Position numbers and translations under genes: made by a program. This document shows, in pieces, positions 1 to 64,000 of a stretch of DNA of 64,000 nt. Where the stretch lies: assembly GCA_949319575.1 (NCBI GenBank), contig CASGHD010000035.1:1-64000 (forward strand), in the 5' to 3' direction. The notes under the pieces are model-generated. The model was not told the DNA's origin. It saw nothing but the letters and a program-made list of their open reading frames with translations, and searched no databases. Origin of the DNA: an uncultured Anaerolineales bacterium. Lineage in GTDB: Bacteria > Chloroflexota > Anaerolineae > Anaerolineales > Villigracilaceae. Position 1 is the first letter of the stretch; each line of letters opens with the position of its first letter.

Positions 1-147
1 ATCCCATATCAAATAAACAGGCTCCCACCCATACTTCGCCTTCACCTGTCCCCATTCATAGGTTTGGAGGAAGTGTGGATTTGGCAACGTGGCAATAAGC
101 GAATTCCAGCTTCTACTTTCCACTTTCTATTCTCTACTCTCTGCTCT

Positions 148-1134
148 CTATTCTCTATTCCCAACGAACTTCAAATATGCCCAATACAGAAGCGGATTGT
201 ACACTCGATCCATCGCTTGCGCGGCGCGTTTGACTTCGCCGCCGAAGCCGCGTTTGAAGCGATAGACTCCCCACAGTCCATCGTGTCGTGATTCAAAATT
301 GGATTCGAGAGTCGCTTCGTCTTCGTCGGGGACTCCCCACAGGTCGTACTCTTCGCAACCGCGCGCTTTTGCCCATTTCATCGCTTCCCATTGAAGCAAA
401 TATGTTGGCATTCGGTTGCGCTCTTCATCAGTGGATGCGCCGTAAAGATAATAGGCGCGGTTTCCGTTGCGAGCGACGAACAGGGCAGCAAGCGGCTTGC
501 CTTCATATTCAGCGACCAAAATTTCACACATCCCTTTTGGATGAAATAACTCATACGCGCGTTTGTAATATTCCAGCGAATGGACTCTGAACCCGTCGCG
601 CCCGCCCGTGACGAGCATCAACCTGTGAAAGGATTCGATATCGTCCCACGCGCGGACGGTCACGCCTTTTTTCTCGGCGAGGCGGATGTTGTAGCGGGTC
701 TTTTGTTTCATCTTCGCCAGAATTTGTTCATCCTCACCTTTTATATCAATGACGATAGTGCGGGGAGGCTGGATGTTGTGAGGAGAGGTTTCAAGTTTCA
801 GGTTCCAGGTTTCAAGTTGTTGGTCATTCCAGAGATCAGGTTCTAACTTGAGGAAGATGGCGCGATGTTGTTTACAAATAGAATTGATCTCGTTCCAAAA
901 CTGTTCACTGCTCACTGATAACTGATCACTATTCATTGCCTTCGGAATATATCCAACCGTAAACCCCAACGGCAATTTGCGAAACAAAATTTGCGCGCCG
1001 ACATCTCCACTGATCACTCTCACAGGCTCCCACCCAAACGCGGACTTCAACTCGCCCCACTCCCCTGTTTGCAAGAGGTGGGCGCTGGGGTGTTGGGAGA
1101 GGAATTGATTCCAGTCGGTGAGGGAAGCGATCAT
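148..1134 (-). CDS. FemAB/FemX-like peptidoglycan bridge aminoacyltransferase (GNAT fold)
   Basis: ORF 328 aa; KMKQKTRYNIRLAEKKGV and AYYLYGAS...YLLQWEAMKWAKARGCEEYDLWG motifs typical of FemAB. Confidence 0.85.
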   Translation of the reverse strand: MIASLTDWNQFLSQHPSAHLLQTGEWGELKSAFGWEPVRVISGDVGAQILFRKLPLGFTVGYIPKAMNSDQLSVSSEQFWNEINSICKQHRAIFLKLEPDLWNDQQLETWNLKLETSPHNIQPPRTIVIDIKGEDEQILAKMKQKTRYNIRLAEKKGVTVRAWDDIESFHRLMLVTGGRDGFRVHSLEYYKRAYELFHPKGMCEILVAEYEGKPLAALFVARNGNRAYYLYGASTDEERNRMPTYLLQWEAMKWAKARGCEEYDLWGVPDEDEATLESNFESRHDGLWGVYRFKRGFGGEVKRAAQAMDRVYNPLLYWAYLKFVGNRE

Positions 1135-1153
1135 TCGAGTTGAAGGTCGAAGG

Positions 1154-3154
1154 TCATAGGTCGAAGGTCAAAAACGACGTTTGACTTTTGACCTTTGACT
1201 CAGATATGGAGGAGTTGGGGATCAGTTCATCGAGCAGGGCGATGATGGCGTCGGTGTCGTTGGTGTGGCTGAGGGAGGCGAGTCGCTCGATGGCTTGAGG
1301 CAGGTTCAAATCGGAGGAGGAAGCGTCCGCGTCGAGGCGGAAGATGTCGGGGTGCAGAGTCTTCGCAAGAGGAGTCCCTTCATCCCAAAGTTCTTCCGTT
1401 AATTTTTCGCCAGCGCGGATGCCCGTGTACGAAATTTCGATGTCGCGCTGAGGTTCGAGTCCAGAGAGTCGAATCAAATCTTCGGCGAGATCGAGGATGC
1501 GGACAGGCTCGCCCATGTTGAGCACAAAAGTTTCGCCGCCGTTTTCCATGGAGGCGGCTTGAAGCACGAGATAAACGGCTTCGGGGATGGTCATAAAAAA
1601 ACGATACATGTCGGGATGCGTGATGGTGACGGGTCCGCCGTTTGCAATTTGATTTTTGAAAATGGGAATGATGGAGCCGCGCGAGCCGAGAACGTTGCCG
1701 AATCTCACGACGGAAAAGGCGTGTTGATTATTGCGTACTGCGTACTGCGTATTAGTGTTTCCGTGTGTACTTGTTTCCGTGTTTACGTGTTTACTTGTAT
1801 CCCTGTCTACTTGTCTACTTGCATCCAGAACAATCAACTCTGCTAAACGCTTCGTCGCGCCGTAGATGGACGATGGGCGGACGGCTTTGTCGGTGGAGAT
1901 GAGCACGAATCGTTCGACGTTGTGACTAAGCGCGGCTTGGGCGACGTTGCGCGTGCCGATGACGTTATTCGTGACCGCTTCAACGATGTTGACCTCCATC
2001 AACGGGACATGCTTGTGCGCGGCGGTATGGAAAACAACTTGCGGTTGATGTTGCTCGAAAATTTGCGCGAGGCGTTCCGCGTTGCGAATATCGGCGATGA
2101 CTGGCGAGAGAGTAAGATTTGGATAATCCTGATTCAATTCAAGCAGAATTTCAAAGATGCTATTCTCGCCGTGACCGAGCAAAACAAGTTCGGATGGATC
2201 TCGCCGCGCGATTTGGCGGCAGAGTTCGCGTCCGATAGAACCGCCCGCGCCTGTGACGAGTACGCGCTTACCCTCAAGCGCCGCGCCCACCGCTTCATCG
2301 TTGACTCGCACGGGTTCGCGGCGCAGCAAGTCGGTGATGTCAACTTCGCGCAGGCGGTTGACGCTGACCTTGCCGCCGATGAGTTCATAAATCCCAGGCA
2401 TCGTGCGCGAGGGGATTCCCTTCACGCGGCAAACGTCGTTGATCGCGCGCACAAGTTGACCGGGCGCGGAGGGAATGGCGATGATGACTTCGTCCACGCG
2501 ATGGAGGTCAATCGCGGAGGATAGATCGCTGACCGCGCCGATGACGGTCACGCCGTGGATGGAATGGTTTTGTTTAGCGGGATCATCATCGAGGAAACCA
2601 ACAGGTGTCAGATTCAATTGCGCTGTTTTTTGCAATTCACGCACAACCAACGCGCCCGCGTCGCCTGCGCCGATGATGAGGGCGCGTTTGCCCTTTCCAT
2701 TGGCGCGCGCGGTCATGGATTGTTCGGCAAGAATTCGCAAGGCAAAACGCGAGCCGCCGATGAGGACGAGGGAGAGGAGCCAGTCAATTCCTAATGCCGA
2801 GCGAGGCATACCGGGCAAGACGCGTCCCGCGCTGATGAGCAGAAGCATCACGCCAGAGACAAGCACGGATGCGGATGTGACGGCAACCGTGATCAATCGC
2901 AATTCGCCTGTGCTCGCATAAATCCACAAGCGGCGATACAAGCCGAAGAAATAATAGACAGGAATTTTGATTACAAGCGCGACGGCGCTCATTAACACAA
3001 CGGCGGGAAAATAAAACGGTAATTCCTCCACATTCAACCGCAGGGCGAAACTTCCCAACACCGAGACGACGATGAGGGCAATGTCGCCGATGAGGACGAA
3101 GCGGTTGCGGATGTGGGGAGGGCGGGAGGGCATGGGGGGATTGGTAATTGGCAA
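1154..3154 (-). CDS. CapD/WbpM/PglF-like nucleoside-diphosphate sugar epimerase/dehydratase, membrane-anchored
   Basis: N-terminal TM segments, GKRVLVTGAGGSIGRELCRQI, YGATKR, VRFGNVLGSRGSIIPIF. Confidence 0.9.
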   Translation of the reverse strand: MPITNPPMPSRPPHIRNRFVLIGDIALIVVSVLGSFALRLNVEELPFYFPAVVLMSAVALVIKIPVYYFFGLYRRLWIYASTGELRLITVAVTSASVLVSGVMLLLISAGRVLPGMPRSALGIDWLLSLVLIGGSRFALRILAEQSMTARANGKGKRALIIGAGDAGALVVRELQKTAQLNLTPVGFLDDDPAKQNHSIHGVTVIGAVSDLSSAIDLHRVDEVIIAIPSAPGQLVRAINDVCRVKGIPSRTMPGIYELIGGKVSVNRLREVDITDLLRREPVRVNDEAVGAALEGKRVLVTGAGGSIGRELCRQIARRDPSELVLLGHGENSIFEILLELNQDYPNLTLSPVIADIRNAERLAQIFEQHQPQVVFHTAAHKHVPLMEVNIVEAVTNNVIGTRNVAQAALSHNVERFVLISTDKAVRPSSIYGATKRLAELIVLDASRQVDRDTSKHVNTETSTHGNTNTQYAVRNNQHAFSVVRFGNVLGSRGSIIPIFKNQIANGGPVTITHPDMYRFFMTIPEAVYLVLQAASMENGGETFVLNMGEPVRILDLAEDLIRLSGLEPQRDIEISYTGIRAGEKLTEELWDEGTPLAKTLHPDIFRLDADASSSDLNLPQAIERLASLSHTNDTDAIIALLDELIPNSSISESKVKSQTSFLTFDL

Positions 3155-3184
3155 GTGGTAATTGAATGAGGAGAGAATTGGAGA

Positions 3185-4147
3185 CTAGTGATTAGAGATT
3201 GGAGACTGTTGGCGGAGGATGTTGACGGTTTCTTTTAGACCTTCGGCGAGGGGTGTGTTCGCGCTGAAGCCAATTATATCTTTTGCTTTTTGCGGGCTTC
3301 CGATGGAGCGGTAGATGTCGCCTGCGCGAGGTGGGGCGAATTCGGTCCTCGGCGCGTTGGGAAAAATTTCGTACAGCGCTTCGAGCAGGTCGAGCAAGCG
3401 CGTTTCGATGCCGGTGCAGATGTTGAAAGTTTTCCCTGCGGCGTTTGGATGTTCTGAGGCGATCAGGTTAGCGCGCGCGACATCATGGATGTTGATGAGG
3501 TCGCGGGTTTGACCGCCATCGCCGAAGATGGTGACGGGTTTGCCGTCCAACAATCTTTGAATGAAGATCGGAACTGCCGCGGCGTACATTGTGTCGGGGC
3601 GTTGGCGCGGACCGTACACGTTGAAGTAGCGAAGCGCGACAACTTCAAGATCGAGTTCATTCGTGAACAACTCCGCGTACATTTCGTTGATGCGTTTGGA
3701 TAACGCGTACGGGGACTTCGGTTGAAGCGGTGTCTCCTCGCGGAGAGGCAACACAGCGGACTCGCCGTAGACTGCCGCGCTGGATGCCAGGACAACCCGC
3801 CTCGCGCCCGCGCGTCGCGCCGATTCGAGTAACAGATGCGTTCCGTTTACGTTGACATCGAAACACTCCTGAGGCTCATCCATGGATTGCGGGACGGAGA
3901 TGAAAGCCGCAGAATGGAAAACGGCGTCCATGCCGCGCACAGCCTCCCCGACGCGCGAAGCGTCTCGAATGTCGCCTTCGATGAGCGCAAGCAGGGAACG
4001 TCCGCTCTTTTGAATCAACGCTTCTATATTTTCGCGCTTGCCTGTGCTGAAATTATCCAGCACGCGGACCGAGTCGCCGCGCGCGAGCAAAGCCTCCGCA
4101 ATGTGCGAGCCGATGAAACCCGCGCCGCCGGTGACTAGAAATTTCAT
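3185..4147 (-). CDS. NAD-dependent epimerase/dehydratase (UDP-glucose 4-epimerase-like)
   Basis: MKFLVTGGAGFIGSHIAEALL; YALSKR; start at 4147 overlaps upstream stop (ATGA); the ORF track's 4432 start is an over-extension. Confidence 0.88.
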   Translation of the reverse strand: MKFLVTGGAGFIGSHIAEALLARGDSVRVLDNFSTGKRENIEALIQKSGRSLLALIEGDIRDASRVGEAVRGMDAVFHSAAFISVPQSMDEPQECFDVNVNGTHLLLESARRAGARRVVLASSAAVYGESAVLPLREETPLQPKSPYALSKRINEMYAELFTNELDLEVVALRYFNVYGPRQRPDTMYAAAVPIFIQRLLDGKPVTIFGDGGQTRDLINIHDVARANLIASEHPNAAGKTFNICTGIETRLLDLLEALYEIFPNAPRTEFAPPRAGDIYRSIGSPQKAKDIIGFSANTPLAEGLKETVNILRQQSPISNH

Positions 4148-5622
4148 CAGCGTCCCGTTCGGCGCAACATCGTGCCGATGGTGCGGAGGATGATCTGAAA
4201 ATCCATCGTTAGGGAGCGGTGCTTGATGTAGTAGAGGTCGTATTCCAGTTTGACCGCCATCTCGGTCACAGAGGCGTAATAACCGTAATTGATCTGCGCC
4301 CAGCCCGAAACGCCGGGTTTGACAAGCAAGCGCGCGCGATAAAACGGGACTTGCTTTTGAAACGCGGCAACGAGTTCGGGGCGTTCGGCGCGCGGACCGA
4401 CGAGACTCATGTCGCCGCGCAGGACATTCCAAAATTGAGGAAATTCATCGAGCCGAGTCTTTCGCAGAAAATCGCCAACCCGCGTGACGCGCGGGTCGTC
4501 CTTCTCCGCGAGTTTCGCCTCGCCTTGCTGTTCCGCGTCCTGGCGCATCGAGCGGAATTTGTAGATCGTAAAACGACGCGCTCCCTTGCCCAGGCGAGTC
4601 TGTTTATAGGTGATGGGAAAACCACTATCGAGCACGATGGCAAAGGCGACAAATGGGAACAATACGAGTAGAACCATGATTCCCACCAGCCCCCCCGCAA
4701 CGTCGAGTATGCGCTTGGTCAATTCGTACATGCCGCTCACACGCACCTCATCCACGAACGAGCGGATGATCCAATCCGATTCGAGGTGGTGGATGGGAAG
4801 CCGCCCGGTCATCTCTTCGTAGAGGATGGGCATGCGCATGACTTCGACGCCTTTTTCCTGCGCGTCCAAAATGGATTGAAAGGTCTTCCCCTGGATCTCG
4901 CCGTTGATGGCGACTACAAGGTCGGTCACCTGGTGCTCGTCGATCAGGGCAAGTAATCTCTCGCTGGAGCCAAGCACTTTCGACCCGTGAAATGATTTTC
5001 TGACCTTCTGGTTATCATCGTCGACAAAACCCACGAGGTTAAACGAGCGCGTCCCGAGCGTCTCATACAATTGAGCGAGGGTCTTCCCCGCCTGCCCGGC
5101 GCCGATGATGAGCATGCGCCTCAGTTGACCTGTCCGTTTGTAGATGCGGATGAAGATCATGCGCCAGGCAAGCGTGAGGAGCGACGCGAAGATCAGGTAC
5201 GCGCCCACGCCGACGCGCGGCAGGTTGGTTGGGTCTTGCGTAAACACAAAGATGAATGAGTACAACGCCAGCGCAATAAACGCCGCAATGGCAATGCCGC
5301 GCGTCGTTTTGCGCCCGCTCCCCGCGATGGACGGCTCGTATAAATCCACCAGCAAAAGCATCCACAAGATCGGCAGAAGATAAAACCAAAATGGGACCTC
5401 GATATCCACCCTGGTATTGAGAATTGCGATGATCCGTGGTTCGGGGATCGGGGGCTTCTCTGCCAGCAATGCCTGATATTGCACGTTGTAGTTATACGCC
5501 CGCCAGATCGATAACGCCGCAAACACCGAGATCATAGACAGCACAAGGTCGCCGAAAAACAACAAGGCGCGATGCTCGCTGGGGCGTAACCTCAATGGGG
5601 TGGTGCGAAGATTTTCAGCCAT
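4147..5622 (-). CDS. exopolysaccharide biosynthesis polyprenyl glycosylphosphotransferase (WcaJ-like)
   Basis: CoA-binding-like domain plus C-terminal KFRSMRQDAE...RLDEFPQFWNVLRGDMSLVGPRAERPE...KPGVSGWAQINYGY. Confidence 0.92.
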   Translation of the reverse strand: MAENLRTTPLRLRPSEHRALLFFGDLVLSMISVFAALSIWRAYNYNVQYQALLAEKPPIPEPRIIAILNTRVDIEVPFWFYLLPILWMLLLVDLYEPSIAGSGRKTTRGIAIAAFIALALYSFIFVFTQDPTNLPRVGVGAYLIFASLLTLAWRMIFIRIYKRTGQLRRMLIIGAGQAGKTLAQLYETLGTRSFNLVGFVDDDNQKVRKSFHGSKVLGSSERLLALIDEHQVTDLVVAINGEIQGKTFQSILDAQEKGVEVMRMPILYEEMTGRLPIHHLESDWIIRSFVDEVRVSGMYELTKRILDVAGGLVGIMVLLVLFPFVAFAIVLDSGFPITYKQTRLGKGARRFTIYKFRSMRQDAEQQGEAKLAEKDDPRVTRVGDFLRKTRLDEFPQFWNVLRGDMSLVGPRAERPELVAAFQKQVPFYRARLLVKPGVSGWAQINYGYYASVTEMAVKLEYDLYYIKHRSLTMDFQIILRTIGTMLRRTGR

Positions 5623-6616
5623 TCTTCCTAAAACCAGAGGCGAGCATGCTCCACAACAATCCGCTTCCCCACGCGATGTGCATGATGGGAATTGCCAGCG
5701 GCAAACCCACGCTCAAAAAGTTCTTCCTCAATCGCAGTCTTGCTTGAATTCCCGCCGTTAGGCAGATGAACAAATACAGGAGAAGTTCGCCAAGCAAAAG
5801 GAATTTCATTAGCGGGAAGAATATCGACAACAGCCCCAACCCCGCCAGACTCAAGACAAACAACGGAGGCAGAGCCTGCCTCCAGCGAAGGGTGTTCGGA
5901 TATCTGCGGAGCATACGCCACTTCCAATAACCATAACGCCAATATTGGCGCGCCAGTTCCAACAACGTTGCGCGCGCAAAATAGATCGAGCGGATGGACG
6001 GGTCGAGCCAGATTCTACCACCCGCCTTTCGCACGCGCGCGTTGAACTCATAATCTTCATTTGTGAGCAGAGACTCGTCGAACAGCCCCACTTTTTCGAT
6101 CAACGCGCGGCGGAACGCGCCAAACGGGACTGTATCCACTTCTGCGGCATATTTCGCATGACGATACAGCGCGTCGCCGACACCGAGCGGGTGCGCCGCG
6201 GCAACTGCGATGGATTCGGCGATCCATGTTTTTGCGCCCGCGTGGATCTCCCACACGCCGCCGACGTTGTCGCCCCGCCCTGCTTCGAGCGCCTTCACGC
6301 AATTTTCCACGTAATCGGGATACGGCTTCGAATGCGCGTCGAGCCGAATGATGATCTCGCCGCGCGAGGCTTCGATGGCGCGGTTTACCGCGGAGGGAAT
6401 CGCGCGTTGAACATTGTCCACCACACGCGCTTTGAGGTCTCGAAACTTTTTTTGAAACGCGGCGATCTCGTCACGAGTTCCATCGGTTGACATGCCGTCC
6501 GAAATGATCACTTCCATTTTGGAGCGCGGAAAGGTCTGCTCACGCAGAGCGTCAAGCAAAGGTTGAATTGTGGATTGCTCGTTGTAACAGGGAATGATGA
6601 TGGAAACTTTTGGCAT
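5615..6616 (-). CDS. glycosyltransferase family 2 with C-terminal TM helices
   Basis: MPKVSIIIPCYNEQSTIQPLLDAL; IIRLDAHSKP; start chosen at 6616. Confidence 0.88.
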   Translation of the reverse strand: MPKVSIIIPCYNEQSTIQPLLDALREQTFPRSKMEVIISDGMSTDGTRDEIAAFQKKFRDLKARVVDNVQRAIPSAVNRAIEASRGEIIIRLDAHSKPYPDYVENCVKALEAGRGDNVGGVWEIHAGAKTWIAESIAVAAAHPLGVGDALYRHAKYAAEVDTVPFGAFRRALIEKVGLFDESLLTNEDYEFNARVRKAGGRIWLDPSIRSIYFARATLLELARQYWRYGYWKWRMLRRYPNTLRWRQALPPLFVLSLAGLGLLSIFFPLMKFLLLGELLLYLFICLTAGIQARLRLRKNFLSVGLPLAIPIMHIAWGSGLLWSMLASGFRKNG

Positions 6617-6617
6617 T

Positions 6618-7985
6618 TTACTTTTGCGCGAGCGGCAGGCGGATCGTGAACGTCGTCCCATGCCCCACCGAACTTCGGACGCCAATTTTACCACCATGCG
6701 CCTGCGCAATCTCGCGCGCAATCGCCAGCCCAAGCCCCGCGCCATGACCTTCGCCGCCCGCGCGGGATGGATCAACCTGATAGAACCGATCGAACAAGCG
6801 CGGCAACGCTTCGCTTTCGATACCGACGCCTGAATCAGCCACCTCAACGTCCATCCACGCCCCAGCGGACTTTGCCGACAGCGCAACTCGTCCATTGGCG
6901 GGCGTGAACTTCAAGGCGTTGTCCACCAGATTCGTAAACACTTGCGCGAGTCTGTCGCCGTCGCCGAGGAGAGCGGGCAAATCGTCTGGGACATTCACTT
7001 GCAGGTCAATGCCTGCTTTTTGGGCTTGCAAGGAAAATTTTTCCGCGATGCCGCGCAACAACACCCCCGCGTCCACAGCAGACATGTTGAGGTCAGCCGT
7101 GCCAGCCTCCAATCGCGCAAGATCGAGCAAGTCCAGCGCCATGCGGTGCATCCGCCCGGCTTCATCGTAGATAATTTGCGCGGCTTGCTTGCGCGCTTCG
7201 GGCGAATCGGCGGTGTTATCGAGAATGGCTTGCGCGAATCCCTGAATGGCTGTGAGCGGGGTCTTCAACTCGTGCGAAACATTTGCAACAAAATCGCGTT
7301 GCGATCGTTGGCTGTTGTCCACGCGTTGAACCATCGAATTGAACGCCTGAGCCAAATCCCGCACTTCGCGCGGTCCGCGCGGCGGGACGGGGTTTGCCTC
7401 GGCGGGGTAATTCCGCGCGGCGAGGACAATTTTCTGCAACGGGTCTGCCACTGAGCGTGAGATCGCGAACGCCAGGACGAGCGAGAGCAACATGGCGATC
7501 AAACCGCCTTGCAGGATCGGGGTCAGCAGTTCGTCGGCAAAGATATTCAGGAATTTGGTCGCGGGTCGAGGCGCGGCAGACACGATCACGTTCCCGTTCG
7601 GCAAACGAGACTTGGTCTGCAACCACGATCCGCCTTGCGCATCAGTGGCGAATTGCGAGTTTCGATTGATCAGCGTATTGCGCGGAAACGGGAGGGCAGG
7701 CTGGCCGGGATGCGAATCGAAGACAACTGCGTGAGTCGAATCGAATATCACAATGCGGGCGTTATTTGCTTCGGCGATTTTTTGAAGTTTGACAGTGTCT
7801 TGCAAGAGTTCGCGCGGGTTCGCTGAGAGTTGCGTTTGAACGTTCCGCAGCCGTTGCAAGGTTTCGCGGTACAGGATCGGGTTGCGAATCAAGTAGGCAA
7901 GCAAAACAACGATCACCGCCAGTAACGCAACGGTGATCACAAGGGCATAACTCAGCCAAAGGCGCGAACGGAGTGAGGTGAACAT
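6618..7985 (-). CDS. HAMP-domain sensor histidine kinase
   Basis: FVANVSHELKTPLTAIQGFAQAI; VFTNLVDNALKFTP; GAGLGLAIAREIAQAHGG. Confidence 0.93.
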   Translation of the reverse strand: MFTSLRSRLWLSYALVITVALLAVIVVLLAYLIRNPILYRETLQRLRNVQTQLSANPRELLQDTVKLQKIAEANNARIVIFDSTHAVVFDSHPGQPALPFPRNTLINRNSQFATDAQGGSWLQTKSRLPNGNVIVSAAPRPATKFLNIFADELLTPILQGGLIAMLLSLVLAFAISRSVADPLQKIVLAARNYPAEANPVPPRGPREVRDLAQAFNSMVQRVDNSQRSQRDFVANVSHELKTPLTAIQGFAQAILDNTADSPEARKQAAQIIYDEAGRMHRMALDLLDLARLEAGTADLNMSAVDAGVLLRGIAEKFSLQAQKAGIDLQVNVPDDLPALLGDGDRLAQVFTNLVDNALKFTPANGRVALSAKSAGAWMDVEVADSGVGIESEALPRLFDRFYQVDPSRAGGEGHGAGLGLAIAREIAQAHGGKIGVRSSVGHGTTFTIRLPLAQK

Positions 7986-8043
7986 TCTAAAGGAAACGAC
8001 CGCAGAGTATGGTTTTCAACCTCGCGAAATCCGCAATGATTCG

Positions 8044-8967
8044 TCAGGTTTGCTGGTTTGCTTTTCGATGCTCCCGCAATTTCTCGCGCAGTTTGGGAAG
8101 CGCCACTTGCAATTCATCAAGTTCGTCCTGCTTCAGCGTCGACCATGGAGCGAAAAAATATGCGTCGGTTTGTTGTTCGACCTGCTCGCGCAACCCGACT
8201 CCCTGTTGCGAGATGCGGTAATTACCGGAGTTGCCGGCTTGTTCGAGCCATCCGATCTCCTGCGCGGCTTGCAACGCGATCGAGTACTCGTCGGCATCAT
8301 ACCCGCGAAAGGCGAGTTGTTCCGCCAGTGTTTCCGCGGTCACCGGGTTGCCGCCGGCCGCCGCCCCTAACACGCTCCAGACGACGCCTGCCTGATTGAA
8401 GTGCGGACGCGCCGCCGCGAGGTGCGAATCGTCGCGATAGGCGAACAAGTCCAGCAGGTATTCCCGGATCTTTGTCATCACCGGGCTTTCCCGGTCCGCC
8501 ACACGGAAGCGTTTGATGATCGCCCATTTCTCCGGAGGCTCAGGAGCGTTGTCGTTTGCCAGCACAATTTGTTTGAGCAATACTTTGAGTCGTTCCAGGT
8601 CGATCTCCGGCATAAACCTGGGCGGCGGGAGTTTCGCGTCGCCAGCCATAATGGTAAATTTGACGCCCGCCCGCGCCATTTCGGTCACTTTGTATTGATC
8701 CTCAGGCTGAGGCTGGATCCATCCCTTTACATCGAGGTGAGTAAACGTCTTTTCGAATTTCTCCGGGTTGGTGAACGGATCGCGCTTTTGAAAGTTAACG
8801 AGCGAGAAATAATCCAGTCCCAATTCGCTGTACAGGTACAGTTCAAAGGGGATGTCGTTACGCACGGCGACTTCTTCGATCTCAGGCTCGGTGATCGCCC
8901 AAAACTCCTGAATGACGGCGTGCATCTGCGTCCAGATCTTTGGCAAGGGGTTGGTCTGCTCGTTCAT
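8044..8967 (-). CDS. hypothetical protein (possible winged-helix domains), between RR and HK genes
   Basis: 308-aa ORF from MNEQTNPLPKIW; no confident family recognised. Confidence 0.7.
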   Translation of the reverse strand: MNEQTNPLPKIWTQMHAVIQEFWAITEPEIEEVAVRNDIPFELYLYSELGLDYFSLVNFQKRDPFTNPEKFEKTFTHLDVKGWIQPQPEDQYKVTEMARAGVKFTIMAGDAKLPPPRFMPEIDLERLKVLLKQIVLANDNAPEPPEKWAIIKRFRVADRESPVMTKIREYLLDLFAYRDDSHLAAARPHFNQAGVVWSVLGAAAGGNPVTAETLAEQLAFRGYDADEYSIALQAAQEIGWLEQAGNSGNYRISQQGVGLREQVEQQTDAYFFAPWSTLKQDELDELQVALPKLREKLREHRKANQQT

Positions 8968-9029
8968 AATCCAACCTAAGTGTACGCCTCGGCGGGCGGA
9001 ACAATCTTGCAATGCCGTAACGAACCGTT

Positions 9030-9716
9030 TCAGGCAACCACCAGTTTATACCCAACACCGGTCACGGTTTCGATCTTCACGGAACTCGCCTCCAGTTTCT
9101 TGCGCAAATGCGCCACATGGACGTCCACGGTGCGGGTCTGCCCGTAGAAATCGAAGCCCCACGCTTTTTGCAGAATTTGTTCGCGTGTAAGCACCAACCC
9201 GCGATGCTCTGCGAACGTGAGGAGCAGGTCGAATTCCTGGGCGCGCAGGTTGGGGATGGAGGCAGAACCGATTCGCGCCTCCCGCCGGGCTGGGTCCACC
9301 GTCAGGTCGCCGAGGTGAATCGTGGAGGCGTTTCCCGCTTTAACGCCATGCTCGCCGCGCCGCAAAATCGCCTTGACGCGCGCGACCAATTCGCGCGGGT
9401 TGAACGGTTTAGCGAGGTAATCGTCGGCGCCGAGTTCGAGACCGAGAATTTTGTCGATATCCTCGTCGCGCGCTGTGAGCATGAGAATCGCGGCGGGATG
9501 ATTCGCAGAACGCAAGCGGCGACACACGTCAAAACCGTCGAGCTTCGGGAGCATCACATCCAGCACGATCAAGGCGGGTTGTTCGCGCGCAGCCGCATCC
9601 ACCGCCGCCTCGCCGTCGCGCGCGGCTTGGATGCGAAAGCCCTCGCGCTCGAGGTACATGCGCGCCAGCTTGATGATGGACGGTTCGTCGTCGACGAGGA
9701 GGATGAGTTCGTTCAA
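9030..9716 (-). CDS. OmpR/PhoB-family response regulator
   Basis: LVDDEPSIIKLARMYLE, LIVLDVMLPKLDGFDVCRRLR, C-terminal winged helix KAWGFDFYGQTRTVDVHVAHLRKKLE. Confidence 0.95.
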   Translation of the reverse strand: MNELILLVDDEPSIIKLARMYLEREGFRIQAARDGEAAVDAAAREQPALIVLDVMLPKLDGFDVCRRLRSANHPAAILMLTARDEDIDKILGLELGADDYLAKPFNPRELVARVKAILRRGEHGVKAGNASTIHLGDLTVDPARREARIGSASIPNLRAQEFDLLLTFAEHRGLVLTREQILQKAWGFDFYGQTRTVDVHVAHLRKKLEASSVKIETVTGVGYKLVVA

Positions 9717-9834
9717 GGTAGAGAACAGAGACTAGGGTTTGGAAGTAGAGAGTAGTCGCCGCGAGGATCGTTAAGCGCGCGAAGAAAAATTCTTAAACCT
9801 TTGTGATCTTAGCGCGCTTCGCGCTAAAAAAATA

Positions 9835-10257
9835 TCAGTCGCCGCGCGAGGGGTTGAGCAAGGCAATACATTCGATCTCGACCCGCGCTCCTTTGGGCAA
9901 ACCCGCCGCCGCCACGGTGCTCCGCGCGGGAGGGTTCTCCGGGAAGAATTCAGCATAGATCGCGTTCATCCTGGCGAAGTCGCTCATGTCCTGCAAAAAG
10001 ACGAGCGTCTTGACCACAAAGTTCAGCCCTGAATCTCCCGATTCGAGCACGTGCTTGAGGTTGGTCAACGCCTGCCGCGTTTCCGCTTCGATGCCGCCCG
10101 GGACAATCTCCATCGTGGCGGGGTCAAGACCAATTTGCCCGGCTGTGAAGATCAAACTTTCGGTGCGGATGGCTTGCGAGTAGGGTCCGATCGCCTTGGG
10201 CGCTTTATCGGTATGGATGATTTTTTTACCTTCGGATGTGTACATAATCTGCCTCAC
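9835..10257 (-). CDS. RidA family reactive intermediate/imine deaminase
   Basis: APKAIGPYSQAIRTESLIFTAGQIGLDP...RSTVAAAGLPKGARVEIECIA. Confidence 0.93.
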   Translation of the reverse strand: MRQIMYTSEGKKIIHTDKAPKAIGPYSQAIRTESLIFTAGQIGLDPATMEIVPGGIEAETRQALTNLKHVLESGDSGLNFVVKTLVFLQDMSDFARMNAIYAEFFPENPPARSTVAAAGLPKGARVEIECIALLNPSRGD

Positions 10258-10317
10258 TTTGTTTTTTTCGGTGAGGCGATTGTACTGCCTATTATGAGTT
10301 TGTGGAAAAGTCTTTTA

Positions 10318-10368
10318 GCCACAGATTACACGGATCGGCGCGAATAATCAATCCGTGTAATCCGTGGC
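10318..10368. repeat. family B palindromic repeat (CACGGAT words)
   Basis: GCCACAGATTACACGGAT / ATCCGTGTAATCCGTGGC, 17 of 18 complementary. Confidence 0.85.
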
Positions 10369-10380
10369 AGAGGTTGTAAT

Positions 10381-10920
10381 TTACGGCGTAGGTGTTTTCT
10401 CCGGGCGCGGGTTGGCTTCACGGAAAGCGCGGAGCGCGTCGCGCAGGGTTTTACCTGTGCCGCCCATCGCATCCTTGATCTCCTTCAACTTCTCGCCCAT
10501 CGCGCGGATCGTCGCTCTGGCTTGTTCAGAGTCCGTCACCTTACCGTCCGTGTCGAAGCCGGTGTGCGAGTCAACGAGGGGTTGCGCAGTAGCATAGATC
10601 GACTTGGCATCTTTCGCCGCATCCGTAAACGCATCCAACGCGGCTTGCGCCGCAGAGACGTTCTTTCCCTTCTGGGCGGCATGGTCAAGCAACTGTCGGG
10701 TTTTGCCGATGAACTCTTCGGTTTTGCCCAATACTTCATACGCGCGGAGTTGCTTCGACCAGATTTGCTCGATACGCTCATCGGTCATTTCACCCTGCGG
10801 CGGCGGAGTCGGATCGTTCGACCCCGCGGCTGAAACGCCAATCACCGACAGACTCCCCAATCCCAGCGCCGCCACTAACGCCAGCAACATGGTTTTCTTG
10901 AAAAATATTTTCATCATCAT
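10381..10920 (-). CDS. hypothetical secreted protein, helical
   Basis: N-terminal signal peptide MMMKIFFKKTMLLALVAALGLGSLSVIGVSAAG. Confidence 0.65.
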   Translation of the reverse strand: MMMKIFFKKTMLLALVAALGLGSLSVIGVSAAGSNDPTPPPQGEMTDERIEQIWSKQLRAYEVLGKTEEFIGKTRQLLDHAAQKGKNVSAAQAALDAFTDAAKDAKSIYATAQPLVDSHTGFDTDGKVTDSEQARATIRAMGEKLKEIKDAMGGTGKTLRDALRAFREANPRPEKTPTP

Positions 10921-11184
10921 AGTAAACCTCCTTTCAAGGTTACGATGACAATTGTAGGGCGCGCGGGTTATACCTGTATGGCAGGGATGTAAAATCGCTG
11001 TAAAAAAAATCCGACCCTGTCGCTTATCGCGTTCAGACGCTTCCTTTACCTATGAGCCAATGATAAAATGAGCCCTACCCGATATAATCTGCCAATCTCC
11101 CGACGCCGGCAGATGTCACGCAGACACGGCTGGCGTGGACGACAAATTAAAAAACTTAAAAGTGAACAATGACGAAGAAAAGAT

Positions 11185-13197
11185 ATGAAAACAAGTCTCG
11201 ATAAACTAAAGAAGATCTCTGAAAAGCCATGGTTTTATCCAATGGCTTTATTTTTGATTGCCATTGCCTCCTACGGCTACGCATTGACCTCGCTGGGCTA
11301 TTACTGGTCCGACTGGGAAGTCATGTTCTTCACCAAATTAGGTTCTGCCTTTCAATTTGGATACTATGCCGAGGACAGACCGTTCCCGTGGGCGTATCAA
11401 CTGATCTATTTTCTGGTCGGTTCAAAGCCGATCGGCTGGCAGGTTGCCTCGTTATTGCTTCGCTGGGCAGGGACTTTGTTTTTTGTCTATGCGTTAATTC
11501 AAATTTGGTCCCCGTATAAAAAACAATTCTACTGGCTAGGCGCATTAGTCCTTGTGTATCCGGGCTTTATCCAACAAGAACAATCCGCCGCGTTTTCGCG
11601 CCACATCATGACCTTGTTCCTCTTCGGCTTATCGCTATACCTGATGACGCTTGCGATCAAGCAACCCAGGTGGGCAACCCTGCTCTTTCCTGTATCGTGG
11701 ATCGCCACCTTCATGCACCTCTTCACGATCGAATATTTTTCGGGGCTGGAATTGACGCGCCCTGTGCTGATCTGGCTGTTAGTTGCAAATGGAAATAAAA
11801 CAGATTGGCGCTTACTGAAGAAGGTCGCGCTATATTCCCTGCCCTACATCCTGGTTACCGCATTCTTTTTCTGGCTGCGCTTTGTATACTTTCCCAATGT
11901 CTTTCAGACCTTCGCCCGCCTCGAAAGCATCAATTCCACCATCGGCGCATTTCAAGGTTCTTTTATTGGGACCCTGCTGAGCTTTTTCAATAAAGGCGCG
12001 CTAGACATTCTATTTTCAACCGTGCAAGTCTGGACCGATGCCATCACCGGCTTCGGTGATTTCACCTTCCAGCGACCGCTTGCCTGGTTCGCGTTCGGGC
12101 TGGGCGCATTCTTTGCGCTTGCGTTTTCCTTTTTTTACCACACCTCTGAGGACGAATCTTTAAATCGCCCCTCCCCACTCTGGCTGGCTGGTATCGGACT
12201 TTTGATGTTCATAACGAGCGCAATTCCCATCTGGGCAATCGGCAAAGAGGTCGGCACAGGCGGATGGAACGAACGCTTCACCCTCGCCCCCATGTTTGGC
12301 GCCAGCCTGCTGGTGATCGGACTCACGCTTGCGCTTGTTCGCACCGCCGGACAAAAATGGATTTTCGGATTCCTGCTCATGTTTTCAGTGGCAACGCAAG
12401 TTTGGATGGCAAATTCGTATCGGCGCGATTGGACGATCCAACCCGATTTCTATTGGCAACTCCATTGGCGCGCCCCCGCTTTACAGACAGACACGGCTGT
12501 GCTCAGCTTTGGATACCCATCATTCATGATCACTCACGACATGGACGCCACGTGGGCAGTTAATCTCTTGTATCATTTTCAAATCAAAGACGGCATCATC
12601 CCATATATGTTCATCACGCCCGAATACGAAAAATATTTCCAACCAGACACCCCAATTAAGATACCCGCTCGCAATTTGATGTTCAACGGGAACACATCCA
12701 ACACCATCGCTGTCTTTCACCAGACAGATTCTTCGTGCTTGCGCATGCTTGATTCAGCCTACCTGTATGACCCCTTACTGGACGAAGGAAGCCAGAGACT
12801 GATTCCCATGTCTGACGTGTCCCGCATCATCCCAGACCCTGAGCCTGCCTCGCCGGACACGGACATTTTCGGACCTGAGCCTGCCCACACCTGGTGTTAT
12901 TTCTTCCAAAAGGCAGACCTTGCCCGCCAAATGAAAGATTGGAACAAAGTCATTGATCTTTATCGGCAAGCGGAGCAACTTGGCTTTACCCCCAAATACG
13001 GCGCGGAATATATTCCCTTCATTGAAGCCTTCGCCCAAACCGGCGACTGGCAGTCCGCATACGACCTGACCATTACCGCCAAGGAGTTATCCCAACAGCA
13101 AAAGCGGATGCTATGCGCCAATTGGTATCGCTTCGCTGAGCTACCGTCAGCAGATCCGCGGATGATCGACCGGGTTGTTCAAGACCTGCCGTGTTAA
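11185..13197 (+). CDS. polytopic membrane protein of unknown function with soluble C-terminus
   Basis: 670 aa ORF with multiple hydrophobic segments. Confidence 0.75.
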   Translation: MKTSLDKLKKISEKPWFYPMALFLIAIASYGYALTSLGYYWSDWEVMFFTKLGSAFQFGYYAEDRPFPWAYQLIYFLVGSKPIGWQVASLLLRWAGTLFFVYALIQIWSPYKKQFYWLGALVLVYPGFIQQEQSAAFSRHIMTLFLFGLSLYLMTLAIKQPRWATLLFPVSWIATFMHLFTIEYFSGLELTRPVLIWLLVANGNKTDWRLLKKVALYSLPYILVTAFFFWLRFVYFPNVFQTFARLESINSTIGAFQGSFIGTLLSFFNKGALDILFSTVQVWTDAITGFGDFTFQRPLAWFAFGLGAFFALAFSFFYHTSEDESLNRPSPLWLAGIGLLMFITSAIPIWAIGKEVGTGGWNERFTLAPMFGASLLVIGLTLALVRTAGQKWIFGFLLMFSVATQVWMANSYRRDWTIQPDFYWQLHWRAPALQTDTAVLSFGYPSFMITHDMDATWAVNLLYHFQIKDGIIPYMFITPEYEKYFQPDTPIKIPARNLMFNGNTSNTIAVFHQTDSSCLRMLDSAYLYDPLLDEGSQRLIPMSDVSRIIPDPEPASPDTDIFGPEPAHTWCYFFQKADLARQMKDWNKVIDLYRQAEQLGFTPKYGAEYIPFIEAFAQTGDWQSAYDLTITAKELSQQQKRMLCANWYRFAELPSADPRMIDRVVQDLPC

Positions 13198-14341
13198 CGG
13201 TTCACCATTGCCGCAGATAAGAAGATATCCCATAAAACTCACATCCCTCACCCTCCACCATATCTCCATGCCGCTCGTCGCGCCGTTCGAGACCTCATTC
13301 GGGCGCGAGACCATGCGCGAGTGCGTCATCATTGAACTCCACGCCGACGGACTCATCGGCTACGGCGAATGTGTCGCCTCGCGCGAGCCGGGCTACAACT
13401 ACGAAACGACCGGCACCGCGTGGCACATCCTCAAAGATTTCATCGCCCCGCTCGTGTTGGGACAAGATATCCACGATGCGAACAACTTTCAAACCCGCGT
13501 CGAACGGATTCGCGGTCATCATCTCGCCAAGGCGGGAGTCGAAATGGCGTTGTGGGATCTGCTGGGCAAGCGCGATGGCAAGTCGTTGAAAGAAATATTC
13601 GGCGGAACGCGCGACAAAGTTGAAGTGGGAGTCTCGATTGGGATTCAAGAATCCGCCTCCGCTCTCGTGCAGACGGTTGATTCGTATTTGGGTCAGGGCT
13701 ATCGCCGCGTCAAGATCAAGATCAAGCCGGGGCGCGAGGTGGAAGAGACGCTCGCCGTGAGAAAAGCATATCCCAATCTACGCCTGCAAGTGGACGCCAA
13801 TTCCGCGTACACGCTCGAGTCCGCGCGGGTGTTGAAGAAAATTGACGATCTGGATTTACTGCTGATCGAACAACCGTTGTTCGAAGACGACATTTGGGAT
13901 CACCGCCTCCTGCAAGCCGAATTCAAAACGCCGATCTGCTTGGATGAAAGTGTCGTCTCGCCGCGCCATGCCCGTTACGCGCTGGAGATGAAAGCCTGCA
14001 AAATTATCAACATCAAGCCCGCGCGCGTGGGCGGGTTGAGTCAAGCGGTTGCGATTCACGATCATTGCCTCGCGCAAAACGTCCCTGTTTGGTGCGGCGG
14101 GATGCTCGAAACGGGAATCGGACGCGCCTCAAATCTCGCGCTAGCTTCCCTGCCCGGCTTCATCCTGCCCGGCGATATTTCCGCTTCGGATCGTTACTAT
14201 CACCGCGACATCACCAACGAACGATTCACATTGAACGACGATAGCACGATCACCGTTCCAACCGGTCACGGCTTGGGTGTGACGATGGACGAGTCCGCAT
14301 TGAAAGAATTTTCACTGGCTGAAATTACATTGAAGGCGTGA
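13175..14341 (+). CDS. menC: o-succinylbenzoate synthase / mandelate racemase-muconate lactonizing family enzyme
   Basis: RVKIKIKPGRE, LRLQVDANSAY, ICLDESVVS, INIKPARVGG, GGMLETGIGRA; true start uncertain (13175 overlaps previous gene). Confidence 0.82.
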   Translation: MFKTCRVNGSPLPQIRRYPIKLTSLTLHHISMPLVAPFETSFGRETMRECVIIELHADGLIGYGECVASREPGYNYETTGTAWHILKDFIAPLVLGQDIHDANNFQTRVERIRGHHLAKAGVEMALWDLLGKRDGKSLKEIFGGTRDKVEVGVSIGIQESASALVQTVDSYLGQGYRRVKIKIKPGREVEETLAVRKAYPNLRLQVDANSAYTLESARVLKKIDDLDLLLIEQPLFEDDIWDHRLLQAEFKTPICLDESVVSPRHARYALEMKACKIINIKPARVGGLSQAVAIHDHCLAQNVPVWCGGMLETGIGRASNLALASLPGFILPGDISASDRYYHRDITNERFTLNDDSTITVPTGHGLGVTMDESALKEFSLAEITLKA

Positions 14342-14390
14342 GCATCCCCTCTCCCTTTGGGAGTTTGAGGGCGGACAGTGATCAAAATTT

Positions 14391-14458
14391 ACCGCCAAGA
14401 GCGCGAAGAACGCAAAGAAAGAATTAAAACTTAGCGCCCTTAGCGGTCTTCGCGGTTC
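14391..14458. repeat. family A inverted repeat (GCGAAG/CGCAAAG words)
   Basis: ACCGCCAAGAGCGCGAAGAACGCAAAG versus reverse complement ACCGCGAAGACCGCTAAGGGCGCTAAG. Confidence 0.8.
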
Positions 14459-14551
14459 AATAAAGCAAGTTGAGGGTCAACTTTGTCCTCCCCTGAACCA
14501 TTAGGGATGGGTAGGGGGTGAGGTCGGTTTGCGGTTTATAATCATCGCGCC

Positions 14552-16255
14552 ATGAAAAAAATTCAATTACTCCTTATTCTCCTCCTGCTAATATCCTGCT
14601 CCCCGCAAGCATCATCCAGTCTCCAGTCTCCAGTCTCCTCTGCCACATCAACATCTTTTGTAACACCGCCCCTCGAACCCATCGCATTCACTCCCGCGCC
14701 CGGCGCGCACATCGGCGACTCGGTCCCCACGTCACTGCGCCAACAAGCGCAAAATTTAGATTTACAAAATTACACCCTCGACGCGTCGCCGTTCGTCGAA
14801 TCGAATCCGTCGTTGAGCGAGACAAAAATTCAATGGGTGTACGCGCTTGTCGCGCCGTTTCCAACGGTGGCAGACGGCGTCACCTTCGATCAACTCCTCG
14901 CCGTGTGGACGGATGGCGCGCTTCTCAATGGGAAACCTTTGTTGATGGAAGAATCGACACGCGACGCGTTAACCGTCCTGTGGGACGCGCCAGCCTCCCC
15001 GTCGGTACGAATCGTTTCGACGGGCGAACTGCTCGACCAAGCGTGGAGCGAATCCGCCTGGGCGATCATCCCGTTTGAAGAACTCCAGCCCAAATGGAAA
15101 GTGTTGACGATAGACGGGCAATCGCCCATCCGAAAAAGTTTTGACCTTTCAACGTATCCCCTCGTCGTTGACTTCACGCTTCAGTCGTCAACCAATTCTC
15201 TAATCTCTAATTCTCTAATCTCCAATTACGATCCATCGAAACTCACCACCGTCATCCTCACCGGCGTCACCGCCCTCGTGCGAGCCACTGCCGTGACGAT
15301 GGAATACAAAGGCGTGACGTACCCCGGTGAAAAAATCCGCGACGTATTGCGCGAAGCGGATATCGCTCACATCAGCAATGAAATCCCGTTTTTCACGGGG
15401 TGCGAGTTTCCCAAGCCCGATGCGACGGGTCCGCTCGTGTTTTGCAGCGACCCGAAATATATCGAACTGCTCACCGATGTCGGCGCGGATGTGGTGGAGT
15501 TGACCGGCAACCACTTCGCCGATCGCGGCGCACAAGGTATGTTGGAGACGATCGAAATTTACAACCAGCATGATCTTCCATACTTCGGCGGCGGCATAGA
15601 CTTGAACGATTCGCTTGAACCCGCTCTATTCGAAATAAATGGAAATAAAATCGCGTTCATCGGGTGCAACAAACCGGATGTGGACCGCTTCCCCACCGCG
15701 CGCGACTTCCGCCCCGGCGCCGCGCCGTGTGATTTTGAGTATCTCGCGCAAAAGATCGCGGAGTTGAAATCGCAAGGTTATGTGGTCGTCTCCACGTTTC
15801 AATGGAACGAGAGTTACGACTCGCGCCCCAGCCCGCAACAAATGGCTGATTTCCGCTTGATGGTGGAGTCCGGCGCGTCGATCGTGAGCGGCAGCCAGGC
15901 GCATTACCCGCAGATGATGGAATTCTACGGCGGCGCGTTCATCCATTACGGTTTGGGGAATCTCTTCTTCGACCAAATGGGAGACCAGGATTGGATGCCG
16001 CCCGGAATCCGCCGCGAGTTTTACGACCGCTATGTGGTCTACGACGGCAAACTCATCAGCGTGGAATTGGAGACCGGCATCCTCGAAGATTACTCGCGCC
16101 CGCGCATAATGACGGACGCGGAGCGACACGGTTTTTTGCAAGATTATTTTTTCTACAGCGGCTGGTTGGGCTTAGTCCCCACCCCCACCGCAACAATCAC
16201 CCCCACATTGACGCCGATGTCCATTCCGTCCGCTGTGGGAACGCCTGCTCCATGA
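14552..16255 (+). CDS. CapA-family (poly-gamma-glutamate synthesis-type) lipoprotein
   Basis: lipobox LLISC; VELTGNHFADRGAQGMLETIEIY, FQWNESYDSRPSPQQ, SGSQAHYPQMMEFYGGAFIHYGLGNLFFDQ. Confidence 0.85.
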   Translation: MKKIQLLLILLLLISCSPQASSSLQSPVSSATSTSFVTPPLEPIAFTPAPGAHIGDSVPTSLRQQAQNLDLQNYTLDASPFVESNPSLSETKIQWVYALVAPFPTVADGVTFDQLLAVWTDGALLNGKPLLMEESTRDALTVLWDAPASPSVRIVSTGELLDQAWSESAWAIIPFEELQPKWKVLTIDGQSPIRKSFDLSTYPLVVDFTLQSSTNSLISNSLISNYDPSKLTTVILTGVTALVRATAVTMEYKGVTYPGEKIRDVLREADIAHISNEIPFFTGCEFPKPDATGPLVFCSDPKYIELLTDVGADVVELTGNHFADRGAQGMLETIEIYNQHDLPYFGGGIDLNDSLEPALFEINGNKIAFIGCNKPDVDRFPTARDFRPGAAPCDFEYLAQKIAELKSQGYVVVSTFQWNESYDSRPSPQQMADFRLMVESGASIVSGSQAHYPQMMEFYGGAFIHYGLGNLFFDQMGDQDWMPPGIRREFYDRYVVYDGKLISVELETGILEDYSRPRIMTDAERHGFLQDYFFYSGWLGLVPTPTATITPTLTPMSIPSAVGTPAP

Positions 16256-16261
16256 GCGGAT

Positions 16262-16783
16262 TCAATCAAAATAGATATTCAAGTCCGAACAGTCGAATCG
16301 ATTTCCGCAATTCGGGCAGGCGACCTTGCAATTCGACTCGCGCATTTCGCTCCCGCAACGGTCGCAGGTGTAAACCTTTTTTCCTGATGTTTCCTGCCAT
16401 TTGACAGGTTTCAAGAACGATCCGTCAAATTCTCCAATTCGCTTTATCCCCAATCGCCTCACTTCATCGAGCGCCGCTTCCGCATCGTGGCGCAACTCCT
16501 CCACATGGATTCCCCGGCACACGGGCGGGAAATCTTTCAACCACTTGATGCTCCGCCCATGCACTTTGATTGCGCCGTTGTAATTCCCGCGCGTGATGTG
16601 CAGGTACGCCACGCCCACCTGTAAGATTCCCCGGTACAGGTCGCGGATTTTCCCTGTTTCCTCCAGCCACGCCACCTCAAGCGCCTCATGCGCTTCGAAA
16701 TACTTTCCTTCGTTGAAGAGACGCAATCCTTGAGCGGCGTGCGGATGGAGCGGGCTGGCGCAGTCGATGATCGATTCAGTCAT
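16262..16783 (-). CDS. DUF309-type protein with C-terminal zinc ribbon
   Basis: LRLFNEGKYFEAHEALEVAWLEETGKIRDLYRGILQVGVAYLHITRGNYNGA; CDRCGSEMRESNCKVACPNCG. Confidence 0.8.
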   Translation of the reverse strand: MTESIIDCASPLHPHAAQGLRLFNEGKYFEAHEALEVAWLEETGKIRDLYRGILQVGVAYLHITRGNYNGAIKVHGRSIKWLKDFPPVCRGIHVEELRHDAEAALDEVRRLGIKRIGEFDGSFLKPVKWQETSGKKVYTCDRCGSEMRESNCKVACPNCGNRFDCSDLNIYFD

Positions 16784-16833
16784 GGCGAGGGTGTTGGTGA
16801 TTATAGCCGGGATGGTACAATCCCCTTCGCCTT

Positions 16834-17715
16834 ATGCGCGCCTTATCTTCCAACAAAATTCTGGTCGTCATTCTGGGGGTGATCACCCTCGCGGCGTTGA
16901 TGGTCCTTGCCTCCGGTCTAAGGAGCATGGACTTTCAAGAGGGGCAACCCTTCGGAGCCGGAGCGGCAAACAGTATGCGCTCCGCCGCCATCGAAGCCAT
17001 CCGAAGCGCGCAAGCCATCCCCTTCCAAACTCAATTGCTTGTCTGGATCATGTTGATCATCATGTTCGCGCTGATCGGCTTGCTCCTCTCCCCCGAGTTG
17101 AGAAAACGCTTGTTCAAAGCCGTGATCCAAGCCGCGCTCACCTTCTGGTTATTATCCATTATCTTCACGCGCTATCCAAACATCCTCGCCCAGATCGGGA
17201 TCAACCTTTCCGCATTGAACGGCGAGCAGGGCGAAATAACGAGCGGGGCGCCGGTTCCAGAATTCACGCCGCCTCAATCGGCTTCGTGGATGGCGTATCT
17301 GTTAAGTTTCACGCTGGTCGCCCTTGTCCTTTTTATCACATGGAAAATCTATTCCTTTTGGAGGGAACTCAAAACCTCGTCATCCGGCATCGAAGCGAAG
17401 ATTGCGAAGATCGCCCGCGCTTCAATTGCGGATTTATCCGCCGGCAGAGAATCGACGGACGTGATCCTCAACTGCTACTATCGGATGAGCGACGCCGTCT
17501 CGCAACGGAAGAGCATCGACCGCAACGCTTCGATGACGCCGAGTGAATTTGCTTCACACCTTGAAGCGGCGGGACTCCCCTCCGACGCGGTGCGCGCGCT
17601 CACCCGGCTCTTCGAGTCGGCGCGTTATGGCGGGCGAAGATCAGACCCGAAGATGGTCAACGAAGCCGTGGCGTGTCTCGCCTCCATTTTGCAACACTGC
17701 GGGGAGCCGGCATGA
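16834..17715 (+). CDS. DUF4129-domain membrane protein
   Basis: TM segments and C-terminal VILNCYYRMSDAVSQRKS...TPSEFASHLEAAGLP. Confidence 0.72.
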   Translation: MRALSSNKILVVILGVITLAALMVLASGLRSMDFQEGQPFGAGAANSMRSAAIEAIRSAQAIPFQTQLLVWIMLIIMFALIGLLLSPELRKRLFKAVIQAALTFWLLSIIFTRYPNILAQIGINLSALNGEQGEITSGAPVPEFTPPQSASWMAYLLSFTLVALVLFITWKIYSFWRELKTSSSGIEAKIAKIARASIADLSAGRESTDVILNCYYRMSDAVSQRKSIDRNASMTPSEFASHLEAAGLPSDAVRALTRLFESARYGGRRSDPKMVNEAVACLASILQHCGEPA

Positions 17716-18314
17716 CGCGACGTAACCTTGCGGCGCTCATCGTCATTGCGGTGATCGCCGCCCTACTGGCATTTCCGTTCCGCGAGGCGGCGTACCACCT
17801 GCTGGTGATTCCTCTTGCTTATTTGTTTTGGTTGCTCGGGTTGTTTTATCGCTCGATCAATCAATCCATATGGTGGATCGGAATCGCGCTGGTTACCCTG
17901 CTCGTTTTGGGAACCAGCCTCCTACCGGAGATCAAGCCGAAACGGGAAAAGATCGACCTCCAGCGCGAGGAACGCGGAGGGGTGGAAAGCCTCGCGCGCG
18001 CGCTGGCGAAATCGAATCAAGGGACGTACTTCAAGTGGGTGGTGGCAAACCGCCTCGGCAAGTTGGCGCATCAACTTCTCTCTCTGCGCGAACACGGCAA
18101 GCCGCGCGCGCCGTTTGCCCCGCTCACCGGCGAAGGCTGGGACCCGCCCGAGGATGTGCGACAATATCTCGAACGCGGGTTGCAGGGGTCGTTCGCAGAC
18201 TTCCCAACTGCGAGCTGGCGTAATTTGTCGCGCCCTCAAAAAACAGCGCTCGATCTGGATGTGAAAAAAGCGATGGAGTTTCTGGAATCACAACAAAGCG
18301 ACGGCCGCTTCTAA
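17712..18314 (+). CDS. hypothetical membrane protein of MoxR/DUF58 operon
   Basis: MTRRNLAALIVIAVIAALL; ATGA overlap with previous gene. Confidence 0.7.
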   Translation: MTRRNLAALIVIAVIAALLAFPFREAAYHLLVIPLAYLFWLLGLFYRSINQSIWWIGIALVTLLVLGTSLLPEIKPKREKIDLQREERGGVESLARALAKSNQGTYFKWVVANRLGKLAHQLLSLREHGKPRAPFAPLTGEGWDPPEDVRQYLERGLQGSFADFPTASWRNLSRPQKTALDLDVKKAMEFLESQQSDGRF

Positions 18315-18471
18315 CATGATTTTCTCCGCCCTATATGAGAAGATTTTTACCGCCATGCGACACACGCTACGGTCGCAAAGTTAAAAAGGCCTGCTTGGCG
18401 TTTTTTGCGGGCTTTGCGGTGCAAATGTACGGCGGACAGACGCGACTATTGCTTCACAACATGGAGTCAAC

Positions 18472-19425
18472 GTGGCAGACATAAAAAATGTATTAACTGT
18501 TGGAAACCAGGTCATCACCGAGGTGGAACGCGCTGTGGTGGGCAAACGCGGCCTGCTCGAAATGATGATGGCATCTGTGTTGGCGGGCGGGCACATGCTC
18601 CTCGAGGATTTTCCCGGGCTTGGCAAAACGCTCATTGCGCGCAGTTTCGCCAAAGCGCTCGGGCTGGATTTCAAACGCATCCAATTCACGCCCGATCTTC
18701 TCCCCGGCGACATCACCGGCGGATACATCTTCAACCGCGTGAAAAATAAATTCGAACTCCGCAAAGGGCCGTTGTTTGCCAACATTATCCTCGCCGATGA
18801 GATCAACCGCGCGTCGCCAAAGACGCAATCTGCATTGCTCGAAGCCATGCAGGAGGGACAGATCACCATCGAAGGCGAAACCCTGCGCCTGCCCGACCCG
18901 TTCCTTGTGCTTGCCACGCAAAACCCCATCGAATACGAGGGCACGTTCCCGCTCCCCGAAGCGCAACTGGATCGCTTCATGTTGAAACTGACGGTAGGAC
19001 ATCCCACGTTCGAAGAGGAAAAACTGATCCTGCGCCGGCGGCGCGAACGGCAACAAGATGAAGTGGAGTTGCGCGAGATCACGAAAGCCAAACAAGTGTT
19101 GGAACTACGCGAAGCGGTCGAGTCGGTTCACGTGGACGCCGATCTTGAAAGTTATATCGCCTCGCTCGTCCATGCCACGCGCGTCGATCGGCGCGTGTCG
19201 GTGGGAGCCAGCCCGCGCGCGTCGCTGGCTTTCCTCAAAATGGCGCGCGCCAATGCCGCGCTGGCAAGCCGCGACTTCATCATCCCCGACGATATCAAAC
19301 GCTACGCCACGCCCATCCTCACCCACCGCGTGATCCTCCAACCCGAATATTGGATGTCGCGTTCGGTGAGCGACGATGTCATCCGCGACGCGCTGGAGAA
19401 GACGCCGGTGCCGGTGGTTAAGTAG
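18472..19425 (+). CDS. MoxR-family AAA+ ATPase
   Basis: LLEDFPGLGKTLIARSFAKALGLDFKRIQFTPDLLPGDITG; GTG start. Confidence 0.95.
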   Translation: MADIKNVLTVGNQVITEVERAVVGKRGLLEMMMASVLAGGHMLLEDFPGLGKTLIARSFAKALGLDFKRIQFTPDLLPGDITGGYIFNRVKNKFELRKGPLFANIILADEINRASPKTQSALLEAMQEGQITIEGETLRLPDPFLVLATQNPIEYEGTFPLPEAQLDRFMLKLTVGHPTFEEEKLILRRRRERQQDEVELREITKAKQVLELREAVESVHVDADLESYIASLVHATRVDRRVSVGASPRASLAFLKMARANAALASRDFIIPDDIKRYATPILTHRVILQPEYWMSRSVSDDVIRDALEKTPVPVVK

Positions 19426-19469
19426 TCTGATCGTTTTTTAGTCTCATATCCCACTAGTCGAGGAATGGA

Positions 19470-20747
19470 TTGTCTCGATCTCTACTTCCTGGTTTCATCA
19501 TATATGGTCTCCTGCTGGCAGGCATCGCCACCGTGCGCGGCGAGTTCATCGCGCTGGCGCTTCCTCTCGTGATCTATCTGCTCGCTGGATATTTGTTTTC
19601 CCCCAACGAAATCAACCTCGAAGCGACACGGCATCTCAGCGCGGAACGCGCGTCGCCCGGCGCGGAGGTCACAGTGACGGTGACGATTATCAATCGCGGC
19701 TCCGCGCTCGATGAAGCGTTGATCGAAGATCTTTTACCGGCGGATTTAACCCTGCGCTTCGGGCACACGGGACATCTGATTCGCCTGCGGAAAGATTCAT
19801 CGTTCACGTTCAGCTATCGCGCGGCGGGTCCACGCGGAGGCTACGGATTCGAATCCGTGCGGGCGCAGGTCAACGATTTCCTACGGGTGACCAGCCGCGC
19901 GGTGGAGTTGGAAGCGAAGGGGCAGTTGTTCGTCTTCCCGCCGGTGACGCGTCTCCGTCACGTGGCAATTCATCCACGGCGGACGAGAGTCTACGCCGGG
20001 AATATCCCCGCGCGCGTCGGCGGTACCGGCGCGGAGTTTTTCGGAGTCCGCGAATATCAACAAGGCGATTCGCCGCGCGTGATCAATTGGCGCGTCAGCG
20101 CGCATCAGCAGGATGTGTTGTACTCGAATGAATTCCAGCAGGAACGCGCCGCCGACGTGGGCATCATTTTGGATGGGCGGTTGCGGACGAATGAGTTTGC
20201 GCGCGGGCATTCGTTGTTCGAATATTCGGTGCAAGCCGCGGCGGCGTTGAGCGACGCCCTGCTCGCGCAAGGGAATCGCGTGGGCTTGCTGGTGTATGCC
20301 GCGTTCCTGCGCTGGACGATTCCCGGGTATGGGAAGTTTCAACGCGAAAAGATTTTATTTTCATTGGCGCGCGCGCGTCCCGGTGGCAGTAACGTGTTTG
20401 CCGATCTCGAACATTTGCCGACGCGGTTGTTCCCGCCCGAGTCGCAGATCATTCTGGTCTCGCCATTGCACGAGGATGATTTGAGACCCCTGGTGCAATT
20501 GCGCGCGCGAGGGTATCAGGCGCTGGTCGTCTGCCCGAACCCGGTCAAGTTTGAATTGTCGTATCTGCCGAAGAATAAAAATGTGGCGCTTGCCGCGCGG
20601 GTCATTCGCGCGGAACGAACGGCGCTCTTGCAAAAAATTCAAGGCGCGGGGATTCAAGCGCTGGATTGGGACGTGGCAGAGCCGTTCGATCAGGTTGTGA
20701 AGCGGAAGTTATCGCGCCCGCCTGTTTTTTTACGCAGTACACAGTGA
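19470..20747 (+). CDS. DUF58 domain-containing protein
   Basis: EFFGVREYQQGDSPRVINWRVSAHQQDVLYSNEFQQERAADVGIILD; TTG start. Confidence 0.9.
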   Translation: MSRSLLPGFIIYGLLLAGIATVRGEFIALALPLVIYLLAGYLFSPNEINLEATRHLSAERASPGAEVTVTVTIINRGSALDEALIEDLLPADLTLRFGHTGHLIRLRKDSSFTFSYRAAGPRGGYGFESVRAQVNDFLRVTSRAVELEAKGQLFVFPPVTRLRHVAIHPRRTRVYAGNIPARVGGTGAEFFGVREYQQGDSPRVINWRVSAHQQDVLYSNEFQQERAADVGIILDGRLRTNEFARGHSLFEYSVQAAAALSDALLAQGNRVGLLVYAAFLRWTIPGYGKFQREKILFSLARARPGGSNVFADLEHLPTRLFPPESQIILVSPLHEDDLRPLVQLRARGYQALVVCPNPVKFELSYLPKNKNVALAARVIRAERTALLQKIQGAGIQALDWDVAEPFDQVVKRKLSRPPVFLRSTQ

Positions 20748-20810
20748 GTAGTCTCGCGCGTTGTACCGCGTATCTCGCAGCCTGTATCCTGTATCTCAAA
20801 TGAGGCTAAC

Positions 20811-21305
20811 TTGACTCTCATCGCCTTTGTTCTCAGTGTTTTCCTCGGTTGCGCCTCGCTTGCCTATGGATTTTCGCAAGCCGGCATGACCGATCCCGCG
20901 CGTTGGTTTGTATGGCTGGGAATCGTTTGGCTTCTTTCCCAGTGGCGCAAGTTGTATTGGGTCGCATCAATCGCTTTTGCTCTTGTGGTTCTCGGCGCGG
21001 CGTATGGCGTTTGGAATAATTTCACCACGATCTGGATGTTGCTCGGCGCACTCGGCGGTTTGCTCGGCTGGGATCTCTCCGATTTTGCCCGCCGCCTCCG
21101 TTACGCCGCGCCAACGGATGACATCGCCGGCATGGAACGCCGTCACTTGGCGCGGGCAGGCATCGTCGCCGCACTGGGGCTTGGGCTTGCGCTGTTAAGT
21201 CTGGTAATTCGAATCAATAGATTGGCGTTTGAAGTAGCGGTGGGGTTGGTTCTGTTAGCCGCGCTCGGTCTCACGCGGCTGGTGATGAGGTTGAGGAAGT
21301 ATTGA
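20811..21305 (+). CDS. hypothetical membrane protein
   Basis: 164 aa with hydrophobic segments, downstream of DUF58; TTG start. Confidence 0.6.
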   Translation: MTLIAFVLSVFLGCASLAYGFSQAGMTDPARWFVWLGIVWLLSQWRKLYWVASIAFALVVLGAAYGVWNNFTTIWMLLGALGGLLGWDLSDFARRLRYAAPTDDIAGMERRHLARAGIVAALGLGLALLSLVIRINRLAFEVAVGLVLLAALGLTRLVMRLRKY

Positions 21306-21332
21306 TTAGCTTACATGCTCATGGGTATTGTT

Positions 21333-22091
21333 TTACACTTTTCCTTTGATTTGTTTCTTTCTTCGTACAAAAAGGAATATTGCTGATATTGCCGCAAGAG
21401 TGGATAAGCACAAAAATGACGCAGCAAGAATTGTCAACAGCAGCCCTATGTTGTTTTTGGTTTCGGTGACGAGAACGACGGGAACATAGTCGTATTTTCC
21501 CCATTCCCATGAAACAGTTTTGCCGTCGCTTAGAATGGCGCCGTTTGTCTCAATAATTCTTCCCGGCAATTGAACCCGCAAAGTACCTGGATACGTTTCG
21601 TTTGTGGTGCCCGAAGTTGCGGCTTGGGCAAGCAATGTCCATGTAAATTTGTAACGCGTTCTTAAAAAATCATCGGTCTTTTCGATGCTTAGGGGCGGAA
21701 GTTCTTCACCAGTTCCTGTGCCTCCGACTCCTGTGGTTTCGTCTGAGGTGGCATTGATTAGCAGGTCATAGAACTCTGCGGGGTCACTGAACTGGCTGGT
21801 TATTATTACCCACGTATAACCACCAGCTTCAGACGCTACCGTATCGAAAAACTCCCAGCCTGCTACTTTTGCCATTTCGGCCGCTATTAAAGATACCGGA
21901 TCGTCATAGGAACTTTTCAGGATCGCAAAATCGGAGACATTATAGGCAATGCCAAATCCGACTTCTCCAGATAAATCTTCGTTGAAGACAATAGTTCTTT
22001 GCACTTCTTGAATTGGGGCGAAATTTCCGCAACTTGTGAAACCGAGCGATAGTACGCCTACAATAACTAAAACTATCCAAAAGTTTTTCAT
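21333..22091 (-). CDS. secreted/lipoprotein-like protein with C-terminal TM (DUF3153-like)
   Basis: signal MKNFWIVLVIVGVLSLGFTSCG; C-terminal TM plus RRKKQIKGKV. Confidence 0.6.
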   Translation of the reverse strand: MKNFWIVLVIVGVLSLGFTSCGNFAPIQEVQRTIVFNEDLSGEVGFGIAYNVSDFAILKSSYDDPVSLIAAEMAKVAGWEFFDTVASEAGGYTWVIITSQFSDPAEFYDLLINATSDETTGVGGTGTGEELPPLSIEKTDDFLRTRYKFTWTLLAQAATSGTTNETYPGTLRVQLPGRIIETNGAILSDGKTVSWEWGKYDYVPVVLVTETKNNIGLLLTILAASFLCLSTLAAISAIFLFVRRKKQIKGKV

Positions 22092-22256
22092 CTCGCCTCC
22101 TCAAATGACATAACTACCGTTGCCCTACATCTCTTTGTTACAGATAATTTCATTATCAGCGGACTCGTTGCTTGACAGTTCGGCGACGGCTCGGTAAGCC
22201 AACGCAAGTAGAAATAATTTTCTATGACCATTAGAAGACGAATATTTCCTATCGTT

Positions 22257-23870
22257 TTAAGGCCAAGGTTCAAGGTAGTAATTGTTGGCATCGCCCTCTG
22301 CCACCCAGCCCGATCTGTTCTTTCTGGATGGTACGACAATTTTCCAATACACATACGCGTCGCTTCTACCCGGACGTTGCACACACATGGGACCGCCGAT
22401 GATCTCAAATTCTGTCCCTTCGGGTAATTTGTCAACGATATTATTCCCGCCCTCGGGTTCAGACCTCAAGAACGTGGATGTGCCGTCTATAAACGTGATG
22501 CGGCCCGTCATCCCAACCTGCAGACGCGTGCGCGGGGCGCCGGGGCAGGAAAAGGAGGGCTGGGATGTGGAGGTTGCCTGCACGACAGCGGCATCACTTA
22601 CAACTCCGGCAGGAGACGCTAACGGACTCCAGCCCAGAATGTAACTTCGATACATTTCTGTATCGGCAAAATCATAGTCACCGCTGTATAGATCGTTTAA
22701 TGGGTAGGAGTTCAATTCATTGCCGTATTCATCGGCGATGACTACGCTCCCATCGTCTTGCAATGTCGCGGAAATTCTGCCGTCGGGTCTCAGCACGCTG
22801 GGATCATATTCGGGTGGAACTCGCGGCTCAGATTTTTCTCCCGTTCGAATATTGATTTCGTAATCCACTGCCCAGAATACTTCATCATCAACCCAATAAG
22901 GAGTTGAGTTGTATACACCCGATCCGCTGTATAAACTCCAACCACTGGGGAATTGACTGCTAGTGTTCACATCAATTTCATCCAAGATCATTCCTGATTC
23001 ATCCGCCATATTGAGAATAACGGGGCGAAATATATCATCCTGAAAATAGCCTATCCACGCGATTCTTGTTCCATCAGGCGACCAGCTTGGGTATCCCATA
23101 CAAAGAGGTATTTCGGGTAGTTGATTGAGGTCGGGTTTCAAACTACGGTTTGCCGCCAGGTCATAAATATACGGTTGAAAACAACCTGCCCCTTCTTGCA
23201 TTCTTTTACCCGGCGTCAAATTGAGTTCCCCTGTGCTGTATGCCAGTTGGGTCCGATCAGGATTTATGTCTAGCTGAAACACACCCTCCAATAACAATGA
23301 TGTTTGACCGGCTTCTATGTCGGCTGTAAGAATCTCCATTCCCTCAAAATATCCATAGGCTTCAAACAGAAATTCTCCCAAGTCATTGGAATAGATGAAT
23401 TTTGTGGGCTTGAGCATATCCCATGCCTCGATTTTTTTACGCCCATCTAGGTTGTCCGCAATGTCAATTGTTTCACCCGTAGCGACTTGAAAAGCCCGTA
23501 AATTGGTGTCGGGAGAGTCGTAATCATAGTTTTGATAAACAACGAACTCCCCTGTCGGTGAATGCCCTGCAAATATGGCTGGACCACTAATTTTAATTAG
23601 TTGCCCATTTGCATTGATCATTCCAAGTCCGGTTGTAGTGCTACCCATATAGGGTCCATCGACCATCCCGAACTCCGGGCTTTCAATGATCAGCCCGCCT
23701 AAGGACTTTTCAGTGATGGGTTCCAGCGTGGGCGTCGCCGGCGGCGTTTCGGTAAAGGGGGCGCTCGTGGCTAAAGGACCCGTTACAGCTTGACAAGCAA
23801 GCGTCAGGGAAATGCCAACTACCAATGCGATTGTTCTATAGTTTTTCATGAGGGCTTCCTTGTGCGTCAT
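22257..23870 (-). CDS. secreted TolB/WD40-like beta-propeller protein with C-terminal SH3-like domain
   Basis: YPSWSPDGTRIAWIG motif; RLQVGMTGRITFIDGTSTFLRSEPEGG...; signal peptide after internal Met. Confidence 0.72.
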   Translation of the reverse strand: MTHKEALMKNYRTIALVVGISLTLACQAVTGPLATSAPFTETPPATPTLEPITEKSLGGLIIESPEFGMVDGPYMGSTTTGLGMINANGQLIKISGPAIFAGHSPTGEFVVYQNYDYDSPDTNLRAFQVATGETIDIADNLDGRKKIEAWDMLKPTKFIYSNDLGEFLFEAYGYFEGMEILTADIEAGQTSLLLEGVFQLDINPDRTQLAYSTGELNLTPGKRMQEGAGCFQPYIYDLAANRSLKPDLNQLPEIPLCMGYPSWSPDGTRIAWIGYFQDDIFRPVILNMADESGMILDEIDVNTSSQFPSGWSLYSGSGVYNSTPYWVDDEVFWAVDYEINIRTGEKSEPRVPPEYDPSVLRPDGRISATLQDDGSVVIADEYGNELNSYPLNDLYSGDYDFADTEMYRSYILGWSPLASPAGVVSDAAVVQATSTSQPSFSCPGAPRTRLQVGMTGRITFIDGTSTFLRSEPEGGNNIVDKLPEGTEFEIIGGPMCVQRPGRSDAYVYWKIVVPSRKNRSGWVAEGDANNYYLEPWP

Positions 23871-23898
23871 AAATTTGCGCTACATGTTGGCGCAGATA

Positions 23899-25047
23899 TT
23901 ATGGTTCTGGAACATTCCATATCGTTACTTTGGTCTTGGTCGAAACTACCGCGAACGTCCCGATATCCGGTGAGTATGACAGGAAGAGTTTCGAACCGAT
24001 ATTAATATCGCCTCGGATTTCTCCATCCTCGATATTGATTAAGAGCATTCTGCCTTTATCTTTATACAGACAGATCATCACCTTGTTGTCGGGCGCAATC
24101 ACTACATCCTCTATTGCATCGTCTAGTGGAATATTTCGCGGGCGACTGGAATTGTATGGAAAGTCCCAGGCAAGCAGGCGGTATTGCCACCTGTCGATTT
24201 GGTTATCGTGCCAGGCGCCGGCTCCGATCAGTAGTTGGCCATTTGGAGAGAACGCCACTTCCCCCATGTCTTTGGTGTCCCCATTATTATCCAGATAGAC
24301 GGTCGGCTCGTTGCTTTCCGAGAAGATATCGTAAACGTTGATATAGTGAGTTGTCACTGCTAGATAACGGCTGTCTGGTGAAAAGGCAATATCGCGGGCA
24401 TTGGTCTTGATTTGATAGATGCCTAGTCGCGCCCCGCTCATAACGTCCCAAACGCGGGCAGTGCTGTCGCTGCCCCCGGAGGCAATCATGCTGGAATCAG
24501 GCGAGAACACGATATAGCGGGATGCCGAGGTGTGCCCCTCATAGGTCTGGATGAGATCCCCGGTTTTGGTGTCCCAGCTGCGCACCAAGCCATCTCCCGT
24601 GCCGGTGGCTATCATGTTTGTATCGGGTGAAAAAGCCAAGGCGTTGTATTTTGCGACACCCACATTGACATCCCAAAACAGCTCGCCGGTTTCAGCGTCT
24701 CTCATCTCCAGCCACCATTGTTCAGGTGGTCGCAGTGTGAAGACTGCAACGCGCTCCTTGTTTGGCGAGATCGAGATGCCCGTAATTCTCGATGCGCTAT
24801 CCACTTCCCAATCGAAATCGGGCGTGACCTTGAGGTAATTTGAGATGGCAAGCGTCGGGGCGGCGTTGGTAGTCGGTACTGGTGTTTCAGTTTCGAACGA
24901 AATTACGTCCTGGGTGGGGAGTCGCGTTGCGGACGGTAACAGTTTAAGCGGAGGTTCTGTAGGATTACCAGAAGAGTGGTTGGATGGAAATAATGTCAAA
25001 CACGAGAGGGTCAATAGCGCCGCGGCTGTCAGAACGATTTTGTGCAT
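23899..25047 (-). CDS. WD40-repeat secreted protein
   Basis: repeated units ALAFSPDTNMIATGTGDGLVRSWDTKTGDLIQTYEGHTSASRYIVFSPDSSMIASGGSDSTARVWD; start placed at MHKIVLTAAALL. Confidence 0.82.
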   Translation of the reverse strand: MHKIVLTAAALLTLSCLTLFPSNHSSGNPTEPPLKLLPSATRLPTQDVISFETETPVPTTNAAPTLAISNYLKVTPDFDWEVDSASRITGISISPNKERVAVFTLRPPEQWWLEMRDAETGELFWDVNVGVAKYNALAFSPDTNMIATGTGDGLVRSWDTKTGDLIQTYEGHTSASRYIVFSPDSSMIASGGSDSTARVWDVMSGARLGIYQIKTNARDIAFSPDSRYLAVTTHYINVYDIFSESNEPTVYLDNNGDTKDMGEVAFSPNGQLLIGAGAWHDNQIDRWQYRLLAWDFPYNSSRPRNIPLDDAIEDVVIAPDNKVMICLYKDKGRMLLINIEDGEIRGDINIGSKLFLSYSPDIGTFAVVSTKTKVTIWNVPEP

Positions 25048-25223
25048 CGATGGTTTTCTCCCGAAATAAAGAATTCGACCTGCAGCTATAGACAACCAAG
25101 CCGCTTCTTGTCACTCTTGATCGCAACAAGCGTTCACAAGAAAAAACATCCATGTATAATACTTCTATCGCATCACAAAATCTGGTATCCTTTTTAGCCA
25201 ATTCGAATTTATGAGAGCAGAGA

Positions 25224-27803
25224 ATGTCGTCACCCCTTGCCGATTTATTGGGAAAACATCTTCAGCGAACACACACCAGTGTAAATCGGCTGGCAATTCT
25301 TAGCGGCGTGCCGCAACGGACCATTGCCAACTGGCTTAATGGTTACGTTCGCAAACCTCATCAATGGCAATCCATTGCCAGGGTTGCCTTGGCGCTTCAT
25401 CTTACAAAGACTGAAACAAACGCGCTGCTATTTGCAGGCGGACATCCTCCATTATCTGAACTACTTTCTGGAGTCGTAATCCATTCAGACCGGACTATCC
25501 TAGAAAATTTCCAACTGCCAGATTCACATATACAGTATTCACCTTTCCTGGTCATCCCTGATCTTCAAACATTTGCGGGGCGATCCCTTGAGCTCGAAGA
25601 ACTCACGCGAACATTATCCAACGAAGGACGCGCAATCGTTTGTGGCGTCCGGGGCATGGGCGGGGTTGGAAAAACCACACTCGCTACACGCCTTGCTTAC
25701 CGGCTGCGCTCAGATTTTTCTGATGGCGTGCTATGGGCGCGGTTGGACACTTCGGATTCTCTTTCCATATTGAGCGCATTCGCGGAGGCGTACGGCAAGG
25801 ATGTAAGTTACTACAAAGATGTGGAAAGTAGGGCTTCTGTGGTAAGGAATCTGCTCGCAAGTAAACGCACTTTGATTATATTAGACAATGCTGAGACCAG
25901 CGAACAGGTGCGCCCCCTGCTTCCGCCTAGCGCAGGGACCTGCGCCGTACTTATAACGACGCGCCACGACCTATCCATATTAGATGGGTGCAAACAGAAA
26001 ATTCTAGAGCCCTTTGATGCCGTGAAAGGCGAGTCCGTCCAGCTTTTTGAACAATATCTGGGACAAGAGTTTGTTTTTGAGTATCGTGCATTTCTGGTGG
26101 AAATTTCAACAATCGTGGGTCATTTACCAATGGCGCTTGCAATTATCGCTGGATGGTTGGCAAATTCAATGTCTTATCGCCTCGAATCAAATTACGATTC
26201 TAATTCGGTTGTGCCATTGCTTGATTTGTTGCGAACTTCTAACGATCGCTTAAGTCTTCTGAAGCGCGACGATCAGGAAGTGCGTCTCTCGTTTGACATC
26301 AGTTATCTCGCGCTTTCAACTTTTCAGCAGGAGTTATTCTCAGTGCTTGGTATTTTTAGCGGGGAGGATTTCGGGCTGGAGGCTGTCGCTTACCTCGTTG
26401 ACAAGAGTCGCGCAGAGGTCGAGGCGGGATTAAATCGGCTGCGGTCTCTTTCCCTGATACAAGAGAGCCATGTTCAGCGATGGCGACTTCATCCGTTACT
26501 AAAAGATTATGCGCGTGAAAAATTGAACAGCTGTGATAGGTTAGGTTCAAGTGTGGAAAGATTTCTATTAATGTACAGACGGATAGCTCAAGGAGAGTGC
26601 AGCTTTGCCGGTTCTTTGGATACAGAATTGCCCAATATTCGTTTTGCCGTTGATCAAGCTTTTATGTTGCATCTATACCAGCCGCTTATCGAAACCGTAC
26701 AGCTAATTTTCCCAACACTATTTAATGGAGCGTGGTATCCACTTGGGCAGTCAGTGTTGGCGCAAGCGCTCAAGGCAGCGCGCGCGCTTGGGGACCGCAA
26801 GGCGGAAATTTATTTCATCAAGGGGCTTTCTCTTCTCCAACTAGGTTTGGGCAATACAAGAAGCGCGCAGGAGAATTTGGATAACTCTTTACGGCTTGCC
26901 CAGTCTGAGAACTACGAGGAAGATGTTGCCGATATATTAATCCAATTGGGGAAGCTTGAACATGACATAGGGCATCGAAGGCAAGCGCAAACCTATTTTA
27001 CGAGAAGCCTTGCCTTGGCCCGAAAAATAAAATCATCAAACTTGATTGGACGTAATCTTAACAACCTAGCTACCGGGCTAATGGCAGACGCCCGTTATGA
27101 AGAGGCAGAAAAAATGTTATGCGAGGCGCTTGGAATATCTCGCGTTCCAGAGAATGGAGTTTCAGCGCACAGAATCCTTACCAACCTGGGAGAAATTTTC
27201 TGGTGCTTGCGTGATATTGAACAAGCAAACGCCTTTTGGCAGGAAGCGCTGGCGCTGGCGCGTGCAGGAGCGTATCGCGCGGGTACTGCCGCGTTGTTGT
27301 CAAGTATTGCGGGATACCACGCAGTGCGCGAGGATTGGGTCGAGGCTATGAAACTTAGCGAGGACGCGATCCGATTGGCGATGGAAATTCAATCGCCACG
27401 CGTGGAAAGTATCGCGCGCAGTGAACTTGGAGACATCCTCCGCAAACAAAATAAACTTGACGCAGCCCTGGAGCAACTTATCAAGGCTGAACAATTGGCG
27501 ATTGAAGCAAATGATTTGGAAAGGCAGGGAATTGTCCTTCGTTATCAGGGCTTGCTATATTTCGACTATGGGAGACTTGAGCAGGCCAGCACAGCATTAA
27601 CTACCGCGCTGGAGGTTGCAAAGAAAATTGACCACCGAATGATGATCGCTGACACATACTCCCTGCAAGCAAAGGTATTGGTTGCGAGTGGAAGGCATGA
27701 AGACGCCAAATTGCTGGTCGGGGAAGGGCTGGGTATATATCAGAACTTGGGGCTTACACAACAAGCGGATGAATTGCTTACGTGGACGAAAACATTGACA
27801 TGA
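25224..27803 (+). CDS. XRE-HTH / NB-ARC (STAND) NTPase / TPR regulator
   Basis: N-terminal HTH (NRLAILSGVPQRTIANWLNG), P-loop GMGGVGKTTLA, LIILDNAE, C-terminal TPR-like helices. Confidence 0.88.
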   Translation: MSSPLADLLGKHLQRTHTSVNRLAILSGVPQRTIANWLNGYVRKPHQWQSIARVALALHLTKTETNALLFAGGHPPLSELLSGVVIHSDRTILENFQLPDSHIQYSPFLVIPDLQTFAGRSLELEELTRTLSNEGRAIVCGVRGMGGVGKTTLATRLAYRLRSDFSDGVLWARLDTSDSLSILSAFAEAYGKDVSYYKDVESRASVVRNLLASKRTLIILDNAETSEQVRPLLPPSAGTCAVLITTRHDLSILDGCKQKILEPFDAVKGESVQLFEQYLGQEFVFEYRAFLVEISTIVGHLPMALAIIAGWLANSMSYRLESNYDSNSVVPLLDLLRTSNDRLSLLKRDDQEVRLSFDISYLALSTFQQELFSVLGIFSGEDFGLEAVAYLVDKSRAEVEAGLNRLRSLSLIQESHVQRWRLHPLLKDYAREKLNSCDRLGSSVERFLLMYRRIAQGECSFAGSLDTELPNIRFAVDQAFMLHLYQPLIETVQLIFPTLFNGAWYPLGQSVLAQALKAARALGDRKAEIYFIKGLSLLQLGLGNTRSAQENLDNSLRLAQSENYEEDVADILIQLGKLEHDIGHRRQAQTYFTRSLALARKIKSSNLIGRNLNNLATGLMADARYEEAEKMLCEALGISRVPENGVSAHRILTNLGEIFWCLRDIEQANAFWQEALALARAGAYRAGTAALLSSIAGYHAVREDWVEAMKLSEDAIRLAMEIQSPRVESIARSELGDILRKQNKLDAALEQLIKAEQLAIEANDLERQGIVLRYQGLLYFDYGRLEQASTALTTALEVAKKIDHRMMIADTYSLQAKVLVASGRHEDAKLLVGEGLGIYQNLGLTQQADELLTWTKTLT

Positions 27804-27868
27804 TAAGTTCATCTCAAAAAACAGATGAAGTAACGTCTAATATCGAGCAGGTTGATTCCAGAATTTCG

Positions 27869-28300
27869 TTATTCCTCGCTTCTGCCAAACTCATACATCA
27901 CCGTTTCCTCCTCCGAAATCCTCCCGCCAACAGATTTATACAGCCCATTCGCGGCGACATTGTTCTTGTCGGTCAATGCCCATGCGTTGACGCAACCGAG
28001 GCTTTCCCCCAAGTTCAACATTTCATTCAAGATCGCTTTGCCGATTCCCTTGCCCTGATACGAGTCAGCAACGCCGACTTCGTTGATCCACAATTCGGGC
28101 GGTTTATCGGGGTGGATGTAGTGAACGGCGGATGCAAACCCAATGATAACGTCATTGTCCAGCGCGACGACGATGTGATGACGCGGGTCTGCGAGAAATT
28201 CGCGCGCGAAAGATTCGTCCACGGGGTTGTCGAAGACATCGTCCGCGGCAGTGAGCAAAAGAGGAAGATCGAAAATGGATAAAACTTTTATGGCGAACAT
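27869..28300 (-). CDS. GNAT family N-acetyltransferase
   Basis: WINEVGVADSYQGKGIGKAILNEMLNLGESLGC. Confidence 0.88.
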   Translation of the reverse strand: MFAIKVLSIFDLPLLLTAADDVFDNPVDESFAREFLADPRHHIVVALDNDVIIGFASAVHYIHPDKPPELWINEVGVADSYQGKGIGKAILNEMLNLGESLGCVNAWALTDKNNVAANGLYKSVGGRISEEETVMYEFGRSEE

Positions 28301-28336
28301 GCGATTTACAATTTGCTACTGAACATCGCGTCAAAT

Positions 28337-28483
28337 AATGTCGTTGCGAGCCGCCGCTCGGTTATTGAGCTTGTCGAGACACTTGGTTTTTGGCGGCGAA
28401 GCAATCTCATTTTCAACAGAACTTCTCTCAAAACAGGGGATTGCTTCGTCGGGAAGAGCAAAACCCCTCCTCGCAACGACATT
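28337..28483. repeat. family F element copy 1
   Basis: perfect 14-bp termini AATGTCGTTGCGAG/CTCGCAACGACATT; internal GCGAAGCAATCTC / GGGGATTGCTTCGTC. Confidence 0.85.
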
Positions 28484-28498
28484 TGTACGGTGAGAAAT

Positions 28499-29434
28499 TT
28501 ACAACAACTCTTTTATCTCATCCAACTCTTCGTCCGATAATTTCCAACCCACCGTCGCCGCGTTAGCGGATACTTGCTCGGGCGTCGTCGCGCCCGCTAT
28601 CACGCTGGGAATCTGCTGGTGGCTGAGCAACCAACTAAAAGCGAGGTCGTGAAGCGTGCGTCCGCGTGAGTCGGCAAAAGCGCGGAGTTTGTCCAGCTTG
28701 TCGAAGTTCGCATCGGTGAGTCGATTCTTCACGTATGGGCTGAACTCGCCGCGCGATCCCGCAGGAGGCGGTTCGCCGCGCGTGTATTTTCCAGTGAGCA
28801 GACCGCCCGCGAGCGGGAAGTACGGCAAGATGCCAACGTTCGACCACGCGCAATAGGGCAGGAGTTCGCGCTCCGCGTCGCGCTCGAACATGTTGTAGTG
28901 CGTTTGGATCGTGACGAAATGTTCCCAGCCCATCATCTCGGCGAACGTGTTGCAGTGCGCCAACTGCCACGCCGAAAATTGACTCGTTCCGATGTAACGG
29001 ATTTTCCCCGCGCGGACGAGATCGTCGAGCGCGCGCATCATCTCGGCGACGGGAACCGATTCATCCCACGCGTGAATTTGATACAGATCAATGTGATCGG
29101 TCCTCAGCCGCCGCAGACTCGCCTCGACCGCGTTCATAATGTGATAACGCGACGCGCCTACATCGTTTGGACCCTCGCCCATTTTGAAACGTCCTTTTGT
29201 GGCAAGGACTACTTTATCTCTTTGCCCCTCCAACGCCGCGCCGAGAAATTCCTCCGATGTGCCATTCGGGTTGCCGTACACATTCGCCGTATCGAAAAAG
29301 TTTATCCCCTCCTCCAACGCGCGCTGAACGATGGCTTTCGTGCCAGTCGCGTCCACCTTGCCGCCAAATTGATTGCATCCGATTCCAATAGCGGATACTT
29401 TCACGCCTGCGCGTCCGAGATTGCGATATTCCAT
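28499..29434 (-). CDS. aldo/keto reductase
   Basis: FFDTANVYGNPNGTSEEFLGAAL; HIDLYQIHAWDESVP; IPSVIAGATTPEQV. Confidence 0.93.
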   Translation of the reverse strand: MEYRNLGRAGVKVSAIGIGCNQFGGKVDATGTKAIVQRALEEGINFFDTANVYGNPNGTSEEFLGAALEGQRDKVVLATKGRFKMGEGPNDVGASRYHIMNAVEASLRRLRTDHIDLYQIHAWDESVPVAEMMRALDDLVRAGKIRYIGTSQFSAWQLAHCNTFAEMMGWEHFVTIQTHYNMFERDAERELLPYCAWSNVGILPYFPLAGGLLTGKYTRGEPPPAGSRGEFSPYVKNRLTDANFDKLDKLRAFADSRGRTLHDLAFSWLLSHQQIPSVIAGATTPEQVSANAATVGWKLSDEELDEIKELL

Positions 29435-29611
29435 TTGTTGTTTTCCTCTTTTGCATCAATTACTGATGTTGCTCAGTTGACATAGTAACGCGAGATTTAT
29501 CTCGCTTTTCAGACGCGTCTTGGGCAGAGGCGACATGAATGCCTGTCCTGAGTTTATCGAGGGGTCGCATTACGGAAATCAATGTAGCCCATTCTGCCTA
29601 TCGTCAATCAA

Positions 29612-30154
29612 TTATAGTCTTTCCAGCCAAGTTTCCACTTCGCGTGGATGTTTGAAATGGATCAATGTCAAATGGCGATGTGCTGGCAAAGCCAGCAGCA
29701 TGGGATACTCGCGCTTTCGTCTCCAAAAGGTTTTGAACAGCCACTTGAAAAGTGATTCGTCCGACCAAATCTTGAAGTGCCACCAGAGTTTTTCGCGGTT
29801 GCCGTTCCATAATTCCTCTTGATACCACCAGCGATTGAAGGTTCGGCGCGTGAGTTGCCGCAGAACAAGGAGGAATGGATAATCGAGCCAGATGACCGCT
29901 TCGGCTTTTGTCCACACCAGATCGCGGGTGACGCTGTAATTCCCCGCGACGATCCACCGTTCAGCCTGCGTCGCCGCGCGGACGCGTTCGCGGAACACGT
30001 CGAGTGGAGCCTCCTGCCAGTTGGGCTCCCAATGCAATGCGTCAAGTTCGATGAAATCGTAGCCCAATTTGCCCGCGAGGTTTTTCGCAAGCGTGGATTT
30101 GCCCGAACTCGTTGTGCCGATGACGACGATGCGATGAAATGGGAATTGAGGCAT
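29612..30154 (-). CDS. adenylate kinase-like / topology modulation P-loop protein
   Basis: IVVIGTTSSGKSTLAKNLAGKLGYDFIELDALHWEPNW. Confidence 0.88.
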   Translation of the reverse strand: MPQFPFHRIVVIGTTSSGKSTLAKNLAGKLGYDFIELDALHWEPNWQEAPLDVFRERVRAATQAERWIVAGNYSVTRDLVWTKAEAVIWLDYPFLLVLRQLTRRTFNRWWYQEELWNGNREKLWWHFKIWSDESLFKWLFKTFWRRKREYPMLLALPAHRHLTLIHFKHPREVETWLERL

Positions 30155-30165
30155 AAAGGCTTTTA

Positions 30166-30391
30166 AACCGCGAAGGACGCTAAGACCGCTAAGAGACTGT
30201 TTCTTAAGTCTGTGTCATCTTCTTTTTGTACACGGATTTCACGGACATCACGGAGAAAAACCATTTTTTAAATGCTCTTTTCCGTGAATTTCAGTGTAAT
30301 CCGTGCCGTCCGTGTCAAAAAAAGTAGTTAAGAAACACTCTATAAGAAAAGATTCTTGATTTCTTTGCGCCCTTCGCGCGCTTAGCGGTAA
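30166..30391. repeat. three nested inverted repeats (family A outside, family B inside)
   Basis: outer 30166-30194/30361-30391; middle AGAGACTGTTTCTTAA/TTAAGAAACACTCT; inner ACACGGATTTCACGGA/TCCGTG..AATCCGTG..CCGTGT. Confidence 0.85.
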
Positions 30392-30397
30392 TTTTTT

Positions 30398-31459
30398 TTA
30401 TCTCACATATATGGGATTACTAAATATCCAGCCGCGTTTTCTGCCGAGGTAGTTACGATACGCTTCCACGCGGTAGACTCCCGCTTCGTTCACATTATGC
30501 GTGGCGGCGTAGGAATTTTTCCACACGCCGATTCGTTGACCATCTTTGAGGAGGTGAATCTCCGCCGCAGATGGAACGTGCGCGTGCAACGTCACGCCGC
30601 CTTTGACGGAAATCTCCTCGCCCATGATCGCGGACTGTTCGAGTCCCTTCGCTTTGAAGGCGAACCCTTTTGTTGGAGCGGGCAGATCATAGGCGACGAA
30701 GCATCGTCCTGCCGCGAGCGCGTCGTAGATCATTTTCTTGTCAGTGGGAACATCGCCTGTCAACGGTTGTGGAATAAAAACATGCGTGTTGATGGTTTTG
30801 AAGTGAAACTCATACGGGAAGATCACGCGGCGCAAGGGTCCCATGTTCATGTGAAGCGCGTGCGCGTCTGAGCCGCCGATGGCAACGACGGGACGCCCAT
30901 GCGAGAGTAATTCATCCCAGCGATTCAGTGTTTCAAGAATCGGGTGGTAGCCGATGAACTGCGGGAAGAACGCGTAAAACAATCCGTGCAATTTGGTTGG
31001 GACAACGGTCTTGAGTTCGCTCAATCCATTCCACAGTTCGATGCCCGTGTAGTTTTGCACATCCCAGTCCTCCCATGAAATATCGGTCTCTCTGAAAGCA
31101 GGCGCTTCGGGGTCTTTGGGGTGGGCGATGAAACAAATCCCTCCCGCATCGCGCACGCCGTTGATGAGCGTCTGCGGATTTTCGGCGAGCGTGGAGAGGT
31201 CGCGGTCCGCGTTGAAGATGAGGAGGTGATTCTTTTGGGGAACGCGGGCTTGGTCGTGGACTTCCTGTCCAACGAGAAGCAGGACTCCCTGTCGGTTGAG
31301 ACGGTAGTATCCTTCCACGCCGCGGACTAGCACGTTGTGATCCGTCACGATGACGGCATCCACGCCGGTTTGAATCGCGGCGTTGGCAATATCCTTGTGC
31401 GTGCCGCTCCCGTCGGAGTAGCGCGTGTGCATGTGTAAGTTGACGATTATCTCGTGCAT
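30398..31459 (-). CDS. PHP-domain metal-dependent phosphoesterase
   Basis: MHEIIVNLHMHTRYSDGSGTHKDIANAAIQTGVDAVIVTDHN. Confidence 0.9.
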   Translation of the reverse strand: MHEIIVNLHMHTRYSDGSGTHKDIANAAIQTGVDAVIVTDHNVLVRGVEGYYRLNRQGVLLLVGQEVHDQARVPQKNHLLIFNADRDLSTLAENPQTLINGVRDAGGICFIAHPKDPEAPAFRETDISWEDWDVQNYTGIELWNGLSELKTVVPTKLHGLFYAFFPQFIGYHPILETLNRWDELLSHGRPVVAIGGSDAHALHMNMGPLRRVIFPYEFHFKTINTHVFIPQPLTGDVPTDKKMIYDALAAGRCFVAYDLPAPTKGFAFKAKGLEQSAIMGEEISVKGGVTLHAHVPSAAEIHLLKDGQRIGVWKNSYAATHNVNEAGVYRVEAYRNYLGRKRGWIFSNPIYVR

Positions 31460-31475
31460 GAAGCCTCATAGCGCC

Positions 31476-31508
31476 ACCCTTGCGAAGGATCAAAACCTTC
31501 GCAAGGGT
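31476..31508. repeat. family H palindrome
   Basis: ACCCTTGCGAAGG-ATCAAAA-CCTTCGCAAGGGT, 13-bp perfect. Confidence 0.9.
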
Positions 31509-31582
31509 TCAAGTCCTCGGTTTGACGTATTTTCCGCCCAGCGGGTATAATGACCCCGCTTAATAAAAGGAGGCAGTATTTC

Positions 31583-31804
31583 ATGGAAGTATATTTGGAC
31601 TATGCGCTGATTATAATCTCAGTGCTTCTGATCACCAGCGTCATTCTGCAGAGCAAGGGCGCGGGGCTGGGCGGGCTCACTGGCGCCGACGTGGGGAGCG
31701 TGTACACCGCTCGTCGTGGTATCGAGCGCACGCTGTTCTGGGTCACGATCGTGTTGAGCGTTATTTTCTTCGGGCTTGTGATCGCGTTGTTGATCATATC
31801 GTAA
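31583..31804 (+). CDS. secG: preprotein translocase subunit SecG
   Basis: SVLLITSVILQSKGAGLGGLTGADVGSVYTARRGIERTLFWVTIVLSVIFFGL. Confidence 0.88.
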   Translation: MEVYLDYALIIISVLLITSVILQSKGAGLGGLTGADVGSVYTARRGIERTLFWVTIVLSVIFFGLVIALLIIS

Positions 31805-31821
31805 GCAAACCTCCATTCTCA

Positions 31822-31882
31822 CAAAGGGCCCGTTTGAATCCGCGCGGCATAAAACGCGGGGTAGAACGAGCCTTTCTTTTTG
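31822..31882 (+). terminator. putative hairpin with T-rich tail downstream of secG
   Basis: AAAGG..CGTT / AACG..CCTTT and CCGCG/CGCGG arms followed by TTTCTTTTT. Confidence 0.4.
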
Positions 31883-31903
31883 TATGACTAAATTTCCCCG
31901 AGC

Positions 31904-33601
31904 ATGAAACAATTACGCTGGCAAATCCTGGTGGTACTTGTCACCCTGGCGATTGCGGCTGTATTGCTGTTTAACCAGCAAATACAGGATACGTCTGTAG
32001 GCGGACCGATCGTTTCGCAACCGGAACAGGGAGGCGTTTACACCGAGGCGCTGGTTGGGTCGCTGGGACGGCTGAACCCGTTGCTGGACTGGAACAACTC
32101 CGCCGACCGCGACGTGAACCGGCTGATCTTCAGCGGGCTTGTTCGTTTCGACGAGCACGGCATTCCTCGCGCCGATCTGGCGGAGGCTTGGGGTGTTGCG
32201 CCGGACGGGACCGTCTACAACTTTACGATCCGCGCGAATGCGGCTTGGCACGATGGAACGCCGGTCACCAGCGACGACGTGCTCTTCACGATCGACCGTA
32301 TGAAAAGCGCGGGGTCGCTCGTGCCACAGGATATCAAGGATCTTTGGGGGCGCATCGAAGTTACCAAACTCAACGAAAAAAATCTCAAATTCACGCTCCC
32401 TGAACCGTTTGTGCCTTTCATGGATTATCTGACGTTCGGGGTTTTGCCAAAGCATTTGCTCGAAACCGTTCCAGTGGAACAGTTACCCGACGCGCAATTC
32501 AACATCCAGCCGGTTGGCACGGGACCCTACAAGTTCGATCACCTCATCGTGGAGGACAATCAGATCACCGGTGTTGTGCTCACGATCAACGAAAAATATT
32601 ACGACGCCGCGCCCTACATCGAGCAGGTGGTATTCCGTTATTACGAAACATCCGCCGACGCATTGGACGCCTACAACCAGGGCGATGTGCTGGCGGTGAG
32701 CCGTCTTTCAGGCGATGCGTTACAAGGCGCGTTAGAAGAACCGAACCTTGCGGTGTACACCAGCCAACTGCCGCAGATGAGTTTCGTGCTTTTCAACCTC
32801 AACAACCCCGAGGTGGCATTTTTACAGGATGCAAAAGTGCGGCGCGCGTTGATGCTGGGGTTGAATCGCTCTTTCATCGTCAACAAGTTTCTACAGGGAC
32901 AGGCGATCATCGCCCACAGCCCGATCCTGCCGAGTTCGTGGGCATTTTTTGACGGCACCGACCATTTCGATTACGATCCCGAAACAGCCGCTTCCATCCT
33001 CAAAGCCGAGGGGTATACCATACCCGCCGGCGGAGGCGATGCGCGTTCGAAGGACGGCGTGTCGATGAAGTTCACGATGCTTCACCCAGACGACGCGCTT
33101 CATACCCAAATTGCCGAGGCGATTCAAAACCAATGGGCAAAGATCGGCGTCCGTGTGGATTTGCAAGCGATGCCTTACGACCAACTCGTCTTGAACTCGC
33201 TCGCTTCACGCGCCTATCAATCTGCTCTTGTGGACCTCAACCTTTCACGCACCCCCGACCCCGACCCGTACCCATTCTGGCACCAAGCCGAAGCCGCCAG
33301 CGGACAAAACTACTCCGGCTGGGATAATCGCCCAGCCAGCGAATATCTCGAGCAGGCCCGCGTCACCGCTGATTATTCATTGCGCACGCGTTTGTATCGC
33401 AACTTTCAGGTGATCTTTGCAAAGGAACTACCCGCATTGCCGCTGTATATCCCTGTTTACTCTTATGGCGTAGACGCGCAAGTGCAAGGCGTGCAAGTCG
33501 CTCCGTTGTACGATCCCAGTGACCGCTTTGCGACCTTCACCCAATGGTTCTTGCTGACCCGCCGCGCGTTGCAAGCGGAGACAGAAACGCCCTCGCCGTA
33601 A
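31904..33601 (+). CDS. peptide/oligopeptide ABC transporter substrate-binding protein
   Basis: SBP family 5 features: YTEALVGSLGRLNPLL, IRANAAWHDGTPVTSDDVLFTIDRM, GTGPYKF. Confidence 0.92.
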   Translation: MKQLRWQILVVLVTLAIAAVLLFNQQIQDTSVGGPIVSQPEQGGVYTEALVGSLGRLNPLLDWNNSADRDVNRLIFSGLVRFDEHGIPRADLAEAWGVAPDGTVYNFTIRANAAWHDGTPVTSDDVLFTIDRMKSAGSLVPQDIKDLWGRIEVTKLNEKNLKFTLPEPFVPFMDYLTFGVLPKHLLETVPVEQLPDAQFNIQPVGTGPYKFDHLIVEDNQITGVVLTINEKYYDAAPYIEQVVFRYYETSADALDAYNQGDVLAVSRLSGDALQGALEEPNLAVYTSQLPQMSFVLFNLNNPEVAFLQDAKVRRALMLGLNRSFIVNKFLQGQAIIAHSPILPSSWAFFDGTDHFDYDPETAASILKAEGYTIPAGGGDARSKDGVSMKFTMLHPDDALHTQIAEAIQNQWAKIGVRVDLQAMPYDQLVLNSLASRAYQSALVDLNLSRTPDPDPYPFWHQAEAASGQNYSGWDNRPASEYLEQARVTADYSLRTRLYRNFQVIFAKELPALPLYIPVYSYGVDAQVQGVQVAPLYDPSDRFATFTQWFLLTRRALQAETETPSP

Positions 33602-33705
33602 CTACCCGTTCCGCAAAGTTCACTTTGCGCTCGTGGGTTTCATAAAACAGACAAATCGCAAGATAAATCTTGCGGTACGGATTCTAGATTAACTTGGAGA
33701 ACACC

Positions 33706-35079
33706 ATGACCGACTCGCGACAATCCGCACTCGAGTACGCTCGCCAGAACAACGAACGCTTCATCGAAGAGTTGAAGGAATTCCTTGCCATCCCTTCGAT
33801 CTCGACCAGCCCGGAACACAATGCGGATACGCTCCGCTGCGCAGAATGGACCGCTGCGCGACTGAAATCAATCGGGATGGACAACGTACGCGTCATGCCG
33901 ACGGGTGGGCATCCCGCAGTCTACGGCGAGTCACTCAAAGCGGGAAGCGACGCGCCGACCGTCCTCATCTACGGTCACTACGACGTGCAACCTGTTGATC
34001 CACTCGAGCTATGGACGACCGATCCGTTCAAAGCCGAAGTGCGCGGCGAGAATTTATTCGCGCGCGGATCATCCGATATGAAGGGACAGGTCATCGCCTC
34101 GATGAAGGCGGTTGAATCGGTCGCGCGCACGAGTGGATTGCCGGTGAATCTCAAATGGTTGATCGAGGGCGAAGAAGAAATTGGCTCGAAGAATCTCGGC
34201 GAGTTCATCAAGAAAAATGCGAAAATGCTCAAAGCGGATTTTTGTATCAACCCGGATGCCGGCATGATCGGCGCGGACTTGCCGACCATCACCTACGGTT
34301 TGCGCGGACTCGCGTATTTTGAAATTCGCGTCTACGGTCCCAACCGCGACTTACATTCGGGCTTGTTCGGCGGGACGATTCATAACCCCGCGCAAGCGCT
34401 CGTCGAACTGATTGCAGGCATGCACGACAAAAAGGGACGCATCACATTGCCGGGCTTTTACGACAAAGTTCGTAAAGCGGGCAAAGCCGAACGCGCCGAA
34501 ATTGCGCGCTTGCCGATCAAGCCGAAAGATATCGTCAAGATGACCGGCGCGCCGGCGTTGTGGGGCGAAGCGGAGTACACGCCCGAAGAGCGGGTGAGCA
34601 TCCGCCCGACGTTGGAGGTCAACGGCTTGCTATCAGGCTTCACCGGCGAAGGATCGAAGACCGTCCTCCCCGCGTGGGCGATGGCGAAAATATCCTGCCG
34701 TCTTGTGCCGGATCAAACGCCGGAGATGATCGAAAAGGCGATGATCAAATATGTAAAAGCGAACACGCCAAAGACGATCCGCTCAGAGGTGAAGATCATC
34801 ACCGGCTCCGGCGCGGCGATCACCGAGCGCGACAGCATGGGCGTGCAAGCCATGGCGAAGGGACTCGAACAAGCGTGGGGCAAGCGCCCGTTGTTCAAAC
34901 GCGAGGGCGGTTCGATCGGCGTCGTTGTGCAATTGCAGGAATACGTCGGCGTGGATTCGGTGTTGACCGGTTTCGGTCTGCCCGAAGATAACGCCCATTC
35001 GCCGAATGAGAAGTTGCACCTGCCCACGTGGCGCAAAGGCATTGATGCGCTCATTCACACGATTTTCAATTTGACGTAA
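33706..35079 (+). CDS. M20 family dipeptidase
   Basis: VLIYGHYDVQPVDPLELW, LFARGSSDMKGQV, EGEEEIGSKNL; alternative start 33694. Confidence 0.93.
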   Translation: MTDSRQSALEYARQNNERFIEELKEFLAIPSISTSPEHNADTLRCAEWTAARLKSIGMDNVRVMPTGGHPAVYGESLKAGSDAPTVLIYGHYDVQPVDPLELWTTDPFKAEVRGENLFARGSSDMKGQVIASMKAVESVARTSGLPVNLKWLIEGEEEIGSKNLGEFIKKNAKMLKADFCINPDAGMIGADLPTITYGLRGLAYFEIRVYGPNRDLHSGLFGGTIHNPAQALVELIAGMHDKKGRITLPGFYDKVRKAGKAERAEIARLPIKPKDIVKMTGAPALWGEAEYTPEERVSIRPTLEVNGLLSGFTGEGSKTVLPAWAMAKISCRLVPDQTPEMIEKAMIKYVKANTPKTIRSEVKIITGSGAAITERDSMGVQAMAKGLEQAWGKRPLFKREGGSIGVVVQLQEYVGVDSVLTGFGLPEDNAHSPNEKLHLPTWRKGIDALIHTIFNLT

Positions 35080-35082
35080 TTC

Positions 35083-35149
35083 GTAGGGGCGGGGTGTCCC
35101 CGCCTTTTTGATTCAATCAAACAATAGGGCAGGGGAACCCTGCCCCTAC
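35083..35149. repeat. family M double-hairpin element (GTAGGGGC termini)
   Basis: GTAGGGGC/GCCCCTAC outer; GGCGGGG-TGT-CCCCGCC and GGGCAGGG-GAA-CCCTGCCC inner. Confidence 0.85.
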
Positions 35150-35158
35150 AAGGAATTC

Positions 35159-36040
35159 ATGGAAGATAAGATCATTACCTACGGCGGACAAGCCGTCATC
35201 GAAGGCGTGATGATGCGCGGACGAAAAGCGTTCGCCATTGCCATGCGCGCGCCCGATGGCAACATCGTCGTTCATCAGGAAAATCTCGCGGCGGTTTATC
35301 GCTCGCGCGTTGCGAAGATTCCGTTTTTGCGCGGCACGATCCTGTTATGGGACGCGCTCGGTTTGGGGATGCGCGCGCTCACCATTTCTGCCAACACGCA
35401 AACGGGCGAAGAAGAGAAACTCGAAGGGCCCGCGTTGTACATCACGCTCGCCACCTCTTTGGCGATTGGAGTCGCGCTATTTATCCTTTTACCCGCGAGC
35501 GTCGGCGGCGCGGCAGAATATTATCTCGGCTGGCACAACCTCGCTCATAACTTACTCGAGGGTTTGGTGAGACTCGTTCTGCTCGTCGGCTATATTTGGG
35601 GAATCGGATTCATGCCCGATGTCAAACGTTTGTTTGGCTATCACGGCGCGGAACATAAGACGATTAACGCATACGAAGCGGGCGTGGAGCTTACGCCGGA
35701 GAACGTTGCGAAATTCCCGTTGGAACATCCACGTTGCGGCACCGCGTTCATGCTGACCTTCGTTTTGTTATCCATTCTCGTTCATAGCCTGTTCGGCGAC
35801 ATGGAGTTTTGGTGGCGTCTTGCGAGCCGCGTCTTGTTGATTCCCGTCATCGCGGGGCTGGCGGTGGAATTTATTCGCTGGACTGCTAACAATTTGACCA
35901 ACCCCCTCGTGCGCTTCATCATCAAACCGAATCTCGCTGTGCAATCGCTGACCACACGCGAACCCGACACGTCCATGCTGGAGGTGGCGATTGAGTCGTT
36001 CAACACGATGAGGAAAGCGGAGGAGGAAGTGGCGGTGTAG
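35159..36040 (+). CDS. DUF1385 membrane protein
   Basis: YGGQAVIEGVMMRGRKAFAIAMR; YHGAEHKTINAYEAG; HPRCGTAFML. Confidence 0.92.
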   Translation: MEDKIITYGGQAVIEGVMMRGRKAFAIAMRAPDGNIVVHQENLAAVYRSRVAKIPFLRGTILLWDALGLGMRALTISANTQTGEEEKLEGPALYITLATSLAIGVALFILLPASVGGAAEYYLGWHNLAHNLLEGLVRLVLLVGYIWGIGFMPDVKRLFGYHGAEHKTINAYEAGVELTPENVAKFPLEHPRCGTAFMLTFVLLSILVHSLFGDMEFWWRLASRVLLIPVIAGLAVEFIRWTANNLTNPLVRFIIKPNLAVQSLTTREPDTSMLEVAIESFNTMRKAEEEVAV

Positions 36041-36312
36041 GGGGAGTGGAAAAAGTGATCAGTAATCAGTGAGCAGTGATCGGTAATTAGTAAGTTACCG
36101 TACGCAAGATCAGTTCTGCTTGATGGATTTTCTTTCACGAGAGTGGCTACCGTCCACGAATGCGCGCGAATACCCTAACGGGCACACGTAACCGAATTAG
36201 CGCGCCGACATTCGTGAATTCGTGTTTTATTCATGGATGGTTCACTGCCAAGGCAAAACTGCGTAACATGAATTGGTAATTAGTAATTGGAAGTAACTAC
36301 TCAGCCTTGGAA

Positions 36313-36433
36313 CATGTCGCTGCGAGGCGCTCTTGGTTTTGCCGAAGCAGTCTCCCCATACCGGGAGATTGCTTCGTCGGGACCCCGAAAAAACATCGGG
36401 GCAGGCGAGCAGAGCCCTCCTCGCAATGACATG
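36313..36433. repeat. family F element copy 2
   Basis: CATGTCGCTGCGAGG/CCTCGCAATGACATG; internal GAAGCAGTCTCCC/GGGAGATTGCTTC; CCCCGA/TCGGGG. Confidence 0.85.
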
Positions 36434-36462
36434 CCTGAGCAGTTACAATTGGAATCCCATTT

Positions 36463-37347
36463 ATGAAAAAAAGAAAAATCGCAAGGGTTGGCGTTGCGAT
36501 CATCATGGGGGGTGTTGTTTGCGTGGCGGCGTATTTCCTTTTCCTCGGACGGAACAGACCCGCGCCGATTCCAGCCAAAGAAACTCTCTACGAAGGCGTA
36601 ACATATCAGCGCGTGGTGAGGTATTTTCCCAACGCGATGATCGCGCATATTATCAAGATTGACACAAAGACGAAGGGGATTCAATTCCTCATCACGCCCG
36701 CCGACTCGAAAAGTGAAACGCCATTGAACGCGCGGACTACGTCCCAATTCCTCGATGAGTTCGGTTTGCAGATCGCCATCAACGGCGACGGATTCACTCC
36801 ATGGTGGTCGCGTGGTCCTGCGGATTATTATCCGCACGCGGGAGATCCCGTTGCGCCGTTGGGGTTCACTGCTTCAAACGGTGACGATTATTGGCAAGGT
36901 GTTGAACTTGAGCAGGGTGAGCGCCCAACGTTATACATCAGCCGCCGCAACGCGTTCAGTTTCAACGACAAACCAAACAAAGTGTATAACGCGATCTCAG
37001 GGGATCGAATGATCGTGTTGCAAGGTCAACCCGTGGCTGGACTCGACGACTCGGAACTGAATCCGCGCACGGCGATTGGGTTGAACAGAAATGGGCGATA
37101 TGTGTATCTCATCGTTGTGGATGGACGCCAGCCGTTTTACAGCGCGGGCATCACGTTTGCCGATCTCGCGCAACTGTTGATTGACTATGACGTGTATGCC
37201 GCAATGAGTCTCGATGGGGGAGGTTCGTCCACGCTGGTGATGGATGGCGAGAACAGCGAGCCTGTGATTCTAAATTCCCCGATTGATAATTACATCCCCG
37301 GGCGCGAACGACCCGTTGCGAATCATGTTGGGGTATTTATTCCATGA
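36463..37347 (+). CDS. phosphodiester glycosidase (NAGPA-like) domain protein
   Basis: AINGDGF...NPRTAIGLNRNGRYVYLIVVDGRQP...AMSLDGGGSSTLVMDGE. Confidence 0.88.
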   Translation: MKKRKIARVGVAIIMGGVVCVAAYFLFLGRNRPAPIPAKETLYEGVTYQRVVRYFPNAMIAHIIKIDTKTKGIQFLITPADSKSETPLNARTTSQFLDEFGLQIAINGDGFTPWWSRGPADYYPHAGDPVAPLGFTASNGDDYWQGVELEQGERPTLYISRRNAFSFNDKPNKVYNAISGDRMIVLQGQPVAGLDDSELNPRTAIGLNRNGRYVYLIVVDGRQPFYSAGITFADLAQLLIDYDVYAAMSLDGGGSSTLVMDGENSEPVILNSPIDNYIPGRERPVANHVGVFIP

Positions 37348-37476
37348 TGTCGTTGCGAGCGGAGCGAAGCAACCTCCTGAATTGCATGAAGACTGCTTAT
37401 TCTAAAGAGCGCCATATCGTTGTTTGCGCTTCGACTTCGCTACGCTCCGCTCAGCGCGGAAATGTCGCAACGACAT
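37347..37476. repeat. family F element copy 3
   Basis: perfect 12-bp termini ATGTCGTTGCGA/TCGCAACGACAT. Confidence 0.85.
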
Positions 37477-38325
37477 TTAGAAGGAAATTTCCCCAACCTG
37501 CTCGAAGTTGACATCGAACAATTCTTCCGCCTCCGTCTCCGCTTCGGCTTGGTCCGCCTCTCCCGCGCGGACGCCGCGCTCGCAGTACGATCTGTAAGGG
37601 CAGTACAGGCAGCGGGTGGCGTCATCAGTTAGTGGGTAGAGAGAAGCGCTGTCCTGAGCCTGTCGAAGGGCGGTCTGTATTTCATCCGCAAGTTTGAGGA
37701 GCAAATCCCAATCGCGTTTGTATTGCGCGGACGTGTACGCGAATCGCGCGGGGTCGTTGGGAAAATCTGCAAACCAGTAGACCATCTCGATCTGTTCAGG
37801 CTCGAAGGGACGTCCGTTGTTGAGGTGCGCCCCCGCGTGGACGAGCAGGGCGCGATAGACGCGGGTCTGCATCCGCGCGGCGAGCCATTCATTGCGCGGA
37901 CGTTTGCGATAGGTTTTCCAATCGTAGATGGTCGCTTTGTTTTCGCGGATCGCAATGAGATCGTATTTTGCAAGCAGTCGAAAATTTCCAAGCGGCGCGG
38001 AGAGGGTGGCTTCTGGATAAAGACCTGTTAGGTTTTTAAAACCTGACAGGTCTAGCGCATTTGAAAAATTCTCCCACCAGCGTTTCAAATTTGGCGTGTT
38101 CGCAAGTTTACTCACCTGTTCGCTTGGAATTCCGATGAGATATTGTTGCGCGAGCCGATGAAAGAATTCCCCTTCGCGCTGATGTTGTTCATTCTCCAGC
38201 GCTGGCTCCGACTCGATGGCGGGATAAGACAGACGCTCGAGGTAGCGCAATTGGAAACGGCGCGCGCAGTCCACGTAATCTTGCAGGGATGATTGAGAGA
38301 GGGTGGTAAGTTGAAAGGCAGGCAT
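37477..38325 (-). CDS. PD-(D/E)XK nuclease superfamily (RecB/AddB-like) protein
   Basis: LSQSSLQDYVDCARRFQLRYLERL; AKYDLIAIRENKATIYDWKTYRK; CLYCPYRSYCERG. Confidence 0.85.
   Translation of the reverse strand: MPAFQLTTLSQSSLQDYVDCARRFQLRYLERLSYPAIESEPALENEQHQREGEFFHRLAQQYLIGIPSEQVSKLANTPNLKRWWENFSNALDLSGFKNLTGLYPEATLSAPLGNFRLLAKYDLIAIRENKATIYDWKTYRKRPRNEWLAARMQTRVYRALLVHAGAHLNNGRPFEPEQIEMVYWFADFPNDPARFAYTSAQYKRDWDLLLKLADEIQTALRQAQDSASLYPLTDDATRCLYCPYRSYCERGVRAGEADQAEAETEAEELFDVNFEQVGEISF
38021..38053. repeat. family G 33-nt palindrome inside CDS
   Basis: AGACCTGTTAGGTTTT-T-AAAACCTGACAGGTCT, one mismatch. Confidence 0.9.
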
Positions 38326-38343
38326 GGTTCAATGATACGCCAA

Positions 38344-39597
38344 TCACGGCGGGTCGTGTCGGAAATTCCATTCACCGCTGGCTTGATCTACAAAAGACCG
38401 CGAGCCGATCACTTCGTAAAACGTGATGCCCGGTCGCAGGTAAATTGGCGCGCCGTCCAACGCGGCGAAGTAAAGCGGCTGGTCGAGGTTCGTTCGATAC
38501 CATTTTGCCGGTATTCCCACGCCATCGCGGAAGACGTACGCTTCGCCGGAACCGGTCATATCGATCTTGAAGACCTCGTCGTCTTCGTCGTACTCGTTGG
38601 CGAAAGAGTGATAGGCAAGCATCACGACCACATTTGCCGCATGGACATGTTGCGATGTGACGCGGTCTACAAGCGGCGCGTAGGAGCCTTCCTTGCCGTC
38701 GCGGGTGTCGGCGATTTCTTGATAGCGGTAATACTGCTGGTCTTGCGGGCTGTACAGCCAGTAATGATACGAGTCGACAGAATAGAATGTGGAAATTTTT
38801 ATCCCACCCAGCCCCGCGGCCGGGGGCGCTGTATCGAACAAGCCGTCGCGGATGATCTGTGGCGAGTTATCCTTTCCGCCGCGCAGGGCGCAATCCGCCA
38901 TGAGGGTGGTGTTGAAATACGAATTGTTGTATGGCTCGACAGTCTGTTCGCGCTCGGTCAAAAAATGGAACGGCGGACACGAGCCGTTTGTTGGAGTGAG
39001 AAGCAGGTCGGCAAATTCGCTCTCCTGGAAATATCCCAACTCGCGCGGGTCGGCGAACTTGAAGGCAAGGAAAGCGTGATACATGCGTTGCACGTGTTCG
39101 TCGAAGTAACGCCCGGAGCGGACGGGTCCCACCCATTCCGAGTCGTTGCCGTAAAACACGGCGATGAAACGCGTCAAGCCGTCTTCGATGTAATATTCAA
39201 ATACCTGGTCTGCGAGCGTAAGACCAGATTGGGGGCGCATGTAGCGCGGATAGTTCGCCACTTTAATCGCCATCGGGCGGCGTTGTAACAATGCCGGGTC
39301 GGAGGGCGGCAAGCCGGTCAACGGATTCATTGTGGTGGTCACGGTGAAGGCTGGCACCATCGCATCCGGGGGGATGAATTGCGGCAGGATGAGGAATGGC
39401 GTCGCCGTGGGCGGGAGCGTGGGCGGGCTGAGAGGCGTGGGAGCCGAATCAGAAGCAGGGGCGGCTGACGCGGTATTCGTCTGAAGTTGAAAAGGTGTCG
39501 GGGAGGGAATCCCTTCGGCAGAGACGTTATCTGCCGCCGCGTTGCATCCTGTGAGAAAAAGCAACGCGGAGATGATGGCGATGTGTGAGAAACGCAT
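38344..39597 (-). CDS. DUF3048 domain lipoprotein
   Basis: lipobox LTGC; NPLTGLPPSDPALLQRRPMAIKVANYPRYMRPQSGL...VGPVRSGRYFD. Confidence 0.88.
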   Translation of the reverse strand: MRFSHIAIISALLFLTGCNAAADNVSAEGIPSPTPFQLQTNTASAAPASDSAPTPLSPPTLPPTATPFLILPQFIPPDAMVPAFTVTTTMNPLTGLPPSDPALLQRRPMAIKVANYPRYMRPQSGLTLADQVFEYYIEDGLTRFIAVFYGNDSEWVGPVRSGRYFDEHVQRMYHAFLAFKFADPRELGYFQESEFADLLLTPTNGSCPPFHFLTEREQTVEPYNNSYFNTTLMADCALRGGKDNSPQIIRDGLFDTAPPAAGLGGIKISTFYSVDSYHYWLYSPQDQQYYRYQEIADTRDGKEGSYAPLVDRVTSQHVHAANVVVMLAYHSFANEYDEDDEVFKIDMTGSGEAYVFRDGVGIPAKWYRTNLDQPLYFAALDGAPIYLRPGITFYEVIGSRSFVDQASGEWNFRHDPP

Positions 39598-39696
39598 GGC
39601 GGGATTCTACAACAAATGGGCGATGATGCGCGTCTCGCCCGTTTCAATTCCCTATCAAAGAGGCGGGCAGGGCAAACCTGATAAAATTACTGTCGT

Positions 39697-41256
39697 ATGT
39701 TCATTCTCATCACGGTTGGCATTCTTTTTATTACCGCGCTGTTTGTACTGATCTTGCGGATCGTTCAACCTACTGCCGGTTACTCGTGGTTGATCGCCGC
39801 CAGCGGCGCATTCCTCGCGTGGGCAAGCGTGTTCGCATGGACCAACAAGTCGGATCGCTTGCAGTTCCTGATCTGGCAACCCGCTTCGTTGTTTGCGCAA
39901 TCGCCAACCTTCACCACTGACCCAATCGCCTGGGCGTATGCGTTGAGCATGCTCACTCTCACGCTGTCGGTGATCCTGACGTCGGTAGTGCGGAGCAACT
40001 TCCCCAGCGCATTAAGTTGGGTCGGCGCATTGGCTCTTTGTTCTTTAGGAACGCTTGCCGCCGTCGCCGATAACCCGGTCACCCTGGCGTTGATCTGGGC
40101 GGCGATCGATCTCGTTGATCTGATCGTCCAACTGCGTTTTGTCGAGGAGCCAACGCTGGGCGAGCGCGTGGTGACTTCATTCGCAACGCGCATCACAGGC
40201 GCCATGCTTTTACTCTGGGCAAGCGTGTTAAGCGCGGCGCAAGGGGGAACGCCGGACTTCCACGCAATAACTTCACAAGCCTCTTTATTCCTCCTGCTTG
40301 CCGCGGCATTGCGGATCGGCGTCCTGCCTCTGCATCTGCCATATCCAGGTAAAACCGCGTTACGTCGAGGTTTTGGCACCGTGTTGCGGATGATCTCCGC
40401 CGGTTCCAGCCTCATTTTGCTGGCGCGAATCCCCGGCGAAAGTATCGCTTCGCCTCTGGCGCCCTATCTTCTCGCGCTGGTTGCCCTTGCCGCGTTATAC
40501 GGCGGCTGGATGTGGTTACGCGCCCCGGATGAATTAACGGGGCGTCCGTTTTGGTTGATCGGCGTCGGCTCGCTGGCAGTGGCGGCTACCCTCCGCGCAA
40601 ACCCCATCGGCGCGGCGGCATGGAGTTGCGCGCTGATCTTGTGCGGCGGCGTGTTATTCTTATCCTCTGAACCTAACAAATGGCTGGCGCGCTCATTGTG
40701 GATCGCCGTGTTTGGGATGTCAGCCCTGCCATTTTCACTCACCTCCACCGGGTGGTCAGGTGGAACCGGCTTCTTCCTGACCTGGCTTCCCCTTCTGCTT
40801 GCGCAAGCCATGCTTCTCGCCGGGTTTATCCGCCACATTCTTCGCCCACCCGCATCACGCGAAATCTATGAAGATCAACCGCTTTGGGGGAAAAATATTT
40901 ACCCCATCGGAATCATACTGTTGCTGTCGACCACTCTGTTGTTAGGATGGTTCGGCTGGGACGGCTCGCTAAAATTCGGCAACGTGATCGCGGGGCTTTC
41001 CGCCTCTGCCCTCACCTTCGGCTTGATCTGGTTCACCCCGCGTATTCGCATCCTCAACCCGGTCCGCGCGCACTGGGTGCGCCCCACCAACCTGACGTGG
41101 CTCGACGGGTTATATCAAACGGCATGGAATGTATACCGTCTATTGGGCAGGTGGAGCAATATTTTTTCGAACATCCTCGAAGGCGACAGCGGAATCATGT
41201 GGACCCTGCTCTTCCTCGTTCTGTTCATCACCTTCTTCACCCAAAGGATTCCATAA
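39697..41256 (+). CDS. NADH dehydrogenase/Mrp-antiporter-like membrane subunit (NuoL/M/N-like)
   Basis: polytopic; ALRIGVLPLHLPYPGKTALRRGFGTVLRMISAGSSLILLARI resembles proton_antipo_M region. Confidence 0.62.
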   Translation: MFILITVGILFITALFVLILRIVQPTAGYSWLIAASGAFLAWASVFAWTNKSDRLQFLIWQPASLFAQSPTFTTDPIAWAYALSMLTLTLSVILTSVVRSNFPSALSWVGALALCSLGTLAAVADNPVTLALIWAAIDLVDLIVQLRFVEEPTLGERVVTSFATRITGAMLLLWASVLSAAQGGTPDFHAITSQASLFLLLAAALRIGVLPLHLPYPGKTALRRGFGTVLRMISAGSSLILLARIPGESIASPLAPYLLALVALAALYGGWMWLRAPDELTGRPFWLIGVGSLAVAATLRANPIGAAAWSCALILCGGVLFLSSEPNKWLARSLWIAVFGMSALPFSLTSTGWSGGTGFFLTWLPLLLAQAMLLAGFIRHILRPPASREIYEDQPLWGKNIYPIGIILLLSTTLLLGWFGWDGSLKFGNVIAGLSASALTFGLIWFTPRIRILNPVRAHWVRPTNLTWLDGLYQTAWNVYRLLGRWSNIFSNILEGDSGIMWTLLFLVLFITFFTQRIP

Positions 41257-41257
41257 G

Positions 41258-41851
41258 ATGGGCATCCTTGCCTGGGTTGCAGTTGTTATCATTCTTATCA
41301 CATCGGTGAGTTTGCTCCTTGCGCGAGACTGGCGCATCAGCATCATCCTTCTTGCCGTTCAATACCTCGCCATGTTTATCCTGCTCCTCCCCCATTTGCC
41401 GCTTGGCATGGCATCCGTCAAAGTAGTGACAGGGTGGATGTGCGCCGCGATCCTCGGCATGACGCGGTCTGATTTGAAGGATGAGGACTCCAAGGAAAAT
41501 CTCTGGCCCCGCGGCAGGTTGTTCAGCCTGTTCGCCGCGGGAATGGTTGGCTTGATCGTGACCGGCGCAACGCCTTCCGTCAACGACATCATGGCAGACG
41601 CCGGCACGGCAGTTACCGCCGGCGGGTTGTTGCTGGTTGGGCTGGGGTTGTTGCATCTTGGAATCACATCACAAATCCTGCGCGTAACACAGGGTTTGTT
41701 AACCGTCATCGCCGGGTTTGAAATTATCTACTCCGCCGTCGAATCTTCCGCGCTGGTGGTTGCCCTGCTGGTAGTCATCAACCTTGGGTTGGCGCTAGTT
41801 GGCTCATATCTGATGATCGCTTCGCAACACCGCGAACCGGAGACCGTGTGA
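41258..41851 (+). CDS. small polytopic membrane protein, NuoK/HyfE-like
   Basis: GLLTVIAGFEIIYSAVESSALVVALLVVINLGLALVGSYLM. Confidence 0.5.
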   Translation: MGILAWVAVVIILITSVSLLLARDWRISIILLAVQYLAMFILLLPHLPLGMASVKVVTGWMCAAILGMTRSDLKDEDSKENLWPRGRLFSLFAAGMVGLIVTGATPSVNDIMADAGTAVTAGGLLLVGLGLLHLGITSQILRVTQGLLTVIAGFEIIYSAVESSALVVALLVVINLGLALVGSYLMIASQHREPETV

Positions 41852-43251
41852 CCACCAACGCGCCCACACTTTGGATACTCGTACCATTCGGGTTGGGCAT
41901 CCTGCTTCTCTTCATCCGTAACGCGCGAACGGTCAGCGCGCTCGGTGGCGCCCTTGCCGTTCTCCTTGCGCTTGCGGCGCAGTTCATTCCGATCGAAACA
42001 GCGCTGCGGTTTGGAGAGCTCTCCATAAAAATCGATTCGTCCATATCCGTACTCGGGCGCATCCTGCTGATCTCGCCTGCCGAAGGGTCTCTGCTCGCGT
42101 TGATCTATGCCGGTTCATCGCTCTGGTTTTTTGGGTCGTTGGCGGCTGAACGCTCAGCGCGCGTCGTGCCGGTCGGCCTCATGATCACCGCCCTGATGGT
42201 CGCCGCGCTGGCAGTGCAACCGTTCTTATACGCGGCGTTATTTATCGAAATGGCGGCGCTCATCTCGATACCCATGCTATCCAGCATGTACGCGGCGCCC
42301 GGCAGGGGCATCGTGCGGTTCTTGATCTACCAGACGCTTGCCATGCCGTTCATTTTGCTCGCGGGCTGGCTACTCGCCGGCGTGGAAGCCAGCCCTGGCG
42401 ACCTCGCCCTCGCGGCGCAATCCGCTTCCGTGCTTGGGCTGGGATTCGCCTTCCTGCTCGCGATCTTTCCCCTGTACAACTGGATTCCCATGCTGATGGA
42501 GGATTCGCCCCCCTTCGCCGTCGGCTTCCTGTTATGGATTCTACCCACCGTCACCATCATCTTCGGGGCAGGCTTCCTCGACCGCTATTCGTGGATTCGC
42601 TCCTCGCCGCAACTCATTTCCGCGCTCCAATTTGCAGGCTTGCTAATGGTAACCACGGGCGGTCTTTGGGCGGCTTTTCAACGCCACCTCGGGCGGATCA
42701 TGGCCTACGGCGCGGTTGCGGAAACCGGGTTCTCCATCCTGGCGCTCAGCGTCGATTCGCGGCTTGGCATCCCGATCCTGTTTTTATTGATTCCCGCGCG
42801 GGCGTTAACGCTCGCGCTATGGTCACTCGCGCTAACCATCGTCAAGGAAAACACAGAGACTCTGCGCTTCTCATCCGCGCGCGGCATATTGAGGAACATG
42901 CCGTTCGCCGCAACAGGACTCGTGCTCGCCACGTTATCCACCGGCGCGTTCCCGCTGCTGGCGAGTTTCCCGCCCCGGTTGGCGCTTTGGGAAAGTGTCT
43001 CCCGCGCATCGTCTACCTCCGCCATTTGGATGGGCGTCGGCATTGCCGGCTTGTTGGTGAGCGCCATCCGTTCGCTGGCGGTGGCGGCGATGGCAGACGA
43101 ATACGCCAGTTGGAAGCCGCGCGAAAACCTCCCGCAGATGATCATGCTTGGGCTGGGCGCGATCGGGCTTTTCATCCTGGGGCTGTTCCCGCAAACGGCG
43201 CAAGTCTTCCTCGCAAAACTCCCGTTGATGTTCGAGCACCTGGGTCGATAG
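41848..43251 (+). CDS. NADH dehydrogenase/Mrp-antiporter-like membrane subunit (NuoN/MrpD-like)
   Basis: polytopic; LLAIFPLYNWIPMLMEDSPPFAVGFLLWILPTVTIIFG; MAYGAVAETGFSILAL; ATGA overlap with previous gene. Confidence 0.65.
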   Translation: MTTNAPTLWILVPFGLGILLLFIRNARTVSALGGALAVLLALAAQFIPIETALRFGELSIKIDSSISVLGRILLISPAEGSLLALIYAGSSLWFFGSLAAERSARVVPVGLMITALMVAALAVQPFLYAALFIEMAALISIPMLSSMYAAPGRGIVRFLIYQTLAMPFILLAGWLLAGVEASPGDLALAAQSASVLGLGFAFLLAIFPLYNWIPMLMEDSPPFAVGFLLWILPTVTIIFGAGFLDRYSWIRSSPQLISALQFAGLLMVTTGGLWAAFQRHLGRIMAYGAVAETGFSILALSVDSRLGIPILFLLIPARALTLALWSLALTIVKENTETLRFSSARGILRNMPFAATGLVLATLSTGAFPLLASFPPRLALWESVSRASSTSAIWMGVGIAGLLVSAIRSLAVAAMADEYASWKPRENLPQMIMLGLGAIGLFILGLFPQTAQVFLAKLPLMFEHLGR

Positions 43252-43651
43252 AACGGCTCTTGATAACTCAGATTTCTAACCACCTGACACTTTCCTTCAT
43301 GGACGCTGAAAACGCTGATAAAAAAACTTTTTCGCCTGGTTGTTGAAAAATCAGCGTTCATCTGCGTTTTTCTGCATCCCGTTTTTATAACTGTCAGGCA
43401 GGTAGTCAGATTTCATTGAATATCACGGGGAAACCATAAGGCAAAAATTACGTTCCGTGTTCTCTATGAAATCCGCGCACAAAACGGCGACAACAGTTTA
43501 GGGTCTTTACGAGTTGCCGTGATGAACCGCCAGTTCCGGCGGCAGTTGCACTGCTGGCGGAACAATCACGGCAATTCCCAGAGAGCCACAGTTTAATAAA
43601 CAATCTCTTGGAACGGCTACGGTATAATCCTGCTTGATTTCGGAGGAAGTC

Positions 43652-44848
43652 ATGGACTTTGAACAGATCGTTAAACGCATTGCATGGCTGGACGACGAGC
43701 ATCGCAAAACACGCACAACCATCGTCACGCTTGAAGAACGCATGGCGGCGCTGGAAGGGAACATCGACTCGGTTGCCAAACAGATCAAGCCGCTAAACAA
43801 ACAGATCGCGGACATCGCATCCACCGCGGCGCGACTGGATCAGTTCGACTCGATCTTCGCCAGGCAACGCGACGACATGAACAAGGCGATCGATGCCATC
43901 GAGAAACGGTTCGAGAAACGCGAAAAGGAATTGATCAAGCGGCACGCCCAGGACCTGGAACCGCTGACAAAAGCGATCGAGGCGTTAAAAAAAGCCACCG
44001 ACCTCAGCGATATCAAGAGACAACTCAAAGCCCTGCCCAACGAAGATATCCGCCTGCAAATCGCCATCAAAGAGTTGCGCCCCCTGATCGACAGCGCCAT
44101 CCGCGCCGCCGACGATGTCACGCGCTCGCAAAAAGCATTCGAGGAAGCGCGCAAACAGGAAACGAAACGCATCGCCGACCTGCAAGGCGAATTAACTGCG
44201 GTCCGCAAACGGATCGACGAGGCGCGCGCCAAAGCCGACCTGAGCTCAGACGGTTTGAAAACCATCGACAGCCGCATGAATGAACTTATGCTCTCCGAAT
44301 CGGAACGCAAGAGCGCGCAGACCACCTTCATTGAAAGCCAGACCATCGCGCAGATCGACCGTGAGCGCACGTACAAAGAATGGAAGGAAAAATTTGACAC
44401 GGTCAAACAACAAGCCGAAATGCTCGATCGTCAGATCGTCCAACTCGAGGAGACCCTGCGCTCCGCGAAAAAGGCGCAAGAGACATACAACGAACTCAAC
44501 ACCAAACTCGAGCGGCGCATCAACGAAGTGACCGAGATGCAGCGTCTCACAGAAGACCGCCTGCGCCAGGAATGGGTAACCTTCAAAGCCGACGACCAGA
44601 AACGCTGGACGGGCTACACCCTCTCGCAAGATGAAGGCGCAAAAGACGCGCGCCGCGTCATGCAAAAACTGGAAGAACGCATCGACCCGCTCCTCGAATC
44701 GATCCAAACCATACAGGACCAAGTCCACCAGACCACAGACGCCACCGAACAACAACTTCAGGAATTGATGAACGTGGCACACGAGTGGCTGTCGGCATAC
44801 GAGCGCATCATGGGGCACGGCAAAGCAACGAAGAAAAGCAAGAAGTAA
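43652..44848 (+). CDS. coiled-coil protein of unknown function
   Basis: 398 aa, heptad-rich, Glu/Lys-rich. Confidence 0.7.
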   Translation: MDFEQIVKRIAWLDDEHRKTRTTIVTLEERMAALEGNIDSVAKQIKPLNKQIADIASTAARLDQFDSIFARQRDDMNKAIDAIEKRFEKREKELIKRHAQDLEPLTKAIEALKKATDLSDIKRQLKALPNEDIRLQIAIKELRPLIDSAIRAADDVTRSQKAFEEARKQETKRIADLQGELTAVRKRIDEARAKADLSSDGLKTIDSRMNELMLSESERKSAQTTFIESQTIAQIDRERTYKEWKEKFDTVKQQAEMLDRQIVQLEETLRSAKKAQETYNELNTKLERRINEVTEMQRLTEDRLRQEWVTFKADDQKRWTGYTLSQDEGAKDARRVMQKLEERIDPLLESIQTIQDQVHQTTDATEQQLQELMNVAHEWLSAYERIMGHGKATKKSKK

Positions 44849-44933
44849 AAAAACAAGTTCGATCCTTCGTCACATCCCTCCTCTTTCTTCTTTCATAGCC
44901 AAAGAAAGAGGAGAGAGGAAAGATTTTATTTTC

Positions 44934-46829
44934 ATGCGAGTCATCGGAACAGCCGGTCACGTCGACCACGGGAAATCCACGCTCATTGCCGCGCTCACAG
45001 GCGCGCACCCCGACCGCCTCAAAGAAGAGCAGGCGCGCGAAATGACCATCGAACTTGGATTCGGCTGGCTCACCCTGCCGAACGGTGAAGAGATCGGTAT
45101 CGTGGACGTGCCAGGGCACCGCGACTTCATCGAAAACATGCTGGCAGGCGTGGGCGGCATAGACGCCGCATTGCTCATCATTGCCGCAGACGAGGGCGTG
45201 ATGCCACAGACGCGGGAACACCTCGCCATTTTGGACCTCTTGGAGATATCCGCTGGCCTGATCGTGCTGACCAAGTGCGACCTCGCTTCAGACCCAGGGT
45301 GGCTTGGTCTGCTCTCAGCCGACATTCGCGCCATCGTGAAGGACACCGCCCTGCAAGACGCGCCCATCCTCCGCGTTTCAGCAAAAACAAAAACAGGACT
45401 CGACGATCTACTCCTCAACCTCCAGTCTCTCTTGCAAACTAAATCTGCCCGCCCCGATCTCAATCGTCCCCGCCTGCCCATCGACCGCGTCTTCACTATG
45501 AGCGGATTCGGCACGGTGGTCACTGGCACGCTGAGTGACGGACAATTATCCACCGGCGATGAAGTCGAAATCCTGCCTGCCGGAATCAAGGGGCGGGTGC
45601 GCGGTTTGCAGACTCACAAGAAAAAAGAGGAAATCGCCATCCCCGGTTCGCGCGCGGCGGTGAACATCTCCGGCGTGGACGCGGATTCCATCCGACGCGG
45701 AGACGTGCTCGCCCGCCCGAATCAATATCAACCCGCCCGCAGGCTCGACGCGCGCTTTCGATTGCTCAAAGACGCGACAGCCTCGCTCAAGCATAACGAT
45801 GAAGTGAAATTTTTCATCGGCGCGAGCGAAACCATCGCCATGCTTCGTTTGCTTGGCGCGGAGGAAATACAGCCCGGCAGTGAAGGTTGGATTCAACTGG
45901 AATTACGGGACGCGGTTGTTGCGGTTCGCGGCGACCGATACATTCTGCGGCGTCCATCGCCTGGCGAAACACTGGGCGGCGGCAGAATCATGGATCACCA
46001 GCCGAAAGGCAGGCACAAACGCTTCGACGAATCGGTATTGAAATCACTGGAAGCGCTTGCGCAAGGCTCGCCTTCTGATATTTTGCTCGAAGCCGCGAAC
46101 GCGCTGGGCATCGCTCCAGTCAAAGAGATTGTTGCGCGTTCGAGGCTTGAAGCGACAAATGCGGAAACAGCGCTGAACGAATTACTTCTTATCAATTCCC
46201 TTTTACCTCTTGAAGAAGGGTTGCCCGCCGCATCCAGCGATTTGCTGATCGCCAGCCAGTCTCATTGGCAAACCGCGCGCGCCAGGGTGTTGCAAATCGT
46301 TTCGGAGTTTCATAAAACTTTTCCGTTGCGGCGCGGCATTCCACGCGAAGAACTTAAAAGCAAATTGAAGTTGTCGCCGCGTATCTTTACTGCCATCCTG
46401 GCGCGACTACTTGCGGATCACTCGATCGCCGATCGCTCTTCTACTGTTTCGCTGCCGGGGCATGAGGTCCGCTTCACGGAGGGCGAGCAGGCAGCAATTG
46501 AGAAGTTGAAGCGCAAGTTCGAGGCGAATCCGTTCAGCCCGCCATCCGTCAAAGATTGCCAGACGGATGTTGGGGAGGATGTTCTCGGCGCGATGATCGA
46601 AGGCGGCGAGTTTATGCCAGTGTCGGCTGATGTCATTTTCCGCAAATCTGATTATGATTCCATGAAGGAAAAAATCAAACACATCATCGAAACACAAGGT
46701 AAAATTTCCCTCGCGGAAGCGCGAGACGCGTTCAACACCAGCCGTAAGTATGCGCAGGCAGCGCTCGAACATTTCGACGCGATCGGCTTTACCATACGCG
46801 ACGGCGATTTCAGGAAGATGAGGAACTAA
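44934..46829 (+). CDS. selB: selenocysteine-specific translation elongation factor
   Basis: MRVIGTAGHVDHGKSTLIAALTGAHPDRLKEEQAREMTIELGFGWL; C-terminal winged-helix repeats. Confidence 0.93.
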   Translation: MRVIGTAGHVDHGKSTLIAALTGAHPDRLKEEQAREMTIELGFGWLTLPNGEEIGIVDVPGHRDFIENMLAGVGGIDAALLIIAADEGVMPQTREHLAILDLLEISAGLIVLTKCDLASDPGWLGLLSADIRAIVKDTALQDAPILRVSAKTKTGLDDLLLNLQSLLQTKSARPDLNRPRLPIDRVFTMSGFGTVVTGTLSDGQLSTGDEVEILPAGIKGRVRGLQTHKKKEEIAIPGSRAAVNISGVDADSIRRGDVLARPNQYQPARRLDARFRLLKDATASLKHNDEVKFFIGASETIAMLRLLGAEEIQPGSEGWIQLELRDAVVAVRGDRYILRRPSPGETLGGGRIMDHQPKGRHKRFDESVLKSLEALAQGSPSDILLEAANALGIAPVKEIVARSRLEATNAETALNELLLINSLLPLEEGLPAASSDLLIASQSHWQTARARVLQIVSEFHKTFPLRRGIPREELKSKLKLSPRIFTAILARLLADHSIADRSSTVSLPGHEVRFTEGEQAAIEKLKRKFEANPFSPPSVKDCQTDVGEDVLGAMIEGGEFMPVSADVIFRKSDYDSMKEKIKHIIETQGKISLAEARDAFNTSRKYAQAALEHFDAIGFTIRDGDFRKMRN

Positions 46830-47500
46830 TGTGCGGACGATTCACGTTGACGGTTGACCCTGGCGAAGTACAGGAAAAATTCGGCAACTATATATTTCCG
46901 AAAAAATTTGCGCCGCGATTCAATATCGCGCCGACCCAGCCCGTGCTGGCGATCCCGAACACGGAAAAGTTCAAGGCGGATTTTTTTGTGTGGGGCTTGA
47001 TCCCCATGTGGGCTAAAGACCCCGGCGTCGGTAACCGCCTGATCAACGCGCGGGGTGAAACGGTTGCCGAGAAACCATCGTTTCGCGGCAGTTTGAAATA
47101 CAAACGCTGTCTTGTGCTTGCGGATGGTTTTTACGAATGGAAATCTCAGCCCGGCAAGAAAACGAAAACGCCGTTCTACATCCACATGAAAGACCGCCAG
47201 CCGTTCGCTATTGCCGGCTTGTGGGACACTTGGAACAGCCCGGATGGGGCTTCGATCAAAACCTGCGCGCTTATTACCACCGGCCCAAACGAGTTGATGG
47301 AAATGATCCATGATCGGATGCCGGTGATCGTACACCCGCGCGATTACGCCAAATGGCTCGACCCTTCGCCGCAGACGCCCGATCAACTGCATCCCCTTAT
47401 CAAACCTTTCCCCGCTGAAATGATGGACGCGTACCCGGTCAGCGCGCTGGTCAACAAGGCGTCGAACGATAAGCCCGAGCTGGTTGTGCCGGCGAAGTAG
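46829..47500 (+). CDS. SOS response-associated peptidase (SRAP/YedK/HMCES)
   Basis: MCGRFTLTVDPGEVQEKF; FNIAPTQPVLAI; NARGETVAEKPSFRGSLKYKRCLVLADGFYEWK. Confidence 0.95.
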   Translation: MCGRFTLTVDPGEVQEKFGNYIFPKKFAPRFNIAPTQPVLAIPNTEKFKADFFVWGLIPMWAKDPGVGNRLINARGETVAEKPSFRGSLKYKRCLVLADGFYEWKSQPGKKTKTPFYIHMKDRQPFAIAGLWDTWNSPDGASIKTCALITTGPNELMEMIHDRMPVIVHPRDYAKWLDPSPQTPDQLHPLIKPFPAEMMDAYPVSALVNKASNDKPELVVPAK

Positions 47501-47712
47501 TTTTCAGCCGCGCGTCTTTGCCTGCCTCCACAAATCGACAAGTAAACCAGTTGGAAAACCCGGTTCTTGACACAGTTCCAAGAACTTTCGTAAGGTATTG
47601 AGTATTCCGTTGGTAAAACAACTTCAGCCCTTGAAACTTTCGCCACAAACGCACTGCAAGATTCAGGCGGCTTGCAAAGCGGCAAAATGAATTTTGCCGT
47701 ACGAGCCGCGTT

Positions 47713-48981
47713 ATGATTCATCAACTACGATTATCGCTTGCTGGACGATTCCCGGCGCTGACCTCGCGCGACTTTGCCATTTTCTGGCTGGGGCATCTGC
47801 TCTCGTTGGTGGGAACATCCATGCAGAACACCGCCCAGCCTCTACTTGCCTATCGCCTCAGCGGACGCCCGTTTGATCTGGGCTTGATTGGGTTTGCGTT
47901 CGCCCTGCCGACTTTTTTTCTGGCGTTTCCCTCCGGTGTCTTAGTCGAACGATGGGACAAGCGCAAAACGGTCATGATTCTGCAAGCGGTGATGATGGTC
48001 GAGACGCTCGTTCTGGCATTCCTCACCTTAACCGGCAGAATCGAGATCTGGCATATCATTGTTCTTTCGATGGTGTTGGGGGTCGCCACAACCTTCGAGA
48101 TCACGGCGCGGCAGTCTATGCTCATTGAACTGGTTGGCAGTGAATATCTGCCCAACGCCATTGCTTTGCAATCGACGGCTTTTAACATGTCGCGCGTGCT
48201 GGGTCCTGCTTTGGCGGCTCCGTTGCTCCTGATCCTTCCCTCCAATGGAGAGGGTTGGATATTTCTGTTGAACGCGGTAAGTTTCGGAGCGATCCTCATC
48301 AGTTTGTTTTCGGTCAAGTTGACGCACAGAGTGGAACTGATGCCGTCGAATCAGTCGATTGCCCGTGATTTTCTGGATGGAGGCAAGTACATCCTTGCGC
48401 ATCGCAACATTGCGGCGATTATTTTGCTCGCCGCCATCTTAGGTCTTTTCGGAATGCCGGTTATGCAACAGATTCCCGTGCTGGCAAAAGATGTTCTCGC
48501 GCAGGTCGGAGATACCAAATCCATTGTGGATGCGCGCAATAGCGCGTTATATCTCGCGTTGGGGTCGGGCGCATTAATAGCGGCTTTGATGATCGCGTTC
48601 AATAATTCCGCGCATCAGAGAGGAGCGCGACTCTTGATGGGCGAAGCGGCGTTCGTCGTTGGATTAATAGGCATTGCGTTTTTGAGTCGGCTTTGGTTCT
48701 CGATCGTTCTGGTCGCGTTGATGGGCTGGGGCGGCGTGACGCAATTCGCCACCATGAATACCCTGCTCCAAACACAGGTATCGAATGAATTACGCGGGCG
48801 CGTGTACAGCGTGTACCTTTGGTCGTTTCAGGGAATTGCTCCGTTTGGAAGTTTGCTGATCGGGTGGATGACGCAAAACCTATCCCTTCCAACCACCGCG
48901 ATGGTCTGCGGATTTGTTTGCTTGATCGGGCTGGGCGGGATTCAAGTGTTTTTTCCAGCCGCGCGCAGGTCGGCGGCTTAA
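47713..48981 (+). CDS. MFS transporter (enterobactin exporter EntS-like)
   Basis: RDFAIFWLGHLLSLVGTSMQNTAQPLLAYRLSG; 10-12 TM pattern. Confidence 0.85.
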   Translation: MIHQLRLSLAGRFPALTSRDFAIFWLGHLLSLVGTSMQNTAQPLLAYRLSGRPFDLGLIGFAFALPTFFLAFPSGVLVERWDKRKTVMILQAVMMVETLVLAFLTLTGRIEIWHIIVLSMVLGVATTFEITARQSMLIELVGSEYLPNAIALQSTAFNMSRVLGPALAAPLLLILPSNGEGWIFLLNAVSFGAILISLFSVKLTHRVELMPSNQSIARDFLDGGKYILAHRNIAAIILLAAILGLFGMPVMQQIPVLAKDVLAQVGDTKSIVDARNSALYLALGSGALIAALMIAFNNSAHQRGARLLMGEAAFVVGLIGIAFLSRLWFSIVLVALMGWGGVTQFATMNTLLQTQVSNELRGRVYSVYLWSFQGIAPFGSLLIGWMTQNLSLPTTAMVCGFVCLIGLGGIQVFFPAARRSAA

Positions 48982-49056
48982 CGTCAGGTTAGTGTTCGGG
49001 CGGCGTGGTTGACTTCGATTTTTTAGGCGTGTTATGATGATTTTGAACAAAAAACT

Positions 49057-50190
49057 ATGAGCAATAACGAAAAGCGCGGGATATTCGCGCGCATTACTGA
49101 AACACTGGTTGGCATCGGGCTGGGCGAATCATTCTTTCGCGTCGGAACGCTGATCTTATCGGTGGCATTGATCGGCGGGGTCATCTGGCTTGCGCGAATA
49201 TTCTTCGCGCAATACATCCCTGCCGGGGCGGAGGCGGCTTCTCAGGCAACTGAGGCGCCTATACTTGTGGCGGGAATCGAATCCATCGGCGGGGAAAATT
49301 CGTTTGGCGGAGTTCCGCGTCTTGCGCAGGTGCATACCACGATCCCTTCACGCCCGCGCGAGAAGGTGATCGAGTACACCGTTGTTGAAGGCGATACGAT
49401 CTTTGGCATTGCCCAAAATTACGGGTTGGAACCGCAAACCGTTTTGTGGAGCAATTACTACACGTTGCTCGATAACCCCCATTCGTTGAAGCCTGGGCAG
49501 GAGTTGAGTATCCTGCCCGTCAATGGGACGTATCACGAATGGCAACAAGGCGAGGGGTTGAACGGGGTTGCAAAATATTACGGCGTGACCCCAGAAGACA
49601 TCATCAATTTTGCGCCGAACGAGCTGGACCCCGCCACCATTGGCGATCTCGCCGCTCCGAACATCACGCCGGGCAAATGGTTGATCGTGCCGGGTGGGAA
49701 ACGCGAGTTCATTTCATGGAGCGCCCCGCTCGGTGTGACGCGCGAGAACCCCGCCTCGGCGCGCGTGCTGGGACCGGGCGCGTGCGAACCGGTGACGGGG
49801 GGCGCAGTGGGCTTTGGAACATTCGTATGGCCCGCGAGCCAGCACAGCCGTTCTGGTTTTGATTATTCGCCCGGCACAAATCACTGGGGCATTGATATTG
49901 CGGGCAACGAAGGCGAAGGAGCATACGCGACCGATGCCGGCGTGATCGTGTACGCGGGCTGGAACAACTACGGTTACGGCAACATGATCATGGTGGATCA
50001 TGGGAATAACTTCCAGTCATTGTACGCGCACCTCAGCGGCATCAGCGTGGTATGCGGGCAAAGCGTCGGGCAGGGAGACCTGATCGGCATCATCGGCAAT
50101 ACGGGGCGTTCGAGCGGTTCGCATCTGCATTTTGAGATCCGCGCCATCTCATCATGGGTCAACCCCTGGGATGTGTTGCCGCCCCCGTAG
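49057..50190 (+). CDS. LysM plus M23 peptidoglycan metalloendopeptidase
   Basis: LysM YTVVEGDTIFGIAQNYGLEPQTVLWSN; M23 HWGIDIAGNEGEGAYATDAGVIVYAGWNNYGYGNMIMVDHGNNFQSLYAHLS; GSHLHFEIR. Confidence 0.92.
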   Translation: MSNNEKRGIFARITETLVGIGLGESFFRVGTLILSVALIGGVIWLARIFFAQYIPAGAEAASQATEAPILVAGIESIGGENSFGGVPRLAQVHTTIPSRPREKVIEYTVVEGDTIFGIAQNYGLEPQTVLWSNYYTLLDNPHSLKPGQELSILPVNGTYHEWQQGEGLNGVAKYYGVTPEDIINFAPNELDPATIGDLAAPNITPGKWLIVPGGKREFISWSAPLGVTRENPASARVLGPGACEPVTGGAVGFGTFVWPASQHSRSGFDYSPGTNHWGIDIAGNEGEGAYATDAGVIVYAGWNNYGYGNMIMVDHGNNFQSLYAHLSGISVVCGQSVGQGDLIGIIGNTGRSSGSHLHFEIRAISSWVNPWDVLPPP

Positions 50191-50273
50191 CGAAGGAAAC
50201 AAGCAGACGCGTAAATGGCGTCTTGCCGAAGAACTTTATCTCGGCTATAATGCCGTCACTCTGCGCAAGGTAA

Positions 50274-50347
50274 GGGCGCTTAGCTCAGTTGGTTAGAGCG
50301 CATCTATCACACAGATGAGGCCAGGGGTTCGAGTCCCTTAGCGCCCA
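50274..50347 (+). tRNA. tRNA-Val(CAC)
   Basis: GGGCGCT/AGCGCCC acceptor arms, D-arm GCTCAGTTGGTTAGAGC, anticodon stem CATCT-ATCACAC-AGATG (CAC), GGTTCGAGTCC T-arm; no encoded CCA. Confidence 0.92.
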
Positions 50348-50389
50348 CAAAACGAAAAACGAGTCAAATTGACTCGTTTTTCGTTTTGT
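50347..50389. terminator. perfect 21-bp inverted repeat abutting tRNA 3' end
   Basis: ACAAAACGAAAAACGAGTCAA-A-TTGACTCGTTTTTCGTTTTGT. Confidence 0.65.
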
Positions 50390-50448
50390 ATAAGAGAGTA
50401 GTAAGAAACCCGACAAAACACATCAAACTTGCTTTATAATTTTCCATC

Positions 50449-51087
50449 ATGGCAATGCGGACAAATGAACAATGGCTAGCAGACCTGAGGGCATCGGGCT
50501 TGGAGCGCGAAACCGCTCTCGACGATCTGCGTTCGGTCATTCAAAAAGGTTTGCCATACGCCCTTTCTCGCTGGCTATCTCCCGACCAACCGCAATTCAA
50601 CGCGCTTGTCGATGAAGTGACACAAGAAACCCTCCTGCGCGTGCTCGACCAACTCGGCACCTTCGAAGGGCGCAGTCAATTCACCACGTGGGTGCACAAG
50701 ATCGCTGTGCGGATTGCCCTGACCGAACTGCGGCGAAAACGCTGGCGGGATTCCTCGCTGGACGAACTTACGGAAAACGAAGACGCTCCTCCCCCGCCTG
50801 GCCTGCTCGCCGACTCCCAGGCCGGACCCGAAACCTCGGCAGAGCGCGCGGACATGCTTGCCCACGTGCGACGCATCATCGAAGAAGAATTGACCGACCG
50901 TCAACGCGAAGCGCTCATCCTGCTCGGCGTGCGCGACATGCCGATGGAAGACGCGGCAAAAAAACTCAAGACCAATCGCAACGCCCTATACAAACTCCTG
51001 CACGACGCGCGCGTCCGCCTCAAAAGCCGACTCTCAATGGAAGACATCGCCCCAAATGAAGTCCTTGCCCTCTTCGAGCAAAAGTAA
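50449..51087 (+). CDS. RNA polymerase ECF-type sigma factor
   Basis: DEVTQETLLRVLDQLGTFEGRSQFTTWVHKIAVRIALTELRRKRW; sigma4 region LTDRQREALILLGVRDMPMEDAAKKL. Confidence 0.9.
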   Translation: MAMRTNEQWLADLRASGLERETALDDLRSVIQKGLPYALSRWLSPDQPQFNALVDEVTQETLLRVLDQLGTFEGRSQFTTWVHKIAVRIALTELRRKRWRDSSLDELTENEDAPPPPGLLADSQAGPETSAERADMLAHVRRIIEEELTDRQREALILLGVRDMPMEDAAKKLKTNRNALYKLLHDARVRLKSRLSMEDIAPNEVLALFEQK

Positions 51088-51124
51088 GATAGACCCAAGC
51101 CTGACCGTCTTACAAATCGGAACT

Positions 51125-51415
51125 ATGAACATCAAAGACCTTGTCAACCGCGTCCGCGCCAACCTGGGCAAGAAGCAGGAGATCCCCAACGATGCCGTGC
51201 TCGGCTTCCTACGCGTGTTGGAAAACCTGCCCGCAGAAGAACTTACCTGCGATGAAATCTACACCCAACTAGACGAATACGTGGAGCACGAAGCGCACAG
51301 TCACGACGCCGCCCACCTCATGCCGCTCATCCGCGAGCACCTCGACCTGTGCCCAGAGTGCTGTGAAGAATACGAGGTTCTGCTTGATGTGGTGAAAAAG
51401 ACCGACGAAACATAA
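51125..51415 (+). CDS. putative zinc-finger anti-sigma factor-like small protein
   Basis: HLDLCPEC (H-x3-C-x2-C) pattern, directly downstream of sigma gene. Confidence 0.6.
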   Translation: MNIKDLVNRVRANLGKKQEIPNDAVLGFLRVLENLPAEELTCDEIYTQLDEYVEHEAHSHDAAHLMPLIREHLDLCPECCEEYEVLLDVVKKTDET

Positions 51416-51446
51416 ACATGGTTTACGCCAAATTTAGTTTTGGGAT

Positions 51447-51496
51447 GCAGAAAACGCTGATTCACGCTAAGCAAAGCAAGAATCAGCGTTTTCTGC
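51447..51496. repeat. family D inverted repeat (AACGCTGAT words)
   Basis: GCAGAAAACGCTGATT / AATCAGCGTTTTCTGC, 16-bp perfect. Confidence 0.88.
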
Positions 51497-51530
51497 GTAA
51501 ATCAGCGTCCCGTTTAATTTCGGATAAAGC

Positions 51531-52043
51531 CTATGATTGTGCGTGAAATAACTTTTCCCCCGCGCGGATCGGCGCCTTCAAGCGGTTTTCGGCGGGCGTG
51601 ATCGGGCATGACCACATCTCGTTATAGGCGCAATAGGGGTTATAAGCAATGTTGAAATCAACAAGGAAGCGGTCGCCGGGCAACGGCTCAGGCTCAAGGT
51701 AACGCCCGGCGGGATATGTCTCCGTCTCCGCGAGCGAATCGACGAACGGGAGGAAAAAACCATAATTCGCCTGATAGATCGTGAGTTCGGCATCCTGCCC
51801 CTCCGCCTGAAATTTAAAACGCCCATAACGAACATATTCCTGCGCCCCGCCAGTGGAGGTTTGCATCACAATCGGCGCCTGCTCGGAAAAACGCTCCACT
51901 TTCACTTCAAGCCTCAGCGCGTCATTCTCGTCAAAATAATTCAACCCGTGAAAATCGCTCTTTTGTTCCGGGGTCAGCGGGCTTTGCGGATGCCGCGCAA
52001 AGTATTCATCCTTTTCCCTGCGAAAGTCCAGTAGTTCGCTCAT
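51531..52043 (-). CDS. DUF1684 domain protein
   Basis: LLDFRREKDEYFARHPQSPLTPEQKSDFHGLNYFDEN...FNIAYNPYCAYNEMWSCPITPAENRL. Confidence 0.9.
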   Translation of the reverse strand: MSELLDFRREKDEYFARHPQSPLTPEQKSDFHGLNYFDENDALRLEVKVERFSEQAPIVMQTSTGGAQEYVRYGRFKFQAEGQDAELTIYQANYGFFLPFVDSLAETETYPAGRYLEPEPLPGDRFLVDFNIAYNPYCAYNEMWSCPITPAENRLKAPIRAGEKLFHAQS

Positions 52044-52140
52044 TTCATCTCCAACTCGTTTTAATCTCTAGAATGGAGATTGAGCCAAATTCTTACACCC
52101 TCTTGCACAATTCATTTCCCTGTGCTATCGTTACTTTTAC

Positions 52141-52512
52141 ATGTCGAATAAAACTGTGCTCATTATTGAAGACGAGGGCGACGCCGCCGAACTATTCGCC
52201 GAGATGATGCGCGTCAGCGGCTTTCGCGTGCTAAAAGTTTCGAACAGCGCGCCCGCCATCGACCTGATCGCCACCGAAAAACCCGACCTCATCATCCTCG
52301 ATATCATGATGCCCGGTATCTCCGGGCTGGACATTCTGCACCACGTGTACCACGACCCCAGCCTGACGAACATACCCGTCGTTGTCGTATCTGCCAAAGG
52401 CACTCCCGCCGATATCAAACGCGGATTAGAAGCCGGCGCAAAGATTTACCTAACCAAGCCGGTCGGGTTCCAGGAATTGAAAGAAGCGGTGACGCGCATC
52501 CTCGGCGATTGA
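52141..52512 (+). CDS. stand-alone response regulator receiver protein
   Basis: VLIIEDEGDAAELFAEMM; DLIILDIMMPGISGLDIL; VVVVSAKGTPADIKRGLEAGAKIYLTKPVG. Confidence 0.93.
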   Translation: MSNKTVLIIEDEGDAAELFAEMMRVSGFRVLKVSNSAPAIDLIATEKPDLIILDIMMPGISGLDILHHVYHDPSLTNIPVVVVSAKGTPADIKRGLEAGAKIYLTKPVGFQELKEAVTRILGD

Positions 52513-52516
52513 CTTT

Positions 52517-53173
52517 ATGAGCCTGCTCCGCGCCTTCACTGCTATCGAAATTCCCCGCGCGATCCAACTCGCAATTTGGCAGGCTACCTCCCCGCTCCGC
52601 AATGAACTCGGCTCGCGCATCCGCTGGACGCCGCCCGAAAACATCCACCTCACCCTGAAATTTCTTGGGGATATTTCACCCGCCAGCGTGGATGATCTGG
52701 CGCGCGCGCTCCGCGCCGCAGTGGAAACGATCCCAGCATTCGACATCCAGGTGGGCGGATTCGGCTCCTTTCCCAATTTCAAGCGGGCGAGTATCTTGTG
52801 GGTGGGCACCCAGCCCCCAACGGAGGTGGACGCGTTGTACCGGGAGGTCGAGTCTGCGTGTGGGCGGTTGGGATTCGCGCCAGAATCCCGCGGTTTCTCC
52901 CCGCATCTCACAATTGCCCGCGTCAAAGCGGATGGTTCTGCGGCTGACCGTAATAAAATCCTCCGTCTGCTCGAAAGCACGACAATTGACGTACTTGGCG
53001 CTGTAAGGGTAGACTCAGCGCATCTATTCAAAAGCGATCTAAAACCATCCGGCGCAGTGTACACAAAATTATTTTCCGCGCCGCTACGCGATGTTATGCT
53101 GAGCGAACCGAAGAGTCTCCCTCCACCAAACGGAGGCTCTTCGCCTTCGGCTCAGAATGACACAACCCTATGA
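52517..53173 (+). CDS. thpR: RNA 2',3'-cyclic phosphodiesterase
   Basis: two HxTL motifs: ENIHLTLKFLGDI and FSPHLTIARVK; repeat-derived C-terminus. Confidence 0.92.
   Translation: MSLLRAFTAIEIPRAIQLAIWQATSPLRNELGSRIRWTPPENIHLTLKFLGDISPASVDDLARALRAAVETIPAFDIQVGGFGSFPNFKRASILWVGTQPPTEVDALYREVESACGRLGFAPESRGFSPHLTIARVKADGSAADRNKILRLLESTTIDVLGAVRVDSAHLFKSDLKPSGAVYTKLFSAPLRDVMLSEPKSLPPPNGGSSPSAQNDTTL
53097..53159. repeat. imperfect palindromic repeat overlapping thpR 3' end
   Basis: GCTGAGCGAACCGAAGAGTCTCCCTCC / CGGAGGCTCTTCGCCTTCGGCTCAG. Confidence 0.8.
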
Positions 53174-53181
53174 GGTGAAAC

Positions 53182-53526
53182 CTGAACGCACTCGAACTCG
53201 CACACAAGATCATCGAAGCCCTGGAAGATAAAAAAGCCGAGGAGATTCTGCTTCTCGATATCAAAGATATTGCATCGTTCACAGATTATTTCGTTATATG
53301 CAACGGCACCAGCGACCGCATGTTAGACGCGCTCGCCAAAGGAGTGCTCGAAGCGACAAAATCGGATTACAAAAAAAAGGGGCGCATCGACGGGCGTTCA
53401 CGGGAGGGCTGGCTGGTGATGGACTTCGGAGATGTCGTCGTGCATCTCTTCTCTCCCGACCAGCGCGAGTATTACGATCTCGAAGAACTGTGGAGCGACG
53501 GCAAGGTGTTGTTGAAAGTGCAGTAA
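53182..53526 (+). CDS. rsfS: ribosome silencing factor RsfS, apparently CTG-initiated
   Basis: manual translation LNALELAHKIIEALEDKKAEEILLLDIKDIASFTDYFVICNGTSDRMLDALAKG...EGWLVMDFGDVVVHLFSPDQREYYDLEELW; in-frame TGA at 53176; GAGGTG at 53172-53177. Confidence 0.85.
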   Translation: MNALELAHKIIEALEDKKAEEILLLDIKDIASFTDYFVICNGTSDRMLDALAKGVLEATKSDYKKKGRIDGRSREGWLVMDFGDVVVHLFSPDQREYYDLEELWSDGKVLLKVQ

Positions 53527-53581
53527 TGCGCGCATATTGCCGTACGACGCTATCTTACACGTGCGACTGGAAAACTCATCC

Positions 53582-54628
53582 ATGAACAAACGATTTTCGA
53601 CCCTGCTATCGATCGGTTTGATGTTTTCAATCGGGCTGGCTGGTTGTGGCGCGCCGCAAGGAGAAGACCCATCCGCGACGGAATCTGCGCCTGTCATCCC
53701 GGTAGACGACAGCGCGCTCACCTCTTCGGCTGAAGTGGTGGCTGAAAAATGGGCGAGCCTTGCCTTTATGGTCGGCGCGCAGACAGTGGATATCAAAGTT
53801 CGCGTGGGGGATGCTGTAAAGAAGGGCGAGCTCCTCGCCTCGATGCCAGAGAACGCCCTGCCCCAAAATCTCATCAATGCGCAGGCAGACCTCGTCCTTG
53901 CGCAACAATCTCTCGACGAATTACTCGCCTCTGAAACCGCGTTGGCGCAGGCGACCATCGCGCTCCGCGCCGCCCAGAAAGCGTATGACAAGGCGTTCGA
54001 CTACCGCGACTCGCTGAACGACCCCATCACGATCACCGAGGTCACCACCAAAGTGGAAGACACTCCGTTTGGGAAAGTGGAGGTGCCGGTCACGAAAGAA
54101 TACCAAGGATACGCGGATAAGGAAACGATCGCCAAAGCTGAGGAAGACCTCGTGCTTAAAAAAGGATTGCTCGACGACGCGCAACGCAACCTGGACCGGC
54201 TCGCCAACATCGAAAACTCCCCGGATGTGATTGCCGCGCAAACACGCATCGCCGCGATCGAAGCGGTCTTGAGTCAATCTAAATTATTCGCGCCCTTCGA
54301 TGGCGTGGTCGTGGAAACCTACGTAAACACCGGAGAACTGGTTTCGCCGGGAGCGCCGGTCGTGTTGATCGCCGACCTGACAACCCTTGAAGTGCAAACC
54401 ACCGACCTGAACGAGGTGGACGCGGCGCGCGTCCAAATTGGCGACCCGGTCAGCGTCACGTTTGACGCGTTGCCGAATACGGTGGTCACCGGCAAAGTAT
54501 CCAATGTCTCCTTGAAAAACGCCCCGGGTTCCGGCGTGTACTTTAACGTCACGATTTCACTGGATGAGATCCCCGAACAGTTACGCTGGGGCATGAGCGC
54601 GTTCGTCGAAATTCAAGCCTCGCGTTAA
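53582..54628 (+). CDS. HlyD/MacA-like efflux periplasmic adaptor lipoprotein
   Basis: MNKRFSTLLSIGLMFSIGLAGCG lipobox; VDIKVRVGDAVKKGELLA; LFAPFDGVVVETYVNTGELVSPGAPVVLIADLTTLEV. Confidence 0.88.
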   Translation: MNKRFSTLLSIGLMFSIGLAGCGAPQGEDPSATESAPVIPVDDSALTSSAEVVAEKWASLAFMVGAQTVDIKVRVGDAVKKGELLASMPENALPQNLINAQADLVLAQQSLDELLASETALAQATIALRAAQKAYDKAFDYRDSLNDPITITEVTTKVEDTPFGKVEVPVTKEYQGYADKETIAKAEEDLVLKKGLLDDAQRNLDRLANIENSPDVIAAQTRIAAIEAVLSQSKLFAPFDGVVVETYVNTGELVSPGAPVVLIADLTTLEVQTTDLNEVDAARVQIGDPVSVTFDALPNTVVTGKVSNVSLKNAPGSGVYFNVTISLDEIPEQLRWGMSAFVEIQASR

Positions 54629-54660
54629 AGGGTTAAATGCCGCCCTGATAATAGGTTACA

Positions 54661-54694
54661 AAATCTGATAATCTTCTTGTGAGTTATCAGATTT
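54661..54694. terminator. perfect 11-bp inverted repeat downstream of adaptor gene
   Basis: AAATCTGATAA-TCTTCTTGTGAG-TTATCAGATTT then CTGTTT. Confidence 0.5.
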
Positions 54695-54747
54695 CTGTTT
54701 AAAATTTCAGAGCCCGTCAATATTTTTTCAAAAGGAGATGCAATCCC

Positions 54748-55047
54748 ATGGTGACCGTTGGACTGTACTACGATGTAATCCTAGGCAAGGAAAAGATATT
54801 CGAAGAGGCAGTGGATAAGATCCTCGAACTGCTTTCAAAAACCCCAGAGCACGTGAACAGTTATCTGTATCATCGCGTGCGCGAGCCTAACTCGTACGCG
54901 ATCATTTCAGAATGGTCATCGAAGGATGCCTTCAGTTCCTTCGTGCAGAGCGATGTTTTTAGGCAGGTGACCAATTGGGGCAAGGCGGAACTTCTCGTGC
55001 GACGCCCAAGCCACAAGGTATACGGTCACGAACGCGACATGCGCTAG
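54748..55047 (+). CDS. antibiotic biosynthesis monooxygenase (ABM)-like domain protein
   Basis: 99 aa; small ferredoxin-like pattern NSYLYHRVREPNSYAIISEWSSKDAFSSFVQSDVFRQV. Confidence 0.68.
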   Translation: MVTVGLYYDVILGKEKIFEEAVDKILELLSKTPEHVNSYLYHRVREPNSYAIISEWSSKDAFSSFVQSDVFRQVTNWGKAELLVRRPSHKVYGHERDMR

Positions 55048-55062
55048 CCGCATGAACATCCC

Positions 55063-56442
55063 ATGAACACAACATCCTCCGAAGCGGCGGCACAGGCAGG
55101 AACAGAAGCGACGTATCGATTCGCGCGCCTCTTGCGGCTGGCAACGTTTCAAATCGGTTCCGCGTTGGGAGACATCCTCGTCACCAGTGTTTGGAACCGC
55201 ATCATGATCAACGAATTGGGGCTGAATGCCGCGCCGGTAGGGTTGCTCATCGCCCTGCGTTATCTGCTCGCACCCCTCAGCCTGTTGGCAGGATATTGGT
55301 CCGACACCCGCCCGTGGCTGGGGTTTCATCGGACGCCGTACGTGTGGGGCGGACGATTACTCATCGTCCTTTCGTACCCATTGTTGCCTCTCAGCCTTTC
55401 GCGTTTCGTCGCCGATCGAAACGATTCAAGCGGCTGGCTTATCGCCATCGCCTGCTTCTTGATGTACGGCACCGGAACGTTGCTCTCCGGGGGAAACTTC
55501 CTTGCCCTCGTGCGAGATTCCGTTCCCAAACAACGACAGGGATTTGCGGTCAGCGTCATGGAAACCGCGCTGATCCTCATGTTCCCTATCGCGGCGATCA
55601 GCCTCGGCAGAGCCATGCGCGAATTCAGCCTCGAAGCATTCTGGTCGGTATCGTTGACAGTCATGGCGGTTAGCGCGTTCTTCTGGTTCTTTGCCGTTGC
55701 GGGGGTCGAACGCAGGTTTGCCAGCCCGCGCGCGGGTAAGGCGGAATCCACGCTTCTGTTTGGCAAAGCGCTCCGCGCAATCTGGCAGGATTTGGACACC
55801 CGCCGCTTCTTCGCCTTCCTGGCAATCGCCACCCTCGCCGCATGGATGCAAGAGGCGATCCTCGAACCTTTCGGCGCGCAAGTGCTTGGGCAGGATATCG
55901 AACAAACCACGCGCTACTCTGCCTATTGGCAGACAGCCACCGTGATCTTCCTGATCGGATGCGTCGTCCGCTTCCGCAAACGACCGGCAGAAAAAAATAT
56001 CCGCCTGACGAAGATCGGGCTGGGAATCATGGCGGCAGGGATGGCTGTCCTTGCGCTTGCCGCGTTTGGCGCGCAATTGCGTTTACTGCAACTCTCCTTG
56101 TTGATCTTCGGCGCCGGCTTCGGTTTATACACCTTCGGCGCATTCAGCCTGCTCGTTGCCATGACCTCCGACTCGGAAGCCGGCATGTATCTCGGCTTGT
56201 GGACGATCTGCGTTCTCCTCTCGCGTGGGGTTGGCATCGCCCTCGGCGGCATTTTCCGCGACGTGTTTCTCTCCCTCACAGGTTCGCCAACCACAACCTA
56301 CGGCTTGATCTTCCTGTTTGAAGCCGTCGGGCTGGCGGTTTCCATCTACGCGCTCGCCCATGTGGATGTAGTCGGGTTTGGGAAACGCGTCGGGCGCATC
56401 GCCGCCGCCTCCGACCTTTCCACCGCTGAACTCGGTTTATAA
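55063..56442 (+). CDS. PucC/BCD-family MFS transporter
   Basis: LLRLATFQIGSALGDILVTSVWNRIMINELGLNAAPVGLLIALRYLLAPLSLLAGYWSDTRPWLGFHRTPYVWGGRLL. Confidence 0.8.
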   Translation: MNTTSSEAAAQAGTEATYRFARLLRLATFQIGSALGDILVTSVWNRIMINELGLNAAPVGLLIALRYLLAPLSLLAGYWSDTRPWLGFHRTPYVWGGRLLIVLSYPLLPLSLSRFVADRNDSSGWLIAIACFLMYGTGTLLSGGNFLALVRDSVPKQRQGFAVSVMETALILMFPIAAISLGRAMREFSLEAFWSVSLTVMAVSAFFWFFAVAGVERRFASPRAGKAESTLLFGKALRAIWQDLDTRRFFAFLAIATLAAWMQEAILEPFGAQVLGQDIEQTTRYSAYWQTATVIFLIGCVVRFRKRPAEKNIRLTKIGLGIMAAGMAVLALAAFGAQLRLLQLSLLIFGAGFGLYTFGAFSLLVAMTSDSEAGMYLGLWTICVLLSRGVGIALGGIFRDVFLSLTGSPTTTYGLIFLFEAVGLAVSIYALAHVDVVGFGKRVGRIAAASDLSTAELGL

Positions 56443-56444
56443 CC

Positions 56445-57200
56445 ATGCCGATCCTTGAAGCCAAAGCCCTGAGAAAAATTTTTCAGTTAGGCGAGCACAC
56501 CGTCCACGCGCTGGATGGCGTGGATTTCGCCATCGAGAAAGGCGAGTTCGTCGCGCTCATGGGCAGGAGCGGAAGCGGCAAATCCACGCTCCTGCACCTC
56601 ATCGGCGGGCTGGACCGCCCCACCGACGGCGAAGTGACATTGGCGGGCATGCAACTATCCCTGCTCGACGACGACAAAGTGACGCTCGTCCGCCGGCGCA
56701 ACATCGGGTTCATCTTCCAATTTTTCAATCTATTGCCCACCCTATCCACCGAGGAGAATGTGGCATTGCCTCTCACCATCGACGGCAAGGATTTGAACGC
56801 CTACCAGGAGCAAATCTCCACTTTACTTCGTCACGTGGGGCTGGATGGGCGGCGACATCACAAGCCCGATCAACTCTCGGGCGGAGAGCAACAGCGCGTG
56901 GCAATCGCCCGCGCCCTGGTCACGCAACCCTCCATTGTGCTGGCAGACGAGCCGACTGGCAACCTCGATTCAAAGAACAGCACAGCCATCATGGAATTAT
57001 TGCGCCGCTCGTGCGACGAACTCCAACAAACGACCATCGTTGTCACCCACGATCCGCGCGCCGCGGCATACGCCGACCGGGCAGTCTTCCTGCGAGACGG
57101 ACTCATCGCCAAAGAACTCCGCTTCAAGAAGTCGATCAAGGTGGAGGAGCGTTTGAGCGCGATCCTCAAGACGATGGAAAATCTCCCAGAGCGGAATTAA
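56445..57200 (+). CDS. MacB/LolD-like ABC transporter ATP-binding protein
   Basis: [61 protein letters not shown]. Confidence 0.95.
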
Positions 57201-57244
57201 CCGCGCGTCCGAAAAGAAGCGCGGACGAGAACCGAATAACCATC

Positions 57245-59830
57245 ATGATGCAAAATATCCTGCTGGCGATCCGCTCGTTGATTGCCCGCCCCTTGCGCAC
57301 CCTGCTGACTACATTTGGCATTGTGCTTGGCGTGGCGGTGATCCTCAGCATCAACATCACCAACCGAAGCACGCTTGCCGCCATCACCCGGCTATTCAGC
57401 GAATCCTCCGGCAGGACCAACCTGGTGATCACCAATGCCGACTTGACTTTGGGAGGATTCGACGAGGGAATTTTGTATCGCATCGAAACGGTCGCGGGCG
57501 TGGATGCCGCCGTGCCGCTCATTCAATCGCAAACCCTGCTTGCCGACGATTCCCAACGCAATGAATTCAATGTCAGTTTCTTCGGCATCGTGCCAGGCGG
57601 ACTCCTCGTGTATGGCATCGACCCAGCCAAAGACACGCTCGCGCGCGACTACAAGCTCGAAGCGGGGACGTTTCTCACCGAAGACCTCAATGAATTTCAC
57701 ATCGTGCTGGTGCGCGAGTTCGCAGAAGAGAACAACCTGCAATTGGGGAAGAGCGTCACCATCCGCACGCCGGCGGGGAACGCGCGCTTGAAGATCATCG
57801 GCTTGATCTCGCGCGAGGGACCCGGTCAGTTGAACAACGGCGCATTCGGCGTCGTTCCGCTTGACACGGCGCAAAAGATATTCGAACGCCCCAACGAACT
57901 CGACCAGGTGGATATCCTTGCCGCCGAGGAGAACCGCTCGCCGCAGGAACTGGACGCGCTAAAAGCCAGCCTACAAGACCGTATCGGCGTGCAATATTCA
58001 GTCATCTTCCCCGCCACGCAAGGCAAGCGCGTATCACAGATGGTCAGCGGATATCAAACGGGCTTGAATATATTCAGCATCATCGCCATCTTCGCCGGGG
58101 CATTCCTGATCTACAACGCTTTTTCGATGACCGTCATCGAGCGCACGCGCGAGATCGGCATGTTGCGCACGCTTGGCATGACGCGCTGGCAGGTGATGAA
58201 ACAAATCCTGCTGGAGGCGGTCACGCTTTCCATCGCAGGTTCCGCCATCGGCATCGGCTTGGGAATTTTACTCGCGCGCGGGTTAATCCGCGTTACCGAG
58301 GTCTTCCTTGCGCAGGACGTGAGCGATGTTCACATCCCCATTTCTGCTTTGTTAACGAGCGCGGGAATTGGCATCCTTGTTACATTACTGGCAACCGTCA
58401 TTCCCGCATGGCAGGCGGGACGCATCTCGCCGCTCGAGGCGTTGCGCATCCGCGGCAACAGCGACGATACATCCGCGATCCAACGCGGGCTTCGAATTGG
58501 CGCGGCGGTCATGCTTGTTTCGCTCATCGTGATCTTCCTGATTCCCATCCCCGAACCATTCGGGAGCCGCATCAACAACATGGCAGTCCTTGGCATGATG
58601 TTCGGCGGCGCATTGCTCATCCCCGCTTCGGTTGGGTTGTGGGAACGCTTCACGCGCGCCGCGATCCGTCGCATGTATGGGCGCGAGGGGCAACTGGGAA
58701 GCCGCAACATCGAGCGTTCGCGCTGGCGCACCGCGCTCACCGTGGCCGCGCTGATGATCGGCGTGGCAATGATCCTCAGCATCCGCGCCGTCACCATCGC
58801 CTTCGACCGCGACATCCGCAGTTGGATCGACGTATACATCGGCGGCGACCTCTTCGTGTTTTCCTCCATCCCCATGCGAAACGATCTACAGGCAAAGTTA
58901 GCCGCCGTCCCTGGGGTGGATGCGGTGACTCCCCTCCGCTACCTCGACATCAAGCGCGTCAAACCGGACGGGGAAACTGAGCCGCTCGCCCTCACCGCCG
59001 TCGACCCCTTGTCATATTCGCAGGTGACCTCGTTTGCGTTCACTGACAGCGAAGGCGACCCGGCAGACTTCCTTGCCCAACTCGCAGGCGGCGACACCAT
59101 CTTTGTTTCGAGCGTGCTTGCCGAAAAATATGGGTTGAAGCAAGGCGATATTCTCACGTTGAAAACGCGGCGCGGCGAGCGCGACTTCAAAATTGCCGCC
59201 ATCGTGGTGGATTATTACAACCGCGGCATGGTGGTGCAAGCCAGTTGGCGCGACTTGAAGCGCTACTTCCAGGTTAACGACGCGAGCGCGTATCTTGTGC
59301 AGGTGGAGGCAGGCGCCGATGAAACCACCGTGCAACAACAGATCGATAAACTCTACGGCAAGCGCCGCAACCTGACCATCCAATCGAACCAGACGTTGAA
59401 ATCGAGCGCGCTCAACCTGATCGGGCAGACCAGCAGTCTATTCGATGTGTTGGCGTTCATCGCCATGATCGTCGCGTCGCTGGGCGTGGTGAATACGATG
59501 ACCATGAACGTGCTGGAGCGCACGCGCGAACTCGGCATGTTGCGCAGTCTTGGCATGACGCGCTGGCAGGTGACCAAGATGATCCTCGCCGAAGCCCTGC
59601 TCATCGGCGTGATCGGCGGCGGGTTGGGATTGCTCTTTGGCTTGTTCCAATCGCGCGTGGTGATCTCCACGGTGAATTCCACTGCGGGCTACGACCTGAC
59701 GTACATCCTCCCCACGCAGGGAATCATCGTCAGCCTGGTCATCGCGTTGTTCGTCTCACAATTGGCGGCAATCCTCCCTGCGGCGCGCGCGGCGCGTTTG
59801 CGAATCATCGAGGCGATTCAATTCGAATGA
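57245..59830 (+). CDS. FtsX/MacB-like ABC transporter permease, duplicated FtsX domains
   Basis: two copies of ERTRE(I/L)GMLR(T/S)LGMTRWQV; real start at MMQNILLAIRSLIARPLRTLLTTFGIVLGVAVI. Confidence 0.92.
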   Translation: MMQNILLAIRSLIARPLRTLLTTFGIVLGVAVILSINITNRSTLAAITRLFSESSGRTNLVITNADLTLGGFDEGILYRIETVAGVDAAVPLIQSQTLLADDSQRNEFNVSFFGIVPGGLLVYGIDPAKDTLARDYKLEAGTFLTEDLNEFHIVLVREFAEENNLQLGKSVTIRTPAGNARLKIIGLISREGPGQLNNGAFGVVPLDTAQKIFERPNELDQVDILAAEENRSPQELDALKASLQDRIGVQYSVIFPATQGKRVSQMVSGYQTGLNIFSIIAIFAGAFLIYNAFSMTVIERTREIGMLRTLGMTRWQVMKQILLEAVTLSIAGSAIGIGLGILLARGLIRVTEVFLAQDVSDVHIPISALLTSAGIGILVTLLATVIPAWQAGRISPLEALRIRGNSDDTSAIQRGLRIGAAVMLVSLIVIFLIPIPEPFGSRINNMAVLGMMFGGALLIPASVGLWERFTRAAIRRMYGREGQLGSRNIERSRWRTALTVAALMIGVAMILSIRAVTIAFDRDIRSWIDVYIGGDLFVFSSIPMRNDLQAKLAAVPGVDAVTPLRYLDIKRVKPDGETEPLALTAVDPLSYSQVTSFAFTDSEGDPADFLAQLAGGDTIFVSSVLAEKYGLKQGDILTLKTRRGERDFKIAAIVVDYYNRGMVVQASWRDLKRYFQVNDASAYLVQVEAGADETTVQQQIDKLYGKRRNLTIQSNQTLKSSALNLIGQTSSLFDVLAFIAMIVASLGVVNTMTMNVLERTRELGMLRSLGMTRWQVTKMILAEALLIGVIGGGLGLLFGLFQSRVVISTVNSTAGYDLTYILPTQGIIVSLVIALFVSQLAAILPAARAARLRIIEAIQFE

Positions 59831-62250
59831 AATCGTACATCACCTCGCTGGATTCTGAGAGCCAAGCCACAAAATCAGACGTGGGCGGCAAGGGGCTGAG
59901 TTTGTTATGGATCGTCCAACAGGGGTTCCGCACCGCGCCGGGGTTCATCGTCACCACAGAAGCCTTCATTGACGGTCAATTCGGAGGCGCGGGACTCCAA
60001 TCCGAAATCGACGAGGCGATTCGCTCCGCCTATCAACAACTCGGCGGGCGCGTTGCCGTGCGCTCCTCAATGGTCGGGGAAGATAGCGCCGACGCTTCGT
60101 TCGCGGGTCAACTGGACACACACCTCAACATCGAAGGCGCGGAGGAGGTTGTAAAAACCGTCCACGCGTGCTGGGCTTCGATGTTGAACCCGCGCGTCAG
60201 CGAATACATCAAGCAACATAACGGCGTCTTCGATGTCTCGATGGCGGTCGTTGTGCAACAGATGGTTGAAGCGCGCGCGGCGGGCGTGGCATTTTCCGCC
60301 GACCCGATCTCCGGCGACAACCTGGTGATCATCGAAGCGGCGCGCGGCTTGGGAGACGTGGTTGCCTCCGGGATGGTAAACCCGGATCGCTGGGTGGTCT
60401 CTGCGGAGGGTCGGATTCTCGACTCGCTCAATAATTCAGCGGACGCGCCCGCGCTCACCGACGAGCAGGCGGTGGAATTTGCGCGCATCGTTCGGCAGGC
60501 GGGAGTGAATGCCGGTTCCCCGCAAGATGTGGAATGGGCATGGGATGGGCGCGATTTTCTACTCTTGCAGGCGCGTCCCATCACCACGCTTCAGGACCGG
60601 GACACCTATTCGAGGCGGTTTATTTCTGAAATGGTGCCGGGGCTGGTCAAACCGCTGGTGTGGTCGACGACTACCTCCGCCATGGCGGACAATGTCTTTA
60701 GCCGCATCTTCGATGAACTGCTCGGCAAGGGCAACGTGGACACTTCGAGACTTGTGCGGCGAATCAACTCGCGGGCATACGCCAATGTGACCTTGCTCGG
60801 CAAAGCGTGCGAAAAACTCGGCTTGCCCGCCAATTTCTTCGAGACCATTACGCGCGGCGAAAAACCGACCAACGCTCGCAGGTCGTTTCTCTCTTTTAGC
60901 AATATCCCTGAAAAAATCCGTTTGATGCGTTTCGTGTGGCGAAACAGCCGCATCGCGCCCCGCGCCGCAGTTTTCATTGCGCGCCGTCATATGGAACTTG
61001 AACCGTTCCGCCGGCTGGATATGTCCGCATTGGGGGTCGAAGAGTTGCTCGCCGCGCTCGAGCAGTTAAAACAATATCACAAAGAAGCGCAGTGGAATGT
61101 GTTCGTCACGGCGTTGAATATGAGCGCGCGCAACCGCATGTTGGGGCGGATGGTCCAGCGCCACGCGCCAGACGTGGCGGCAGGCGATCTGCTGAACGGC
61201 GCGGCTCCGTCTCATGCGCTTGGCGCTAACCACGCCCTGTTGGATATGGCGAACCTTGTTCGCGGGCTGGATGATGCCGGGAGACAACTCGTTGCCGCAG
61301 GGAATGTGAATTCAATTCAAACCGCTTTGAACGCGAGCGCGGACGGCAAACGTCTGCTCGCCGCCATGGAACAGTTCACGGCGCGGTTCGGCTTCCTCAG
61401 CGCGAATGGCACAGATTTTTCATTGCCATCCTGGCGCGAGACCCCGTCTATGTTGTGGCAGATGGTGGGCAGGCTCGCCAAACAGCCGCATCCCACATTG
61501 ACCAACACGGCGGAACGACAGGCAATCGCATTAAAAAAGGTAAAATCGAAACTCAACCCGCTCATGCGCAGGCGGTTCTTGCGCCTGCATGCCGCAACGT
61601 TGAACTATATCGACCTGCGCGAACGCGCCAGCCAGTTGATTTCGGAGGACGCGCACCTCATGCGGCGCGTGTATCTTGCCCTGGCAGACCATTTGATCAC
61701 GCAGGCGAAGCTCCGACAGCGCGACGATATTTTCTTTCTCAGCCGCGAGGAAGTGATTCAACTTGCGCGCGGAACGATGGACGCCGAAGAGGCGAATCGG
61801 CTGGGGGCGGCGAGGCAGTTTGAATTGGCGAAGGACGCGGGGTTCGATCCGCCGGAGGTCATTCGCGGGAGCGTATCCGTCCGGCGCAGTGGAAACGTCG
61901 AGGGCGAATCGTCCGATGTGTTGACCGGCATCAGCGGAAGCGCGGGTATTGTGCAAGGGCGGGCGCGTATCGTGCGCGACCCGGCCCACGCGCCCCAGGA
62001 TCTGAGCCGCGAAGATATTCTCATCGTCCCGTTCACCGATGTGGGCTGGACTCCCCTGCTGGCTGGCATCGGCGGCATCGTGGCAGAGACGGGCGGGCAA
62101 CTTTCGCACACCGCCATCGTGGCGCGTGAATACGGCTTGCCCGCGGTGGTGAGCGTGAAGCGCGCCACACAACGCGTGCGCGAAGGCGAATGGATCATTG
62201 TGGACGGCGCGCAAGGGCGCGTATATTTAAATCAGGAGGTTCAATCATGA
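59827..62250 (+). CDS. PEP/pyruvate-binding dikinase-like protein with rifampicin phosphotransferase-like architecture
   Basis: N-terminal ATP-binding GGKGLSLLWIVQQG...PGFIVTTEAF, VRSSMVGEDSADASFAGQLDTHLNI, LLLQARPIT; C-terminal swivel domain GGQLSHTAIVAREYGLPAVVSV. Confidence 0.85.
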   Translation: MKSYITSLDSESQATKSDVGGKGLSLLWIVQQGFRTAPGFIVTTEAFIDGQFGGAGLQSEIDEAIRSAYQQLGGRVAVRSSMVGEDSADASFAGQLDTHLNIEGAEEVVKTVHACWASMLNPRVSEYIKQHNGVFDVSMAVVVQQMVEARAAGVAFSADPISGDNLVIIEAARGLGDVVASGMVNPDRWVVSAEGRILDSLNNSADAPALTDEQAVEFARIVRQAGVNAGSPQDVEWAWDGRDFLLLQARPITTLQDRDTYSRRFISEMVPGLVKPLVWSTTTSAMADNVFSRIFDELLGKGNVDTSRLVRRINSRAYANVTLLGKACEKLGLPANFFETITRGEKPTNARRSFLSFSNIPEKIRLMRFVWRNSRIAPRAAVFIARRHMELEPFRRLDMSALGVEELLAALEQLKQYHKEAQWNVFVTALNMSARNRMLGRMVQRHAPDVAAGDLLNGAAPSHALGANHALLDMANLVRGLDDAGRQLVAAGNVNSIQTALNASADGKRLLAAMEQFTARFGFLSANGTDFSLPSWRETPSMLWQMVGRLAKQPHPTLTNTAERQAIALKKVKSKLNPLMRRRFLRLHAATLNYIDLRERASQLISEDAHLMRRVYLALADHLITQAKLRQRDDIFFLSREEVIQLARGTMDAEEANRLGAARQFELAKDAGFDPPEVIRGSVSVRRSGNVEGESSDVLTGISGSAGIVQGRARIVRDPAHAPQDLSREDILIVPFTDVGWTPLLAGIGGIVAETGGQLSHTAIVAREYGLPAVVSVKRATQRVREGEWIIVDGAQGRVYLNQEVQS

Positions 62251-62966
62251 ACACAAGTGTGATCTTGATGGCGGCGGGGATCGGCTACCTCTTCGGCTCG
62301 GTCTCGTTCGCGCGCGTGGTGGCGCGGCTCTTTGCGCCGGGCATCGACCCCTCGAATGTGAGACTCGACATCCAAAACACCGACGAGAAATTCCAGGTTG
62401 GAGTGACGAGCGCGACCACGCTTTCGATGCAGGGCGGTCCGAAACTCGGCTTTCTCACCGCCGTGCTCGATATGCTGAAAGTGGCATTGCCCACGCTGTT
62501 TTTCAAAACGCAATACCCGGGCGAATTTTATTTCCTCGTCACCGCGCTGGCGGGCATGGTGGGGCATGTGTGGCCCGTGTGGTATCGCTTCAAAGGCGGG
62601 CGCGGATTGACCGCCGTGTACGGCGCCATGTTCACCGTGGATTGGGTGGGCACGTTCGTCACATTCTTCGGCGGGATGTTGTTGGGCATCATCGTGATCC
62701 GCGACCTGCTGGTGGCGTATCTCTCGGGCTTGTGGCTGTTGGTGATCTGGCTGTGGTTCCGCACGCACGAGATGGCGTACGTGTGGTACGGTCTTGCCGC
62801 CAACTTGATCTTCCTTTTTTCGATGATCCCAGAGATCAAACAATATCTCGACTTGAGGCGGCGCGGATTCGGCGCGGACATCGGCGAGACGGTGCAACTC
62901 ACCGGCATGGGACGCGGAATCTACCGCTTCGCCAAGCGATTGAAGCTGATTCGCGACCCCAAGTGA
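62247..62966 (+). CDS. glycerol-3-phosphate acyltransferase (PlsY)-like membrane protein, divergent
   Basis: IGYLFGSVSFARVVARLF; LDMLKVALPTLFF; GMVGHVWPVWYRFKGGRGLTAVYGAMF; ATGA overlap. Confidence 0.75.
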   Translation: MNTSVILMAAGIGYLFGSVSFARVVARLFAPGIDPSNVRLDIQNTDEKFQVGVTSATTLSMQGGPKLGFLTAVLDMLKVALPTLFFKTQYPGEFYFLVTALAGMVGHVWPVWYRFKGGRGLTAVYGAMFTVDWVGTFVTFFGGMLLGIIVIRDLLVAYLSGLWLLVIWLWFRTHEMAYVWYGLAANLIFLFSMIPEIKQYLDLRRRGFGADIGETVQLTGMGRGIYRFAKRLKLIRDPK

Positions 62967-63649
62967 ATCCCCAGCCTGTAGTTTTTCTCGGCGGGTTCCT
63001 CAGCGTTCCCTCCATCTATGCGGGGGTGGCGCAAGAGATCGAGCGCGTGAGCGGACAACGCGTCTTCATCGTTCAGGCGCGCGCGCATCACTGGCTGACG
63101 ACGGTCACCGCCGCCGGCTGGGCGCTCGTCATCCGCAAATTGGATGAGGCGGCGCGCGAGGCGGTGAAAACATCCGCCACCGGCAAAGTGACAGTCATCG
63201 GTCACAGTTCGGGCGGGGTGATGGCGCGGCTGTACCTCGGCGCAAAACCTTACAGCGGACACATCTTCAACGGCTTGCAATGGGTGGATACGCTGGTCAC
63301 GTTGGGGAGTCCGCATTACAACCATCGCGGCGGCAGGTTGCGCAACCGGGTCAACGCAATGTACCCCGACGCGTTCTTCGCGCCGCAGGTGAAATATGTT
63401 TCTGTGGCGGGAAAATCCGCGCAAGGCAAACGCGACGGCGCCTCTGCGGAACGTCGCATCTATGGCGTGTACAAACGCCTGTGCGGAAACGGCTCCGCGT
63501 GGGGCGATGGGTTCGTGCCGCTCGAGTCCGCGTTGTTGAAGGGATCGGAGCAGGTTGTGCTGGACGGCGCGCATCATTTTGGCTTGAAGGGAAAATTGTG
63601 GTACGGCTCGCCAAGCCTGGTGGATGAGTGGTGGAGGGTAGTTGGATAG
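62963..63649 (+). CDS. alpha/beta-hydrolase, triacylglycerol lipase-like
   Basis: GTG start overlapping previous stop (GTGA); VIGHSSGGVMARLYLG; DALVTLGSPHYN-like VDTLVTLGSPHYN; QVVLDGAHHFG. Confidence 0.78.
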   Translation: MNPQPVVFLGGFLSVPSIYAGVAQEIERVSGQRVFIVQARAHHWLTTVTAAGWALVIRKLDEAAREAVKTSATGKVTVIGHSSGGVMARLYLGAKPYSGHIFNGLQWVDTLVTLGSPHYNHRGGRLRNRVNAMYPDAFFAPQVKYVSVAGKSAQGKRDGASAERRIYGVYKRLCGNGSAWGDGFVPLESALLKGSEQVVLDGAHHFGLKGKLWYGSPSLVDEWWRVVG

Positions 63650-63715
63650 TTAGGTAGTTAGGTGGTTTTGTAGTTAGGGAATTTCTCCCTTGAAAAGGCG
63701 ATTGTGACACATCGA

Positions 63716-64000
63716 ATGAAAATTATCATGTTCTGGTTGTTGTTGATCGTGATCCTCGGGTTATTCATCACAAATGTTTCTCTGTATCGGGAACTGCGAA
63801 AATTCTACGTATTGCTTTACAATTCCCAACTCGACCCGATCGGACTATCTTACTTTCGTGAAGACGCAGGACAAATTACGAGCGATAAGCCAATTGTGGT
63901 TTTCTACGGGGACTCAAGAGCCGCGCAATGGGTCGCCCCTCAAACCGACGACTACGCATTTATCAATCGGGGTATCGGCAACCAAACATCGGCGCAAGTG
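63716..64000 (+). CDS. SGNH/GDSL hydrolase-like membrane-anchored protein, truncated by window end
   Basis: MKIIMFWLLLIVILGLFITNVSLYREL...KPIVVFYGDSRAAQWVAP; open to 64000. Confidence 0.65.
   Translation, partial: MKIIMFWLLLIVILGLFITNVSLYRELRKFYVLLYNSQLDPIGLSYFREDAGQITSDKPIVVFYGDSRAAQWVAPQTDDYAFINRGIGNQTSAQV

Follow-up and report, generated by a model that had tools for sequence, protein, structure and literature searches.

A 150-bp MITE of IS5/IS1031 type, very probably inserted in an older hairpin, accounts for nested palindromes in an Anaerolineales genome

In an uncultured bacterium of the Anaerolineales (Villigracilaceae), the nested palindromes that lie between two genes very probably comprise two elements brought together by ordinary insertion: a 150-bp MITE of an IS5/IS1031-type insertion sequence (IS), and the older family-A hairpin in which it lies. 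This reading draws on direct observations, namely a unit flanked by an exact duplication, copies of that unit dispersed elsewhere, an autonomous IS with the same termini in relatives, and the outer hairpin free of insert in sister species. The DNA analysed, referred to here as the window, was a stretch of 64,000 nucleotides (positions 1 to 64,000 of contig CASGHD010000035.1), and its genome (G000) is represented by a 3.65-Mb assembly of 227 contigs that is ~91% complete. The features of the locus are as follows.

30166-30391: region under study, the gap between two minus-strand genes
30398-31459, minus strand: gene for a PHP-domain protein (353 aa), upstream of the gap; conserved beside the gap and defining its orthologues
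29612-30154, minus strand: gene for a P-loop kinase-like protein (180 aa), downstream of the gap; a conserved neighbour
30166-30192, plus strand: outer family-A hairpin, left arm, built of three CGCNAAG units of ~9 nt, with the TAA at its end being the target-site duplication; supported by the insert-free hairpin in sister species
30361-30391, plus strand: outer family-A hairpin, right arm, from its position and the insert-free hairpin in sister species
30190-30192, plus strand: left target-site duplication TAA, from the flanks of MITE copies
30343-30345, plus strand: right target-site duplication TAA, from the flanks of MITE copies
30193-30342, plus strand: MITE, 150 bp, IS5 family (IS1031-like), corresponding to the middle and inner layers of the initial annotation
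30193-30207, plus strand: left terminal inverted repeat (TIR) of the MITE, GAGACTGTTTCTTAA, from aligned copies
30328-30342, minus strand: right TIR of the MITE, TAGAGTGTTTCTTAA on the minus strand, from aligned copies
30230-30259, plus strand: left arm of the internal hairpin of the MITE, a family-B core with units CACGGANNN, from position and aligned copies
30278-30315, plus strand: right arm of the internal hairpin, from position and aligned copies

The initial annotation had described three nested inverted repeats of different families, and all six of the arms that it quoted were located, each occurring exactly once within the window (the outer arms at 30166-30193 and 30361-30391, the middle arms at 30192-30207 and 30328-30341). 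The palindromes are indeed nested, but only two units are present, the middle and inner layers being the termini and the central hairpin of a single MITE; the CTAAG that closes the quoted outer left arm is made of the target-site duplication and the first G of the MITE. As the MITE carries its own TIRs as well as a hairpin core, one insertion into one palindrome takes on the appearance of three nested palindromes. Folding of 30160-30400 as single-stranded DNA gave -48.7 kcal/mol versus -24.1 ± 3.5 kcal/mol for dinucleotide shuffles (z = -7.0), none of the 200 shuffles being as good, and folding of the same region as RNA gave a z of -6.1. Comparison of the region with Rfam returned no family above the gathering score, only sub-threshold eukaryotic miRNA models. 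Other self-complementary stretches were seen in the window at 50347-50389, 51447-51496, 38021-38053 and 35083-35149 (98%, 84%, 91% and 75% two-strand identity, respectively), along with a 70-bp direct repeat at 58127-58196 and 59504-59573, the copies of which are 89% identical and 1.4 kb apart.

The terminal repeats of the MITE were found to be GAGASTGTTTCTTAA, with one substitution in each of the two repeats of the window copy, at which the 3-bp sequence TAA is duplicated. When the whole region (261 bases) was used to query the genome, 54 matches were returned; most of the best ones span approximately positions 40-197 of the query, which correspond to the middle and inner layers and leave out the outer arms. 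Identity across the whole unit was 93-96% for the three closest copies (L002-L004), and 33 copies from across the genus could be aligned end to end with the 150-bp arrangement of middle and inner layers kept. Nearly all copies were 150 bp long or close to it with TNA on both sides, in a search that did not demand a duplication. The TIR pattern gave 58 matches in the G000 genome versus a single match for the reversed control pattern, and it was present in 13 of the 17 other sampled genomes of the genus; named records elsewhere with the same termini came mostly from Anaerolineales and other Chloroflexi. Taking all loci together, we called 79 distinct elements bounded by T.A at either end, 66 of which had identical duplications. 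A TA duplication of the IS630/mariner type had been a first guess from the flanks; the aligned copies show the 3-bp TNA instead. Overall this element is short (150 bp), non-coding, dispersed in dozens of copies and bounded by TIRs, with a target-site duplication of fixed length (3-bp TNA), as expected of a MITE.

A likely partner was found in relatives in the form of an 859-bp autonomous IS (L138/L193, L139/L206, L177 and L213), the first 15-17 bp of which are the same as those of the MITE at both ends and which is also flanked by TNA duplications. This IS encodes a 268-aa transposase of the IS5 family (NCBIfam NF033580, E = 1.5e-64; Pfam DUF4096 and DDE_Tnp_1). Elements of the IS1031 type measure ~850-950 bp, and the 859-bp IS resembles them in its size, its TNA target with 3-bp duplication and its transposase family. 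The target criteria were those of a published description in which IS1031-group elements insert at TNA with a 3-bp repeat, ISLrh of this group being 857 bp long with TNA and a 3-bp repeat (PMC12016507); because its size and TNA target match the description of ISLrh, the partner IS fits the group. The present system is thus like IS5-family elements of the IS1031 group, and the MITEs derived from them, in having an IS of similar size (859 bp), a DDE transposase gene and TNA with a 3-bp duplication, and the MITE shares its terminal 15-17 bp with the partner. It differs in that the core of the MITE is not derived from the IS but is a multi-unit hairpin, and in an added preference, measured here, for C before and G after the TNA. 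No match to PF13340 (DUF4096) was obtained in the G000 assembly, which is incomplete (~91%, 227 contigs), so that the transposase of the 859-bp IS is a presumed mover of the window copy. One end of the 859-bp IS at L139 is overlapped by a gene for a REP-associated tyrosine transposase (NF047646; L139:865-1575, minus strand), which suggests that the IS landed in or next to that gene.

The outer layer is an older, independent family-A hairpin. In sister species, the gap between the PHP-domain and kinase-like genes varies in content: the orthologous gap contains the family-A hairpin without insert in G012, G001 and G016, the same hairpin with changes and again without insert in G004 and G017, a related CACAAAG/CACGAAG hairpin in G010 and G014, and a CACAGAG/CACGGAG hairpin in G008, while it is just 18 bp long in G002, G011 and G015. 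In G013, the closest sister according to its PHP-domain protein (91% identity), the gap (L062) contains the family-A hairpin with a different MITE of 121 bp in its loop, flanked by the 5-bp duplication TTTAT. Insertion into a pre-existing palindrome, as the initial annotation had proposed, is borne out by these gaps, in which the outer layer occurs on its own as that annotation had suggested looking for, and they demonstrate nesting by later insertion for the outer boundary. By removing the MITE, we infer a pre-insertion sequence that would have read ...GACCGCTAAGAAAAGATTC..., the orthologous sites having diverged. No three-layer element fixed as a unit was found among the relatives, where orthologous gaps hold the outer hairpin alone and the MITE sits in many sites outside family A. 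The layers also occur separately in the window, where 14393-14454 holds a family-A hairpin and 10320-10366 one of family-B type, each on its own.

The hairpin at 14393-14454 appears to be enclosed, within 14340-14530, by yet another inverted repeat (CCCCTCTCCC... / ...GGGATGGGTAGGGGG). At a non-orthologous place in G017 (L114), this hairpin and some of its flank recur as a near copy, itself interrupted by the 150-bp type of MITE; the window hairpin (14391) was considered as the orthologous empty site of this filled copy and rejected, the hairpins being 91% alike and the neighbouring genes different. A RAYT origin of the outer hairpin was likewise rejected, as no matching nonamer-unit hairpin was found around six Y1_Tnp loci: within ~1.5 kb of these RAYT-like matches, six in all in the genome, the only nonamer-unit arms were one weak coding-like match. 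The hairpins of families A-E resemble REP/REPIN and RAYT systems in being short, intergenic, dispersed palindromes, but their arms are made of ~9-nt units and, apart from that weak match, were not found near the RAYT-like loci.

The target consensus over the 79 sites was C-TWA-G. In an 861-kb sample from two genomes (40 stretches of ~20 kb, plus the window), 22 of 255 intergenic CTNAG sites (8.6%) lay within family-A hairpins, because the arms of this family contain CTTAG and CTAAG. Insertions into family-A hairpins numbered 6 among the 79 versus 3.4 expected from context (P = 0.12), which leaves room for a mild bias. A mechanism that targets hairpin tips had been put forward with the nested layers; either the transposase itself or an intermediate (cruciform or replication-fork) would then steer insertion to palindrome apices, so that palindromes grow in shells. 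In its favour, MITE copies lie in or beside several hairpin families (family A in L001, L015, L114, L121 and L215; CACAGAG-type in L201; CACAAAG-type in L218), the 121-bp MITE of G013 occupies the loop of the same hairpin at TTTAT and another copy the loop of a CACGGAG-type hairpin (L292), and the loops of MITEs host further inserts themselves (L026, L030, L216 and L217). Precedents also exist: REP/PU sequences serve as targets of IS1397, ISKpn1, IS621, ISPpu9 and ISNm1106, at least one element on this list belonging to the IS5 family (PMC1525189), and YPAL sites lie at or beside dyads (PMC2229807). Apex steering is nevertheless very unlikely here. When the 70 bases flanking each site on one side were aligned with the reverse-complemented opposite flank, 8 sites reached a dyad score of at least 12 versus 7.1 expected from context-matched intergenic TNA sites (P = 0.41), and thresholds of 15 and 18 likewise gave no excess. 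Insertions were off-centre rather than at palindrome centres, with unequal gaps to the two arms (5/18, 14/2, 4/15 and 3/19); those in family A were at CTTAG or CTAAG in the arms or near the apex, L114 and L215 being well out in an arm, and the strong C-TWA-G preference accounts for the choice of family-A arms. The resemblance to REP/PU-targeting IS thus extends to a mobile element inside an intergenic palindromic repeat, but here it concerns a minority of copies (the 6 of 79), as CTNAG predicts, without dedicated palindrome targeting. Minimum-energy folding of 120-nt sites had been tried as a palindrome test and was dropped in favour of the arm-to-arm alignment, as shuffled sequence scores alike. 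For the second, 121-bp MITE, dyads were present at 3 of 16 sites, a sample too small to judge.

That the outer, middle and inner layers were inserted in turn is barely conceivable, since the same termini found with other core hairpins do show that shell and core are separable over long evolutionary times, but middle and inner layers move jointly as one ~150-bp unit in the 33 aligned copies and L002-L004 are near-identical over that entire unit, so that the dispersed copies refute successive insertion for the window locus and leave it a place just in an ancient origin of the MITE core. Under the preferred reading of a single insertion, an IS5-family transposase of the IS1031 type would have mobilised the 150-bp non-autonomous MITE in trans. 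The MITE would have landed at a CTAAG in the left arm of the family-A hairpin, towards its apex, between the PHP-domain and kinase-like genes, with duplication of TAA upon insertion. The nesting would then reflect the CTNAG motif in family-A arms together with a tolerance of insertions in intergenic hairpins.

The same terminal shell was found with differing cores. Most copies have a CACGGAT-type core, a CACAGAG-type core is present in L060, L132, L189, L194, L199, L209, L215 and L228, and two other core hairpins were found, one in L111, L185 and L190 and another in L208. In L014, L019, L021, L119 and L201, 9-10 bases, equal to one whole unit, are absent from a core arm, which suggests that core arms lose units whole. 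Consensus folding of the MITE core gave a covariation term of approximately zero and thus nothing to indicate that the core is under selection as an RNA, an idea that was rejected. A 23-41-bp piece resembling TACTTCGACAGGCTCAGCACAAG was seen within a core arm of copies L115, L168, L187, L192, L196, L220 and L006, and a third small element with ends GTAACTACTCAG lies in the MITE loop of L030 and L102, with a possible 8-bp duplication CTTTTTTT in L030.

The 121-bp MITE family is unrelated, with ends TAGGACTTACGCA and a 5-bp duplication in which at least 4 of 5 bases match in 12 of 16 copies. It is abundant in G013 (75 matches), often at contig ends (L062; L277-L316), and its core is likewise a unit hairpin (CGCGAATT units). 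Hairpins of these unit types are also common as standalone copies scattered through the genome: in 463 kb of G000, those of families A, B, C, D and E numbered 10, 11, 5, 5 and 2, respectively, with none in the reversed-sequence control; 5 of the 11 B hairpins were flagged inside MITE-shell elements, and at least one more is also inside one. In a single genome, near-identical CACGGAG-type hairpins were seen in opposite orientation 2.2 kb apart (L231:13133-13194 and 15392-15453). A text search of the literature for the unit sequences returned no description, just unrelated chance matches. With two MITE families of unrelated ends carrying such cores, and units lost as whole nonamers, we tentatively raise the possibility, itself doubtful, that the ~9-nt-unit hairpins of Anaerolineales (CGCNAAG, CACGGAT, CACAGAG, CACAAAG and CGCGAAT) form an undescribed superfamily that acts as interchangeable cargo of transposon termini.

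The exotic notion of a machinery seeking hairpin tips gives way to a tested, ordinary insertion, and what is gained is a unit with a name, a motif for its target and a transposase as its partner. This also raises the question of why unrelated mini-transposons share nonamer-unit hairpin cores, and of what moves the standalone hairpins.
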